Below, in pieces: positions 1 to 64,000 of a DNA stretch of 64,000 bases. The DNA is taken from assembly GCF_026013645.1 (NCBI RefSeq), contig NZ_CP110224.1, forward strand, positions 3,410,001 through 3,474,000, in the 5' to 3' direction. The stretch's first letter is position 1. Each line of letters opens with the position of its first letter. Source of the DNA: Virgibacillus natechei (GTDB taxonomy: Bacteria > Bacillota > Bacilli > Bacillales > Amphibacillaceae). Made by a program: the position numbers and the translations under genes. The notes beneath the pieces are model-generated. The model saw only the letters and a program-made list of their open reading frames with translations. It was not told where the DNA came from and did no database searches.

Positions 1-279
1 TGAAAAGTACCTGTTAGATGGGCTGTTTTGGCTGACATAACCAGACCGATTAGCGAAAGTCCCCCAGCTTCCATTAATATTTCTTTGTAAATGCATTTCC
101 CAAAGAATCTCAAAATCTGGTTCGCTTGTAACACCTCCAGAGTTGCTAATATTAGTCGAGGTTGTTAAGTCCACACTAACTGTAGAACCAACAGGAGTAA
201 CACATAATCGTGCACTCGTTATCGCCCAAGTATCACCATAAGTCACCCATCTTAAATCTCCATTTCTGCAAGTTGTAAT
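1..279 (-). CDS. Truncated hypothetical protein, 3' end outside window, no normal start codon
   Basis: A 93-codon open frame reads leftward off the window edge. A good ribosome binding site (GGAGAG, about 287-292) precedes it, but the codon at the expected distance is ATT (277-279). The first ordinary in-frame start is GTG at 244-246. The upstream DNA to about 430 is AT-rich and non-coding. The visible protein is polar and Ser/Thr/Asn-rich, with stretches such as TVSVDLTTSTNIS and NGSWGTFANRSGY, which would suit a secreted or surface protein, but no family is recognised. It may be a gene that lost its start or a gene fragment. It lies downstream of the bacteriocin candidate on the same strand. 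Confidence 0.4.
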   Translation of the reverse strand, partial: MTTCRNGDLRWVTYGDTWAITSARLCVTPVGSTVSVDLTTSTNISNSGGVTSEPDFEILWEMHLQRNINGSWGTFANRSGYVSQNSPSNRYFS

Positions 280-471
280 AAAAAATCTCTCCTTTATACT
301 ATTTTACAAAACTAAAAATACACTTAACTATTAATAGCTTAAATGATATTAATAATATTAGCAAAACATTTATGGGATTTATTGGAAATAATATTAAAAA
401 TAAATTACTGACCACATAAGGGAAAACACTGTGGTAGGGTCAAAATTTTATACTTTCTTATCTTTTTTTAA

Positions 472-512
472 ACCGAGTAGGCGTAGCTATTACTGACTAC
501 GCCTACTCGGTT
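472..512 (-). other. Strong 16-bp stem-loop downstream of the bacteriocin gene
   Basis: The arm AACCGAGTAGGCGTAG is followed after a short loop by its exact complement CTACGCCTACTCGGTT. Read on the minus strand it begins 25 bases after the stop of the bacteriocin gene. It lacks a proper T-tract on either strand, so it looks more like an RNA-stabilising or attenuating hairpin than a full intrinsic terminator. Confidence 0.6.
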
Positions 513-536
513 AGTGCAAATTAAGTACAAATTAAT

Positions 537-782
537 TTACCATGCAGTAAGTCCTGATTCACCATTTTTGGAAATATAGCTTGAAATCCAAGCAAAACCT
601 AGTGCTGCAATACTAGCTACAATGATTGCACCTGCACCTGTAGCAGCAATTAAAGCGATTGCTCTGCTCCATGTAAGTCCGCCATTAACCAGCCTCACAA
701 GAATAGTAGAAATAGCTGCTACAGCTGGAGTAGAAATACCAAAGGTAAGGAAAGGTACGCAGCAGAAAACAACCAAGCGCAT
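537..782 (-). CDS. Candidate circular bacteriocin precursor (uberolysin/circularin/amylocyclicin class)
   Basis: The 81-residue product resembles head-to-tail cyclised bacteriocins. A short hydrophobic leader (residues 1-11, ending VPF) would precede a mature peptide of about 70 residues starting LTFGIST and ending LTAW. Known class members start LxxxLGIST or similar, consist of four to five amphipathic helices rich in Ala, Ile, Val and Gly, and often end in AAW, AIY or VIW. The core shows GGLTWSRAIALIAATGAGAI, matching the Gly/Ala-rich central helices of the class. It carries few charges, net slightly positive. The ribosome site (TGGGACAT) is weak, so the start is uncertain. No DUF95/SpoIIM membrane protein, ATPase or small immunity protein is visible beside it. 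Family assignment is by pattern only; a short membrane peptide of another kind is the alternative. Confidence 0.6.
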   Translation of the reverse strand: MRLVVFCCVPFLTFGISTPAVAAISTILVRLVNGGLTWSRAIALIAATGAGAIIVASIAALGFAWISSYISKNGESGLTAW

Positions 783-840
783 ATGTCCCAGTTTGAGGTT
801 TTATTCCATGTTAAATTACGATACAACTATAATTTTTCAA

Positions 841-1107
841 GAACAAAAGCGCAATCGCCCGGTTAGCAACGTACAAACTGGAGCATTCCGCAATGAGATA
901 AAGGAAACACGACGAACGAAGTGAGTCGATGTTGACTTTCACCACAAGGGTATAAGTGCGACTAAGCCTCTGGCGGAGCCAATCGGCAAGTCTTCTTTAT
1001 CGTAGTGGAGGAGTGTGAAGTTTGATAGTTGCTGGGCGCTGGAGCTGGACGTGGCTATTCCAGTGTATAAGTTATCCACAGCTTTTAAATTCTATAGTAC
1101 GCTATGC
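841..1107 (+). repeat. Dispersed repeat family A, copy A1 (long form)
   Basis: It starts GAACAAAAGCGCAATCGCCC and ends AAGTTATCCACAGC followed by TTTTAAATTCTATAGT. Four other copies lie at 19729, 21748, 27024 and 32276, all in this orientation. The early GCGCCC and late GGGCGCTGGAG segments can pair. This copy contains an extra segment of about 60 bases (about 940-1000, TATAAGTGCGACTAAG) that copy A2 lacks. The perfect DnaA box TTATCCACA is at 1072-1080. The right end abuts the murAA terminator. Confidence 0.8.
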
Positions 1108-1110
1108 AAT

Positions 1111-1147
1111 CAAAAAACAGATGACACATTTTCCATGCACCATCTGT
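1111..1147 (-). terminator. Intrinsic terminator of murAA
   Basis: On the minus strand ACAGATG, a loop and CATCTGT are followed by TTTTTTG, 34 bases past the murAA stop. Confidence 0.75.
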
Positions 1148-1180
1148 TTCAGTTCTTATATTTATTATTGTTTTTATCGA

Positions 1181-2509
1181 TTACGATAATTCTGCTATAA
1201 TTTCATCATCTGCTTTTTCTACGTGTACAAACGGTTTTACTACATCCCCGTCATCATTAACGCGCGTTATATCTGCGCCTAATGCTGCTAATTTTTCTGC
1301 TAAATTAACATAACCACGGTCAAGATGCTTTAGTTCTGTAACGCGTGTGTAGCCATCTGCACGTAATCCAGCCAGAATTAATGCAGCCGCTGCACGTAAA
1401 TCTGTTGCAGCTACTTCAGCACCTTGTAATTCGCTAGGTCCCTCGATAATTACACTGCGTCCTTCAATTTTCATTTTCGCATTCATGCGACGGAATTCTT
1501 CTACATGCATAAAGCGGTTTTCAAAAACCGTCTCTGTAATGACACTCGTTCCATTTGCACTCAACATTAAAGCCATCATTTGTGATTGCATATCGGTTGG
1601 AAAGCCTGGATGCGGAAGTGTTTTAATATCGGTAGCTTGCAATTCTTTTGGCCCGATAACACGAACTCCTTCCCCTTCTTCTTTGATCGAAACATTCATT
1701 TCTTCTAGCTTCGAAATAACAGAGCGTAGATGTTCTGTTTCTACATTATCAATTAAAACATTTCCACCAGTAATCGCTGCAGCAACCATAAATGTTCCTG
1801 CTTCCACGCGGTCTGGAATAATTGGGTGTTCAATTCCTCTTAACTTTTCAACACCTTCTATGCGAATGGTTTCTGTTCCTGCTCCAACAATTTTAGCGCC
1901 CATTTTATTTAAGAAGTTTGCTAAATCCACTATTTCTGGTTCTTTCGCACAATTTTCGATGGTTGTTTTTCCATCTGCTAACGAAGCTGCCATCATGATA
2001 TTTTCAGTTGCACCAACGCTTGGCATATCTAAATAAATTTTTGCACCTTTAAGACGCCCATCTACATTAGCTTCGACAAAACCATTGCCAACATGGACGT
2101 GAGCTCCCATTGCTTCAAATCCTTTTAAGTGTAAATCAATCGGACGTGATCCTATTGCGCACCCTCCTGGCATTGCAACCTTTGCATGGCCATAGCGGGC
2201 TAGTAACGGCCCTAATACCAATACGGATGCGCGCATCTTACGCACATATTCGAATGGGGCTTCCGTTTCTAACTTTTTTGAAGCATCAACTACTACTGTA
2301 TTATTATCAAAATGTACGTCTGCATTCATATTTCTTAAAACTTCATTAATTGTATATACATCCGCTAGAACAGGGACATCTTTAATTATACTTTTCCCTT
2401 CACTTGCTATAAGGCTTGCTGCAATGACTGGGAGCACTGCGTTTTTCGCACCCTCCACTTTTACGGTACCATTCAGCTGGTGTCCGCCTCTTACGATGAT
2501 TTTCTCCAT
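1181..2509 (-). CDS. murAA: UDP-N-acetylglucosamine 1-carboxyvinyltransferase (primary copy)
   Basis: Transfers enolpyruvate from PEP to UDP-GlcNAc, the first committed step of cytoplasmic peptidoglycan precursor synthesis; the target of fosfomycin. The start at 2509 is chosen because TAGAGGAG lies just upstream, giving 442 residues, normal for the family. The N-terminal substrate motif GAKNAVLP and the loop [14 protein letters not shown] with the PEP-binding cysteine are intact. The position next to ywmB and ywzB matches the B. subtilis murAA locus; the second paralogue lies at 36791-38080. In B. subtilis spoIID follows murAA, but here accessory DNA follows. Confidence 0.97.
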
Positions 2510-2543
2510 ATTCGAATTCTCCTCTAGATACAATTTCATAATA

Positions 2544-3260
2544 TTAATATTCATTTATTAGCATAGGTGTGCCTATCGTGTATGTGTGATTTCCATTTTC
2601 GTTCTCTACTACAGCAATTTGTACGTTCATTGGTATGTCTTCAATCATGATTTTTTGGGACCATAATGGTGTATACCCATATATAATCTTTTCATGCATT
2701 GAATTATTTATTGTGTCGATTTGTGTCTCCATATACTTAAGGCTTAAACGCTCAGCTAAATCGTTTAAGAAATTATCACTTTCTAGTATATCACCATTCT
2801 TAGTTGTCAGACAAGCAAATAGTTCTGCTAAATCCGTAAAATATTTCTCTTTCATGGAATTCACTAATACATGATAATTTTCTTTCACAGAAGGGTTCCA
2901 ATTTGTACCTTTTACTACAGCAATTAGTTCTGCATGATACATGTCATCGTGCGGAATGATCACATTATAGCTTTCGGAAATACCCTCACGTTTAGGGGTA
3001 CTCTCAAATAAATAGTTTATACTGTTTTCCGTTTCTGTAACAGTGACTATATGACTATTTTTCAATTCCTCCATTATTTTCTCAAGTTGATCTCTATCCA
3101 TGGTTTCTTTTAATGTAACTTCCCATTCATCTATTGTTAAACCGCTGTCCGTTACAGCTGATGCCAAATTAATAAGTTCATCAGATTGAATAGCTCCAAC
3201 CTCCGTATCTGTTGTTATAAATAATATTAGTAATAAACCAATAAGTGCCATTTTCCTCAT
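2544..3260 (-). CDS. ywmB: YwmB-like exported protein (TATA-box-binding-like fold family)
   Basis: A 238-residue protein with an N-terminal hydrophobic segment (residues 5-20, [14 protein letters not shown]) that reads as a signal peptide or anchor. The rest is soluble, with mixed alpha/beta character and late motifs IIYGYTPLW and [18 protein letters not shown], as in the YwmB (DUF1779) family found in spore-forming Firmicutes. Function is unknown. The start is supported by GAGGGGG seven bases upstream. It sits directly upstream of murAA, 34 bases apart, and is probably co-transcribed. Confidence 0.85.
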
Positions 3261-3388
3261 AGAAAAATCCCCCTCATGAAACTATAGATACCTATAGTAT
3301 GAGCAGGGATTCTAGTAAATAAACGATACAAATTACGACAATTACTAGATTGCTAGTTGTTCGGACTAACAGAAATAACCATTTCATA

Positions 3389-3530
3389 GAAAACTTGGCT
3401 TATCACCAGGGTTATGGCGGGTAGTCTTCGTGCACGTATGCAGCAAGAAAGTTTATCTTTTAGTATGAAAACGAATCGATTTGATGATAGATAATGGCTC
3501 GCTTAAGGCGAACCATGTTGGTTCCTATCT
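3389..3530 (+). repeat. Dispersed palindromic repeat family E, copy E1
   Basis: It contains GAAAACTTGGCTTATCACC, a GCACGTATGCAG core and AAGAAAGTTTATC, the signature shared with copies near 15131, 16848, 38229, 44279 and 61407. It fills most of the gap between ywmB and ywzB. Confidence 0.6.
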
Positions 3531-3532
3531 AG

Positions 3533-3769
3533 TTAAAAAAGATACAATAGATCTCTTGACCATTGTAATATTTCAAGGAAAAATCGACTTACACCAGAAC
3601 CAATAACGATTGTGATAAATAACAATAAGATTCTAGCTTCTACGACACGATCTTTACGAATTAGCGGATCAAAGTTGATTGATACAACCACCCGCCATGT
3701 GAGGGAAATAAAAATTATATGTGAGATTATACTTACAACTGCTAATTGACCAATTCCGATATCAATCAT
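3533..3769 (-). CDS. ywzB: YwzB-like DUF1146 small membrane protein
   Basis: A 78-residue protein with two predicted membrane segments (about residues 8-28 and 45-68). The family is small, conserved in Bacillales, and regularly sits between the ATP synthase operon and ywmB/murAA, exactly as here. No activity is known. The start at 3769 is preferred over the upstream GTG because AAGGTGG is then a ribosome binding site five bases away; the GTG lies inside that site. Confidence 0.85.
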   Translation of the reverse strand: MIDIGIGQLAVVSIISHIIFISLTWRVVVSINFDPLIRKDRVVEARILLLFITIVIGSGVSRFFLEILQWSRDLLYLF

Positions 3770-3905
3770 TAAAACCACCTTACATGTTGTGAACTAGTTA
3801 TAACTTTGCCATTTGCGAACCTAAATGTCAATGGATTAAACATAGACTAAGAATCGACTTTTATCCATTCATTTCCCAGGAAATATCGACATTATCTGTA
3901 TCCAT

Positions 3906-3943
3906 AAAAAATCTCTCCCAACATTTTGTCGCGAGAGATTTTT
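3906..3943 (-). terminator. Terminator of the ATP synthase operon
   Basis: AAAAATCTCTC pairs with GAGAGATTTTT across a loop, and T-runs occur on both sides, so it could work in both directions. It lies directly after the atpC stop. Confidence 0.85.
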
Positions 3944-3949
3944 ATATCA

Positions 3950-4387
<438 letters not shown>

Positions 4388-4489
4388 CTAACATGCAGCA
4401 GTGTGCTAGATAAAGTTGTAAAGTAATCATGTTGCACGTATCACACTACAATTTTATCAGTACATCGCTTCTACCACTTGTATCCTTTA

Positions 4490-5914
<1,425 letters not shown>

Positions 5915-5941
5915 CTAACTTTCGAAAGTGATCCGTGAAAA

Positions 5942-6811
<870 letters not shown>

Positions 6812-6900
6812 TCACCGTCCTTCCTGTGACAGGCCAGAGGTTAGAAGTCAGAAATCGGATTACCCTGGCTCTTATATCCTTATCTTTTTTATGACGATTT

Positions 6901-8421
<1,521 letters not shown>

Positions 8422-8436
8422 TCACCCCTATCATCA

Positions 8437-8979
8437 TTAATTTGCAGTTACAATATCCCGCTTTATACGATCCAGTTTTCCACTCACGGAACCATCTATG
8501 ATCTTATTCCCTATCCGGATCTTAATCCCGCCGATAATGGAAGGGTCGACAACATTATTTAACTTAAACTTATTTTTGGAGTAGCGCTTTACAAGTGTTT
8601 GTTCAAGTTGTTGACGTTCCGCTTCTGATAATTCGCGAACAGAATATACGGTTGCTTCTGCAGTTCCTTGTGCATCATTTACCAGTTGAACAAAATGATC
8701 AATAATGGATGGAATGATCTCAGTGCGCCTGCGATCCACAAGCAATTTAATTGTATTTAACGCATCTGTAGACAGGCCTGCAAATGCTTCAACTAAAAGC
8801 TCTTTTTTCCTTTCATTATTAATACGAGGATGCTTTAGGAATGTAAAAAGTTGTTCGTTGCCTTGGAAAACTTCATGAACAATGTTTAATTCTTGATGTA
8901 ATTGCTCTAAAATAGCCTTTTCTTCACCGAGTTGAAAAAGAGCATCTGCGTAACGTTTGGCTACTACTGCTTCACTCAT
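8437..8979 (-). CDS. atpH: ATP synthase delta subunit
   Basis: A 180-residue peripheral stalk subunit linking F1 alpha to the b dimer. The N-terminal helical bundle starts VAKRYADALFQLGEE and the C-terminal conserved segment is DPSIIGGIKIRIGNKIIDGS, both diagnostic. Its ATG overlaps the atpF stop codon (ATGA), so translation of the two is probably coupled. Confidence 0.98.
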   Translation of the reverse strand: MSEAVVAKRYADALFQLGEEKAILEQLHQELNIVHEVFQGNEQLFTFLKHPRINNERKKELLVEAFAGLSTDALNTIKLLVDRRRTEIIPSIIDHFVQLVNDAQGTAEATVYSVRELSEAERQQLEQTLVKRYSKNKFKLNNVVDPSIIGGIKIRIGNKIIDGSVSGKLDRIKRDIVTAN

Positions 8980-9503
8980 CGCTCTTCTCCTATCTCTTTA
9001 ATGTATTCATTAATCAATGCTTCCTGATCCTGTTCACTGATTTCTTTTTCTATGACCTTACTTGCAATAAGTACAGATAACGATGAAACTTTATCTTGCA
9101 ATGCTTGAAGTGCCTGCTCTTTTTCATTTTGAATATCATCTTGAGCCGCTTGTTTAATACGTTCTGCTTCTAAACGAGCCGATTCAACAATATCCTGCTC
9201 TTGTTTAACACCAGCATTTTTAGCATCTTCTATCATTTTTTGTGCTTCTTGTTTTGTTTGATGTAACTGATCACTTGCCTCTTTAGCGGCAATTTCAGCC
9301 TCGGCGCGACTTTTCTCAGCAGATTCTATTTCTCCTGCTACATAGTTTTCACGCTTTTCCATCACATTCATTACAGGTCCCCAAGCGAATTTCTTTAACA
9401 AAAAAAGCAATAATAGAAAGAAGAATAATTGTACTGCCATATCTCCTATTCTTAATCCACCTACTGTTGCTCCAATTGTCATAAAGTCAGTATATAAATG
9501 CAC
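8976..9503 (-). CDS. atpF: ATP synthase Fo b subunit
   Basis: Peripheral stalk subunit, 175 residues: one N-terminal membrane helix (about 20-42, VQLFFFLLLLFLLKKFAWGP) and then a long charged coiled coil. The GTG at 9501-9503 is chosen because AAAGGAG lies nine bases upstream; the longer frame would begin inside that site. It overlaps atpH by four bases and follows atpE after 132 bases. Confidence 0.96.
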   Translation of the reverse strand: MHLYTDFMTIGATVGGLRIGDMAVQLFFFLLLLFLLKKFAWGPVMNVMEKRENYVAGEIESAEKSRAEAEIAAKEASDQLHQTKQEAQKMIEDAKNAGVKQEQDIVESARLEAERIKQAAQDDIQNEKEQALQALQDKVSSLSVLIASKVIEKEISEQDQEALINEYIKEIGEER

Positions 9504-9635
9504 CGTTCTCACTCCTTTCACGGTCACGATATCGAAGTATTCTAAAGTGTCTTTTCGTCATAACTACATAAAGCAATGGCGAAGATTCTTGTGAATGAAC
9601 TCCGCCATCTCATCTTATTAATTCAGGGACATTAT

Positions 9636-9857
<222 letters not shown>

Positions 9858-9886
9858 TTATAGTAAACCTTGTTATATGTTATTAA

Positions 9887-10639
<753 letters not shown>

Positions 10640-10648
10640 TCACTATAT

Positions 10649-11044
10649 TTAGTTGCGGCTGCCACGCTTTCGACTGCGTATGTACGTATGAATAATAAGA
10701 TCTGCCATCATTATAATATAATAAGATACCAGCCCGACAACCACAGCAATAATATGAAAGTGTTCTTCAAATCGAAGCGCGATTAAGGTAACTAGCATTG
10801 CTGCGGCCAATCTTGACAATGTTCCAATCCCCGCTCTTGTTTTGTTATCTTCTATCGATTGTGCGAACTGCCCCATTTTCCGCTGAAGAAGCCATAGGTT
10901 ATAAGCACTTGCTGCAGTACCTAATAAAAGGCCTTGAAAAATACGCGGATATGGTGCGAAACCTACTGCAAGTACCAAGATTGCGAGAAGATAGAGCATC
11001 CATTTACGTTGGCGCGCTGTCATTGCTTCATATTCTTTCATCAT
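10649..11044 (-). CDS. atpI: ATP synthase protein I
   Basis: A 131-residue hydrophobic protein with four predicted membrane segments. AtpI proteins start bacterial atp operons and are thought to help c-ring assembly or Mg uptake. The ATG at 11042-11044 is chosen because AAGGAG lies nine bases upstream. It is the first gene of the operon; the operon promoter was not confidently located. Confidence 0.9.
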   Translation of the reverse strand: MMKEYEAMTARQRKWMLYLLAILVLAVGFAPYPRIFQGLLLGTAASAYNLWLLQRKMGQFAQSIEDNKTRAGIGTLSRLAAAMLVTLIALRFEEHFHIIAVVVGLVSYYIIMMADLIIHTYIRSRKRGSRN

Positions 11045-11478
11045 GTTATAAATCTCCTTCAACTACTGACGAACACCCTGTTAAAAGAGGTGATCAGCAT
11101 GCATAAAAAACTTGGCATACACCAAGCACCACAGATGAGAACATTCCTTTCTTATACTTGAAGTGACGTATAACGAATGAATTACTAAATAGGGGCTTGT
11201 CTAGTTGTTGCTGTTCCTGTCTTCATAATTTACCGGCAAAATCTACTAACCTAAATACGTATTAACAGCTCGAGTGTGTATCTTCAGGACGCTTACAAGT
11301 TTTCTACAACAATAAAAAACAAAAACTGCACCATACTGAAAACCTTATCATCCCATACTATGAAAGTTTACAATATGGTCTCTCTGTTGTCAATTGCTAT
11401 GGGTAACTATTATTTGAAAAAAATAACTAGTATTATTTAATGCAAATTAATCGTTTTTAGATCTAAATTACTGGTGAA
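11045..11478. other. Intergenic region upstream of the atp operon
   Basis: About 430 bases between atpI and the subtilase gene that must hold the atp promoter. A 20-codon plus-strand frame starting ATGCATAAAAAACTTGGC at 11100 has AAAGAGGTGATC before it, but it overlaps a family E-like AAAACTTGG motif and has no other support. No convincing terminator was found for the subtilase gene. Nothing else is recognised. Confidence 0.5.
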
Positions 11479-13665
11479 TCATTCTGTTATCTCGATATAT
11501 AAATTGGTTTGGTAACTTTCATATCTCCCGTCTTCTAATTGAACCGTTACTTGTGCCAGATAATGACCAGGATCGGCAACCTCTGACTCCTCTAGTTCTC
11601 CTTCGTTCATGCCAACCGCAAGATCATCTGTCTGTAATAAGTTAGCCTTAAACATCAGCGTGTCTGGATCATATAAATCCACCTGCACTTGTTCTGCTGG
11701 TTCTGTGACATACAAACTATATAAAAACGTATCATCAGAAAACGGTTTTAACGCGAATTCAAACCCTGTTGCCTTCGGATTATCTGCCGTTTGATTTACA
11801 AAAAGATAAGGTAGATGAAACGATTGATCGCTCTGGTTTAAAGTAAGCCACCCCTGATGAATTCCTTCATTTATTTGTGTTGTGTTCATGCTTACTTCAA
11901 TTGGTATTGTTTTGGTTTCGTTTTCATCCACTGTAAATGTTTGTGGGAGATTCCAGGTTAAACCTTGTTCTTTTTTGGGTATTTCAAACGAATAGGTCTG
12001 TTGTTGATTCGTCGTATTTTCAATTTCTACCTCAATCGTTTTAGCCTCTTTATGGGATGTTATTTTCCCAAACGATAGGAGGGGATCGGTAATGATCGTA
12101 GTTGTGTCAATTGCCTCTTGAGGCTGAATCCCTCCCATTCCCTGCATGATTGGCTCACTTGGATACGATTCTTCTGTCTCCATTCGAAGTGCCGTCGTTT
12201 TTAATGCCCCGAAAATTTGCTCGTTCGTCCAGTTTGGTTTTGCTTCTTTAAGTAGCGCAACAGCACCAGCAACGTGTGGCGCTGCCATACTTGTTCCCTG
12301 TAGTTGCTGATACCCATCCGGTACGGTGCTCACAATATTCGTACCCGGAGCAAGCAGATCTGGTTTAATGTCCCAGTTCACGGTTACAGGCCCCCGTGAG
12401 CTAAATTCAGCGACACCACTCTCGGTCTCTTCATAAGCCGTTTCCAGTTGTAAAGATTCTTTTTGAATCTGCTCATGCAACCATTTGCCGTCTTCATTTG
12501 TAATTGCCGCTACCGGAACCTGTAGTGGATAATTTTCATGTTCAACCATGCCTTCAAACAATCCTTCTTCATTATTAGCTATTAATACAGCAATAGCTCC
12601 TTTATCCTCCGCTTGTTTTGCTTTATCGTATAGAGGAACGTCGTCACGCTCTAACAACACGATTTTTCCGTGAAAATTGGCTTCTTTTTCCACTCCATTT
12701 ACAATTTGGTATGCTGTTTCCAAGTCCCATGGTGGCGCTCCCATCATCGGCACAAGTTGAATCGCCTTGTCAGCTTGTGCATCATATAAAAAGGGGATAC
12801 GTTGCGGGGAACTGGAGGCACCTATCGATAGAGCATTTGAGGCGGTTGCAGGAGAACCTACTGTCCAATTCTCTGGACCATCATTTCCGTTTGCTAGAAC
12901 GACAGAGATACCAAGGTCGGCAGCACGATTGACAGCCTTACTGGTTGGATAATCGGGACCATTAACGGCGTTACCTAGTGATAAATTCATCACATCCATC
13001 CCATCTTCCACCGCTTGTTCCATCGCTGCGATAACTTGAATAGATGTACCAGAACCACCAGGGCCAAGTGCACGGTAGGCGTGAATTTCTGCATCTGGAG
13101 CGACTCCTTGCAACTCCCCATTAGCCGCAATTATTCCTGCCACATGTGTGCCATGAACAGTTGGAATACCTTGATCTGGGGTTGTTTCCATCGGATCATT
13201 ATCCAGATCAACCAAATCATACCCACCTTGATAGTTTCCTTCTAGATCTGGATGATTATAGTCAATGCCTGTATCCACTACCCCCACCTTTACACCTTTT
13301 CCTGTATAGGAGGTGTTGTTCAAAGCAGAAGGAAGAACCTGATCCACCTCCGCGTCTGCTTGAATGGTAGAAGTAGTTTCAATTGCTTCATAGGTTTGAA
13401 CTGCGTGGATGCCTTTAATAAATTCCAGGGATTCCATTTTATCAAGTTTATCAGGAGCACCTTGTAGCGCCAAACCATTGAACAGTTTATTATAAGTTGC
13501 AACAACATCAACGAACGGATGGTATACCTCTAAATATTCTTTATGTTCGACCGGATCCCCTTCTACTTCAACGATAACCGATTGCATATCTTTCTCTGAA
13601 GCTTGTGTTGGTATGAAGAGAAGTATTACTGCGAAAAATGTCAAGATGGAAAGAAAATAGCGCAT
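11479..13665 (-). CDS. Secreted subtilisin-like serine protease (Vpr-type)
   Basis: An extracellular S8 protease of 728 residues. A signal peptide (residues 1-22) is followed by an I9-type inhibitor propeptide (about 25-115), then the catalytic domain with Asp in VVDTGIDYNHPDL, His in HGTHVAGIIAANG, the oxyanion Asn in VLANGNDGP, and Ser in GTSMAAPHVAGAVALL. A protease-associated (PA) domain is inserted between Asn and Ser, as in Vpr. The C-terminal 200 residues look like beta-sandwich (Fn3-like) repeats. The start at 13665 follows AAAAAAGGAG. It interrupts the usual upp-atpI neighbourhood, so it was probably acquired or moved. Confidence 0.9.
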   Translation of the reverse strand: MRYFLSILTFFAVILLFIPTQASEKDMQSVIVEVEGDPVEHKEYLEVYHPFVDVVATYNKLFNGLALQGAPDKLDKMESLEFIKGIHAVQTYEAIETTSTIQADAEVDQVLPSALNNTSYTGKGVKVGVVDTGIDYNHPDLEGNYQGGYDLVDLDNDPMETTPDQGIPTVHGTHVAGIIAANGELQGVAPDAEIHAYRALGPGGSGTSIQVIAAMEQAVEDGMDVMNLSLGNAVNGPDYPTSKAVNRAADLGISVVLANGNDGPENWTVGSPATASNALSIGASSSPQRIPFLYDAQADKAIQLVPMMGAPPWDLETAYQIVNGVEKEANFHGKIVLLERDDVPLYDKAKQAEDKGAIAVLIANNEEGLFEGMVEHENYPLQVPVAAITNEDGKWLHEQIQKESLQLETAYEETESGVAEFSSRGPVTVNWDIKPDLLAPGTNIVSTVPDGYQQLQGTSMAAPHVAGAVALLKEAKPNWTNEQIFGALKTTALRMETEESYPSEPIMQGMGGIQPQEAIDTTTIITDPLLSFGKITSHKEAKTIEVEIENTTNQQQTYSFEIPKKEQGLTWNLPQTFTVDENETKTIPIEVSMNTTQINEGIHQGWLTLNQSDQSFHLPYLFVNQTADNPKATGFEFALKPFSDDTFLYSLYVTEPAEQVQVDLYDPDTLMFKANLLQTDDLAVGMNEGELEESEVADPGHYLAQVTVQLEDGRYESYQTNLYIEITE

Positions 13666-13746
13666 GGTGAGGAATGCTCCTTTTTTCTTCTTAGCTTTTG
13701 GAAAATGTGGGAGAATATGCATCGGGGTTGTAGTCAAGCTGGGTTT

Positions 13747-14322
13747 TATTTATTGGCTGTTTTAAAGGTTGTTGTTTTTGACACAAAAGATATAGAAGAC
13801 GACGCAAGTGGTTGTTGATTTCCGCTGTGGACCGTTGCTTTCCGCGGGCACGGCTTCAGCCTTCGACGCACAGGACGTGCTAGTGCAGGTGTTGCGACAG
13901 GACGTCGCGAACTTAACCTGCCTCGAGAAACCCACTCTGCGGGGTCTTCAGACACGTGCTGTTCCCGCAGGAGTCAACGGTCCACAGCTCCAATCAACCA
14001 TTGGAAAAGTGCAGGCATTTGCTTAAATTAATCAAACCATATATTTTTAGCAGCAGAGAAACACAACACCCAGCGGAGGAAACACATGAAGACTCCTGCG
14101 GGAGGAAGGCATAGGTGAGACCCCGCAGTGCGTAGCACGAGGAGGCTCACCAGCCGCCCGCGGAAAGCGAAATGTGTTTCCGTAGCGCATCCCTGCTCTC
14201 AACCAGCGTTTGCAAAAGAATTGTCACTTGCGTCATCTTTTATATCAACCACGAAGATTTAAAAGCAACAATTGTTTTCGGTGGGACGAGTAAGCGCAGT
14301 TCCAATACTTACGAAAAGAGCC
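13747..14322 (+). repeat. MITE-like repeat family D, copy D1, carrying a hairpin module
   Basis: A composite of two GC-rich imperfect palindromes, D (about 13815-13995, TTTCCGCGGGCACGGCTTC to GTTCCCGCAGGAGTC) and D-prime (about 14065-14185), joined by a conserved spacer. The right end is TTACGAAAAGAGCC. Other copies lie at 40620-41180 and 56613-57060. A hairpin module is inserted at 13868-13921: stem GCAC/GTGC with loop AGGAC, TAGT, then outer GCAGGT/ACCTGC and inner GCGAC/GTCGC with loop AGGAC. No coding potential was found. Confidence 0.8.
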
Positions 14323-14499
14323 TATTTTTAAAAGAAAAGTCCGTTATTCCCTCTAGTTCTCCCTCTCCATCTTTTGTAATTTAAACGGGCTCGGCTTTTT
14401 CATGAGCCAATTCAGAAATATGATATAATCATTTCTAAATTTAGATGACGATTGGCTTACCAATAGAAGCACCTCTGATCCTATAATTATATTTTTCAG

Positions 14500-15084
14500 C
14501 TACCTTGATACTCCCCGCCAAAACACGATCCACGCTCCTTCCAAACGCTCCTGAAAGTCTTCATCTTGATAGTAAAAGCTTTCCGTAAACGAACCATCCA
14601 TTAAAATATAAAAGCCTGCTCTGAATACAGAAAATGAATCCACATTAAATACGCCTTCCCTTCTTCCCTGCTCAAAAAAATTCATTAATAGCTGATCAAT
14701 TTTCGCATCTCCTGATTGCCCAAGCTTTTTTAAATCTTCCGTAAGTGATGCAGGCGGAAATAACATGAATCGTTTATACATCACTCCCTTATGTTTTTGA
14801 TGAATAAAATCCGTGATATCGGTTAAAACAATATATATTCGATCTTTGACGGCCTTCTCCTGATGTGCGTTCGCACTGGTCATCATTACCTCTGTCGACT
14901 CTTCCATAACCTTTTTAGCTACTGTCAGATATAATTCGTCTTTACCGGAAAAGTGATTATAGAGTGATGGCTTCTGAATACCAACAGCCCCGGCGATATG
15001 TGCAAGTGTTGTGCCCTCATACCCACGTTTGGCAAATGATGAAAGTGCTGCTTGGATGATTCTGTCGCGTGTCGTTTTTGGCAT
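14500..15084 (-). CDS. TetR/AcrR family transcriptional regulator
   Basis: A 194-residue protein with an N-terminal helix-turn-helix (about 10-55, AHIAGAVGIQKPSLYNHFSGKDEL) typical of TetR repressors, then a variable ligand-binding helical domain. It is transcribed divergently from the SMR pair, and the intergenic region has a 13+4+13 perfect palindrome next to the SMR promoter. This suggests local repression relieved by a drug-like or cationic ligand. ATG at 15084 is preferred over the TTG two codons upstream. Confidence 0.92.
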   Translation of the reverse strand: MPKTTRDRIIQAALSSFAKRGYEGTTLAHIAGAVGIQKPSLYNHFSGKDELYLTVAKKVMEESTEVMMTSANAHQEKAVKDRIYIVLTDITDFIHQKHKGVMYKRFMLFPPASLTEDLKKLGQSGDAKIDQLLMNFFEQGRREGVFNVDSFSVFRAGFYILMDGSFTESFYYQDEDFQERLEGAWIVFWRGVSR

Positions 15085-15227
15085 TGCCAATAGCCTCCTT
15101 CATTTCACAAATCTATAAGAAAATAAATGCTTCGAAAACTTGGCTTTGCTAAGCTTTTACAGCAAAGCCTTAGTTGCACTTATGCAGATTAAGAAAGTTT
15201 TATACTCTGTATCTGCTAAAAAACGGA

Positions 15228-15256
15228 TTGCCCATACTATTACCACATGATATAAT
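15228..15256 (+). promoter_or_regulatory. SigA-type promoter of the SMR operon
   Basis: The -35 element TTGCCC at 15228-15233 is separated by 17 bases from a perfect TATAAT at 15251-15256. Confidence 0.8.
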
Positions 15257-15259
15257 AAC

Positions 15260-15289
15260 TAAATATTAACTACCGTTAGTTAATATTTA
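15260..15289. promoter_or_regulatory. Palindromic operator, probable TetR-type repressor site
   Basis: Perfect inverted repeat with arms TAAATATTAACTA and TAGTTAATATTTA around CCGT, starting three bases after the -10 element and covering the likely transcription start. The position fits repression by the divergently encoded TetR protein. Confidence 0.75.
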
Positions 15290-15328
15290 TTTTATTTATA
15301 ATTCTATCAAAAGAAGAGGTGTTTGCAA

Positions 15329-15673
15329 ATGAATATGAAGTGGCTACTCGTTCTTATTGCCTCTGCCTTTGAGGTAGGTTGGGCAACTGGACTTAAATAT
15401 GCAAATGATGCGCTCACATGGACCTTAACAGGAATTGCGGTTGTTATCAGCTTTTGGCTACTCCTTAAAGCAGCGACTTCTCTTCCTACAAGTACGGCTT
15501 ATGCTGTTTTTGCTGGTTTGGGAACCGTCGGCACAGTGATTGTGGATATGGTCTTTTTCAATGCTTCTATTAACATCTGGATGCTCGCATTTGTTGTACT
15601 TCTACTTGTTGGAGTCATCGGTTTGAAAACAGTAACGGGCGATGAGACATCAGAAAGGGGCGTGCACTCATGA
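15329..15673 (+). CDS. Small multidrug resistance transporter, YkkC-like subunit
   Basis: A 114-residue four-helix membrane protein of the SMR family. The membrane-embedded glutamate is in ASAFEVGWATGLKY (helix 1). The sequence is close to B. subtilis YkkC in pattern (LPTSTAYAVFAGLGTVGTV, VGVIGLKTVTGDET). ATG at 15329 follows AAGAGGTG. The stop overlaps the next gene by four bases, so the two are expressed as a pair, as expected for heterodimeric SMR pumps. The upstream region lacks a ykkC guanidine riboswitch; control appears to be by the TetR protein. Confidence 0.92.
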   Translation: MNMKWLLVLIASAFEVGWATGLKYANDALTWTLTGIAVVISFWLLLKAATSLPTSTAYAVFAGLGTVGTVIVDMVFFNASINIWMLAFVVLLLVGVIGLKTVTGDETSERGVHS

Positions 15674-15987
15674 ATTGGTTTGTACTCATTGTAGCAGGTC
15701 TCTTTGAAGTTGTTGGTGTTACCGGCATGCAAAGGATTGCAAAAGGGGAAAAGAAATCAGGTTTCCCTATTCTTATAGTGGGGTTCCTTATTAGTTTTAC
15801 TCTACTATCCATTGCTATGGAAACTATTCCACTCGGTGTTGCTTACGCCGTCTGGACAGGAATGGGAACCGTGGGAAGCGCGATTGTAGGTATGATTTTT
15901 TACAATGAATCGACTGATCGCCTGCGTCTGATGTTCATGGGTATGGTGATCGTAGCTGTCGTAGGACTAAGGCTTGTTTCAGCTTAA
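15670..15987 (+). CDS. Small multidrug resistance transporter, YkkD-like subunit
   Basis: A 105-residue second SMR subunit with four membrane helices. The conserved glutamate is in AGLFEVVGVTGMQ and the YkkD-like run is SIAMETIPLGVAYAVWTG. It starts within the stop of its partner (ATGA overlap). Paired SMR proteins such as YkkCD export cationic drugs as heterodimers; the substrate cannot be deduced here. Confidence 0.92.
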   Translation: MNWFVLIVAGLFEVVGVTGMQRIAKGEKKSGFPILIVGFLISFTLLSIAMETIPLGVAYAVWTGMGTVGSAIVGMIFYNESTDRLRLMFMGMVIVAVVGLRLVSA

Positions 15988-16030
15988 ACGGATCATGGGG
16001 AAGCAAGTAGACAGTTCTCTTTTACTTTTT

Positions 16031-16070
16031 AAAAAAAGAAGCAAGAGAACCGTCGTCCCACTGCTTCTTT
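16031..16070 (-). terminator. Terminator downstream of upp
   Basis: On the minus strand GAAGCA and TGCTTC form the stem, followed by TTTTTTT. A second overlapping inverted repeat (GTTCTCTT/AAGAGAAC) may serve the SMR operon from the other side. Confidence 0.75.
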
Positions 16071-16077
16071 CTAAAAT

Positions 16078-16707
16078 CTATTTTGTCCCAAATAAACGGT
16101 CACCTGCATCACCAAGGCCAGGGACAATATACCCTTTTTCATCCAGCTTATCATCCATTGCACCTAAATAAATATCAACATCAGGATGATCTTGTTTAAT
16201 GACTTCAACGCCTTCCGGTGCAGCGACTAAACACATCAGACGAATATTTCCTGCACCACGTTTTTTCAGGGAATGGATTGCGTCATTTGCGGAACCCCCT
16301 GTTGCTAGCATTGGATCCAAGACAATTAATTCACGTTCAGAAATATCAGATGGCAATTTAATATAGTATTCATGCGGAGTGAGCGTTTCCGGGTCACGAT
16401 ACAATCCAACATGTCCTACTTTTGCTGCTGGAAGAAGGTTCAACATACCGTCAACCATCCCAAGGCCAGCGCGCAAAATTGGAATAAGCCCGATTTTTTT
16501 ACCAGCTAAAACTTGCGTCGTTGCTTCTGTTACTGGCGTTTCTGTTGTTGCTTCCTGAAGCGGAAGGTTTCGTGTGATTTCAAAAGCCATTAACATGGAA
16601 ACTTCGTCAACAAGCTCGCGGAATTCCTTTGTTCCTGTGTTTTTATCTCTTATGTACGTTAATTTATGTTGAATTAACGGATGATCGAGTACGAAAACAT
16701 TTCCCAT
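16078..16707 (-). CDS. upp: Uracil phosphoribosyltransferase
   Basis: Converts uracil and PRPP to UMP in pyrimidine salvage. 209 residues, normal length. The PRPP-binding loop [12 protein letters not shown] and the uracil-binding C-terminal [17 protein letters not shown] are intact. ATG at 16707 is chosen with AAAGGAGTG upstream. It lies between glyA and the atp region as in B. subtilis, but here about 5 kb of accessory DNA separates upp from atpI. Confidence 0.98.
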
Positions 16708-16847
16708 TTGCGAGATCACTCCTTTTATTTTTATATCTCTAAAATTGTACTAATAATACAAGCTGCTTTCAAGGTAAATTGTGTGCATGCGAATAAAATG
16801 TTTCTGAATCTGCGGTTAAATAATGGTTTGTACTGATAAAACACCTA

Positions 16848-16920
16848 TTAGAAACCTAGCTCTTGCCAGGCCTTTACGGCAAAAGCCAATGCCCACACTT
16901 ATGTAGATAAGAAAGTTTTT
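16848..16920 (+). repeat. Repeat family E, copy E3
   Basis: Shares GAAACCTAGCTCTTGCCAGG, CACTTATGTAGATAAGAAAG and related blocks with the other E copies; it fills the gap between upp and the glyA terminator. Confidence 0.6.
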
Positions 16921-16923
16921 GCC

Positions 16924-16958
16924 AAAAAAAGGATGCCCCCGACTGGAGCATCCTTTTT
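16924..16958 (-). terminator. Terminator of glyA
   Basis: AAAAGGATGC and GCATCCTTTT form a stem with T-runs on both sides, directly after the glyA stop. Confidence 0.85.
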
Positions 16959-16960
16959 AT

Positions 16961-18196
16961 TTATGCAAATAATGGAAATTTACTTGTTAGTTCCTTCACT
17001 CGATCTGCTGCTTCTTTTAATTTCGCTTCATCTTTATGGTTTTTCAACGTTAGGGATATAATTGCAGCGATTTCTTTCATTTCGTTTTCACCAAATCCAC
17101 GAGTGGTTACAGCTGCAGTTCCTATGCGTAGGCCACTTGTTACAAATGGGCTTTCGGTGTCAAAAGGAATCGTATTTTTATTTGCTGTGATACCAATTTC
17201 GTCCAACACGTTTTCAGCTACTTTCCCAGTTAGATCAAGCGGCGTGACATCAAGGAGTAATAAATGATTATCCGTTCCACCTGAAACGATACGAACGCCA
17301 TTTTTTTCTAATTCATCGTTTAACACACTAGCATTTTTTATAATTTGTTTGGCATATGTTTTAAAGTCAGGAGATAAAGCTTCCTTAAAAGCTGTTGCCT
17401 TGGCAGCAATAACATGCATCAATGGGCCGCCTTGCATGCCAGGGAATACCGATTTATCAATTTTCTTCGCGTATTCTTCTTTACATAAAATCACACCACC
17501 ACGAGGTCCGCGCAATGTTTTATGTGTTGTTGTTGTAACAAAATCAGCGTGCGGTACTGGGTTTTGATGCTCTCCCGCTGCTATAAGCCCGGCAATGTGA
17601 GCCATATCAACCATCAAATAGGCGCCAACTTCGTCCGCAATTTCACGAAATTTCGCAAAATCAATTTCTCTGGAGTAGGCACTCGCACCTACTACAAGCA
17701 ATTTTGGCTGTACTTCTTTTGCTTTTTCCAATACGGCATCATAATCAAGTTGCTCGGTTTCTTTATCAACACCATAATCCTCGAAGTTATACAGTTTCCC
17801 ACTAAAGTTCACAGGACTCCCGTGTGTTAAGTGGCCACCATGATTTAAATTCATTCCTAAAACCGTATCACCATAGTCCAATACTGTAAAATAAACAGCC
17901 ATATTCGCTTGAGCTCCTGAATGGGGTTGTACGTTTGCATGATCTGCACCGAAAAGTTCTTTTACGCGATCTCGAGCTAAATTTTCAACGACATCTACAT
18001 GCTCACATCCACCATAATACCTTTTTCCAGGGTAGCCTTCTGCATATTTATTCGTTAATTCAGATCCCATCGCTTCCATCACTGCTTCTGATACAAAGTT
18101 CTCCGAAGCGATTAGCTCAATTTTCTCTAACTGACGCGCCTTTTCTGCTTGCATTGCTGTGAATAATTCCTGATCTGCTTGTTTTACATGTTCCAT
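16961..18196 (-). CDS. glyA: Serine hydroxymethyltransferase
   Basis: A PLP enzyme that interconverts serine and glycine while loading one-carbon units on tetrahydrofolate. 411 residues. The PLP lysine lies in [13 protein letters not shown], and the N-terminal [13 protein letters not shown] and [13 protein letters not shown] segments are conserved. A strong AGGAGG lies seven bases before the ATG. It follows ywlG after 70 bases, matching the B. subtilis order. Confidence 0.98.
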
Positions 18197-18266
18197 GATA
18201 AAAGCCTCCTATGTAGTTAAAAATATGTAGAAAATAATTTCAGTATGCCTACGTTGTTCACCCAAC

Positions 18267-18848
18267 CTATTCGGTTTCGCAGCTATCATTTGTTTTAGTC
18301 GTTTCATAGTTTGCACGTTTGCCTCCGATTAACTTCGGACGCGTACGTGCTGCTCTTATGCGCGCATTGCCAACCCATCTTTGTTCAAAATGTAATGGAA
18401 CAGCTACCTGTTTTAGATGCATCCCAATCATCGTTTCCCCAATATCAATTCCTGCGCTTGCTTCTACATTTTCAACGACGACTGGATCTTCTATATGGTT
18501 ATACGCATATGTCGCCATCGAACCACCTGCGCCTGGTACTGGAATAACGGACACTTCTTCCAGTTTGCTGGCCTGCATCGTTTCGCGTTCCATGACGATG
18601 CAGCGATTTAAATGTTCACAGCATTGAAAAACAAGCTGGATACCAGTATGCTGCTGCAACTGTTTTAGTTCATTAAATACAACAGCTGCAACCTCTTGAC
18701 TACCGGATGTCCCAATATTTTCACCGGTGATCTCACTTGTCGAACAACCAATAACAAAAATATCTCCTTCACGTAAATAGGATCCACTCACCCATTCACG
18801 AACGATAGCTTGCATATCCTGATGTATATCTTGGTTGAAACCTGTCAT
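18267..18848 (-). CDS. ywlG: YwlG-like UPF0340 family protein
   Basis: A 193-residue cytoplasmic protein of the UPF0340 (TIGR01440) family; the function is unknown. Conserved segments include GCSTSEITGENIGTSGS, VVFQCCEHLNR-like and EDPVVVENVEASAGIDIG. ATG at 18848 is taken because GGGGTGG lies upstream; the longer frame starts before that site. It follows ywlE directly, without the rpiB gene that separates the two in B. subtilis. Confidence 0.88.
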   Translation of the reverse strand: MTGFNQDIHQDMQAIVREWVSGSYLREGDIFVIGCSTSEITGENIGTSGSQEVAAVVFNELKQLQQHTGIQLVFQCCEHLNRCIVMERETMQASKLEEVSVIPVPGAGGSMATYAYNHIEDPVVVENVEASAGIDIGETMIGMHLKQVAVPLHFEQRWVGNARIRAARTRPKLIGGKRANYETTKTNDSCETE

Positions 18849-18956
18849 GTAAAACCACCCCACTCGTTTTTTAACCATACAAACATTTTCGATTGTCGGT
18901 GCCTGGTCCCAAACAGCTGCATGTACTTCTTCTATTCCTGCTTTATGATCGCTTCC

Positions 18957-19565
18957 CTAGTACTGATCTATTTTTTTCTGTAATAAATCAATATATTTGT
19001 CCAGTTCTGTCAACGTTTCCCGGTAGGTTGTTAGGTCACCTCCAAATGGATCAGAAATATCATAATTGATAAGATTAGCTTCCAATTCCTGAATATATTT
19101 CACATCGTCACGTAGATGCTCAACAAGTTGCTGATCCAATTTCGTATTATCCACCTTATGCTGATTCTCCTGGATAAATATGGAGCGTTTTTCTTCAAAA
19201 TTAGAATAAGCCTGTTTAAGTTCATCCCATATTTTTTTGTCCGTTTCGGATACATATTCCTTTAACGTAAAATATTTATCTTGAAAATTCGGATATTCCA
19301 TAATAAGGGATTGCTTATGCTGGGTGGTCATCGTCAAAATAAGATCTGCTGCGTGTAACTCTTTATGCGTTACCGGTTGGGAAAGGTGATTCATCGTTAT
19401 ATTCTTCTTCTGTAACGCATCCATCGCAAATTGATTTATACGCTGATTTTTTCCAGCAAAAATTCCGGCAGACTGGACCTCTACCTCAGGCATCTTATCT
19501 CTAACAAGCGCTTCAGCCATCGGACTCCGGCACGTATTCCCTGTACAGACAAACAATATCTTCAT
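18957..19565 (-). CDS. ywlE: Low-molecular-weight protein arginine/tyrosine phosphatase, YwlE-like, with an inserted segment
   Basis: A 202-residue LMW phosphatase; YwlE removes phosphate from arginine residues placed by McsB. The P-loop CTGNTCRS (residues 7-14) holds the nucleophile Cys, the catalytic Arg and the Thr associated with phosphoarginine specificity. The general acid Asp is in DPFGG near the C-terminus. B. subtilis YwlE has about 150 residues; here about 50 extra charged residues lie between FTLKEYV and DPFGG. ATG at 19565 is placed by GGAGG seven bases upstream. Confidence 0.88.
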   Translation of the reverse strand: MKILFVCTGNTCRSPMAEALVRDKMPEVEVQSAGIFAGKNQRINQFAMDALQKKNITMNHLSQPVTHKELHAADLILTMTTQHKQSLIMEYPNFQDKYFTLKEYVSETDKKIWDELKQAYSNFEEKRSIFIQENQHKVDNTKLDQQLVEHLRDDVKYIQELEANLINYDISDPFGGDLTTYRETLTELDKYIDLLQKKIDQY

Positions 19566-19728
19566 ATGCGATCCTCCATTATAATTCTCTATCTTAGATA
19601 ATATCATAAATACGGGAACATGTCAGAGGAATCGAAGAAGACATTAAAGTATTATTCTGAATAGATCAGATGTCAGCTTAAGCTTAAGGCCATGATCCCT
19701 ACATGGAGGAGATTGGGTTCCTATCTAT

Positions 19729-19935
19729 GAACAAAAGCGCAATCGCCCGGTTAGCAACGTACAAACTGGAGCATTCCGCAATGAGATAAAGGAAACACGA
19801 CGAACGAAGGGAGTCGATGTTGACTTATCGTAGTGGAGGAGTGTGAAGTTTGATAGTTGCTGGGCGCTGGAGCTGGACGTGGCTATTCCAGTGTATAAGT
19901 TATCCACAGCTTTTAAATTCTATAGTTTCCTGCAA
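19729..19935 (+). repeat. Dispersed repeat family A, copy A2 (short form)
   Basis: Matches A1 except that it lacks the roughly 60-base internal segment: GATGTTGACT runs directly into TATCGTAGTGG. The perfect DnaA box TTATCCACA is at 19900-19908. The right end abuts the mntP terminator. Confidence 0.8.
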
Positions 19936-19981
19936 CAAAAAAACAGTAGATTTTATACTGTGTAAAATCAACTGCTTTTTT
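19936..19981 (-). terminator. Terminator downstream of mntP
   Basis: On the minus strand CAGTTGATTTTA and TAAAATCTACTG form a long stem followed by TTTTTTT. It ends the tsaC-mntP transcript. Confidence 0.8.
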
Positions 19982-20027
19982 ATCATTCGTTTTAGCAAAA
20001 GGGTGTTTTGTCGGTAGCAAAAAGAGC

Positions 20028-20582
20028 CTAGCCAAATAACAAAGTCAGCCCAAATCCACAAAGGATACTTCCACCCAATACTTCGCTATAGACACCCAGA
20101 ATGGTATGTACTTTTTTTCCTACTAACATCCCAGTCCATGCGAGGAATGTACTCATTGTGCCAAATAGGAATAAGGCAAGTGCTGTTTCTACTCCGGATA
20201 AACCAAGGCTTAGTCCAACTGAAAAACTATCAATACTTACGCTAAAAGATAAGATATATAGCCCAAAACCAATTGGTTGTATCACTTTTTTCGCTTTATA
20301 AACAAATCCAGAAAAAAGCATTTGAGCACCAATACCAAATAAGATGATCCCACCCAGAACGGATGTCAATTCGCCAATTCGCGTTGAAATTACATGGCCA
20401 AGAATGATACCCGCAAACGGCATTAAAAAATGGAATAAGCCAATGACAAGCCCGATTAAAGCAATTCGTTTGAGCCGAATCCGCTGCATACCAATCCCGA
20501 GACACACAGAAAAGGCGTCCATTCCTAAGGCAAGAGCCATAAATAATAGGGAGGCAAATTCAGCTATATAAAAACTTGGCAT
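20028..20582 (-). CDS. mntP: Manganese efflux pump MntP (YwlD)
   Basis: A 184-residue membrane protein with six predicted helices in two repeats. Each half carries the family aspartate motif: ALALGMDAFSVCLGIG (first) and SVSIDSFSVGLSLG (second). MntP exports Mn(II). ATG at 20582 follows GGGGGAG; the longer frame is not supported. It lies 63 bases downstream of tsaC and shares its terminator. No yybP-ykoY manganese riboswitch was seen. Confidence 0.92.
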   Translation of the reverse strand: MPSFYIAEFASLLFMALALGMDAFSVCLGIGMQRIRLKRIALIGLVIGLFHFLMPFAGIILGHVISTRIGELTSVLGGIILFGIGAQMLFSGFVYKAKKVIQPIGFGLYILSFSVSIDSFSVGLSLGLSGVETALALFLFGTMSTFLAWTGMLVGKKVHTILGVYSEVLGGSILCGFGLTLLFG

Positions 20583-20645
20583 CCAACTACTCCCCCCTCG
20601 GACATGCTTATAGAATATATGCATGTCCGAAGGGGAATATGATTG

Positions 20646-21683
20646 CTATGTAAGCGAGTCTCTTTTATAGACAGTTGCTGCTTTTTTTAACCGGTTCATG
20701 ATCGCTTCGCCAATCCCCTCTTCCGAAAAGGTTTCACATAGTATAATATCAACATCGCCTTCTTTAAAAGTCCGTAATCCTTCATATAAATTGGCTGCGA
20801 TCTCGTGTGAATCCTCACCGAGTGAAATGATTTCATCTGCTTCTAGTAACGCACCTGTTTTCGTACTAGAAAGCACACCGATCCGGCAATTTTTCTTTCG
20901 CTCTCCATCGATGACTTGCTGCAAGTTAGCTGGCGTTCCTTCCACAAGCCATAATGGAATATCTGGTGAATAGTGTTTGTATTTCATCCCTGGTGATGTC
21001 GGTTGTTCGTTTGCATTTACAAGTGCAGGATCGATCATGATTGTCCCTACAACCTTTTCCAATTGTTCTTTCGTTATGCCACCTGGCCTGAGAATAATTG
21101 GGATTTCCTTCGTACAATCAATGACAGTGGACTCTACCCCAACACCTGTAGCCCCGCCGTCCAATAATCCGGACACCTTTCCATTTAAATCAGCCCAGAC
21201 ATGAGCAGCTGTTGTTGGGCTAGGTTTTCCAGATATATTTGCACTTGGAGCTGCGATTGGAATATCGCATATCTGTAGTAATTGTTGTGCCACGGGATGA
21301 TCAGGCATTCGTACCGCAATTGTGGACAAGCCAGCCGTTACATTGCTCGCACATACACCATTACTTGGTAATACAAACGTTAAAGGGCCAGGTGCAAATG
21401 CATCAATTAAGTTGTCCACAAACGCCGGCAACTTTTCCACAATCCTTGTTAATTGCTCTTTATTAGCGACATGAGCAATTAACGGATTATCCTGCGGCCG
21501 CCCTTTTGCCTGAAAAATGTTAGATACAGCTGCTTCACTGGTTGCATCTGCCCCTAAACCGTATACTGTTTCCGTGGGAAAGGCTACAGTAGAGCCGCTT
21601 GTTAAGAGGGCTGCCGCTTCAGCAATTGCTGCTCTATTATATCGATCATTATTATTTTTTAAATTCCAACGTGTCGTTTCCAT
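20646..21683 (-). CDS. tsaC: Threonylcarbamoyl-AMP synthase (Sua5/YwlC type)
   Basis: Makes threonylcarbamoyl-AMP from threonine, bicarbonate and ATP for the t6A37 modification of ANN-decoding tRNAs. 345 residues: an N-terminal YrdC domain (about 15-205) with PTETVYGLG, KGRPQDNPL and APSANISGKPSPT, then a linker with SPGMKYKHYSP, then a C-terminal Sua5 domain (about 235-345). The upstream region carries a cluster of DnaA boxes. In B. subtilis the ywlC region is reported, from memory, as one of the DnaA-bound loci outside oriC. Confidence 0.96.
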   Translation of the reverse strand: METTRWNLKNNNDRYNRAAIAEAAALLTSGSTVAFPTETVYGLGADATSEAAVSNIFQAKGRPQDNPLIAHVANKEQLTRIVEKLPAFVDNLIDAFAPGPLTFVLPSNGVCASNVTAGLSTIAVRMPDHPVAQQLLQICDIPIAAPSANISGKPSPTTAAHVWADLNGKVSGLLDGGATGVGVESTVIDCTKEIPIILRPGGITKEQLEKVVGTIMIDPALVNANEQPTSPGMKYKHYSPDIPLWLVEGTPANLQQVIDGERKKNCRIGVLSSTKTGALLEADEIISLGEDSHEIAANLYEGLRTFKEGDVDIILCETFSEEGIGEAIMNRLKKAATVYKRDSLT

Positions 21684-21747
21684 CGCGCACTCCCTCTTTT
21701 CTATCCTATATTTTAGTCGATACAGCTGTTTTTCGCAAAAGGAAAAA

Positions 21748-22133
21748 TGAACAAAAGCGCAAGCGCCCGTTTAGCAACGTACAAACTGCGCCCGCGCATC
21801 GCGGGTGGTTCAACGTTGCCACGCAAAGTGGCGGTTTTAGTTGAACCTCTACTGCCACAATGAGATAAAGGAAACATGCCCCTTCATAGGGGTATGCCGA
21901 CGTTGGGCGCAAAGCCCGGTTTTAGTCGGCCTTCCTTAAGACAAGGGAGTAGATGTTGACTTTCACCACAAGGGTATAAGTGCGACTAATCCTCTGGCAG
22001 AGCCAATCGGCAAGTCTTCTTTATCGTAGTGGAGGAGTGTGAAGTTTGATAGTTGCTGGGCGCTGGAGCTGGACGTGGATATTTCGGTAACTAAGTTATC
22101 CACAGCTTTTAAATTCTATAGTTTGCTATGCAA
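21748..22133 (+). repeat. Dispersed repeat family A, copy A3, carrying two hairpin modules
   Basis: Starts GAACAAAAGCGCAAGCGCCC and ends like the other copies. Compared with A1 and A2 it holds two extra modules. One is at 21791-21847: stem CCCGCG/CGCGGG, outer GGTTCAAC/GTTGAACC, inner GCCAC/GTGGC, loop GCAAA. The other is at 21877-21930: outer GCCGAC/GTCGGC, inner GGGC/GCCC, loop GCAAA. It also has the 60-base segment seen in A1. A DnaA box is at 22096-22104. Confidence 0.8.
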
Positions 22134-22270
22134 CAAAAAAGCCCGCAGAATATTATCCACAGGCTAAACACTTCATGTACTTGTTTTCATTGTTTATCAT
22201 TCATACTTATGCACATAATCGTCCGTTTACCAACAAGTTGTCAACAAGAGAATGTGTATAATGTGAATAC
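22096..22270. promoter_or_regulatory. DnaA-box cluster upstream of tsaC (ywlC)
   Basis: Four perfect matches to TTATNCACA: TTATCCACA at 22096-22104 and 22153-22161, TTATGCACA at 22207-22215, and TTATACACA on the minus strand at 22253-22261. A one-mismatch box (GTATTCACA) follows on the minus strand at 22262-22270. Spacing is 38 to 57 bases. One box belongs to repeat A3 and one to the terminator of the next gene. Confidence 0.7.
22134..22166 (-). terminator. Terminator of the ywlB-like gene
   Basis: On the minus strand AGCCTGTGG, a short loop and CTGCGGGCT are followed by TTTTTTG. The stem has two mismatches and contains a DnaA box. Confidence 0.65.
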
Positions 22271-22273
22271 TTG

Positions 22274-22675
22274 TTAAGAAACACTGTAAAACCACCAATT
22301 CCCTTCTCTTGATTCATCCTTATCAACAAAATTTCCTTCTTGTTGTGGATGAAATTGTAGCGATTCCAATATTATATCCACAACAGGCTGATGACTGTGC
22401 ACATATACGGTTTTCGCCTGTTGTTCTTTTGCCAAATTCAAAATCGTTTCCAGTAATACTGGCAATTTAGCAGCTTCGGATTTTGTAATATACAGTTGTT
22501 TTAGCCAATAGATATAATCATCCATCGCCTCTAAAACAAAGCATCCTTCTATCTGATCTTGTACCTCGACGACGTAACCCATCTGCAGTAAACTATCTCC
22601 ATTTACTGTCTGATTATTTTTTAAAAAATGATCTAATTTTTCCTCCGATACACGATTAGCTTGGATTAAGTTCAT
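22274..22675 (-). CDS. ywlB: GNAT-like protein at the ywlB position
   Basis: A 133-residue protein with weak GNAT acyltransferase character: a central QIEGCFVLEAMDDYIYWLKQLYI strand region and a helix containing KLPVLLETILNLAKEQQAKTVYV. The substrate is unknown. ATG at 22675 is chosen because GAGGTG lies six bases upstream, which removes 19 residues from the longer frame. It lies between spoIIR and tsaC, where B. subtilis has ywlA and ywlB. The family call rests mostly on position and fold pattern. Confidence 0.65.
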   Translation of the reverse strand: MNLIQANRVSEEKLDHFLKNNQTVNGDSLLQMGYVVEVQDQIEGCFVLEAMDDYIYWLKQLYITKSEAAKLPVLLETILNLAKEQQAKTVYVHSHQPVVDIILESLQFHPQQEGNFVDKDESREGNWWFYSVS

Positions 22676-22744
22676 CCTTTTCACCTCTATTGTTTTTGAT
22701 AGTCTCTTACTCGTTTCTATCATTCTATGCATGAATAAACGACC

Positions 22745-23380
22745 CTATGACCAATCAAACCATTCAAATAGAAAAAATTTCACTTCTGCTGATTCTTCTT
22801 CTGTTTCCTCTGTTTCTTCTGCTTCTGCTGTTTCATCCGTTTCCTCTGCAGCTACACTCGTTCCATTGGAAAAGTCCAGGAAACATAAAGGCGGGAAAAG
22901 CACGCACCACCAATTGGAACCCTCACCTTCTCCAATCGTAATTAACACTGCTTCATACTCTCCTGCCGGGTATAAAAAGTCACCATACAATTTCATTGGG
23001 AAAGATACATTGGACCCATATTCCACATCAAAATCATTTGTTACATTTTCTTCCTTTAGAACACGCTCAATAATGCCTTCGATTTCCGGGATACGTGCTT
23101 CTATTAAACTTCTCGCTTCTTCGATATCCGTAATATACTTCACCCATTCCGTAATTTCTTCATTCACACGATCACGTACGAGATTTTTTAATGCTTGATC
23201 TTCCTCATTATCACTATTTGCTAGAATCCGCAGACGAATCGCTTCATCTGGAATGACTTGATAATCATATTGTGAATCCTCTTGCTCAGGCTCTAAAGAT
23301 TGCTCACTCACTCCTGTTGTTGGCATCGAGAAAAATAGTAAAAAGAATATAAATGCAAAAAATACTAGTTTATTAATCAT
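22745..23380 (-). CDS. spoIIR: Stage II sporulation protein R
   Basis: A forespore-made, secreted signalling protein that triggers SpoIIGA-dependent processing of pro-sigma-E in the mother cell. 211 residues: a signal peptide (1-23), then the conserved domain with IPDEAIRLRILANSDNEEDQ, KNLVRDRVN and the WWCVLFPPLCFLDFS block. The C-terminal tail is very rich in Glu and Thr (EETEETEEE). ATG at 23380 follows GAGAGGGG. No clear sigma-F promoter was identified. Its presence shows a spore former. Confidence 0.95.
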   Translation of the reverse strand: MINKLVFFAFIFFLLFFSMPTTGVSEQSLEPEQEDSQYDYQVIPDEAIRLRILANSDNEEDQALKNLVRDRVNEEITEWVKYITDIEEARSLIEARIPEIEGIIERVLKEENVTNDFDVEYGSNVSFPMKLYGDFLYPAGEYEAVLITIGEGEGSNWWCVLFPPLCFLDFSNGTSVAAEETDETAEAEETEETEEESAEVKFFLFEWFDWS

Positions 23381-23454
23381 TTTGGTTCCCCTCTCCATCT
23401 GATCTATCATCAGTATGGTCAGGAGTAAATGAATTTAAACTAGTATTCTAGTAA

Positions 23455-23790
23455 AGGTTATTCAAAAAGTCACCAAATGATAAGCGGCGAATCTCTTCGT
23501 TGGCGCAGAGGAGCTTCTACTAAGACCGCCCACGTCCTGTGGGCAACGTAGAAGTCAACACTTCCTGTGCAAGTCCGCTACTCACGTATTAAAAGCATAC
23601 GCTCTATTCCTTGGAAAAGAAAGTCGCTTTTCCTGCGTGCGATGCAGGTTCGAGGAAGCTTTCCTTAGTGCTCAAAACTACGCCTCCTCGACCTTCGACG
23701 CACAGGACGTGCTAGTGTCGCCATTGTCACAGGACGTGACGTACTTAGGAGACCTTGCTTCTAATTCGGGAACTTTTTGAACACGCACTA
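23455..23790. repeat. MITE-like repeat family C, copy C1, with two hairpin modules
   Basis: Ends are inverted: TTCAAAAAGT at 23461 and ACTTTTTGAACACGCAC at the right, which touches the prmC stop. Two modules lie inside in opposite orientations. The minus-strand module at 23514-23570 has outer CTTCTAC/GTAGAAG and inner GCCCAC/GTGGGC with loop AGGAC. The plus-strand module at 23700-23753 has inner GTCAC/GTGAC with loop AGGAC. Other C copies are near 27955, 28968, 43944 and 47718. No coding capacity. Confidence 0.75.
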
Positions 23791-24657
23791 ATAATTTATT
23801 TTTGCTGTTAGGATTCGGTCTTTTTTATTTATATCTTTTAACGTTTCCACCTGACTCTTTGGAAAAACATGTTTCATAAGTTCATTTACGGTATCACGTT
23901 GCTGATAGCCAATTTCAAATGCGATAAAACCCTCTTCGTTTAGAACCTCAGGCAACTGTTCTATGATTTTCCGATATGCAGCTAAGCCATTTTCTTCCGC
24001 AAATAATGCGAGTTTCGGATCAAAGGTTTTCACCGTATCTGAAAGATGCACCTCATCAGACTTTGCAATGTAGGGTGGATTGGATACGATAAGATCAGGA
24101 CGAATAGCGTGATTGATCAACGGTTGCAGGAAATCCCCTTGTAAAAAGGTAACCGATGCATCGAGATGCGCTGCGTTTTCGGAAGCTATTTTCAATGCCT
24201 CTTCTGAAATGTCCGTGGCATAAACATTCGCGTTTGGTAACTCCAATGCGAGTGTTATGGCAATAATACCGCTCCCTGTACCAATATCAACGATGGTCGG
24301 ATGCGTCTCTTTATTTTGCTTGGTTACGTTTATTACGTGTTGCACGAGCTCTTCTGTTTCTGGCCTCGGGATAAGCACCTGCTCATTTACCTGAAATTCT
24401 CGTCCGTAAAACGATTCAACTCCCGTAAGATGCTGAACCGGAACCCCTGTCTCGGCATGTTTTTCAATAGCCGCATTAAACGGTTCCAACACAAGTTCTG
24501 GAACCGGGTCCTGCATCAGCATGTGAAATTTAGAACGCGATACTTGTAAATGATGCTGCAATAGAATTTCTGCCACTTTCGCTTCTCGATTATGATTTTC
24601 TAAAAAAAGAGAAGCCCGCTTGAGGACTTCATATTGTTTTATACTCAAATTATTCAC
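23788..24657 (-). CDS. prmC: Release factor glutamine methyltransferase
   Basis: Methylates the glutamine of the GGQ motif of RF1 and RF2. 289 residues: an N-terminal helical domain (1-80), the SAM-binding motif [12 protein letters not shown], and the catalytic [11 protein letters not shown] motif. It overlaps the end of prfA by eight bases, the standard prfA-prmC arrangement that pairs enzyme and substrate. Confidence 0.97.
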
Positions 24658-25720
24658 CTATTTGTTCCATCTTCTTTGTTTGTTCTTCCAATAGTAAGGC
24701 GTCAACAAATTCATTCAGTTTACCTTGCAAAATTTGATCAAGGCGTTGAATCGTTAACCCGATTCGATGATCGGTCACACGATTTTGTGGGAAGTTATAC
24801 GTACGAATCCGCTCCGAACGGTCCCCAGTACCCACTGCTGATTTTCTCGTTTCATCATATTCATCCTGTGCTTCTTGTTGGTACATATCATAAATGCGCG
24901 CTCGCAAGATCTTCATCGCCTTTTCTTTGTTCTTGATTTGCGATTTTTCATCCTGAATGGAAACAACGACACCTGTTGGATCATGAGTCAAACGCACGGC
25001 AGACATCGTCGTGTTAACGCTTTGCCCACCAGGTCCACTTGAAGCGAACGTATCAACACGGATATCTTTCTCATGAATATCGACTTCTACATCCTCCGCC
25101 TCAGGCAGCACAGCCACTGTCGCTGTTGATGTATGAATCCTACCACCAGATTCCGTCTCGGGAACACGTTGAACACGATGCGCACCATTTTCATATTTTA
25201 ATTTCGAATAGGCACCCGTTCCACTGACCATAATAACGATTTCCTTGTATCCGCCAACACCTGTCGAGCTGGCTTCCATTACTTCTGTCTTCCAGCCATA
25301 TTGCTCAGCAAAACGGGAATACATACGATATAAGTCTCCAGCAAATAATGCAGCCTCATCGCCTCCAGCTGCACCACGAATTTCCATAAACACGTTTTTA
25401 TCATCATTTGGATCTTTTGGAAGAAGCAATACCCTCAATTTTTCTTCGAGTTCTTCCTTGGATTTTGTAAGATCAGTGATTTCAGACTTCACCATTTCTT
25501 CCATCTCGTCGTCCATGTTTTCTTCCTGCATCGCTTTCGCATCTTTTAACTGCGACGTTACATCCTTATATTCAGCATAAGCCTGCACAACATCTTCCAA
25601 GTCTGATTGTTCCTTCGAATATTCACGTAGTTTACTTGTATCATTTATAATTTCCGGATCACTAAGCATTTCATTTAATTTATTATAACGATCTTCTAAC
25701 GTTTGTAAACGTTCTAACAT
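24650..25720 (-). CDS. prfA: Peptide chain release factor 1
   Basis: Recognises UAA and UAG stop codons. 356 residues, the usual RF1 length. The catalytic GGQ is in [12 protein letters not shown] and the C-terminal [18 protein letters not shown] is diagnostic. ATG at 25720 is chosen because GAGGTG lies upstream and the product then begins [12 protein letters not shown] like other RF1 proteins; the 46 extra upstream codons are not credible. Confidence 0.98.
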
Positions 25721-25857
25721 AACGTACACCTCATTTCGATTAACAGTATAATTATAATATACTGAGGCGTGTAGGTCAAAATCTAACCAGTGATAGCGTG
25801 AGAATGGGCTTAGCGGCGGTCGAGCCGATTTGCGGTGCTCATTGAAGCGATTCGGCA

Positions 25858-26283
25858 CTAGCGTGATTCGACTAATTCAAAAGATTCCTCGTTATCATCC
25901 CAATTAACTTCAACATTAACGATCATATCTTCCCTCATAATCGCTCCAGTTCCACCACCTCTTGATGTAAATTCTTTATCAGATACAGGTTCATCAAACG
26001 TTATTGATGAAATCCCTTCACCAGTTGTCCCTCGTGTGAATTTATAGTCTAGTTGTTCCATTGAAGCTAGTTCTGCCAACTCTCCTTTATATGTTAATTT
26101 GAATACATAGTCACTTTCACTTGAATAGGTATTTACATCATCCGCATCTTTTCCCCATACTTCTTCAGCTTCATATTCTAACTCTGCCGACCAATAGTCC
26201 CCACCTCCTGTAAAGAGGTAACGATGCTCCGTCACCTCTTCATCGGTAGAACAGGCACTTATTAACCCTGTAAATAGTAGCAA
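25858..26283 (-). CDS. Putative lipoprotein, function unknown
   Basis: About 141 residues after a hydrophobic segment ending in the lipobox LISAC (Cys11 of this frame); the mature part is acidic and contains [19 protein letters not shown], a pattern common in small Bacillus lipoproteins. The only regular start codon is TTG at 26281-26283, but it lies nearly 30 bases from the strong AGGAGAGGGGG. The in-frame codons between them would encode FKFKRIILL, a normal charged n-region. This suggests the true start is a non-standard or mutated codon near 26305. Confidence 0.65.
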
Positions 26284-26538
26284 TAGAATTATTCTCTTGA
26301 ATTTGAAAACCCCCTCTCCTACTATTTATATTTCTTATTACACGAAACTGTGTCATTAATTGGCCAAGTATGCATGAGTAAAGAACCAGTAATCGTGTTA
26401 TTGGATTTTCAATTTAATAAACCGTTCGCTAATAAACCCATTAATATCCCAACAATAATTAGCGGTCTTTTACCTTCTACAAAAGGGGTTGGAAAAAGGC
26501 GTCAACTATTTTTTGGTAACCAAAGGGCAATATTGAAG
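26284..26538 (-). other. Intergenic stretch with a possible decayed small membrane-protein gene
   Basis: On the minus strand a short open stretch reads PTPFVEGKRPLIIVGILMG and then LLANGLLN before a stop near 26419. It resembles the C-terminal half of a small membrane protein, but an upstream in-frame stop leaves no start codon. It could be the remains of a third small gene of the 26539-26904 cluster. Nothing else is recognised. Confidence 0.3.
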
Positions 26539-26697
26539 TTATGAATAACCGATTACGATAGAAAAGGTTACCAAAAATCTGAATTTTTTAAGCGTAATTT
26601 CTCCTCTTTTATAGGCAATATTTAATACTTTAATCATGGAATAAACCGTTATAAAAATTATTATAGCTGAAAAAATACTAATTAAGATTACTTCCAT
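26539..26697 (-). CDS. Small single-span membrane protein, unknown
   Basis: A 52-residue open frame starting ATG at 26697 with a near-perfect ribosome binding site (AAGGAGGTC) five bases upstream. Residues 3-22 (VILISIFSAIIIFITVYSMI) form a membrane segment, followed by a basic patch (YKRGEITLKKFRF) and a second hydrophobic stretch at the end. No family is recognised. It lies 33 bases after the zinc-ribbon gene and is probably co-transcribed with it. The strong ribosome site is the main evidence. Confidence 0.6.
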   Translation of the reverse strand: MEVILISIFSAIIIFITVYSMIKVLNIAYKRGEITLKKFRFLVTFSIVIGYS

Positions 26698-26730
26698 TTT
26701 TGACCTCCTTTCACTTTAGATTAATATGCA

Positions 26731-26904
26731 TTATTCTGTTTTACGACTAAAACATTCTTCACATATGAATTTGCCTTCATTTCTCAAATATGCTTTTATC
26801 TCAGTAAATCCTTTCCTCTTGGGATAACGCATTTTTACAAAAACAACATCTTCACCCTTAATTTCTTTTTCACAAATCGTGCATTTAGGTTTTTCCCATA
26901 GCAT
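26731..26904 (-). CDS. Small zinc-ribbon-like protein (57 residues)
   Basis: Starts ATG at 26904 after GGTGGTGAT. Two pairs of cysteines, KCTIC (residues 7-11) and FICEEC (46-51), suggest a treble-clef or zinc-ribbon fold. The middle VVFVKMRYPKRKGFTEIKAY is strongly basic. Very similar small proteins occur in many Bacillus genomes, often misannotated as ferric hydroxamate transporter components; their role is unknown. It heads a possible two-gene unit with the 52-residue membrane protein. Confidence 0.7.
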   Translation of the reverse strand: MLWEKPKCTICEKEIKGEDVVFVKMRYPKRKGFTEIKAYLRNEGKFICEECFSRKTE

Positions 26905-27023
26905 TATTTAATCACCACCAAGTAACTTTTCATTTTATAAACTTTATTATCAACTACCTGCTCACATTCGTATAATTTTTCACAATATTTAATTGTATGA
27001 TAACATAAATAAACAGAAGAAAG

Positions 27024-27205
27024 GAGCTGATGTTGACTTTCACCACAAGGGTATAAGTGCGAATAAGCCTCTGGCAGAGCCAATCGGCAAGTCTTCTTTA
27101 TCGTACGGAGGTGAAGGAAGTCGCGCTAGTCGCTGGGCGCTGGAGCTGGACGTGGATATTTCGGTAACTAAGTTATCCACAGCTTTTAAATTCTATAGTT
27201 TCCTG
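27024..27205 (+). repeat. Dispersed repeat family A, copy A4 (5' truncated)
   Basis: Begins inside the family at GATGTTGACTTTCACCAC and includes the 60-base segment. It has the ACGGAGGTGAAGGAAGTCGC variant of the middle part shared with A5. The perfect DnaA box is at 27173-27181. The right end abuts the tdk terminator. Confidence 0.78.
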
Positions 27206-27209
27206 CAAA

Positions 27210-27236
27210 CAAAAAAGAGTACCCTTGAGGCACTCT
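27210..27236 (-). terminator. Terminator of tdk
   Basis: On the minus strand AGAGTGCC, TCAA and GGGTACTCT are followed by TTTTTTG; the stem begins at the tdk stop codon. Confidence 0.8.
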
Positions 27237-27859
27237 TATTTCGGTAATTTAGCTAAACTATTTAGTATGATTTTATTACTTGGTTTGTTTGGGACTTCAT
27301 GGTGGTGCCGACATCTCGGCTCGTAAGATTCAGATGCGCCAACTAGTATGATTGGATCATCATAGGATGCTGGCTTACCATCAATTAAGCGTTGTGTTCT
27401 ACTAGCTGGAGATCCGCATGATGGGCAAATTGCATTAAGTTTTGTGACGGATTCACTTAGTGCCATTAGAGCTGGCATTGCTCCAAATGGCTCCCCACGA
27501 AAATCGGTGTCTAACCCTGCAGCTATTACACGTATGCCTTGATTTGCGAGCTCCGTAGCGACTTCTATAATATTTTCATCAAAAAACTGAACTTCATCTA
27601 TTCCAACGAGGTCTACGCGCTCGTTAATATTCTCCAAAATTTTATCAGAACTGTTTACAGGGCGGGCTACTGTGGACGTGCCATTATGTGACACAACGGA
27701 TTCGTCTTCAAACCTGTTATCAATCACAGGTTTAAATACCCTTACAGACAAATTCCCGTATGTTGCTCTGCGTACACGACGGATTAATTCTTCCGATTTT
27801 CCTGAAAACATGCTTCCGCAGATTACTTCTAGCCAACCATTTTGTTTCATCAGATTCAT
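27236..27859 (-). CDS. tdk: Thymidine kinase
   Basis: Phosphorylates thymidine in nucleotide salvage. 207 residues, type II family. The P-loop [10 protein letters not shown], the DEVQFFD motif with its catalytic acid, and the zinc-binding ICPSCGSPA plus CRHHHEV motifs are intact. ATG at 27859 is taken because GGGAG lies ten bases upstream and the product aligns with B. subtilis Tdk from its start. It lies between rpmE2 and prfA, as in B. subtilis. Confidence 0.97.
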
Positions 27860-27954
27860 GAGTAGGGTGCTCCCTTCAGGCATTATACATTACTACTTTA
27901 TGATATGTATCTTGATTAGTTTACCACTAATCTCAACATTATTAACCCATTTTT

Positions 27955-28180
27955 AGAGGTTGTTCAAAAAGTCCGGTAAAAATGACACATCGCAGGGGAA
28001 CTTTTGCTAAAACCGCCCACGTCCTGTGGGCAACGCAGAAGTCACCACATCCTGTGGAAGCTCGTTGGCTTGCTTTTCCGTTGTTCACGTATTAATTGCA
28101 TACGTTCCACTACTCAAGGCTATGCCGCCTCGAACTTCTCGGTCCTTTTTATCCTCCTTTTTGAACACGCACTTTTATCT
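27955..28180. repeat. MITE-like repeat family C, copy C2, with one hairpin module
   Basis: Left end GAGGTTGTTCAAAAAGTC, right end TTTTTGAACACGCAC. The minus-strand module at 28001-28057 has outer CTTCTGC/GCAAAAG (one mismatch), inner GCCCAC/GTGGGC with loop AGGAC, and a first hairpin CCAC/GTGG with loop AGGAT. Confidence 0.75.
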
Positions 28181-28295
28181 ATTTTAATTAGAACGTGGCA
28201 TTCGTTAAAGGGACTCTTAGAGAGCGTTCGTTGCTGTGTAAGGCAGTTACTGCATAAGTGCAACTTAAAGCCATGTTGGTTCCTATTTTCCAAGT

Positions 28296-28330
28296 AAAAA
28301 AAGGCAAAATATAGACGTTTTGCCTTTTTT
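28296..28330. terminator. Bidirectional intrinsic terminator
   Basis: AAAAAAAGGCAAAA pairs with TTTTGCCTTTTTT around a short loop. It is about 230 bases downstream of rpmE2 and follows a family E-like fragment (about 28240-28290). Confidence 0.75.
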
Positions 28331-28559
28331 GTTCATCATTATTTTTTAATGGATTCATACGAAACTCATGTTGCATCATTCCAGTTCCGTTGTAAGGTGA
28401 TCCATCGACTTGTGATAGATACTGGAAGAACCAGCAAAATCCACCTTTTCCCTTTACTAGAATAGTTCGACGCTGCAACACAATGTCGCAACGTCGAATT
28501 ATCATATGGATTTTCGGACATCATTTTACGTATCATGCCGATTCATAATCCACTTCGCT
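28331..28559. other. Intergenic stretch downstream of rpmE2
   Basis: About 230 bases before the rpmE2 stop with no convincing gene. A local inverted repeat around ATTCGACGTTGC and GCAACGTCGAAT (28462-28500) is visible. Nothing else is recognised. Confidence 0.4.
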
Positions 28560-28805
28560 TTAGTTCATGTTATATTTTTTCTTAAATCGGTCAACACGTC
28601 CACCGACTCTATCAGCTTTTTGTTTTCCTGTGTAAAATGGGTGTGAATCTGAACTAATTTCAACACGGATTAACGGGTATGAATTACCGTCTTCCCACTC
28701 AATTGTTTCTTCTGAGCTTTTTGTTGAACCAGTTAAGAATTTAAAATCTGAACTTGTATCAAGAAATACTACTTTTCTGTATTCCGGATGAATTTCCTTT
28801 TTCAT
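28560..28805 (-). CDS. rpmE2: Ribosomal protein L31, type B (zinc-free)
   Basis: An 81-residue 50S subunit protein starting [19 protein letters not shown] and ending [12 protein letters not shown]. It lacks the CxxC...CxxC zinc site of type A L31, and the type B insertion ([20 protein letters not shown]) is present. In B. subtilis the zinc-type rpmE occupies this rho-tdk position and the zinc-free paralogue is elsewhere. A good promoter lies upstream. Confidence 0.95.
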
Positions 28806-28900
28806 GTCTTTCCACTCCTTTTTGCCCTGAACCCCTTGTGAACAGAGTTATTGTAAGAGACGTCACAGGCACTACACCTTATCTAAACTCACATAAAATT

Positions 28901-28929
28901 ATTATAACAGCCTGTTGATTTGATTGCAA
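28901..28929 (-). promoter_or_regulatory. SigA-type promoter of rpmE2
   Basis: On the minus strand TTGCAA (28924-28929), a 17-base spacer and TATAAT (28901-28906). It leaves a leader of about 90 bases. No Zur box was recognised. Confidence 0.75.
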
Positions 28930-28967
28930 TAGGATAGAAATATTTACCGAAAAGCTTCACTATTAGA

Positions 28968-29190
28968 GGTTGTTCAAAAAAGTCCGGTTAAAATGACATA
29001 TCGAAGGGACTTCTACTTAAACCGCCTACGTCAATAGATACCGTAGAAGTCACCACAACACTGCTAGAATCCCATTGGAACCGAAAACCATTGTGCGTTG
29101 AAAGTTCGAGGCAGCATAGTTTCGAGCACAAAGGGAACGTGTTCTTCTTTTCCAAGGAGCGGTTAACGGGTTTACTTGTGAGGTGCAAAA
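28968..29190. repeat. MITE-like repeat family C, copy C3 (degenerate)
   Basis: The left end GAGGTTGTTCAAAAAAGTCC matches the family. The minus-strand module at 29010-29060 keeps the outer CTTCTAC/GTAGAAG stem but its inner stem has decayed. The right end is eroded. The remaining DNA to 29517 is AT-rich with no gene recognised. Confidence 0.65.
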
Positions 29191-29517
29191 CAAAATTGCC
29201 TGGAAAAATTGCCAAAGAATATAAAACTAAAAATTGTTACACCTAGCCCCATTTTGCATTAATTATTTATTAGATTGTTATTTTTTCCCGGACATCTTCC
29301 AAAACTTCGATATCTATTCTACTGTTTCTTTAATATAATCACGGCAGGAGTCAGGAAAACGAACAGAATGGAGTTCCCAAAAACCAGCCAACCCATCTAT
29401 AGGGAAAATTGAGCTTTTTTACTTCATAAAAGCACCCTTATATGCAATAAGTTCCTTTCTTGAATTTCTATACCACACCTTTGATAGTCTCTAAAGTATA
29501 ATTTTCATAATATTCAT

Positions 29518-29994
29518 CTAATTGGAATCAAATGCTTTCCGATAAAATCCCCTTAACTCTGCTCCATTATCTGGCCATTCAAGCGGCTGTTCGTTAACCA
29601 TCATCCCCAATGCATCAAGACAGCGATGCCATCCCGCAGCTGTTGCGGCTGCCCAAGACCGGTCATTAAACGTATGCTCAAATGTCATTCGGCATCCATC
29701 GGGGGTGCTTTGCAATTCGATTCGAAGCAAATCATCAACCTCACGAAAAGCAAAAACTACAGGCGGCTCGAATGCAGTAATCACTCCTTCATACTTCGTT
29801 CCTTCTCCATCATCAAAGTGAATTTTTCCACCCTCTTGGAGATCCATCTCTTCCGTTGCAAACGGATACCACTTGGTAAAGTAATCAGAATCCGTTACGC
29901 AGCGAAAAACCCTCTCAGGTTTATGTGCAAAAAAACGCTCAAATTGCAAAACACAACGACCATCTCTTTCATGTAACTTTCCATATTTATTCAT
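29518..29994 (-). CDS. SRPBCC (AHSA1-like) domain protein
   Basis: A 158-residue single-domain protein of the START/AHSA1 superfamily. Typical features are FFAHKPERVFRCVTDSDYFTKWYPF near the N-terminus and a C-terminal GWHRCLDALG helix. Such proteins bind hydrophobic ligands in a helix-grip cavity; the specific role is unknown. AAGGAG precedes the ATG. It belongs to a group of genes inserted between rpmE2 and rho relative to B. subtilis. Confidence 0.85.
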   Translation of the reverse strand: MNKYGKLHERDGRCVLQFERFFAHKPERVFRCVTDSDYFTKWYPFATEEMDLQEGGKIHFDDGEGTKYEGVITAFEPPVVFAFREVDDLLRIELQSTPDGCRMTFEHTFNDRSWAAATAAGWHRCLDALGMMVNEQPLEWPDNGAELRGFYRKAFDSN

Positions 29995-30092
29995 TTTTTT
30001 CTCCTTCCATTTTATTTTTTTATTTGAATATTAACATCAGCAAAAAGGTTTATCTTAAACAGTATGGCCCTCTTAAGAAATACGAGCGCTGC

Positions 30093-30839
30093 TTATCCTT
30101 CTTCAGTCCCTAATGTCATACCACCATCAACGACAATTTCTGTTCCCGTGCAATATGAACTTTCATCAGAAGCAAGGAATGCTACAGCCCGCGCAATTTC
30201 AAGCGGCTGCCCGATACGCCCCAGAGGAACCGAATTATAAAAATCCGGAACACCTTCACCTTGGGTGGCCATTTCTGTTTCGATTCCGCCCGGATGGACC
30301 ATATTAACCCGGATTCCCTTTTGTCCCAATTCAATAGCTGCTGCTTTAGACATCGCAACAACGGACGCTTTTGTGGCAGCATAGGCTGAAGAATTACCAA
30401 TTGGGGCAAACGCAGAGATCGATAAATTGTTTATAATAGAACCTTTTTGCTGTTTTTCCATATGCGGAATAACTGCTTGCATTCCCCGAAATACTCCGAG
30501 CTGATTCACATTAATCAACTGTTGATAATCATCTATAGTTATGTTAATGAATGGTTTACGTTTTAGAACTCCGGCATTATTAACGAGCACATCGATTTTA
30601 CCGAATTTGTCCATAACCAAATCCACAGCTGCTTTCCACTGTGATTCCTTTGTGACATCCAACTGCACCGGATATGCGCGCTCTTCACCTATAGCCAGTG
30701 CCACTTCCTGAGCCTTGGCATAATTCCGGGCACCAACCACCACAATGCCACCTAATGAGGCAAGATGGTCAGCGATAGCTTTTCCCTGACCACGATTGGC
30801 ACCAGTAATAAGGATTACTTGTTTTTTTAAGTCAGGCAT
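30093..30839 (-). CDS. Short-chain dehydrogenase/reductase
   Basis: A 248-residue classical SDR: the cofactor motif [12 protein letters not shown], the NNAG motif, and the catalytic Ser (SISAF) and YAATK. The C-terminus [20 protein letters not shown] is typical of the glucose dehydrogenase/FabG-like subgroup. The substrate cannot be told. The basic residue after the glycine motif (GARNYAKA) hints at NADP(H). ATG at 30839 follows AGGAGAG. Confidence 0.92.
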
Positions 30840-30989
30840 ACTCTTTCTCTCCTTAGTCATTGTCTTATGATATTCTAACATACAATGGCCAAATACTGCG
30901 TTTATTATTATGGCTCTTCAACACCATAAATGATTGTAATTATTCACAGTCTATTTCTGACTTAACCCTTAACGCAACAATAAGATATT

Positions 30990-31451
30990 TTATAAATAAC
31001 CCTTCATCCTAATTACTTTTCCATCAACTTCTGGACCAACTTCTTCCATTCCATTTTTATGATAAAACTTAATCGCAGCTGAATTTGATGGGGCAACTCT
31101 TAGGTGATACTCACTAACTTTATTGTTATCAAAGAATTGCTTCGCATAGTTGTGTAATTCTTTTCCTTTACCCTTTCCACGCATTTCAGGTACTAAGTAA
31201 TACAGATTTATATATCCAATTTCTTTACCTTCGAATTCACGAATGGTTAATTCCAGTTGTCCTATATATTTACCGTCTTCTTCAACTAAAACAAAGCCTT
31301 TTGAAAGATCTTTTATTTTTTCATCTAACCAATGTAGATATTCCTCTTCACCAAATCCCGAAGTATCTCCAAAGCTAACTTTAAAAGAGTCTTTCCGAAA
31401 TTCAACTACTTTATCTCGATGTTTCTTTATTTCAATTTCCTTGAACTTCAC
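30990..31451 (-). CDS. GNAT family N-acetyltransferase
   Basis: A 153-residue acetyltransferase with the acetyl-CoA motif PEMRGKGKGKELHNYA and the C-terminal NSAAIKFYHKNGMEEVGPE. The substrate is unknown. The start is GTG at 31449-31451, preceded by AAGGGGTGATG. It is followed by the SDR gene and preceded by another GNAT gene on the same strand. Confidence 0.9.
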   Translation of the reverse strand: MKFKEIEIKKHRDKVVEFRKDSFKVSFGDTSGFGEEEYLHWLDEKIKDLSKGFVLVEEDGKYIGQLELTIREFEGKEIGYINLYYLVPEMRGKGKGKELHNYAKQFFDNNKVSEYHLRVAPSNSAAIKFYHKNGMEEVGPEVDGKVIRMKGYL

Positions 31452-31521
31452 TTCATCACCCCTTATAAAACCTCTTCTTTAACAAAGCCCTGTTTCACAA
31501 GAGCACGATTTAGATGAAGAA

Positions 31522-31986
31522 CTAAAGTTCTTTCTTCATCGAAGCAACCTTGATATTTATACCGTTTGGTTTATGCACAACCTCTTCGTCATACACAACA
31601 TAACCTATGGAACTATATAGCTGCATGTTCTTAGGTACTGTCATACGAACCTTGCACAGTATTGTAGATACACCAAATTTATTTGCATAGTCCTCTAAAG
31701 ATTTTAATATCTTTTTCCCGATTCCTTCTCCTTGTTTTTCAGGAATGACTGACAAACGATAAAAATATAAACTCTCATTTTTTAATTGAAATCGGACCAT
31801 ACCGACTGGATTATTTTCTTCATATGCAATCAATGATTTTTCCCCTTTTTTAAAAGCGTCAGAAACCGACTGAACAGTTTCTTCTAAAGCGCTTGGAGGA
31901 ATTTCATTCTTATATTCCATAAATGCCTTAATCATTAAATTATGAATTATAGGTGCATCTGAAGATATTGTAGAATTTATTACCAT
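31522..31986 (-). CDS. GNAT family N-acetyltransferase
   Basis: A 154-residue protein with the GNAT core VIPEKQGEGIGKKILKSLE (acetyl-CoA binding) and a later SIGYVVYDEEVVHKPNG segment. ATG at 31986 is chosen because GAGGAGGGG lies five bases upstream, removing 11 residues from the longer frame. The substrate is unknown. The gap of about 570 bases to its right holds repeat A5 and little else. Confidence 0.88.
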   Translation of the reverse strand: MVINSTISSDAPIIHNLMIKAFMEYKNEIPPSALEETVQSVSDAFKKGEKSLIAYEENNPVGMVRFQLKNESLYFYRLSVIPEKQGEGIGKKILKSLEDYANKFGVSTILCKVRMTVPKNMQLYSSIGYVVYDEEVVHKPNGINIKVASMKKEL

Positions 31987-32275
31987 ATTTCCCCTCCTCT
32001 TGATGTAATAGTTATACATTTAGAATTATTTTATACAAAATAAAATTATTAAACAATACTGAACCAAATAATATTATCGAGTCTCCATTTAACAATAATT
32101 TCTTCTTGTGTTAAATTGCTCCGTTAGCTTAAGTACATTTTTCACAATCTCCAATCATTTAGCTTAACATGATAAAGCTAATTTTTTAGATCAATATCCA
32201 GACTGGTTAAAAACGAACATCACCCTAACAAAAATCCTAGTATTTGAGTATTGATAAATAGAATAATAATTTATA

Positions 32276-32480
32276 GAACAAAGGCACAAGCGCCCGTTTA
32301 GCGACGTACGGACTGGACTGAGCCGGAGGAGATAAAGGAAACACGGCGACGAAAGAAGCCGATGTTGACTTATCGCACGGAGGTGAAGGAAGTCGCGCTA
32401 GGCGCTGGACGCTGGAGCCGGACGTGGCTATTCCAGTGACTGAATTATCCATAGTATTCAAATTTTATAATTTCCTATGC
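32276..32480 (+). repeat. Dispersed repeat family A, copy A5 (diverged short form)
   Basis: Starts GAACAAAGGCACAAGCGCCC, lacks the 60-base segment, and has the ACGGAGGTGAAGG middle variant. The DnaA box is changed by one base (TTATCCATA). The right end abuts the next terminator. Confidence 0.75.
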
Positions 32481-32485
32481 AATGA

Positions 32486-32512
32486 AGAAAAGAGCCTAAA
32501 TAGGCTCTTTTC
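32486..32512 (-). terminator. Terminator of the luciferase-like gene
   Basis: AAAGAGCCTA and TAGGCTCTTT form a perfect stem; a short TTC-rich tail follows on the minus strand. Confidence 0.8.
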
Positions 32513-32559
32513 TTAAATATCATAGGATCAACAGTCAATTGGAATGGTAATAACCCAAT

Positions 32560-33561
32560 TTAGAACCATAGATCAGCAAGCATTTTCATCGACCTTTTCC
32601 TGTCTTCCGGGTCGTAGGTGTATGTCACAACAATTAGTTCATCAGCCCCGCTGCGTTCCGTAAACTCTTCCAATTTCTTACGTACTGTTTCCGGAGAGCC
32701 GACCGCTTTGATGCTGAACATTGATTCCATACGTGCTCTTTCCTGTTCTGTTCCTAATTCGTCAGGATCCACTGGTGGTTGCATGAGGCGCTGTTTTCCA
32801 GTTTGCATATCCAATAACATGTTCTGTGTCGTGGTCCAAAGTCTCTCCGCTTCCTCATCCGTTGGAGCAACGAGGACATTAATCCCAGCCATTACATAAG
32901 GTTCTTCAATTTGTGCCGTTGGTGCAGTTGACTTGAATGTCGAACGATACAGATCAATCTTCTCCTCGTAATTGTCCGGTGTGAAATGAGAGGCAATGGA
33001 ATAAGGTAAACCCAGTTGACCAGCAATCGAGGCGCCATTCATACTTGAACCTAAAACCCACATGGGTACATTCGTGCCTGTCCCTACATTGGAAGTTACA
33101 GGTACACTATGCCCCAAGCCCTCCTCACTAAACCATCCAGTGAGATCAAGAATAGAGTTAGCAAAAGATTGTGGGTCACTACCGGAATGAGTTAAGAGCT
33201 GAGCCGTCTGGGCATCGGTGCCTGGAGCCCGTCCGAGACCTAGATCAATCCGATCAGGAAACAATTGTGCAATGGTGCCAAAGCTCTCGGCCACCTGTAG
33301 CGGAGAATGGTTGGGCAGCATAATCCCGCCAGAGCCAACACGAATTCTTTTCGTCACATTTGCAGCCAGACCAATCAAGTTGGAAGTTGCCATGGATGCC
33401 AAATTTATCGAGTTATGGTGCTCTGCAAACCAGAGTCTCTTAAACCCGAGCTTATCTACCAGTTGAGCCGCTTCTAAGGCTTCCTCCAGTGCTTCTTTTT
33501 TCGTTTGACCTTCTGATATACTGACAAGATCAAGTACGTTTAATGGGATATGTTTGGTCAT
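32560..33561 (-). CDS. Luciferase-like FMN-dependent oxidoreductase (MsnO8/YceB-type)
   Basis: A 333-residue TIM-barrel protein of the bacterial luciferase-like superfamily. Typical motifs are LWFAEHHNSINLASMATSN, GSGGIMLPNHSPL and DRIDLGLGRAPGTD. Members use reduced flavin; the natural substrate is usually unknown. GAGGTG precedes the ATG. It stands alone between rho and the GNAT genes with its own terminator. Confidence 0.92.
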   Translation of the reverse strand: MTKHIPLNVLDLVSISEGQTKKEALEEALEAAQLVDKLGFKRLWFAEHHNSINLASMATSNLIGLAANVTKRIRVGSGGIMLPNHSPLQVAESFGTIAQLFPDRIDLGLGRAPGTDAQTAQLLTHSGSDPQSFANSILDLTGWFSEEGLGHSVPVTSNVGTGTNVPMWVLGSSMNGASIAGQLGLPYSIASHFTPDNYEEKIDLYRSTFKSTAPTAQIEEPYVMAGINVLVAPTDEEAERLWTTTQNMLLDMQTGKQRLMQPPVDPDELGTEQERARMESMFSIKAVGSPETVRKKLEEFTERSGADELIVVTYTYDPEDRKRSMKMLADLWF

Positions 33562-33784
33562 TTTTATTCACCTCTATATTATTTTTCTGTATCGTCTACT
33601 GACTTCATCCTACATAGTATTTTAGCAGGTAACCTTCTTCTTCTAAATTTATTAGCATACTAGTAAAATTTTACTAAGGAAGTTATTTTCCAAAAAGGAG
33701 TTGGCTTTATCTTGTTATTAATTCAATTCCCTTGAACCAAAACTTTTCTAAACTAATGCAACTTAACTTCCATTGGATCAATAT
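33562..33784. other. Intergenic stretch between rho and the luciferase-like gene
   Basis: About 220 AT-rich bases that should hold the promoter of the luciferase-like gene; nothing specific is recognised. Confidence 0.4.
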
Positions 33785-33826
33785 AAAAAGAACCTCAATT
33801 ATTAGATTATGTCTAATAATTGAGGT
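33785..33826 (-). terminator. Terminator of rho
   Basis: The perfect 15-bp stem ACCTCAATTATTAGA/TCTAATAATTGAGGT is followed on the minus strand by TCTTTTT. Confidence 0.9.
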
Positions 33827-33890
33827 TTGGTTTGAATGGATATATCCTCTAATTTAATCTTTTTAGTAATAAGGTGAATCCGTTAACCTA

Positions 33891-35171
33891 CTACCTCTTT
33901 GTTCCTTTACGTTTCATTTCCTCGTCCATTTGCTGGAAAAATTCCTCATTTGTCTTAGATGCTTTTAATCGTCTTAGGAAGCGTTCGAGGAACTCATTTG
34001 AATCCTGCATTGTTTTACGAATTGCCCACATTTTATCAAGTTTGGATTTCTCAACGAGCAATTCTTCTTTACGGGTACTGGAACGTAAGATATCAATTGC
34101 TGGAAAGATTCGGCGTTCTGCCAGATTACGGTCCAGGTGCAATTCCATGTTTCCTGTTCCTTTGAATTCCTCATAAATGACGTCATCCATCCGCGAGCCT
34201 GTATCTACTAATGCTGTCGCCAGGATGGTAAAGCTTCCGCCCTCTTCAATGTTACGTGCTGCACCAAAGAACCGTTTTGGACGGTGAAAAGCTGCCGGAT
34301 CAATACCACCGGATAAAGTACGACCGCTCGGCGGAATAACTAAGTTGTATGCACGAGCTAACCTTGTAATACTATCCATTAAGACAATAACGTCACGTTT
34401 ATGCTCAACTAAACGCATTGCTCGTTCCAATACTAGTTCTGATACTTTGATATGGCTTTCTGGAACCTCGTCAAACGTTGAACTTACAACGTCAACATCA
34501 GGATGGACGGATCGTTCAATGTCTGTAACTTCTTCTGGTCGCTCATCAACAAGTAAAATGATCAGTTTTGAATCTGGGTGATTTTTTGAAACGCTGTTAG
34601 CAATTTCTTTCAACAGCATTGTTTTACCAGCTTTTGGCGGCGCAACAATTAATCCACGCTGCCCAAATCCGACTGGAGTCATCAAATCGATAATGCGTGA
34701 TGATACCTTTCTATCTTCTGTTTCCAAACGCATCAAACGGTCGGGATACAATGGTGTCAATGCAGGATAATGGACACGCTCCTTGGATGTGTCTGGATCC
34801 ATACCGTTTACAGCATCCACATGCAACAGCCCATAATAGCGTTCATTTTCTTTTGGTGGGCGAACTTTACCCGAAACTTTATCCCCATTACGGAGGTCAA
34901 ACCTACGAATTTGTGAGGCAGAAATATAAATATCCTCTGCACTCGGAGAGTAATTAATTGGTCTTAGAAAACCAAATCCTTCTGATGGAATAATTTCCAG
35001 TACCCCATCCATAAATAAAAAACCATCTTGTTCAGCTTGTCCTTTTAAAATAGCAAATATGAGTTCTCTTTTTGTTAATTTTGAGTAATAGGATACTTTG
35101 TATTCTTTTGCTAATGCATATATTTCCTTTAATGTTAATGTCTCTAAATGAGAGATTGTTAATGCAGCCAT
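33891..35171 (-). CDS. rho: Transcription termination factor Rho
   Basis: A hexameric RNA helicase that terminates transcripts. 426 residues: an N-terminal helical region, the cold-shock-like RNA-binding domain ([20 protein letters not shown]), the Walker [26 protein letters not shown], and the Q/R loop regions ([20 protein letters not shown]). The order glpX-rho-rpmE-tdk follows B. subtilis apart from the inserted genes to its left. Confidence 0.98.
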
Positions 35172-35717
35172 TCAATCACCACGCCTACTATTTATTTTTA
35201 TATTTTTTTACTTAAATCACACAAAGTTTATCGCTTTTTAACGGGCAAGGTCACCCAAATACGGCACAACCTTGAAAGGAATGCCGTTTTTCCTGCATGC
35301 GATATTATTCTGAGAGGTCTACCTTGTCAATCGCAACGCCGACATTAGCATGTCCTTGCTCCGAATGAATGCAATTTCTTTTATAAGGATTTATAAAAAA
35401 ACCAGGGTTCTAACTATTTCTTGGCGCTATGCCAAGCTTTTCTAATAAAGATTTAGTAATCTTTTATGGTAGGTTTTTTCTTACAGAATTGAAGAATTAT
35501 CGGAAGCTAGAATAGAAGATCGGTTTATTTAGAAAACTTGTTTAAGTATACATTATCATAACCAAGTTAGATATGTAGTAAACACATACTATGTTACGCT
35601 TTTACACACCAATATTCAACTCTATTTTAAAATTTCTAATAGAATTTTTAATAGAATTAGGAAGCCATCGACTATGATGGCTTCCTCTTCTATATATTTC
35701 CAGTGCTTTTTCAACAT
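35172..35717. other. Intergenic region between glpX and rho, with degraded repeats
   Basis: About 545 bases. A family C-like fragment (about 35260-35345, TTGTCAATCGCAACGCCGAC) and a family E-like fragment (about 35400-35470, TTTCTTGGCGCTATGCCAAG) can be seen, both decayed. The rho promoter and leader must lie here but were not pinned down. No gene. Confidence 0.5.
35659..35686 (-). terminator. Hairpin downstream of glpX, likely terminator
   Basis: AGGAAGCCATC and GATGGCTTCCT form a perfect stem; the tail on the minus strand (AATTCTATT) is only moderately T-rich. Confidence 0.6.
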
Positions 35718-36680
35718 TTACATGACAAGATTAGGTTTCTTCTTTAAGCTGTGTTCTCCATCAACGAAACGAACTGTTCCGCTTTTCGCCCGCATAACGA
35801 CCGTCTGTGTTGTGGCTTTTGAACCTTTATATTGAATGCCTTTCAATAATTCGCCGTCCGTTATCCCCGTTGCAGCAAAAATTGCATCATCACCACTACA
35901 GAAATCATCCATGTAAAACACTTTATTCATATCTGTTATTCCCATCGTCTTACAGCGTTCTATTTCCTCGTCCTTTTCTGGATAAAGTTTGCCTTGAATC
36001 TCGCCACCTAAACATTTCAAAGCGGCCGCAGCAATTACACCTTCAGGAGCGCCACCGATTCCAATTAGAATATCTACACCAGTATCATCAAAAGCTGTAT
36101 TCATTGCACCTGCAACATCGCCATCCGGAATTAATTTGATTCTTGCACCCGCTGCACGGATTTCCTCAATTAATTCTTTATGACGTGGGCGATTCAATAC
36201 CGTTACGACAACATCTTCTATATCTTTATTTTTAGCTTTTGCTACTGCACGTAGATTATCATAGGTGGAAGCATTGATGTCCACCTTGCCTACTGCTTTT
36301 GGTCCTACTGCAATTTTTTTCATGTACATATCAGGTGCGTGTAATAATGTCTTTTCATCAGCAATCGCAATGACGGATAAGGCATTCCATGATCCCTGAG
36401 CTACAATGCTTGTTCCTTCTACAGGGTCAACAGCAACATCTACACCTGGGCCGTCACCAGTACCAAGTTTTTCACCTATATACAACATAGGTGCTTCATC
36501 CATTTCTCCTTCGCCAATAACGACTGTACCTTGCATCGGAATTGTATTAAAAACGTCCCGCATCGCCGTAGTTGCAGCATCATCTGCTTCTTCTTTTTGG
36601 CCTCTCCCCATCCAACGGGCCGACTTTAATGCAGCAGCCTCGGTAACGCGAACTAATTCCATTGTTAAACTTCTCTCCAT
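35718..36680 (-). CDS. glpX: Fructose-1,6-bisphosphatase class II
   Basis: A gluconeogenic phosphatase converting fructose 1,6-bisphosphate to fructose 6-phosphate. 320 residues, Li-sensitive phosphatase fold. Motifs are [30 protein letters not shown] (metal binding) and [14 protein letters not shown]. The start follows GAAGAGGGAGAGGG, and the product begins MERSL like B. subtilis GlpX. It is grouped with murZ, tal and fbaA as in B. subtilis. Confidence 0.97.
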
Positions 36681-36790
36681 TATTTTCCCTCTCCCTCTTC
36701 AATAAATAACCTCATCCCAAAAGGATTATTTATATAATTAAGGTGGAAGTGAGCTCCTTAGAGATGTAGTTAGAACAGCACTTTAAATGA

Positions 36791-38080
36791 TTATGAATTT
36801 TGAAATTGTACAATCTCTTGATCGGTCATTTCTTCTCGCCAAACATTTGCACCGAGGTCGAGTAATTTCTCTGTAATTTTTTCATAACCTCGATCAATAT
36901 GTTCAAGACCTGTTATTTCTGTTATACCTTCAGCCATTAATCCCGCGATGATAAGGGAGGCGCCAGCACGTAAATCGGAGGCTTTTACTTTTGCGCCCTC
37001 CAGCTGGGTTGAACCAGACACGATTGCTGATCCACCTTCCACTTTTATCGTTGCGTTCATACGCCTTAATTCATCAATATGCTTTAGACGAGCTGCATAG
37101 ATTGTGTCTGTAATAACACCTGTATCCGCTGCCTTTGTTAATAATGTAGTAAAGGGCTGCTGAAGATCTGTTGGAAACCCTGGGTAAACCAATGTTTTCA
37201 CATCTACACTCTTCAGCTGTCTGCTAGGAATGATTCTGAGCTGTTCGTCTTTTTCCTCTATAGACACACCCATCTCACGTAATTTTGCTAATAATGATTC
37301 TATATGCAGTGAGATTACATTATCGATAATTACTTCTTTCCCTTGCGCTGCTGCTGCTATAGCATAGGTTCCGGCTTCGATGCGATCCGGAATAATAGTA
37401 TGTGTACAACCATGTAATTCAGGAACACCTTCAATACGAATGACGTCCGTTCCTACCCCTTTGATTTTTGCTCCCATGTTTGTTAACAATGTAGCTACAT
37501 CAATAATTTCAGGCTCTTTTGCAGCGTTTTCAATGGTTGTTTTTCCTTTTGCCTTAACTGCAGCAAGCATGATATTAATCGTCGCTCCAACACTAACAAC
37601 ATCCATGTATATTCGGGCGCCTCTAAGCTCTTCTGCTCGCAGGTAAATGGCTCCCTGTTCATTTGTAACTTCAGCACCCAAAGCTTCAAATCCTTTAATA
37701 TGCTGATCAATTGGACGCGGCCCTAAATAACATCCACCAGGAAGACCAATAACGGCTTTGTTAAATTTACCCAACATTGCACCCATGAAATAATAAGAAG
37801 CGCGTAACTTCTGTACCTTCCCATTCGGTAATGGCATAGGGATCATATCCTCAGGGTTAATCGTAACAGTTTGGCTGTCTTGCCACGAGACCGATCCACC
37901 AATTTCCTCCAATAAATCTCCGAGTGTAGAAGCATCAGAAATTTCCGGAAGGCCTTCGATGGTCACATCAGAATCAGCTAGTATTGCAGCTGGCAATAAG
38001 GCAACCGCACTATTTTTTGCGCCACTTATTCGTACCTGGCCATTTAATAGATGACCACCTTCAATTAACATTTTTTGCAT
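36791..38080 (-). CDS. murZ: UDP-N-acetylglucosamine 1-carboxyvinyltransferase (second copy)
   Basis: Paralogue of murAA, with the same reaction in peptidoglycan precursor synthesis. 429 residues, starting [20 protein letters not shown]. The PEP-binding Cys lies in [15 protein letters not shown]. Two MurA enzymes are normal in low-GC Gram-positives, and this one occupies the murZ position between glpX and tal. GTGGGG precedes the ATG. Confidence 0.97.
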
Positions 38081-38228
38081 GTAAGAAACCCCACTTTTTG
38101 ATGTACTGGATAAGTAAAGCTAATGATGAACCAACCTCGCGTGCATAAGCAGCGACCCTTCTAATTCAAGGACGTTTTACTGATGGCAGCTTACTTACAC
38201 TGATATGAAAGTATAACTTTTTTTGGGA

Positions 38229-38350
38229 AATCAGTATAAGTGCAACTAAGGCTTGGCGATAAGCCAAGTTTTCTAAAAGCTTTACTTTAGGCGAATGTCC
38301 TTAGTTCGCACTTATACAGTAGGAAAGTTTATCTTTCCTATCTGCCAAGT
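38229..38350 (+). repeat. Palindromic repeat family E, copy E5 (best preserved)
   Basis: Outer arms GTATAAGTGCAACTAAGG and CCTTAGTTCGCACTTATAC enclose a second stem CTTGGC/GCCAAG. It fills most of the gap between tal and murZ. The left arm matches the extra segment found inside family A copies A1, A3 and A4. Confidence 0.7.
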
Positions 38351-38401
38351 CCATGCACCCTTTTTTATTTAGGTTGTGCAATATTTCCAATTTCATACGC
38401 T

Positions 38402-39043
38402 TTATTTTTGTTTATTCCAGTCTGAAAGGAATTTTTCAATTCCTTGATCCGTTAATGGATGTTTCACTAGTTGACCGATCACTTTCATCGGAATCGTTGA
38501 AATATGTGCCCCGTTCACTGCAGCATCTGTGACATGCAGTGGGTGTCTAATCGATGCAGCAATAATTTCTGAATGGATATTATGTCGGTCAAAGATGGCT
38601 GAAATCGTCGCTATCAAATCCATCCCGTCTTGGCCAATATCATCTAATCGCCCTAAAAATGGAGATACATAAGATGCGCCTGCCCGTGCTGCCAGGAGCG
38701 CCTGATTCGCATTAAAAATTAACGTTACATTCGTTTTGATGTTAAGATCACTTAATGCTTTTACTGCCTTAAGTCCTTCAAGCGTCATTGGAACTTTAAC
38801 CGTTATATTTTCTGCAATCGCAGCTAGTTCCTTACCTTCACTGATCATTCCCTCAGCATCTTCCGCAATTACTTCTGCACTGACAGAACCTGAAACTTCC
38901 TTTGTAATCTCACCTAAACGTTCATGAAAGGATACACCTTCTTTTGCTACCAGGCTTGGGTTTGTTGTCACCCCTGATAGAATACCAAGTTCATTAGCTG
39001 TTCGTATCTCATCAATATTTGCTGAGTCAATAAAAAATTTCAT
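38402..39043 (-). CDS. tal: Transaldolase (short TalC/MipB type)
   Basis: Links the pentose phosphate pathway and glycolysis by moving a dihydroxyacetone unit. 213 residues starting [20 protein letters not shown]. The Schiff-base lysine is in [11 protein letters not shown] at 39043 is selected by AGCGAGG upstream and by the standard N-terminus. It lies 99 bases downstream of fbaA. Short members can act as fructose-6-phosphate aldolase; the sequence alone does not exclude this. Confidence 0.95.
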
Positions 39044-39142
39044 ATACGTGAGCCTCGCTTCCCTATGTAAATTTTTAGAGATTATGGCATTCGCCATTAA
39101 ATGTTTGGTGAATGCCAATTTTTCTAATTTAACTAGATATGC

Positions 39143-40006
39143 TTATGCTTGCTTTGTTGAACCAAATTCACGCATTTTGCCTTTAACAGTTTCGATAATT
39201 GCCTCGGTACCAGGTCCTAAGTATTTACGTGGATCATATAGATCTGGTTTCGCGTCCAATGCTTTACGAACAGCGTCTGCTTGTGCCATTTGACTTTCCG
39301 TATTTACATTAATTTTCGCAGAACCCAAAGAAATTGCACGTTGAATATCATTCGTTGGAATTCCAGTGCCACCATGTAAAACCAATGGAACATCGACCAA
39401 GTTCATAATTTCTTCCATACGGTCAAAACCTAAGTTCGGCTCCCCTTTGTATGGACCATGTACAGAACCAAGTGCCGGTGCAAACACATCAACATTTGTC
39501 TCTTTAACTAATCGTTCGCATTCACTCGGAATTGCGTATGCTGCTTCTGCATCATCTACAATGATATCATCTTCTTGTCCACCGACGCGACCTAACTCTG
39601 CTTCAACCGATACGCCATGAATATGTGCCAATTCCACCACTTTTTTTGTAATTGCAATATTGTCATCCAAAGGCTCGTGTGATGCATCGATCATTACAGA
39701 TGTAAAGCCTGCATGAATTGCCTCTGCCGCTTTTTCAAAACTTGAACCATGATCCAAATGTATAGCCACTGGAACCGTTGTACCATACGAATCCATTAGC
39801 GCTTTAACCATAGCTACAACAACATTAAAACCACCCATGTATTTCGCAGCACCCTCAGAAACACCTAAAATAACTGGTGATTGTTCTTCTTCAGCCGCTT
39901 TCAGAATTGCTTGTGCATATTCCATATTATTTAAATTAAACTGTCCCACCGCATATTGATTTTCTTTTCCTTTTTCCAGCATCTCTTTCATCGATACTAA
40001 TGGCAA
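39143..40006 (-). CDS. fbaA: Fructose-bisphosphate aldolase class II
   Basis: A zinc-dependent aldolase of glycolysis and gluconeogenesis. 287 residues. Zinc ligands are in [16 protein letters not shown] and HGGTGI; the phosphate-binding region is [13 protein letters not shown]. The start is TTG at 40004-40006 with GAGGAGG upstream. It forms a probable unit with tal and follows spo0F as in B. subtilis. Confidence 0.98.
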
Positions 40007-40106
40007 GCTATATCCTCCTCTAAGATGACTTATTCACCTTTGTCTTTAATTTTAACTACACTATAAGAATACCAATTTGCGACTAAAGGCGCAACACCTG
40101 AATGAA

Positions 40107-40466
40107 TTATCCTATTAATGACCTCACTCGTTTGACCATTTCTTGTACATCAAACGGCTTTAAGACGACAGCTTTTACTAAACGTTGTCTTTCTACTTCC
40201 TCTCTAATAGACTCTTCTAACCCGCTTATAAGTATCGTTGGAATTTTTATATTATCCTTTTCCAATTTCTGCACGACTTCGACACCAGTAAAAATTGGCA
40301 ATCTATAATCCATTATAATTAAACTGAAAAAATAAAGTTGAATAATTTCTAACGCTTCTTTACCGGTCGAGGCTGTGCTTACCTGATACCCTTCACTTGT
40401 GAGAAGATCGGTTAATAGTAAACGGATGCCAGCTTGATCATCCACTACTAAGATTCTCTTTTTCAT
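40107..40466 (-). CDS. spo0F: Sporulation phosphorelay response regulator Spo0F
   Basis: A 119-residue stand-alone receiver domain that carries phosphate from sensor kinases to Spo0B. The acidic pair is in ILVVDDQAG, the phospho-acceptor Asp in LIIMDYRLP, and the conserved Lys in LKPFD. The switch residue Thr is replaced by Ser (TILISGLEES), and the usual MTAYGEL segment is not conserved. Identity rests on its position between pyrG and fbaA and on its length; the sequence has diverged. Confidence 0.88.
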   Translation of the reverse strand: MKKRILVVDDQAGIRLLLTDLLTSEGYQVSTASTGKEALEIIQLYFFSLIIMDYRLPIFTGVEVVQKLEKDNIKIPTILISGLEESIREEVERQRLVKAVVLKPFDVQEMVKRVRSLIG

Positions 40467-40526
40467 AACATAATGCTCCCCCCTTCACATCAATTATTTC
40501 TCCTCCTTGTAAATTGTCCTGCTACT

Positions 40527-40557
40527 TAATTTCTATATAATTATGTAAAAACCTGCC
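40527..40557 (-). promoter_or_regulatory. Possible sigma-H-type promoter of spo0F
   Basis: On the minus strand CAGGTTTTT and GAAATTA are separated by about 13 bases, loosely matching the sigma-H pattern AGGA(A/T)3 and GAAT. spo0F is sigma-H dependent in B. subtilis. The match is weak. Confidence 0.3.
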
Positions 40558-40619
40558 AAAATATGAAATATGTTTCGATTATCGTTCTATTAAAATGACA
40601 TTTTTTTAAAAATAATTAA

Positions 40620-41180
40620 GGTTGTTTTCTAAAAAATTGATGTTTTTGGCGTAATATTTATAAAAGACGAAGTAACTTGAAATTTAGGTTGATGCTTTTT
40701 AAACCGCTGCGGAAATACACTCCGCTTTCCGCGGGTGACCCGTGAGCCTCCTTGCCCCGGCAAGGGGTATGCCGACGTTGCCCGCAAAGGGCGGTTTTAG
40801 TTGGCCTTCATCATTTAACGCACTGCGGGGTCTCACTCTGGCCACTGTTCCCGCAGGAGTCTCCGTGTATTTCCTTCGCTGGTAAGATGCTTTTCAACTT
40901 CATCAAAATTGCTTGATTATATACTAAACATAGCCATGCACTATTATGATAGTTGATTGGAGCGAAGGACAGTCGACTCCTGCGGGAAAAGCACGAGTCT
41001 GAAGACCCCGCAGCGGCGGTCTTCCGCGGGGAGGCTGAAGCCGTGCCCGCGGAAAGCGACTGACCGGAGCGGAAATCAACAAGCACTTACGTCGTCTTTT
41101 ATATCAATTTGCGAAGAATTAAAAGCAACAAAGGTTTTCGGTGGGGCGAGTAATCGCAGTCCCAATGCTTACGAAAAGAG
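40620..41180 (-). repeat. MITE-like repeat family D, copy D2, with one hairpin module
   Basis: D-prime lies at about 40695-40885 and D at about 40955-41080. The right end TTACGAAAAGAGC matches D1. D-prime contains a plus-strand module at 40750-40805 (outer GCCGAC/GTTGGC with one wobble pair, inner GCCC/GGGC, loop GCAAA). The D half here has no module where D1 and D3 have one. Confidence 0.78.
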
Positions 41181-41188
41181 CTATAATG

Positions 41189-41240
41189 AAAAAACCCTGA
41201 ATGAAGGGTGCACTTCTAAAAGGAACCTTTCATTCAGGGT
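41189..41240 (-). terminator. Terminator of pyrG
   Basis: ACCCTGAATGAA pairs with TTCATTCAGGGT across a loop of about 25 bases, followed by TTTTTTC on the minus strand. Confidence 0.85.
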
Positions 41241-41247
41241 ATAGAAC

Positions 41248-42867
<1,620 letters not shown>

Positions 42868-42909
42868 TCATCCCTCTTTCTTCAATATGCTTTTATATAA
42901 TCGTATAGA

Positions 42910-43015
42910 GGTTGCTCTTAAATTACCAAATGAAAAGCGACCTAGTAGTTTCTAACCCCAGTTATGCCGCTTCGACCTCTTCATTCGGCAACTTTTGAAC
43001 ACTCACTTATAATGT
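42910..43015. repeat. Degenerate family C fragment in the pyrG-rpoE gap
   Basis: Contains AGGTTGCTC, CCGCTTCGACCTCTTCATTC and AACTTTTGAACACTCAC, the worn ends and middle of family C. It has no recognisable module. Confidence 0.5.
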
Positions 43016-43032
43016 GCAAAAACATGGAAAAT

Positions 43033-43072
43033 AATAAAAGCGCCTCCCCATGTAGTATGGGGAAACGCTTTG
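43033..43072 (-). terminator. Terminator of rpoE
   Basis: On the minus strand AAGCGTTTCCCCAT, a loop and ATGGGGAGGCGCTT form a stem with one bulge, followed by TTATTATTTT. Confidence 0.75.
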
Positions 43073-43145
43073 GTCTGCCGAAATTTAAGTGCCCAATACG
43101 AATTGTACTTCAATTGGCTTTAAAAAGTCAAGCTGTCTTTTACGT

Positions 43146-43658
43146 CTACTTTTCATCCATATCATCATCAACTTTTACTTCCTCGGTAATGGCTTCTTCT
43201 TCTTCTGGATCAACAGGATCAGCTTCCTTCAAGGCCTGATCCATTTCCTCCTCATCGACCATATCTGTGACTGCTTCATCAATAAGGTCCACGTCCTGTT
43301 CTGCTTCCTCTTCCTTTTCTTTTTTAGTTTTTGTTTTCTTTGTTTTTGTTACTTTTGCCTTTTTCTTTTTCTTTGGAGCTGCTGTCACTTCTTCATCCAT
43401 CTGTTCGACTGGATACCAACGTTTCAGCCCCCACATGTTTTGACCAATCGTAATAAAGCGCCCATCTACATTTAAATCCGTATAGAACTGTGCAATGTTT
43501 TCTTTTTTTTCTTCCGCAGAGAATTCCTTCAATTCTGCTACTCTGTCGAAAATCTCATTATAACTAAGTGCTTTCTTTACATCCAATAACTCAGAAGTAG
43601 CCAATTCAATCATTGCCATTTCTTTTATTTGTGCTTTGGTATATTCCTTCAAGCTCAC
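43146..43658 (-). CDS. rpoE: RNA polymerase delta subunit
   Basis: A Gram-positive RNA polymerase accessory subunit that promotes recycling and specificity. 170 residues: the N-terminal folded HARE-HTH domain (about 1-90, with SYNEIFDRVAELKEF and GQNMWGLKRWYP), a basic stretch KKKKKAKVTKTKKTKTKK, and an acidic disordered tail. The start is GTG at 43656-43658 after AAGGGAG. It precedes pyrG as in B. subtilis. Confidence 0.97.
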   Translation of the reverse strand: MSLKEYTKAQIKEMAMIELATSELLDVKKALSYNEIFDRVAELKEFSAEEKKENIAQFYTDLNVDGRFITIGQNMWGLKRWYPVEQMDEEVTAAPKKKKKAKVTKTKKTKTKKEKEEEAEQDVDLIDEAVTDMVDEEEMDQALKEADPVDPEEEEAITEEVKVDDDMDEK

Positions 43659-43943
43659 GGTACCGCGCTCCCTTTACTTATATAATAAGGCTTTTGCCTA
43701 CTTTAACCTTGTTTCTAAAACTTACTCTAGTATCTAACAATTATTACAGTTTAGCGGGCAGGCCGACTAAACCACGCATACGTCAATCGCAACTCCAACA
43801 TTTACACGTCCAATGCGTTCATTAATTCCAACTGAATAAAGATTTACTTTATCATAGTTGCACCTGTATTAAAACCATATCTTACATTATAAACAAAATT
43901 CAGTTGAATATGCTAGTTAGAAAACTTGGCAGTCGTTAAAGTG
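43659..43943. other. Intergenic stretch with degraded repeats
   Basis: A worn fragment at about 43752-43810 (AGGCCGACTAAACCACGC and TCAATCGCAACTCCAAC) resembles the family C module with a broken inner stem. The rest is AT-rich and should contain the rpoE promoter. No gene. Confidence 0.4.
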
Positions 43944-44225
43944 TGTGTTCAAAAAGGTGGATAAAAAGGACCGCGTCGGCTAAAGTCGCAGGCGTCCTAC
44001 CTGCAACGCCGACACTAGCACGTCCTGTGCGTCGAAAGTTCGAGGCGGCGTAGCTTTGAGCACTAAGGAAAGCTTCCTCGAACCTGCATCGCACGCAGGA
44101 AAAGCGAGCCAACGAGCTTCCACAGGATGTGGTGACTTCTGCGTTGCCCCCAGGACGTGGGCGATTTTAGCAGAAGTTCCCCTTCGATGTGTCATTTATA
44201 CCGGACTTTTTGAACATCCTCTTAA
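43944..44225. repeat. MITE-like repeat family C, copy C4, with two hairpin modules
   Basis: Ends GTGTGTTCAAAAAG and CTTTTTGAACATCCTCTTA. The minus-strand module at 43976-44031 has outer GTCGGC/GCCGAC and inner GCAGG/CCTGC with first hairpin GCAC/GTGC. The plus-strand module at 44120-44176 has outer CTTCTGC/GCAGAAG and inner GCCCCC/GTGGGC with loop AGGAC. It is the most symmetric C copy. Confidence 0.78.
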
Positions 44226-44278
44226 AGGGGTTCTTAGAAAGCGTTGTTTTTGTTAGGTAGCGAAACTTCCTTCCTACT

Positions 44279-44368
44279 TGCTTAGAAAACTTGGTTGTCA
44301 CCAAGCCTTTAGGTGACAGTCCTTAGTTGCACTTATGCAGTAAGAAAGTAGTTATACTTTCTTAACTG
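44279..44368 (+). repeat. Repeat family E, copy E6
   Basis: Contains AGAAAACTTGGTTGTCACC, CTTAGTTGCACTTATGCAG and AAGAAAGTAGTTATACTTTC. It lies between C4 and the icmF terminator. Confidence 0.65.
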
Positions 44369-44370
44369 CC

Positions 44371-44406
44371 AAAAAAGATGAGAAAACCGAAATGTTTTCT
44401 CATCTT
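44371..44406 (-). terminator. Terminator of icmF
   Basis: AAGATGAGAAAAC and GTTTTCTCATCTT form a stem followed by TTTTTTGG on the minus strand. Confidence 0.85.
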
Positions 44407-44438
44407 GTTATAATATACCACGCTACCCTGGTTATCCC

Positions 44439-47400
44439 TTACATGTTTCTTCGATATTGTCCACCTACTTCGTAGAGTGCGTTTGTAATTTGACCTAGAC
44501 TTGCTACTTTGACTGTTTCCATCAACTCTGTAAAAATGTTTCCGCCTGAGGCTGCTACTTCTTTCAAGCGAATTAATCCAGCTTCGACATCGTCTTTATT
44601 TGTATGTTGAAACGTATGCAGCTCCTTAATTTGATGTTCCTTCTCTTCTGTTGAAGCTCTTGCCAGTTCCATAGATTCGGTTTGATCCTCTGCTGATTCG
44701 TTTGGATTCAGGTAGGTGTTCACACCGACGATCGGTAATTCCCCTGAATGTTTTTTGCCTTCGTAGTACATGGATTCTTCTTGAATTTTACCACGTTGGT
44801 ATTGGCGCTCCATCGCACCAAGCACACCGCCGCGGTCATTCATTTTTTCAAACTCCTGCAGCACCGCCTCTTCGACCAGATCTGTTAACTCCTCCACAAT
44901 AAACGATCCTTGCAGGGCATTTTCATTTTTCATTAATCCAAATTCCTTGCTAACAATCATTTGAATGGCCATTGCCCGACGAACAGATTCCTCTGTAGGA
45001 GTTGTGATTGCTTCGTCATAAGAATTCGTATGCAAGGAATTTGTATTGTCTTGAATGGCCAATAATGCCTGTAGGGTGGTGCGGATATCATTAAACTGAA
45101 TTTCTTGTGAGTGGAGCGAACGTCCAGATGTTTGAACATGATACTTTAGCTTCTGACTGCGTTCATTTGCTCCATATTTATCACGCATGGCTGTTGCCCA
45201 TATACGACGCGCTACACGGCCGATTACCGTGTATTCGGGATCAAGTCCATTTGAGAAGAAGAAGGACAGGTTTTGCGCAAATTTATTCACGTCCATTCCT
45301 CTGCTTAAATAATACTCGACATACGTAAACCCATTTGCCAGTGTGAAGGCAAGCTGTGTGATCGGGTTCGCACCGGCTTCCGCAATGTGGTAACCAGAAA
45401 TCGATACAGAGTAATAATTGCGCACATCTTTATCGATAAAATACTGCTGAATATCACCCATCATTCGAAGGGCAAATTCGGTTGAGAAGATACATGTATT
45501 TTGTCCTTGATCCTCTTTTAAAATGTCTGCTTGAACCGTTCCACGTACAACTGACACTGTATCATCCTTGATTTTTTCATATTCCTGTTGGCTCGGTTCG
45601 CGATCGTTCTCTTCTTTAAACTTCTTGAGTTGCTGATCGATTGCCGTATTGAAAAACATGGCTAAAATAATTGGGGCAGGTCCATTAATCGTCATCGACA
45701 CAGATGTTGTTGGATTGATTAAATCAAAACCATCATATAATTTTTTCATATCATCCAACGTACAAATGTTCACACCACTTTCGCCGACTTTCCCATAAAT
45801 ATCTGGACGTGGTGCCGGATCCTCCCCGTACAATGTTACCGAATCAAATGCCGTTGATAACCGCTTGGCATCTCCATCCTGTGATAAATAATGAAAACGA
45901 CGATTCGTACGTTCAGGTGTCCCTTCCCCTGCGAACTGGCGAGTTGGATCTTCACCCTTACGTTTAAACGGGAAAACACCTGCTGTAAATGGGAACGACC
46001 CTGGTACATTTTCTTTTAACAACCAGGTCAATCGCTCGCCCCAGTCGGTAAAATTCGGGAAAGCTACTTTAGGTATTTTCGTTCCTGAAATAGACTCTGT
46101 GATCGTATCCATTTCGATTTCTTTCCCTCGTATTGAGAAAGTCATTTTATCTTGACTATAACTTTCCTTCGTCTCGTCCCAGGTCTCAAGTAGCTTTTTG
46201 ACTTTGGGATCAAGCTCTTCCTGATACTGATCAAACGTTTGATCAATTATGTTCAAGGCATGTTGATCGTCCACGACTTCTTTTGTTCCATCTAGTTGAA
46301 AGAGTTTCCGCGCTATATTGCTTTGTTTTTCCGTGTATTCATGATAGTTCCGTATATGTGTAGCAATTTCGCGTAAATAATGACGGCGTTCATTTGTAAT
46401 AATCATATTTTGCTTTTGGGAAATTGCATTTCGATTAAATCCAACCTCATCCGTCCAGCTGAATCTTTCATTCAATGAATCTACGACAGAGGCAAATAAA
46501 GCATTCATTCCAGCATCATTAAATTGGCTTGCGATTGTACCGAATACAGGGAATTTCTCCTTATCTTGTTTGAACAGCATATGGCTTCGTTCATACTGTT
46601 TACGTACTTGAGTTAACGAATCCTCCGAGCCTTTTTGTTCAAATTTATTAATAACAATGAAATCTGCATAATCAATCATATCGATTTTTTCAAGCTGAGA
46701 AGGAGCACCGAATTCAGCTGTCATCACATACATCGATAAATCTGTAATATCAGCAATCGCCGCATCACCCTGACCAATTCCACTTGTTTCAATAATAATG
46801 AAGTCATAGCCAGAAGCACGAACAACATCAAGTACATCATGAATAGATTTGGAGAGCTCACTACGTGAATCACGCGTTGCCAGTGAGCGCATAAACACAC
46901 GGTCTGTGAAAATAGCATTCATACGAATACGGTCACCAAGCAGTGCACCACCTGTTTTCTTTTTTGTTGGATCTATGGAAATAATGGCTACTTTTTTATC
47001 TGGAATCTCATTCATAAAGCGACGAATCAACTCATCGGTTAACGAACTTTTTCCAGACCCTCCTGTTCCTGTAATACCTAATACAGGTGTATTTTTAGGT
47101 GTCTTCTCGCGTAAAGACTCGATTACATTCTGTTTTTCATCTGGGTCAATTTCATCGTTTTCCATGTAGCTGATGAATTTTGCTATAGACTTACGATCCC
47201 CTTGTCCGAGTTGCTCCTGATCCTTTTTCACATCAATCGGTGGGATAAAGTCACATTCCTCAATGACACGATTTATCATTCCTTGAAGTCCTAAATCACG
47301 ACCATCTTCAGGGGAAAATATCCAGTACACCCCATAGTCATGAAGCTCCTTGATTTCACGGTGGATAATTGTTCCACCGCCACCTCCAACAACCTTAATA

Positions 47401-47681
47401 TGATCTGCATCAAGTTCCTTTAATAGATCAATCATGTATTTAAAATATTCAACATGCCCACCTTGGTAAGACGATATCGCAATGCCTTGCACATCTTCTT
47501 GAATGGCGGCATGAACCACTTCTTCTACAGAACGATTATGACCTAAATGAATAACTTCTGCACCACTTGCTTGCATAATTCTGCGCATAATATTAATCGA
47601 CGCATCATGCCCATCAAACAAACTTGTAGCCGTTACAAAACGAACAGGATTTACCGGTTTATAAATTTGTGCATGTTCCAT
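44439..47681 (-). CDS. icmF: Fused isobutyryl-CoA mutase IcmF (B12-dependent)
   Basis: Interconverts isobutyryl-CoA and n-butyryl-CoA; some members also accept isovaleryl- or pivalyl-CoA. 1080 residues in the fused order: an N-terminal cobalamin-binding domain (about 12-145, [12 protein letters not shown] with the cobalt-ligand His), a MeaI-type G-protein domain (from about 200, [17 protein letters not shown]), a linker, then the large TIM-barrel mutase domain (about 560-1080, with [12 protein letters not shown] and the [13 protein letters not shown] segment). It lies at the end of an acyl-CoA catabolism cluster. AAGTTGGGAGGAG precedes the ATG. Confidence 0.95.
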
Positions 47682-47717
47682 AAATCAAGCTCCTCCCAAC
47701 TTAAAGTGCATGTTTTT

Positions 47718-47766
47718 TAAAGTGCGTGTTCAAAAAGTCATTTTCAGCAGACTTTTCGAACATCCT
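47718..47766. repeat. Minimal family C hairpin (ends only)
   Basis: GTGTTCAAAAAGTC is followed after a few bases by GACTTTTCGAACATC, that is, the two family C ends with almost nothing between them. It forms a strong hairpin in the icmF leader. Confidence 0.7.
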
Positions 47767-47767
47767 C

Positions 47768-47781
47768 TTAAAGCGATTTCA
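47768..47781 (-). promoter_or_regulatory. Candidate cre (CcpA) site upstream of icmF
   Basis: TTAAAGCGATTTCA matches the cre consensus TGWAANCGNTNWCA at 13 of 14 positions. It lies between the tetR stop and icmF. Confidence 0.4.
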
Positions 47782-48426
47782 TTATTTATTGATGTTCCAA
47801 TCAGATGACGTGCTATCAATCGCCAATCCTTTTAAAAGATAATGTATTTGTCTATCAATATAGGTTTCAAGGGTGAACTCCTTTTGTAGTATCCAACGTC
47901 TGAACCCCCACATTTGACCTTGAATAAAAATATTATTGGCTAATAGGTCTGCATCCAATTTAGAAATGTCGATCGGTAGGCAAGTGACAATAACACGTTC
48001 CAGCATACGAACCATGTCGCGTTCTTTTCGTAATACATAATCCTTGGATTCTTCTTTCAGCGACTTTACTTCCTGATACAATATAAGTACTTCCTCCTGC
48101 ATGTCATCCATTAAACGAAAATAAGATTCTACCACGGAAACAAAGTTTTCAATAGACGGATGTTCTAAATCAATTTTCGCTTCCAGCCGGTCACGGACCT
48201 GATGGTGAATCGCATCAACAACGAGAAATAAAACATCCTCCTTTGTCCGAATATATTCATATAATGTACCGATGCTAAAGCCGGATTCTCTTGCAATTTC
48301 CCTTGTTGTCGTACGGTGAAAACCTTTTTCCTTAAAAAGCGTAATCGCTCCTTGAACGATTTGGCTGCGCCGTTTTTCTATTAGTTCCTGATCTTTTACA
48401 GAGGAAAGGATTTGGTCTTGTTTCAT
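47782..48426 (-). CDS. TetR family regulator of the acyl-CoA catabolic cluster
   Basis: A 214-residue regulator with an N-terminal helix-turn-helix (about 30-65, TTREIARESGFSIGTLYEYIRTK) and a helical ligand domain like those of acyl-CoA-sensing TetR regulators (FadR type). It is embedded between meaB and icmF, with six bases from the meaB stop. FadR-like palindromes upstream of thl and fadF are plausible targets. Binding of a CoA ester as inducer is inferred from the context. Confidence 0.85.
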   Translation of the reverse strand: MKQDQILSSVKDQELIEKRRSQIVQGAITLFKEKGFHRTTTREIARESGFSIGTLYEYIRTKEDVLFLVVDAIHHQVRDRLEAKIDLEHPSIENFVSVVESYFRLMDDMQEEVLILYQEVKSLKEESKDYVLRKERDMVRMLERVIVTCLPIDISKLDADLLANNIFIQGQMWGFRRWILQKEFTLETYIDRQIHYLLKGLAIDSTSSDWNINK

Positions 48427-48431
48427 TTAAC

Positions 48432-49367
48432 TTAGCTCCCCTCTTCCTTTTTCCATTTTTCGAACCAGTCACTTGCTAATTGATAAGGATCGCTCGTTGC
48501 TTCAATGGAAGGCAATTCTGCGTTATTATCGATAAAATACTTTACATCACGCCAAATTTCTTCACGAATAAGCTCGTATACTTCAAGCTCCTGTTGTCGG
48601 ATGCGGCGATTTTCTCCTTCAGCAGTGCTGTATAGGTAGTCATAATGTTCTTTCATTTTTTCCCATAATTTGTCAATTCCCTTATTCTCTGTTGTAATCG
48701 TTTTGACGATGGCTGTTTCATGTTTCTCTGTAGCCGTCATCATAACCAGTTCCCTTAAAAGGGATTTCAATTTGCCAAAGCCTGGAAGGTCTGCCTTATT
48801 GATGATAAATAAATCGGCAATTTCCATAATCCCAGCTTTGAATATCTGCAAAACATCTCCACTGTTTGGTGTGAGCATCACAGCTGTGGTATCAACAATT
48901 TTCATGATATCAAGTTCCGATTGCCCAACACCAACCGTTTCCACGATTACAACATCAAATCCATATGCATCACACACACGGATCGCATCTTTTGTAGCTC
49001 GCGCCAAGCCACCTAAGCTTCCACGTGTCGCCATGCTGCGGATGTATACACCATCATCTGTGAAATGCTGATTCATACGGACCCGGTCCCCGAGTAATGC
49101 ACCACCACTGAACGGGCTCGTCGGATCAACCGCAATGATCGCGACTGTTTTACCTTCATCGCGTATATGGGTGACCAAGCGATTTACCAGTGAGCTTTTC
49201 CCAGCTCCAGGTGATCCCGTAATTCCGACATAGCGCGCACCCTTTTTCAGCGAAAAAACATCACTGAGTAACTGGAGCTTTTCCGGATGATCATTTTCAA
49301 TCATCGTAATTGCCCTAGCTAATGCGCGTATCTCTTTGTTCTGCATCCGTTGAACAATTTCGTGCAT
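48432..49367 (-). CDS. meaB: Methylmalonyl/isobutyryl-CoA mutase-associated GTPase MeaB
   Basis: A 311-residue G3E-family GTPase (MeaB/ArgK) that protects and reloads B12-dependent acyl-CoA mutases. The Walker A is GITGSPGAGKSSLVNRL, the switch region [20 protein letters not shown], and NKAD gives guanine specificity. IcmF downstream already contains its own G domain, so this stand-alone copy is either redundant or serves another mutase. It belongs to the same gene run. Confidence 0.93.
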   Translation of the reverse strand: MHEIVQRMQNKEIRALARAITMIENDHPEKLQLLSDVFSLKKGARYVGITGSPGAGKSSLVNRLVTHIRDEGKTVAIIAVDPTSPFSGGALLGDRVRMNQHFTDDGVYIRSMATRGSLGGLARATKDAIRVCDAYGFDVVIVETVGVGQSELDIMKIVDTTAVMLTPNSGDVLQIFKAGIMEIADLFIINKADLPGFGKLKSLLRELVMMTATEKHETAIVKTITTENKGIDKLWEKMKEHYDYLYSTAEGENRRIRQQELEVYELIREEIWRDVKYFIDNNAELPSIEATSDPYQLASDWFEKWKKEEGS

Positions 49368-49400
49368 GACTTACACCCTTTCTACAATTTGACGCGAGGC

Positions 49401-49463
49401 TCTCCCGATTCGGCGGTACTGTCTCCCGGTTCGGTGCGCGGCTCTCCCGTTCCGAGTACTACT
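49401..49463. repeat. Three tandem 21-bp GC-rich repeats
   Basis: TCTCCCG begins at 49401, 49422 and 49443, an exact 21-base period, with the following bases partly conserved (ATTCGG, GTTCGG, TTCCGA). It lies in the gap between the acyl-CoA dehydrogenase gene and meaB. Confidence 0.6.
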
Positions 49464-49476
49464 GCTACTCCACTCG

Positions 49477-50616
49477 CTATTTCGTCACCATTCTTCCAAT
49501 AACCATACGTTGAATTTCATTTGTTCCTTCATAAATTTGGGTGATTTTCGCATCACGCATGTAGCGCTCTACGGGATAATCTTTCGTGTACCCATATCCG
49601 CCAAATACTTGGACTGCTTCTACTGTAATCCGCATCGCTGCATCTCCTGCGAATAATTTTGACATTGCAGATGCTTTTCCGTACGGTTTCCCTTGAGACT
49701 CTAGCCAAGCCGCCTGGTATGTCAGTAGACGTGAAGCCTCAATTTCTGTTGCCATATCTGCTAGCTTAAATGATATGCCTTGATTGTTCGCAATTGGTTT
49801 TCCGAATTGTTCCCGCTCTTTTGCATAATTTACAGATGCATCAAGTGCTCCTTGCGCAATTCCAAGTGCTTGTGATGCAATTCCGTTACGACCACCGTCA
49901 AGTGTCGTCATGGCTATTTTAAAGCCTTCTCCTTCAGCGCCGAGCATATTTTCCTTCGGGATACGGCAATTTTCAAATATGAGTTCTGTTGTTGGAGACG
50001 AACGAATTCCTAGCTTCTTCTCTTTTTTACCAAAGGTGAACCCCTCCGTTCCTTTTTCAACGATAAATCCACTAATTCCTTTATGTTTTGCATCGGCATC
50101 TGTTTTTGCAAATACAATATATATATCTGCAACACCACCATTGGTAATCCAGACTTTGCTTCCATTCAATATGTAGTCGTCCCCGTCTTCTTTGGCTGTT
50201 GTTTTCATTGCTACAACGTCACTGCCTGCTCCTGGCTCAGATAATGCATAGGCACCAAGTGCTTCTCCGGTAGCTAGACGAGATAGAAAGTTTTTCTTTT
50301 GTGCTTCTGTCCCGTACGTATACAACGGCCAACTTGCCAAGGATATATGCGCGGAGAGTGTTACACCTGTTGAGGCACACACGCGTGATAATTCCTCCAC
50401 CGCAATACAATAACTCACATAATCGGAGCCAATTCCACCATATTCTTCTGGCCACGGGATTCCAGTTAATCCAAGTTCTGCCATCTTATCAAAAATTCCA
50501 CGATCAAACCTTTCTTCCTCATCACGTTCTGCTGCCGTTGGTTCAACATCATTTACTGCAAAATCACGAACCATTTTACGCAACATTTCTTGTTCATCTG
50601 TTAATTGGAAATCCAT
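49477..50616 (-). CDS. acdA: Acyl-CoA dehydrogenase
   Basis: A flavin-dependent enzyme introducing the trans-2 double bond in acyl-CoA. 379 residues. Motifs are [19 protein letters not shown] (FAD and substrate), [18 protein letters not shown], and the C-terminal [19 protein letters not shown] with the catalytic Glu in [12 protein letters not shown] follows GGAGATGAAG. It lies 14 bases after the next acyl-CoA dehydrogenase gene, and the two paralogues may split chain-length or branch specificity. Confidence 0.95.
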
Positions 50617-50630
50617 AACGCTTCATCTCC

Positions 50631-51767
50631 TTAATCTTTTAGTAGGTTTTTTGCAATTACAATATGTTGGATTTCATTCGTTCCTTCATAAATCTCGGTA
50701 ACTTTTGCATCTCGGAAAAATCGCTCTGCTGGATAATCTTCTGTATAACCATATCCACCGTATATTTGTACTGCCTCAATCGCTGCGTTCATCGCTGTTT
50801 TTGATGCATACATTTTTGCCATGGATGCCTCTTTACTACATGGTAGATCACGCTCAGCCATTGATGCAACATTATAGACTAATAGTTTTGCCGCTTCGAC
50901 CTCTGTTGCCATATCTGCCAGTTTAAATGATATTCCTTGATTATTCGCAATTGGTTTGCCGAATTGTTCACGTTCTTTTGCATAGGCTATCGCATGTTCC
51001 AATGCTGCCTCGCCAATTCCTAGCGCTTGTGCGGCAATACCGATCCTTCCGACGTTCAGGTTAGCCATGGCAACGTTGAATCCATCCCCTTCATTTCCAA
51101 GAAGTTGCTCCTTGGGTATAACACATTGGTCAAAATTCAATTGAACCGTGCTTGAGCCATGTAGTCCCATTTTCTTTTCCTTTTTACCAATGACGAGTCC
51201 AGGTGTGTCTTTTTCCACAATGAATCCACTAATACCTTTTGGACCTTCACCCGTACGAGCAAATGTAATGTATGTATCTGCCATACCACCATTCGTAATG
51301 AATACTTTTGATCCATTTAAAATATAATGATCGCCGTCTTTCTTCGCTGTGGTCTTCATGCTCGCGACGTCAGAACCAGCTCCAGGTTCCGTTACAGCAA
51401 AAGCACCTAGGTATTCACCAGAAGCAAGCTTTGGTAAATAGTGATCCTTTTGATCCTCGGTTCCAAACTTAAGTATTGGATTTGTCCCAACAGATGTGTG
51501 TACAGATAAAATAACACCCAGTGTCGCACTTACTTTAGCTAGCTCGTTTATCGCAAGAATATAGGACGTATAATCCATGCCACTTCCGCCATACTTTTCA
51601 GGTATAGGAATCCCCATTAATCCAAGTTCACCCATCTTTTGAATAATTTCTTCTGGAAAGCGATCTTCCTGCTCCATTCGTTCCACTTCTTGTGCAACTT
51701 CTTTCTGGGCAAAATCTCGAACCATTTTACGCATCATTTCTTGCTCTTCTGTAAAATAAATATTCAC
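50631..51767 (-). CDS. Acyl-CoA dehydrogenase (second paralogue)
   Basis: 378 residues, closely related to its neighbour, with [37 protein letters not shown] and the catalytic Glu in IYEGTNEIQ. It resembles short-chain (butyryl-like) acyl-CoA dehydrogenases, which would suit the product of IcmF; that specificity is inferred. The start is GTG at 51765-51767; GGGAGAG lies rather far upstream. Confidence 0.95.
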   Translation of the reverse strand: MNIYFTEEQEMMRKMVRDFAQKEVAQEVERMEQEDRFPEEIIQKMGELGLMGIPIPEKYGGSGMDYTSYILAINELAKVSATLGVILSVHTSVGTNPILKFGTEDQKDHYLPKLASGEYLGAFAVTEPGAGSDVASMKTTAKKDGDHYILNGSKVFITNGGMADTYITFARTGEGPKGISGFIVEKDTPGLVIGKKEKKMGLHGSSTVQLNFDQCVIPKEQLLGNEGDGFNVAMANLNVGRIGIAAQALGIGEAALEHAIAYAKEREQFGKPIANNQGISFKLADMATEVEAAKLLVYNVASMAERDLPCSKEASMAKMYASKTAMNAAIEAVQIYGGYGYTEDYPAERFFRDAKVTEIYEGTNEIQHIVIAKNLLKD

Positions 51768-51820
51768 CAGAGGTTGCTCTCCCTTCGTAAGTCATGTTTG
51801 TTATTATCTGTTAGAGGTTG

Positions 51821-52672
51821 TTAGTCATATAGGTAGAAACCTCGGCCGGATTTTTTCCCTAGCCAGCCTGCTTTTACATAGTTCCTGAGTAATGGACATG
51901 GGCGATATTTACTGTCGCCGAATCCGTCATGCAATACTTCCATGATGTAAAGACATGTATCCAGTCCAATAAAATCAGCTAAGGTTAGCGGTCCCATTGG
52001 ATGATTCGTACCTAACTTCATGACTGTATCAATGTCTTCACGTGATGCAACGCCTTCGTGAAGCGTGAAAATAGCCTCATTGATCATCGGCATCAGAATA
52101 CGATTGGATACAAATCCTGGAAAGTCTTCCACTTCTACTGGCGTTTTACTTAAATGGGTTGTCATCGTTTCAATCGCACCATAGGTTTCATCACTCGTTT
52201 GCAGTCCACGAATAATTTCCACCAGCTTCATTACTGGCACAGGGTTCATAAAATGCATGCCAATTACCTGATCCGCCCGCTTCGTTGCTGCGGCAATTTC
52301 TGTGATTGGGAGTGATGATGTGTTCGATGCTAATATCGCATGCTTTGGTGCCACCTCATCCAGTTCACCAAATACCTTTCTTTTCACGTCCATATTTTCA
52401 ACAACAGCTTCAATCACCAGATCACACGACTCCGCATCCTTTAATTGTGAAGATGGCGTAAGTCGATTTAATGTATCCGATTTACTTTGAGCGGTTATTC
52501 TCTCTTTTTCAACGGCGCGCGTTAATATTTTGTCAATATTCTTCATTCCTTTATCAAGGTCGTCTTCATTCCTATCATTTACTAGCACATCAAATCCAGC
52601 TTGAGCACAAACCTGGGCAATTCCTGCTCCCATTTGTCCAGCACCGATGACCATCACTTTTTGTATTGCCAT
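51821..52672 (-). CDS. hbd: 3-hydroxybutyryl-CoA dehydrogenase
   Basis: An NAD-dependent enzyme oxidising 3-hydroxyacyl-CoA, 283 residues. The Rossmann motif is GAGQMGAGIAQVCAQAG; the catalytic His lies in MHFMNPVPVMKLVEII, and NRILMPMINEA is conserved. AAGGAGG precedes the ATG. It sits between thl and the acyl-CoA dehydrogenases as the third step of the butyryl-CoA pathway. An enoyl-CoA hydratase gene is not in this cluster. Confidence 0.97.
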   Translation of the reverse strand: MAIQKVMVIGAGQMGAGIAQVCAQAGFDVLVNDRNEDDLDKGMKNIDKILTRAVEKERITAQSKSDTLNRLTPSSQLKDAESCDLVIEAVVENMDVKRKVFGELDEVAPKHAILASNTSSLPITEIAAATKRADQVIGMHFMNPVPVMKLVEIIRGLQTSDETYGAIETMTTHLSKTPVEVEDFPGFVSNRILMPMINEAIFTLHEGVASREDIDTVMKLGTNHPMGPLTLADFIGLDTCLYIMEVLHDGFGDSKYRPCPLLRNYVKAGWLGKKSGRGFYLYD

Positions 52673-52840
52673 TAGTTGAATTCCTCCTTTGTTAGTTGGT
52701 CCTTTTCGCTTTACCTTTTGCGGCTGTCAAGAGGTGGATAAGGTATCGCCTTACCCCTTGCACCAGCACACCGGAAACGTCGTCTTATAGTTTAAGAGCC
52801 GTCCCCGAATGTGCGAGCGCACTGGTATCCGGGCGCGCTT
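52673..52840. other. GC-rich intergenic stretch between thl and hbd
   Basis: 168 bases, locally richer in G+C than its surroundings, with a partial inverted repeat around GAATGTGCGAGCGCACTGGT. No gene or clear terminator. Confidence 0.4.
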
Positions 52841-54031
52841 CTATTCCTTAGGCACTTCGATTAACACAGCATCGCCCTGGCCACCGCCACTGCATATGGC
52901 TGCAATGCCTAGACCACCGCCGCGTCTTTTTAATTCGTAGATTAATGTTAAAATAATACGTGCCCCGCTTGCACCAATTGGGTGACCCAATGCGACTGCC
53001 CCGCCATTCACATTAACTTTCTCATTATCAATGCCGGCAATTTTCCCACTGGCCAATGAGACAGCTGCGAATGCTTCATTGATTTCAAATAAGTCAATTT
53101 CATCTTTGGCATGACCTGTTTTTTCCAATAATTTATTGATCACCAAGCCAGGTGTTTGTGGGAAATCTTTCGCTTCTACTGCTACTTCTGCATGACCAAT
53201 CACTGTTGCCATCGGTGTCTTTCCTATTTCTGCAGCTTTTTCATCCGACATAACAACAAATGCACAGGCGCCGTCGTTAATTCCAGGTGCATTCCCCGCT
53301 GTAATCGTACCGTTGGGATCAAATGCTGGACGTAATTTTGCTAGTGTCTCTGGTGTTGTGTCCTTACGCGGTGCTTCATCCGTGTTAACAACGACTGGAT
53401 CTCCTTTACGTTGCTTCACTTCCAATGGCGTAATTTCTTCCGCAAATTTCCCATCTTCAATCGCTTGGATTGCACGACTATGACTGCGAGCAGACCATTC
53501 ATCCTGTGCTTCTCTTGTCAATTCGTATGCTTCCGCTGTTGAATTTCCATAATTACCCATATGAACCCCTTGAAACGAACAAGTTAATCCATCATGTACC
53601 ATCATGTCTTTCACCGTTTTGTCACCCATCCGATTTCCCCAACGTGCATCTGGCAGAAAATAAGGTGCATTGCTCATGCTTTCCATTCCACCAGCTACAA
53701 TTACCTCTTCATCACCTAAACGAATGAGCTGATCTGCCAATGTCACACTGCGTAAACCAGATGCACAGACCTTATTGATCGTTTCCGTTTTAACATCCCA
53801 TGGAATACCTGCTTTTCGAGCTGCTTGACGTGACGGAATTTGTCCTTGGCCACCCTGGAGGACCGCCCCCATAATTACTTCATCAATTTGCTCCCCGCCT
53901 TCTAGTCCAGCACGGCGTAAAGCCTCTTCGATTGCTTTCCCCCCAAGATCGGATGCTGTAAATGGCTTTAGACTTCCTCCAAATTTCCCAAATGGTGTTC
54001 TTGCCCCTGAAACGATAACCGTTTTTCTCAT
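52841..54031 (-). CDS. thl: Acetyl-CoA acetyltransferase (thiolase)
   Basis: 396 residues, catalysing thiolytic cleavage of acetoacetyl-CoA or its reverse. The nucleophile Cys is in [11 protein letters not shown], the [10 protein letters not shown] motif carries the catalytic His, and the second Cys is in CSGGGQGDA. First gene of the thl-hbd-acd-acd-meaB-tetR-icmF run. Its promoter region carries a FadR-like palindrome over the -35 element and a candidate cre site. Confidence 0.97.
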
Positions 54032-54054
54032 GAATAACCGCTCCTTCTTTTTAT

Positions 54055-54068
54055 TGGTAACGCTTTCC
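54055..54068 (-). promoter_or_regulatory. Candidate cre site downstream of the thl promoter
   Basis: The minus-strand sequence GGAAAGCGTTACCA fits the CcpA consensus at 12 of 14 positions. It lies between the promoter and the gene, a place suited to roadblock repression. Confidence 0.35.
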
Positions 54069-54113
54069 TATTATTCTATCATACATTCTAAACGATTTAA
54101 TCATACCATTTGA

Positions 54114-54129
54114 TTGAACGCTCGCTCAA
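54114..54129. promoter_or_regulatory. FadR-like operator over the thl promoter
   Basis: On the minus strand TTGAGCGAGCGTTCAA, an imperfect palindrome. Its first six bases can serve as a -35 element, 18 bases from TATGAT. A TetR-type repressor bound here would block the promoter. Confidence 0.55.
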
Positions 54130-54141
54130 TTTATTTTCCAG

Positions 54142-54182
54142 AAAAGATTGCTAATGCCACTTATGACGCTAGCAATCTTTTC
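54142..54182 (-). terminator. Terminator of fadF
   Basis: AAAAGATTGCTA and TAGCAATCTTTT form the stem, directly after the fadF stop. It separates fadF from the thl operon. Confidence 0.85.
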
Positions 54183-54192
54183 TGAATCTATT

Positions 54193-56301
54193 CTATGCTG
54201 TTTGTGCGTGTTCTTCTACGAAAACGGATAATGCTAGAATTTCTGCAACGTCCATTGTGCTGATATCTTCTTCAACGTCTTTTGCTTTTGTTCCATCACT
54301 TAACATCGTTAGACAGAATGGACATGCACTTGAGATCATCGTCGGTTCAACTTCCATTGCTTGTTCCGTACGCGCTTCATTAATACGGTTGCCAGTCGTA
54401 TCTTCTGACCACATTAGTCCTCCACCTGCTCCACAGCACATTCCGTTCTCTTTGCTGCGTTTCATTTCAACCAGGTCCAGTCCAGGAATTGATTTTAAGA
54501 TCTCCCTCGGTGGATCATATACGCCATTATATCTACCTAAGTAACAAGAATCATGGTAGGTTAATCGTTGGTTAATTTCCCGTTGTGGTTCTAGCTTTCC
54601 ATTCATGACAAGGTCGTACATTAATTGCGTATGATGGTAAACCTCGGCTTCATAACCAAAATCCGGATATTCGTTCTTGAAAATATTATATGCGTGTGGA
54701 TCGATAGTAACAATCTTTTTCACATTATTTTTTTCAAATTCTTTAATGTTTTTCTCCGCGATTTCCTGGAATAAAAACTCATTTCCGATACGACGAGCTG
54801 TATCGCCTGAATTTGCTTCTTTGTTCCCTAATATTGCAAAGCTAACGCCAGCTTTATTCATTAGTTTCGCAAACGCAATTGCAATTTTTTGACTGCGGCT
54901 GTCATATGCACCCATTGAACTTACCCAAAACAGATATTCGAAATCTTTATCTTCTTTTTGCAGTTCTTTTACTGTTGGGATATGAACAGACTCATCAATG
55001 TCACGCCATTTAATACGGTCTTTTTTGGATAGTCCCCAAGGATTTCCTTGACGCTCAATATTCATTACCGCACGTTGTGCATCAGGATCCATTTTACCTT
55101 CTGTCATGACAAGGTAACGACGCATATCAATAATTTGACCAACATGTTCATTGCTTACAGGACAAGCATCTTCACATGCGCGGCAAGTGGTACATCCGCT
55201 CAGTTCTTCTTCTGTAATAACGTCGCCAATTAAACTTGCAGATTGTACAGTTGCTGCTGCTTCGTTTGAACCGCTTGCTTGATTTCCTTGCGATCCCGAG
55301 AAGGCATATGCCGGAACCCATGGTGACTTCCCTGTTATGGCACCACCTTTTTCTGTTAAGTGGTCACGAACCTTAACCATGATATCCATCGGCGACAGCA
55401 TTTTACCAGTTCCAGATGCTGGACAGACGTCCGTACAACGTCCACATTCTACACAGGCATAGAAATCAAGCATTTGATTCTGATCAAAGTCTTCTACTTT
55501 CCCAACACCGAATGAAATTTCTTCTTCACTTTCTTCATCGACTTCATCCATATTAAAATCGATTGTCTTTAATTTTCCTGGGACAGGTTTGCTAATAAAT
55601 ACGTTAATAGGTGCTGCAATTAAATGTGCGTGCTTCGATTGCGGTATATAGACTAAAAATGCAAGTATGGTAATGGTGTGTATCCACCAAGCCACAAAAA
55701 ATGTAACCATTGCAACCGTTGGTGACATCCAGCCAAAAGCAAATGCTATTGAACTAGCAACTGGTTCGGTCCATGTGGTAGCTTCTCCATGCCAAATCAT
55801 ACCCATACCGTTTCCTATTAGTACGGACACCATCAAGGTTCCGATAAATATTAATACAACACCAGCTTTAAATCCACGTTTTAAACGGACAAGTTTTTCC
55901 ACATAACGACGATAGAATGCCCAAACTACTGCTGCTAGAATCGTCAACGTTACAATTTCCTGGAAAAACACAAAGCCAGGATAGAAAATACCAAATGGTA
56001 AGTGATTACCTGGTGATAACCCTTTCACGAAAAAATCTATCGCACCAAATTGTACAAGAATAAAGCCATAAAACATCATGACGTGAATGATACCTGATTT
56101 TTTATCCTTTAAAAGCTTTGATTGTCCAAAAACTATGGTAACCACTCTACGTATTCGTTCTTTGAGTGCCCATTCAAACTCCGTTTTTTGACCAAGTCTA
56201 ATATAGGAAACTCTTGTCGCTACAACTTTAGCGAATAAGTATAACGCGTAACTTGTTATGGCTATAAACGCCAACCAGTTAATCAACAAAAATGTATCCA
56301 T
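54193..56301 (-). CDS. fadF: FadF-like membrane iron-sulfur oxidoreductase
   Basis: A 702-residue protein of the heterodisulfide reductase HdrD/GlpC-like group, thought to pass electrons from acyl-CoA oxidation (via ETF) to quinones. About six N-terminal membrane helices (1-230) are followed by two 4Fe-4S motifs (CVECGRCTDVCP and CTTCRACEDACP) and two CCG domains (CCGAGGGLMW; SACPFCLTML). It matches B. subtilis FadF (YwjF) in length and position. A FadR-like palindrome and a candidate cre site precede it. Confidence 0.93.
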   Translation of the reverse strand: MDTFLLINWLAFIAITSYALYLFAKVVATRVSYIRLGQKTEFEWALKERIRRVVTIVFGQSKLLKDKKSGIIHVMMFYGFILVQFGAIDFFVKGLSPGNHLPFGIFYPGFVFFQEIVTLTILAAVVWAFYRRYVEKLVRLKRGFKAGVVLIFIGTLMVSVLIGNGMGMIWHGEATTWTEPVASSIAFAFGWMSPTVAMVTFFVAWWIHTITILAFLVYIPQSKHAHLIAAPINVFISKPVPGKLKTIDFNMDEVDEESEEEISFGVGKVEDFDQNQMLDFYACVECGRCTDVCPASGTGKMLSPMDIMVKVRDHLTEKGGAITGKSPWVPAYAFSGSQGNQASGSNEAAATVQSASLIGDVITEEELSGCTTCRACEDACPVSNEHVGQIIDMRRYLVMTEGKMDPDAQRAVMNIERQGNPWGLSKKDRIKWRDIDESVHIPTVKELQKEDKDFEYLFWVSSMGAYDSRSQKIAIAFAKLMNKAGVSFAILGNKEANSGDTARRIGNEFLFQEIAEKNIKEFEKNNVKKIVTIDPHAYNIFKNEYPDFGYEAEVYHHTQLMYDLVMNGKLEPQREINQRLTYHDSCYLGRYNGVYDPPREILKSIPGLDLVEMKRSKENGMCCGAGGGLMWSEDTTGNRINEARTEQAMEVEPTMISSACPFCLTMLSDGTKAKDVEEDISTMDVAEILALSVFVEEHAQTA

Positions 56302-56336
56302 CCGTGCTCCCCCTTTTAATCTAGTTTAACCGAAAA

Positions 56337-56350
56337 TGATAACGATTGCA
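56337..56350 (-). promoter_or_regulatory. Candidate cre site upstream of fadF
   Basis: The minus-strand TGCAATCGTTATCA matches TGWAANCGNTNWCA at 13 of 14 positions. It lies in the fadF leader inside an inverted repeat of CCGAAAA. Confidence 0.5.
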
Positions 56351-56387
56351 TTTTTCGGAAAATAAAATATACATCTATAGTAAACGA

Positions 56388-56401
56388 TGAATGATCATTC
56401 A
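56388..56401. promoter_or_regulatory. FadR-like operator upstream of fadF
   Basis: Perfect palindrome TGAATGATCATTCA directly after a TTGACT -35 element on the minus strand. It fits the known B. subtilis FadR operator type (TGAATGA-N-TCATTCA-like, with a shorter centre). Confidence 0.65.
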
Positions 56402-56612
56402 GTCAACCTAATTTTAGGAATGTTTAACGAGTTACACAGGATTTCGAGATTCGATAACAGATCCGAATTGATTGGAGCGGTGAATTTGTTATCCAATCTC
56501 TTTCCTCTGAAAAGTTACTTTTATTATAGCGTGCATTCAATGAGGATAAACAGACCGATTTAGCCATGACACGTAACGATACTTTGTCGAAGGTCCTCAC
56601 TCGTTGTGTCAT

Positions 56613-57060
56613 TTGGCTCTTTTCGTAAATATTATTGCTTTTAAACCTTCGTAGTTGTTATAAAATTCGACGTAACTGCTATGTTGATTTCCGCTCCGGG
56701 CAGTCGCTTTCCGCGGGCACGGCTTTGCCCTGGCAAAGGGTATGTCGACGTTGTTCGCAAAGAACGGTTTTAGTCGACCTTCCTTAGGAGAGTCTTGTGG
56801 GGTCTTCAGACTCGTGCTTTTCCCGCAGGAGTCGACTGCCCGGAGCTCCAATCAACCACCGGAAGAGTGCAAGCATTTGTTTAAATTAATCAAACAATAT
56901 ATTTTTAGAAGCAGAAAAACACAACACCCAGCGGAGGAAATACATGGAGACTCCGGCGGGAGGAAAGGCCTAGGCGAGACCCCGGAGTGCGTTAGCACGA
57001 GGAGGCTCACCAGCCGCCCGCGGAAAGCGGAATGTATTTCCGTAGCGAGTATAAAAAGCA
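56613..57060 (+). repeat. MITE-like repeat family D, copy D3, with one hairpin module
   Basis: The left end GGCTCTTTTCGTAA is the inverted complement of the right ends of D1 and D2. D lies at about 56690-56860 and D-prime at about 56925-57045. The module at 56724-56778 has first hairpin TTTGCC/GGCAAA, outer GTCGAC/GTCGAC, inner GTTC/GAAC and loop GCAAA. No terminator for argS is seen; the GC-rich hairpins may act as one. Confidence 0.8.
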
Positions 57061-57106
57061 TCACTCTAGCCTGTCATTTCACCAAACTTTGGGACGTCCT
57101 ATTCGT

Positions 57107-58777
57107 TTACATTTTTTCAGGTGCTGAAACGCCAAGTAATCCTAGTGCATTGTGCAGTGTAATGCGTACAGATTTCATAAGCGCAATGCGTGCTTGCGTT
57201 TGTTCTCTGTTGCTATCATCCAGTACTTTTTCCGCGTTATAGAAGCTATGCAGTAAGGTTGCCAGGTCAAAGACGTATTGCGTAATTTTGTGTGGCGTGT
57301 GTTTCTGTGCAGCATCCGCTACCGTTTGCGGGAATTCACCGAGTTTCTTTAGAAGATCTATTTCTTTCTCAGCAGTTAGCAGTGTCGCGTCATAATCTCC
57401 ATCTACCTGAAACCCTTTGCTCTCCGCTTGCTTTAACATCGTACAAATTCTCGCATGTGCATATTGCACATAATATACAGGGTTATCATTGGTTTCAGAA
57501 CGAGCTAAATCCATATCAAAGTCGAGTTGCGAGTCATTGGAACGCGCCATGAAAAAGTAGCGGGTCGCATCAATACCAACTTCATCCATTAGTTCACGCA
57601 AGGAAACAGCATTTCCTGAACGTTTGCTCATCTTCTGTTTTTCACCTTTTTCAAACAGATTGACCATTTGAATAATCTTCACATCAAATTGTTCTACGGG
57701 ATAACCTAGTGCTTGAATCGCCGCACGCATTCTTGGGACGTATCCATGATGATCCGCTCCCCATACATTTATAATCTTATCAAAACCTCTGTCTAGTTTA
57801 TTTTGATGATAAGCAATATCTGGTGTTAGATACGTATAATTACCGTCCTGTTTTATAAGTACTCGGTCTTTATCATCACCAAATTCACTTGAGCGGAACC
57901 ACGTAGCTCCGTCTTTCTCGTATGTGTAATTCCCTTCATCCAATACCTTTAACGTATCTTTTATCTTGTCTTCTTTATATAAAGACATTTCAGAGAACCA
58001 ATTGTCAAACTGAACACCGAACGCTGCCAGATCTTCTTCAATTCCACCCAGTGCAGCCTTCAATCCATATTCCTTAAAAAATTCCAACCGCTCTACATCT
58101 TCTGCATCTGCCCATTTATCGCCATATTCGGTGGCTAACGTTTTACCGATTTCGATAATATCTTTCCCTCGATAACCGTTTTCTGGCATTTCCACATCTT
58201 TATCCAACGCCTGTAAGTAACGAGCCTCGACGGATAGGGCTAGGTTATCAATTTGATTACCAGCGTCATTGATATAATATTCACGTTCCACATTATAACC
58301 AGCCGCTGCAAAAACATTGCATAATACATCACCAAAAGCCGCGCCTCGTGCATGGCCAAGGTGCAGTTCGCCTGTAGGGTTAACAGAGACAAATTCAACC
58401 TGAACCTTCTCCCCTTTACCGGTATTGGTTTGCCCGTAAGTATCGGCACCTTGTAAGATAGTAGGAATAACATCACCGAGAAAATCATTTTTCATAAAAA
58501 AGTTAATGAATCCAGGCCCTGCAATTTCCACTTTTTCAATCGAAGCTTTGGATTGGTCCAAATGTTCTACAATATCATCCGCAATTTGACGAGGTGCTTT
58601 TTTTGCAATGCGTGCAAGCTGCATCGCGATATTGGTCGCAAAATCACCATGCGCTTTATCTTTTGGTTTTTCTAATAGGATTGTAGGCAGTTCCTCAGCT
58701 GTTGCAAGCTCTGCTTGAATGACGGAATGAGCTATTTGTTGCTTCAATGTATCTTCTGTTTGTTCCAAGACGTTCAT
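57107..58777 (-). CDS. argS: Arginyl-tRNA synthetase
   Basis: A class I aminoacyl-tRNA synthetase, 556 residues. The HIGH signature appears as [15 protein letters not shown] and the KMSKS loop as [12 protein letters not shown]. The N-terminal Add-1 domain (1-110) and the C-terminal anticodon-binding helices ([12 protein letters not shown] onward) are present. Its ATG overlaps the stop of ywiB (TAATG), the standard ywiB-argS pair. Confidence 0.98.
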
Positions 58778-59217
58778 TACGAACCCTCCTCCATAAATGT
58801 TAATGCAAGTTCATGCTTTCGTTCTTCCTGTCCGTTTAATTTTACGCTGTAGGAAATCCCTAAATATCCGTTATCTGTTTCATATAACGGCTGATAGTTA
58901 ATGGAATTTGTATATGTTTCCATATGAATGACTCCATACGGGTGCTTGTAGACATTTTCAGTCGTTTGGTTGGGGAGAAACTGTTGGTTCATTTTGACCT
59001 CACCCGTCCGCTTGATATTTACCTTTCCACTTTGTATCGTGAGTAGATTTTTGGTCGTCACGTTCTCTTCCTCTGTTTCTTCCTCAAATATAATCACATC
59101 AAGATTACCTTTTTGATAAAGCGTTCCAGGATGTTTTATCGTATTGTACTCCATTTGCCCATTGTCTTCAATGGTCGTACGGAGTTCTACCTCGACAGGT
59201 ATTTCTTGTGAACTCAT
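58777..59217 (-). CDS. ywiB: YwiB-like DUF1934 protein
   Basis: A 146-residue beta-rich, lipocalin-like small protein. The family is conserved next to argS in Bacillales; the function is unknown. Visible conserved parts are the N-terminal [35 protein letters not shown] and [19 protein letters not shown]. Translation is coupled to argS through the one-base stop-start overlap. Confidence 0.9.
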
Positions 59218-59367
59218 ATTATCGCTCCTGCTTCCGAAATAATCATATATTGTCTTATTATAGCGATAAATGTGGGATGGACGCTACCATTTTTTTAAAA
59301 TAAGTTTATTTATCTTTATCTTTTCCCATAATGTGAGTAATGCAGACATATATTGGAGCTAATCATT

Positions 59368-61401
59368 ATGAGAAAGAATTTCATGAAACGGAAAATGAAC
59401 CGATTTATTTTCAAAATAGGAATAGGTACTTTTATATTGATTATTAGCTGTGTATTAGGTATCTATTTTATCAGTTTTCTATTAGGTCCACCAGAATTAA
59501 CGAACGAACAGAATACGGTTTACTATAGCAATAATGGTGAAATCATTGGCGAAGAACAGGGAACAGAAAACAGGCATTGGATAGATTTAGAAGATATGTC
59601 TGAGGAATTCATCCATGCAACATTATTGATCGAGGACCAGCATTTCTATAACCATATTGGGTTTGATTTCAGGCGCATTACCCGGGCTGTATTACGTAAT
59701 ATTCAATCGATGTCTCTAAAAGAAGGTGCAAGTACAGTAACGCAACAGTACGCACGAAATTTATTTTTATCACATGATAAAACATGGTCACGGAAATTAA
59801 AAGAAGCCTTTTATACCATTCGACTGGAGATGTTTTATTCAAAGGACGAGATCTTAGAAGGTTACTTAAATACCATCTATTTTGGTCATGGTGCATATGG
59901 AATCGAAACAGCCAGTGACCACTTCTTTCATAAATCTGCTAAGGAATTATCCCTAGCTGAATCTGCTATGTTAGCAGCAATACCGAATGGGCCGACCTAT
60001 TTTTCTCCTCTAAACAATGAAACGAATGCGACGAATCGTCAAAATCAGATCTTGGGTCTCATGCACGCTGAAGATCTGATCAGCGAGCAGGATTACCAAG
60101 CTGCGACAGAAGAGGTGCTCGTTTATTCTGAACAAACGGAGCGAAACACAGATTCGATTGGCCCCCATTTCCAAGATACCGTTCTAAAAGAAGCTGCAGC
60201 TATTTTAGAGCTTGATGCTGAATTCATTCGGTCTGGTGGATTTCAAATACATACAACACTGGATGTTGATCAACAAAATCATCTGGAAAACCAAATTCAA
60301 TCGGAAATGGATACGGATAGCGATATTGAGATTGGAGCCATGGCAATGAATCCTGATACAGGAGCCATACAGGCTTTGGCCGGAGGAAAAGCTTATGAAT
60401 CAAGTAGTTTTAACCGAGCAATAGATGCCAAACGGATGCCGGCATCTACCTTTAAGCCTTTTTTATATTACGCTGCTCTTCATCATGGATACACGCCCAG
60501 CACCATGCTAACGAGCAAGCCAACTGAATTTGTGCTTGAAGATGGTGAGGTTTATCAGCCAAGCAACTTCAATGATAACTATGCAAATGAACCAATTACA
60601 CTCGCACAAGCATTAGCATTATCGGACAATGTCTATGCCGTGAAAACAAATATGTTTTTAGGTGCCCAGACATTAGTTGATACGGCCAGGGAATTTGGCT
60701 TTACCAGTGACTTACCAGCTGTTCCATCACTTGCACTTGGAACTGCTACTGTTTCCGTTGAAGAAATGGTTAAGGGTTATGGAATGCTGGCTAACGGTGG
60801 CCACGAAATTTCCAGTCATACCATTGATAAAATAATGGATCGGGACGGAGAAATCGTTTTTGAAAAGGACAACGAGGAAAACGAACCAGTGCTTGATCCA
60901 CAGAAGGCTTTTATTTTAACGCACCTATTAACGGGAATGTTTGATTCAGAATTAGACGGTTACATGCCTGTCACGGGATCCCCTATTGTAGATGACCTTA
61001 CACGAACGTATGCTGGAAAGTCTGGTACGACAAATTCTGATAGCTGGATGATTGGGTACAGTCCATCACTCGTTACAGGAGTATGGACAGGCTATGACGA
61101 TAATCGAAACATGGAAATTGTCGCAGAATCCGCCTATGCACGAAGTATATGGAGTGCATTTATGGAGGCAACCCATGAAGGAATGGAACAGGAAAGCTTT
61201 CATATCCCTTCCGGCGTAGTGGGTGTTCCGATTGACCCTGAAACAGGTCATCGAGCGACGCCTGATTGCAATTCAAGTCGGGTCATGTATTTTGAAGTAG
61301 GGACAGAACCTCAGAGCTTTTGTTCCGAGCACCATCATGAAAACCAGGAAAATGAAGATGAACGGGGTATCTTTGAGCAATGGTTTGAGCTGTTTTATTA
61401 G
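59368..61401 (+). CDS. pbpG: Class A penicillin-binding protein, PbpG-like
   Basis: A bifunctional transglycosylase/transpeptidase, 677 residues. One membrane anchor (about 12-35), then a GT51 domain (about 60-230, EDQHFYNHIGFDFRR, GASTVTQQYARNLFL), then a transpeptidase domain with SxxK as ASTFKPF, SxN as SDN, and KSGTT in place of KTG. ATG at 59368 has GGAG nine bases upstream. The position beside ywhD and ywiB matches B. subtilis pbpG (ywhE), a sporulation-linked enzyme. It stands opposite to its neighbours. Confidence 0.94.
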   Translation: MRKNFMKRKMNRFIFKIGIGTFILIISCVLGIYFISFLLGPPELTNEQNTVYYSNNGEIIGEEQGTENRHWIDLEDMSEEFIHATLLIEDQHFYNHIGFDFRRITRAVLRNIQSMSLKEGASTVTQQYARNLFLSHDKTWSRKLKEAFYTIRLEMFYSKDEILEGYLNTIYFGHGAYGIETASDHFFHKSAKELSLAESAMLAAIPNGPTYFSPLNNETNATNRQNQILGLMHAEDLISEQDYQAATEEVLVYSEQTERNTDSIGPHFQDTVLKEAAAILELDAEFIRSGGFQIHTTLDVDQQNHLENQIQSEMDTDSDIEIGAMAMNPDTGAIQALAGGKAYESSSFNRAIDAKRMPASTFKPFLYYAALHHGYTPSTMLTSKPTEFVLEDGEVYQPSNFNDNYANEPITLAQALALSDNVYAVKTNMFLGAQTLVDTAREFGFTSDLPAVPSLALGTATVSVEEMVKGYGMLANGGHEISSHTIDKIMDRDGEIVFEKDNEENEPVLDPQKAFILTHLLTGMFDSELDGYMPVTGSPIVDDLTRTYAGKSGTTNSDSWMIGYSPSLVTGVWTGYDDNRNMEIVAESAYARSIWSAFMEATHEGMEQESFHIPSGVVGVPIDPETGHRATPDCNSSRVMYFEVGTEPQSFCSEHHHENQENEDERGIFEQWFELFY

Positions 61402-61406
61402 CATGT

Positions 61407-61460
61407 TTTAGAAAAAATTGGCTTATCACCAAGTCTTCGTTCCGTATGCAAATAGAGTAG
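61407..61460 (+). repeat. Repeat family E fragment, copy E7
   Basis: Contains TTTTAGAAAAAATTGGCTTATC, CACCAAGTCTTCG and CGTATGCAAATAGAGTAG-like blocks, directly after the pbpG stop. Confidence 0.45.
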
Positions 61461-61473
61461 TTTCCTATGAAGC

Positions 61474-61525
61474 CAAAAAAAGAGGCCGACAATCAAGCTA
61501 AACGCTGATTGTCGGCTTCCTTTTT
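61474..61525 (+). terminator. Terminator of pbpG
   Basis: GAGGCCGACAATCA pairs with TGATTGTCGGCTTC (one wobble pair) and is followed by CTTTTTG; the opposite strand also ends in a T-run. Confidence 0.88.
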
Positions 61526-61643
61526 GTCCTAGTAATACATGAGTAAGCCCATGTATTAACATTTTACAAAGTTTTACTAGAAATCACAAGATATCTGCAA
61601 ATGATTCATTAATTAGACACAAATTAGTCATGATTTAAAGAAT

Positions 61644-62156
61644 TTACTCTGGTAATGCTTGCTTTAATTCATCGGTTGAATTGGCCCACATTTCCTCATT
61701 AAATTCAACAAGAAAATCCTTTAGTAATTTTTTCGACTGGTCATCCATATGCTCTACAATGATTTTCCCTTTCAATGATTTTTCCATATGGGTAACGTGC
61801 TGTGGCATTGATTTATAAGCGCGTTTTATCGAACGATCAACTACGAATTCACTACCCGCTACACCAGCGTAAAAAGGGCCATTTTCATTACGTTCTACAT
61901 TGACCCAAACGAACCAATACAATGTACCATTTGGAACTTCATCACGGTCTGGAACTACCTTTACACGTCGTTCCACTTTGCTGCGCGCATGCATAACGTC
62001 CATATCTACATACGCCTCACCTTCCGTTGGGCTAATAATAACGGGTGACATGTTCTCTAGACTAACGGTGCCTGCACCATAACCACCATGTCCATCTGTT
62101 GAGTCATCTTTTATAATGGTAAAGGCGTTTTTCTTTTTCGGTTCATCTAAACTCAT
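61644..62156 (-). CDS. ywhD: YwhD family protein
   Basis: A 170-residue soluble protein of the Bacillales-specific YwhD family; the function is unknown. Conserved segments are AFTIIKDDSTDGHGGYGAG, YVDMDVMHARSKVERRV and LYWFVWVNVERNENGPFYAG. ATG at 62156 is chosen because TTTGAGGAGG lies nine bases upstream. It lies between ywgA and pbpG as in B. subtilis. Confidence 0.9.
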   Translation of the reverse strand: MSLDEPKKKNAFTIIKDDSTDGHGGYGAGTVSLENMSPVIISPTEGEAYVDMDVMHARSKVERRVKVVPDRDEVPNGTLYWFVWVNVERNENGPFYAGVAGSEFVVDRSIKRAYKSMPQHVTHMEKSLKGKIIVEHMDDQSKKLLKDFLVEFNEEMWANSTDELKQALPE

Positions 62157-62227
62157 AGCAGGAATCCTCCTCAAATTTCAGTTTTTTTCATTGTAGCATA
62201 CGTGCCTAAGCTATTCACATATTGACT

Positions 62228-62722
62228 CTAGTGTTTCACTTTTTTGATGAAATTTAAAGCATCCTGCATTTCCTCATCCGTGTATTGCTGCTTCGGTTTA
62301 ATAGCATGTACTTTTTCTATCGTTTCATGTACAGGCAAATCTTCAAAATAAAGCATGGTTGCAACAAGTTCTAAAAACCTGGACGTACGATTTTGCAACA
62401 TTTCCACCTGCTCAGAAATATCGGGCATATCTACATGAAATTGATCCAAAAACGCCTCGCCTGCAGGATTGATTGTATACTGATATTGAGAATAGTTGCT
62501 TTTATCCTGTTTCTCTTCGCCGATAAAACCTAAATTGCAAAGTTCTTCAATCCGCAATGTTAACTCCTCCGAATAGGGGCCATAGAAATGGAAATGATAT
62601 TTTTCTTCAAAAGGTACATGGCTTTTCTGTAAAATATAGATCATTTTTTGCATTTTTTTCCTACCCGTAACCTCTTTTGCCACTGAAAAAAACTGCATCA
62701 ACCTCGCATGATTAGTCATCAT
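62228..62722 (-). CDS. ywgA: YwgA family protein
   Basis: A 164-residue protein with the family pattern MTNHARLMQFFSVAKEVTGRKKMQKMIY and HFHFYGPYSEELTLRIEEL, a winged-helix-like arrangement. The role is unknown. It overlaps the end of the HD-domain gene by 11 bases, so the two are probably translated together. Confidence 0.9.
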   Translation of the reverse strand: MMTNHARLMQFFSVAKEVTGRKKMQKMIYILQKSHVPFEEKYHFHFYGPYSEELTLRIEELCNLGFIGEEKQDKSNYSQYQYTINPAGEAFLDQFHVDMPDISEQVEMLQNRTSRFLELVATMLYFEDLPVHETIEKVHAIKPKQQYTDEEMQDALNFIKKVKH

Positions 62723-64000
62723 TTTCTATCTCTCCCCGTTCATTCAGAATTTCTTTAATTCGCCGCTTCATACGTTCATCGCTCAGCCCATCCAATAAAT
62801 CCTTTGGAAAATAAAGTTTGTGATCGGTGCGTTTTTTCCCTGAAATAGCATCCACAATATCCGAGTTTCTGGATAACTCTTTTAATTCATCATTTGGCAT
62901 TTGTAGGTGTATGGGCAGACGCTCTTCTTCCTCTCCTGGACGGTAAAAATCATACGGAAGATCGGACGAAGAATCGACAACCAAATAATACTCCGGATCA
63001 ATACCAGCATGCTGAAATAGCTGATAAAGTTCCTTCCACTCTTGCATCTGCATATTTGGGTTAAATTCAATATATTTAAATAGTCGGCGATTCATAAATC
63101 GTTCGCATAAATCGCGTAAAATCCCATCTGCTTCCTCCTGCCACATTTGGAAATAGTAATGTACAATGGTTTCATCTAGCTTGAGGTATTCTTCAAGTGT
63201 CACATTTCCCGTGAAAAAAGACAGAAAATGTGTCGGCTCAAGCTTAAAAATATAATCATCCGCTTCATATAAATGCTTCGCACGGTGTAAAATTCGTGAT
63301 AAAATCACTTCTGCACTTCTCGTCACCGGATGAAAATATACTTGCCAATACATTTGGTAACGACTCATGATATAGTCCTCCACCGCGTGCATACCCGTCG
63401 ATTTAATAACCACTTGATCATCAATCGGACGCATGACTCGTAAAATTCGTTCCATATCAAAATGCCCATAGCTTACACCAGTGAAATAAGCGTCACGTTG
63501 TAAATAATCCATTCGATCGGCATCGATCTGGCTTGAAATGAGGCTGACAACTAATTTGTCTTCATATGTCTTGGCAATCACATCTGCCACTTTTTGTGCA
63601 AAACCTGTACTTACACGCTCCAGCACTTTATTAACCTTTGTTTCGCCTAAAATGATACGTTGTGTAAAGTCCTCATGATCCAATTTAAAAACATTTTCAA
63701 AGGAATGCGAAAATGGACCATGTCCCAAATCATGCAACAGTGCTGCACATAAACTAAGCAGGCGCTCGTCCTCATTCCAATGAGGCCGATCCTCGAAATT
63801 GTGAATGATTCGCCTCACAATCTCATAAACGCCAAGTGAATGATTGAACCGGCTGTGTTCCGCGCCATGGAATGTGTAATTCGTTGTGCCAAGCTGCTTA
63901 ATTCGGCGTAGACGCTGGAATTCTGGCGTGGCAATCAGATCCCAGATAACTCGATCTTTTACGTGAACATACCGATGGACAGGATCCTTAAACACTTTTT
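62712..64000 (-). CDS. ywfO: HD-domain phosphohydrolase, YwfO-like (5' end outside window)
   Basis: The visible frame covers 429 codons, and the true start lies beyond the right edge: the GTG at 63993-63995 is internal, since YwfO homologues have about a dozen more residues before FKDPVHRYVHV. The HD metal site is visible as H...HSRFNHSLGVYEIV, ALLHDLGHGPFSHSFE and the later ISSQIDADRMDYLQRD. B. subtilis YwfO is a dNTP triphosphohydrolase-like enzyme; the substrate here is inferred from the family. Confidence 0.93.
   Translation of the reverse strand, partial: KVFKDPVHRYVHVKDRVIWDLIATPEFQRLRRIKQLGTTNYTFHGAEHSRFNHSLGVYEIVRRIIHNFEDRPHWNEDERLLSLCAALLHDLGHGPFSHSFENVFKLDHEDFTQRIILGETKVNKVLERVSTGFAQKVADVIAKTYEDKLVVSLISSQIDADRMDYLQRDAYFTGVSYGHFDMERILRVMRPIDDQVVIKSTGMHAVEDYIMSRYQMYWQVYFHPVTRSAEVILSRILHRAKHLYEADDYIFKLEPTHFLSFFTGNVTLEEYLKLDETIVHYYFQMWQEEADGILRDLCERFMNRRLFKYIEFNPNMQMQEWKELYQLFQHAGIDPEYYLVVDSSSDLPYDFYRPGEEEERLPIHLQMPNDELKELSRNSDIVDAISGKKRTDHKLYFPKDLLDGLSDERMKRRIKEILNERGEIENDD

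Follow-up and report, generated by a model that had tools for sequence, protein, structure and literature searches.

A Bacillaceae-1 two-hairpin module resides within several miniature repeats of Virgibacillus natechei

Results

Repeated modules in the window

The window (the whole 64,000-nucleotide stretch of Virgibacillus natechei DNA analysed, contig NZ_CP110224.1, positions 3,410,001 to 3,474,000) carries eleven copies of a short two-hairpin module. The modules and the miniature repeats around them are collected in Table 1. The part of the window that was compared with related genomes holds the genes for Sua5, SpoIIR, PrmC and thymidine kinase. The first-pass annotation had listed the same number, ten of them clear and one decayed, on the strand where the loop reads AGGAC (the AGGAC strand below).

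Table 1. Modules and host repeats in the window. The strand of module rows is that of the Rfam family and of the covariance model R1; the AGGAC strand is the opposite one. Scores are in bits; cut-off, Rfam gathering cut-off.
Feature	Positions	Strand	Remarks
Module, GTCCT class, host repeat B site 2	13867..13932	-	R1 77.8; Rfam 54.2
Host repeat C, an insert that does not align with G029 (same genus) at the orthologous place	21741..22131	-	blastn, limits approximate
Module, TTTGC (GCAAA), C right site	21791..21856	-	R1 57.3; Rfam 35.8 vs cut-off 35, E 0.0074
Module, TTTGC (GCAAA), C left site	21881..21941	-	R1 27.5; Rfam 30.1 (from 21879), below cut-off
MITE A, two inverted modules, flanks CTAGTA / CTAATA	23454..23787	.	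ends by eye
Module 1 of MITE A 23454..23787, GTCCT	23504..23571	+	R1 72.5
Module 2 of MITE A 23454..23787, GTCCT	23699..23764	-	R1 74.1
MITE A, one module; missing at the G029 orthologous place	27956..28171	.
Module in MITE A 27956..28171, GTCCT	27991..28058	+	Rfam 63.9
Decayed MITE A, decayed module near 29010	28966..29110	+	by eye, end approximate
Module, TTTGC (GCAAA), host B site 2	40754..40816	-	R1 27.2; Rfam 28.1, below cut-off
MITE A, two inverted modules, target duplication TTAAAG	43941..44221	.	ends approximate
Module in MITE A 43941..44221, GTCCT	43964..44031	+	R1 72.3
Module in MITE A 43941..44221, GTCCT	44119..44186	-	R1 74.4
Module, TTTGC (GCAAA), host B site 2	56728..56789	-	R1 29.3; no Rfam match at E <= 0.5

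Layout, covariation and family identity of the module

The copies were parsed by structure. On the AGGAC strand a first hairpin is followed by a short link, an outer stem, GTT, an inner stem of 4-6 bp, the loop (AGGAC/AGGAT or GCAAA) and the second arm of the inner stem; a 7-letter stretch with a TTA end and the second arm of the outer stem complete the unit. The two-hairpin layout read from the letters is thus borne out. Covariation was measured in an alignment (A2) of 25 distinct copies from the source genome. Copies that exceed 75 nt because of inserts were left out of it, as were near-identical ones, GCAAA copies with short stems and several that are broken. In this alignment 92.9% of 410 cells are paired, and 15 of the 17 pairs show a change on both sides. 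Doubly changed cells number 82 as compared to 23.6 (sd 3.3) in shuffles, and none of 500 shuffles is as high on four of the five covariation measures. The fifth measure, further pair types, is at chance level (23 vs 20.8 in shuffles, 70 of the 500 reaching it). Pairing falls to 23-45% when the partners are slid by 1-3 columns. Among the unpaired letters, T, A, A and some others are invariant or nearly so across the 25 copies, and the junctions are alike in copies from five other genomes. The observation that stems change on both sides together while loops and junctions are kept is supported by these comparisons.

A covariance model (R1) was built from A2. It recovered 10 of the 11 window copies with E <= 3.1e-4; this recovery is partly by construction, because the modules at 27991, 44119, 23504 and 23699 belong to the training set and others are close kin of training copies. 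The copy near 29010 escapes R1 at E <= 1 and is visible as a decayed copy by eye.

Rfam family RF01690 (Bacillaceae-1 RNA) has the same two hairpins. It matches six window copies over the whole model, on the strand opposite to AGGAC, with 45.2-63.9 bits against the gathering cut-off of 35 bits. The repeated module is therefore the known Bacillaceae-1 family and not a new one, and the candidate of a new RNA family was rejected on this match. The earlier statement that no described Bacillaceae element has such a layout is wrong; the first-pass annotation had itself named identity with an existing Rfam family as a ground for refutation.

The suggestion that the element has been copied about the genome agrees with the genome-wide search. 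The source genome has at least 57 places above the RF01690 cut-off and at least 67 at E <= 0.001, both lower bounds with 150 of 609 candidates scored. Among 146 genomes of the family, 108 have an RF01690 match (107 above the cut-off) and 37 of 46 genera are represented. B. subtilis alone has one among 14 control genomes.

A second loop subfamily

Among 249 structural matches (overlaps of loci included) the loops on the Rfam strand are GTCCT in 172, TTTGC in 54 and other in 23, in agreement with the two loop subfamilies suspected earlier. The GCAAA window copies pass the 35-bit cut-off once, and barely, and this copy, at 21791, is absent from the output of the gathering run. The GCAAA-loop copies are a second subfamily, at or below the Rfam threshold, and the current RF01690 model misses it. 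The terminal loops of RF01690 are defined as RUCCU; such loops are present in most GTCCT-class modules and absent from the TTTGC class. The GCAAA class also occurs in Ornithinibacillus californiensis and Paucisalibacillus globulus, at five loci recovered by one exact pattern, in host C. The outer stems differ in these loci and are fully paired in four of the five, a compensated change at one place by descent that RNA function would predict too.

A further set of 133 distinct modules was selected by a scan that demanded T[AT][AG] and AA or AC junctions and listed loop types only; its junction counts are no evidence of conservation because the scan required those letters. The loops within one module tend to go together in this set. 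GGA is present in both loops in 87 of the 133 modules, in one only in 27 and in neither in 19.

Modules sit inside miniature repeats A, B and C

The modules are nested in miniature repeats of at least three kinds, one of which is a MITE. Host A ends in TGTTCAAAA-type repeats and is flanked by a target duplication of 5-6 bp. Of the 72 flank letters of the 6-bp duplication in 12 elements with both ends, 62 agree, as compared to 41.1 (sd 3.25) when the flanks are re-paired at random, and none of 5000 re-pairings is as high. Six of these elements, of 153-154 bp, are without a module (by eye); the other six, at 216-418 bp, contain one or two. Host A thus combines the MITE features of terminal inverted repeats, target duplication, many copies and, judged from its length of 153-418 bp, no coding capacity. 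No transposase-coding full-length relative was seen in 20 stretches, but their length (341-901 bp) is insufficient to settle the matter.

Hosts B and C have at least 42 and at least 40 matches genome-wide, lower bounds with 40 of 67 candidates scored in each, and each has two module places. In B, the place CTCCTG|CGGGAG is filled in the copies at 3843235 and 3734424 and empty in 30 copies read; the second place, GAGG|AGGCT, is filled in 7 of the same 30 copies and empty in 23. The places in C are likewise filled or empty, the right one being empty in L118, L120, L126-L128 and L131 and filled in others. No letters are lost at three site types (two in B and one in A as compared with G029), and modules at other sites replace 2-10 nt. 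Gain and loss are not distinguished by these comparisons, because filled and empty sites come from different copies. When six module-free host loci and two orthologous stretches were searched with Rfam at the cut-off, only an rRNA was found. A 201-bp stretch of B had no match in phages, and a 391-bp stretch of A and a 401-bp stretch of C had none in plasmids. The first-pass annotation had described a unit of about 57 nt that is folded and copied; this part holds, with the refinement that the copies examined are not free-standing but parts of larger miniature repeats.

Module subfamilies are common to different hosts. The GGCCGAC/TTTGC (GCAAA) subfamily occurs in both B and C (in the window at 21881 and 40754), and therefore modules have passed between hosts somehow. 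Over 55 nt, three fully compensated pairs are the whole difference between the module at 2601279, in A, and that at 1113933, in B. Transfer of a module on its own, outside a host repeat, was never seen.

For eight host sites the predicted chance of a hairpin-loop position (on the better strand, at the best bond) is 0.98, 0.74, 0.50, 0.40, 0.32, 0.03, 0.00 and 0.00, with background means of 0.07-0.17. Some but not all host sites thus fall in predicted hairpin loops, and as a test of hairpin-loop targeting the outcome is mixed and gives no general rule.

In genome G028 (L164-L183) a near-identical module is present in the 20 copies fetched, with a host A that varies around it; GGA is missing from one hairpin loop in all 20. 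A still smaller hairpin of about 35-40 nt, GGGACTGCGCGTAAATGCTCGCCCCACCGAAAACATT-like and called element D here, is seen in the AC|AG of the inner loop of some modules (genome positions 14915, 900329, 2478093, 507704 and 3734424, for example). It is also seen in the host B copies at 172458, 2710974, 3480079 and 3385064 and in the host C of L296 and L300, with no target duplication by eye.

Comparison with sister genomes

Neither the C repeat at 21741-22131 nor the A repeat at 27956-28171 has a counterpart at its orthologous place in G029; judged from alignment coordinates, the same holds for G066. The A repeat at 23454-23787 lies opposite other, unaligned DNA in G029, and this place is uninformative. 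G029 has an A copy without a module at another place. Relative to this copy, the module at 23699-23764 adds about 58 bp and removes nothing, and the module near 23504 replaces seven nucleotides. The direction of change may be addition, which this alignment does not prove.

Base pairs on the two strands

On the Rfam strand G-U accounts for 2 of 381 standard pairs in the module as compared to 22 of 335 in 13 SAM riboswitches of the same genome (Fisher 3.6e-6, the cells not being independent, with the SAM structure from RNAalifold and one control family). The near lack of G-U on this strand hints at a DNA palindrome. On the AGGAC strand G-U is seen in 14 cells, mostly at stem ends. The compensated changes and the scarcity of G-U suit a palindrome maintained as DNA; an RNA on the AGGAC strand is also compatible with them.

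With respect to the replication fork, 31 of 43 non-A modules are co-oriented on the Rfam strand (p 0.005) and 10 of 24 A modules. This bias is not leaned on, because the terminus was assumed to be mid-genome (dnaA starts the contig) and the copies share hosts.

Discussion

On balance the data point to a hairpin module of miniature mobile repeats rather than to a free-standing small-RNA gene. RF01690 is filed as an RNA, whereas here the module lies within miniature repeats and its TTTGC/GCAAA class barely reaches the cut-off or falls short of it. Our leading explanation, tentative and given slightly less than an even chance, is a parasitic DNA hairpin unit of about 57-66 bp that is hosted by the MITE-like repeats A, B and C and transferred between them. 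The host repeats would be moved by transposases acting in trans, and a putative enzyme would copy the module, folded as a single strand, from one host to the next. The conserved loops and junctions may be what this putative enzyme, or another hairpin-binding factor, reads, and the stems would need only to stay Watson-Crick palindromes.

The module could instead be a CsrA-binding RNA, with its two AGGA loops, transcribed from the AGGAC strand, each occupying one site of a CsrA dimer and the abundance of copies providing a decoy. We regard this as distinctly unlikely. In the portion of PMC4333381 that bears on the family, Gardner and colleagues propose that the reverse complement of Bacillaceae-1 binds CsrA, and its discoverers are said to have been unsure of the strand. 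The modules with GGA in both loops agree with this proposal, whereas those with GGA in one loop or in neither, and the 20 copies of G028, do not. CsrA is present in 136 of the 146 family genomes and in the source genome, and the module occurs in 102 of the 136 genomes with CsrA; however, it also occurs in 6 of the 10 without it (17, 11, 7, 5, 1 and 1 matches), and CsrA was set aside as a required partner on this ground. Wobble pairs lean to the AGGAC strand, with 14 cells vs 2, or 23 vs 8 in a first count, and 24 vs 6 distinct stem events (p 0.0014). The preference is tentative because the lean is mainly at stem ends; within stems the numbers are about 6-9 vs 4, as read from the list of stem events. 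The strand of the flanking genes shows no bias among the 109 modules placed (29 with, 43 against and 37 mixed; 97 more of the 206 were unplaced). Against a decoy RNA also stands BSGatlas, which, in the part concerned with this family, calls eight B. subtilis Bacillaceae-1 structures absent from earlier annotation resources.

Plain upkeep of palindromes, in which replication copies one arm onto the other with no selection and modules spread only with their hosts, would account for paired changes without intermediates and for the scarcity of G-U on the Rfam strand. Copying of arms leaves unexplained the conservation of loops and junctions in the 25 copies and in five other genomes, and subfamilies shared by different hosts do not fit spread with hosts only; this explanation appears improbable. 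That a Y1/RAYT transposase, the mobiliser to which the first-pass annotation had pointed, moves the module as a REP-like element is very improbable. The source genome does have eight Y1 matches at seven places, and the inverted module pairs resemble REPINs. However, 12 of the 20 listed genomes without Y1 carry the family, G026 with 43 copies and G058 with 36 (most of the genomes being drafts). When about 1.5 kb on each side of the eight Y1 loci of the source genome was searched for repeats flanking the transposase gene, only L005 had module matches, on one side. The Y1/RAYT mobiliser was set aside on these two grounds.

The matches at L005 (2760-2828 and 2916-2978) belong to a C repeat about 0.9 kb from a RAYT-like gene, and this proximity is perhaps chance because C copies are many. 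Three Y1 genes of the source genome have nearly equal strong scores (163-residue frames), and there are further weaker, RAYT-like ones.

A bolder form of the parasitic hairpin unit can be put forward, although we consider it unlikely. Bacillaceae-1 would be no RNA gene but a hairpin DNA parasite of about 60 bp that lives on DNA parasites and is moved by a putative single-strand recombinase of Bacillaceae. Loops and junctions would be read and stems free to change; the unit would plug into unrelated miniature repeats, often at single-stranded turns, and would itself be a target of element D, with hairpins nested in hairpins as the outcome.

The 190-bp repeat of B. subtilis, which Kunst et al. 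reportedly described in 1997, is said to have about 10 copies with compensatory changes, an insert in some copies and an orientation bias to the replication fork. The likeness to the present module is drawn from these features, and B. subtilis carries RF01690. The bcr1-bcr18 repeats of the Bacillus cereus group are, in the descriptions taken from PMC3446304, intergenic, some of them MITE-like and some with conserved RNA-like structure, and the module is likened to them on that description; 84 of 165 and 62 of 155 bcr copies lie within an mRNA. GTAG- and CGTC-tagged REPs are small palindromes, often dimers, and CGTC REPs are without a dedicated transposase (sections of PMC3733652). According to the same sections, a CGTC REP, reported from other phyla, consists of one hairpin that has a stem of 8-9 bp and carries its tag at the foot, whereas here a two-hairpin module is nested in larger repeats. 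Among the papers listed by literature searches for nested or Bacillaceae mini-repeats, none was recognised as describing the present element. Bacillaceae-1 itself was tabled by Weinberg et al. 2010 (in the table consulted, PMC2864571) as a certain RNA and probably not cis-regulatory, and RF01690 is counted among the most abundant small-RNA families in a passage of the review PMC9029176. To this record are added the nesting in several host repeats, the GCAAA subfamily at or below the threshold and the near lack of G-U on the Rfam strand.

The label of Bacillaceae-1 as a small-RNA gene deserves to be tested again, and the case cautions against taking strong covariation as proof of a functional RNA. 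If the module is a DNA element, the RNA label would be wrong, the counts of small RNAs in Bacillaceae would be inflated, and work on its function would best be directed at the enzyme responsible for moving it.

Two weaker signals were seen elsewhere in the window. R1 has a weak match at 35239-35360 (13.6 bits, E 0.29), perhaps a decayed module with an insert. A sub-threshold match to the L31-Firmicutes ribosomal leader lies at 28815-28847 (27.9 bits vs a cut-off of 33.3).
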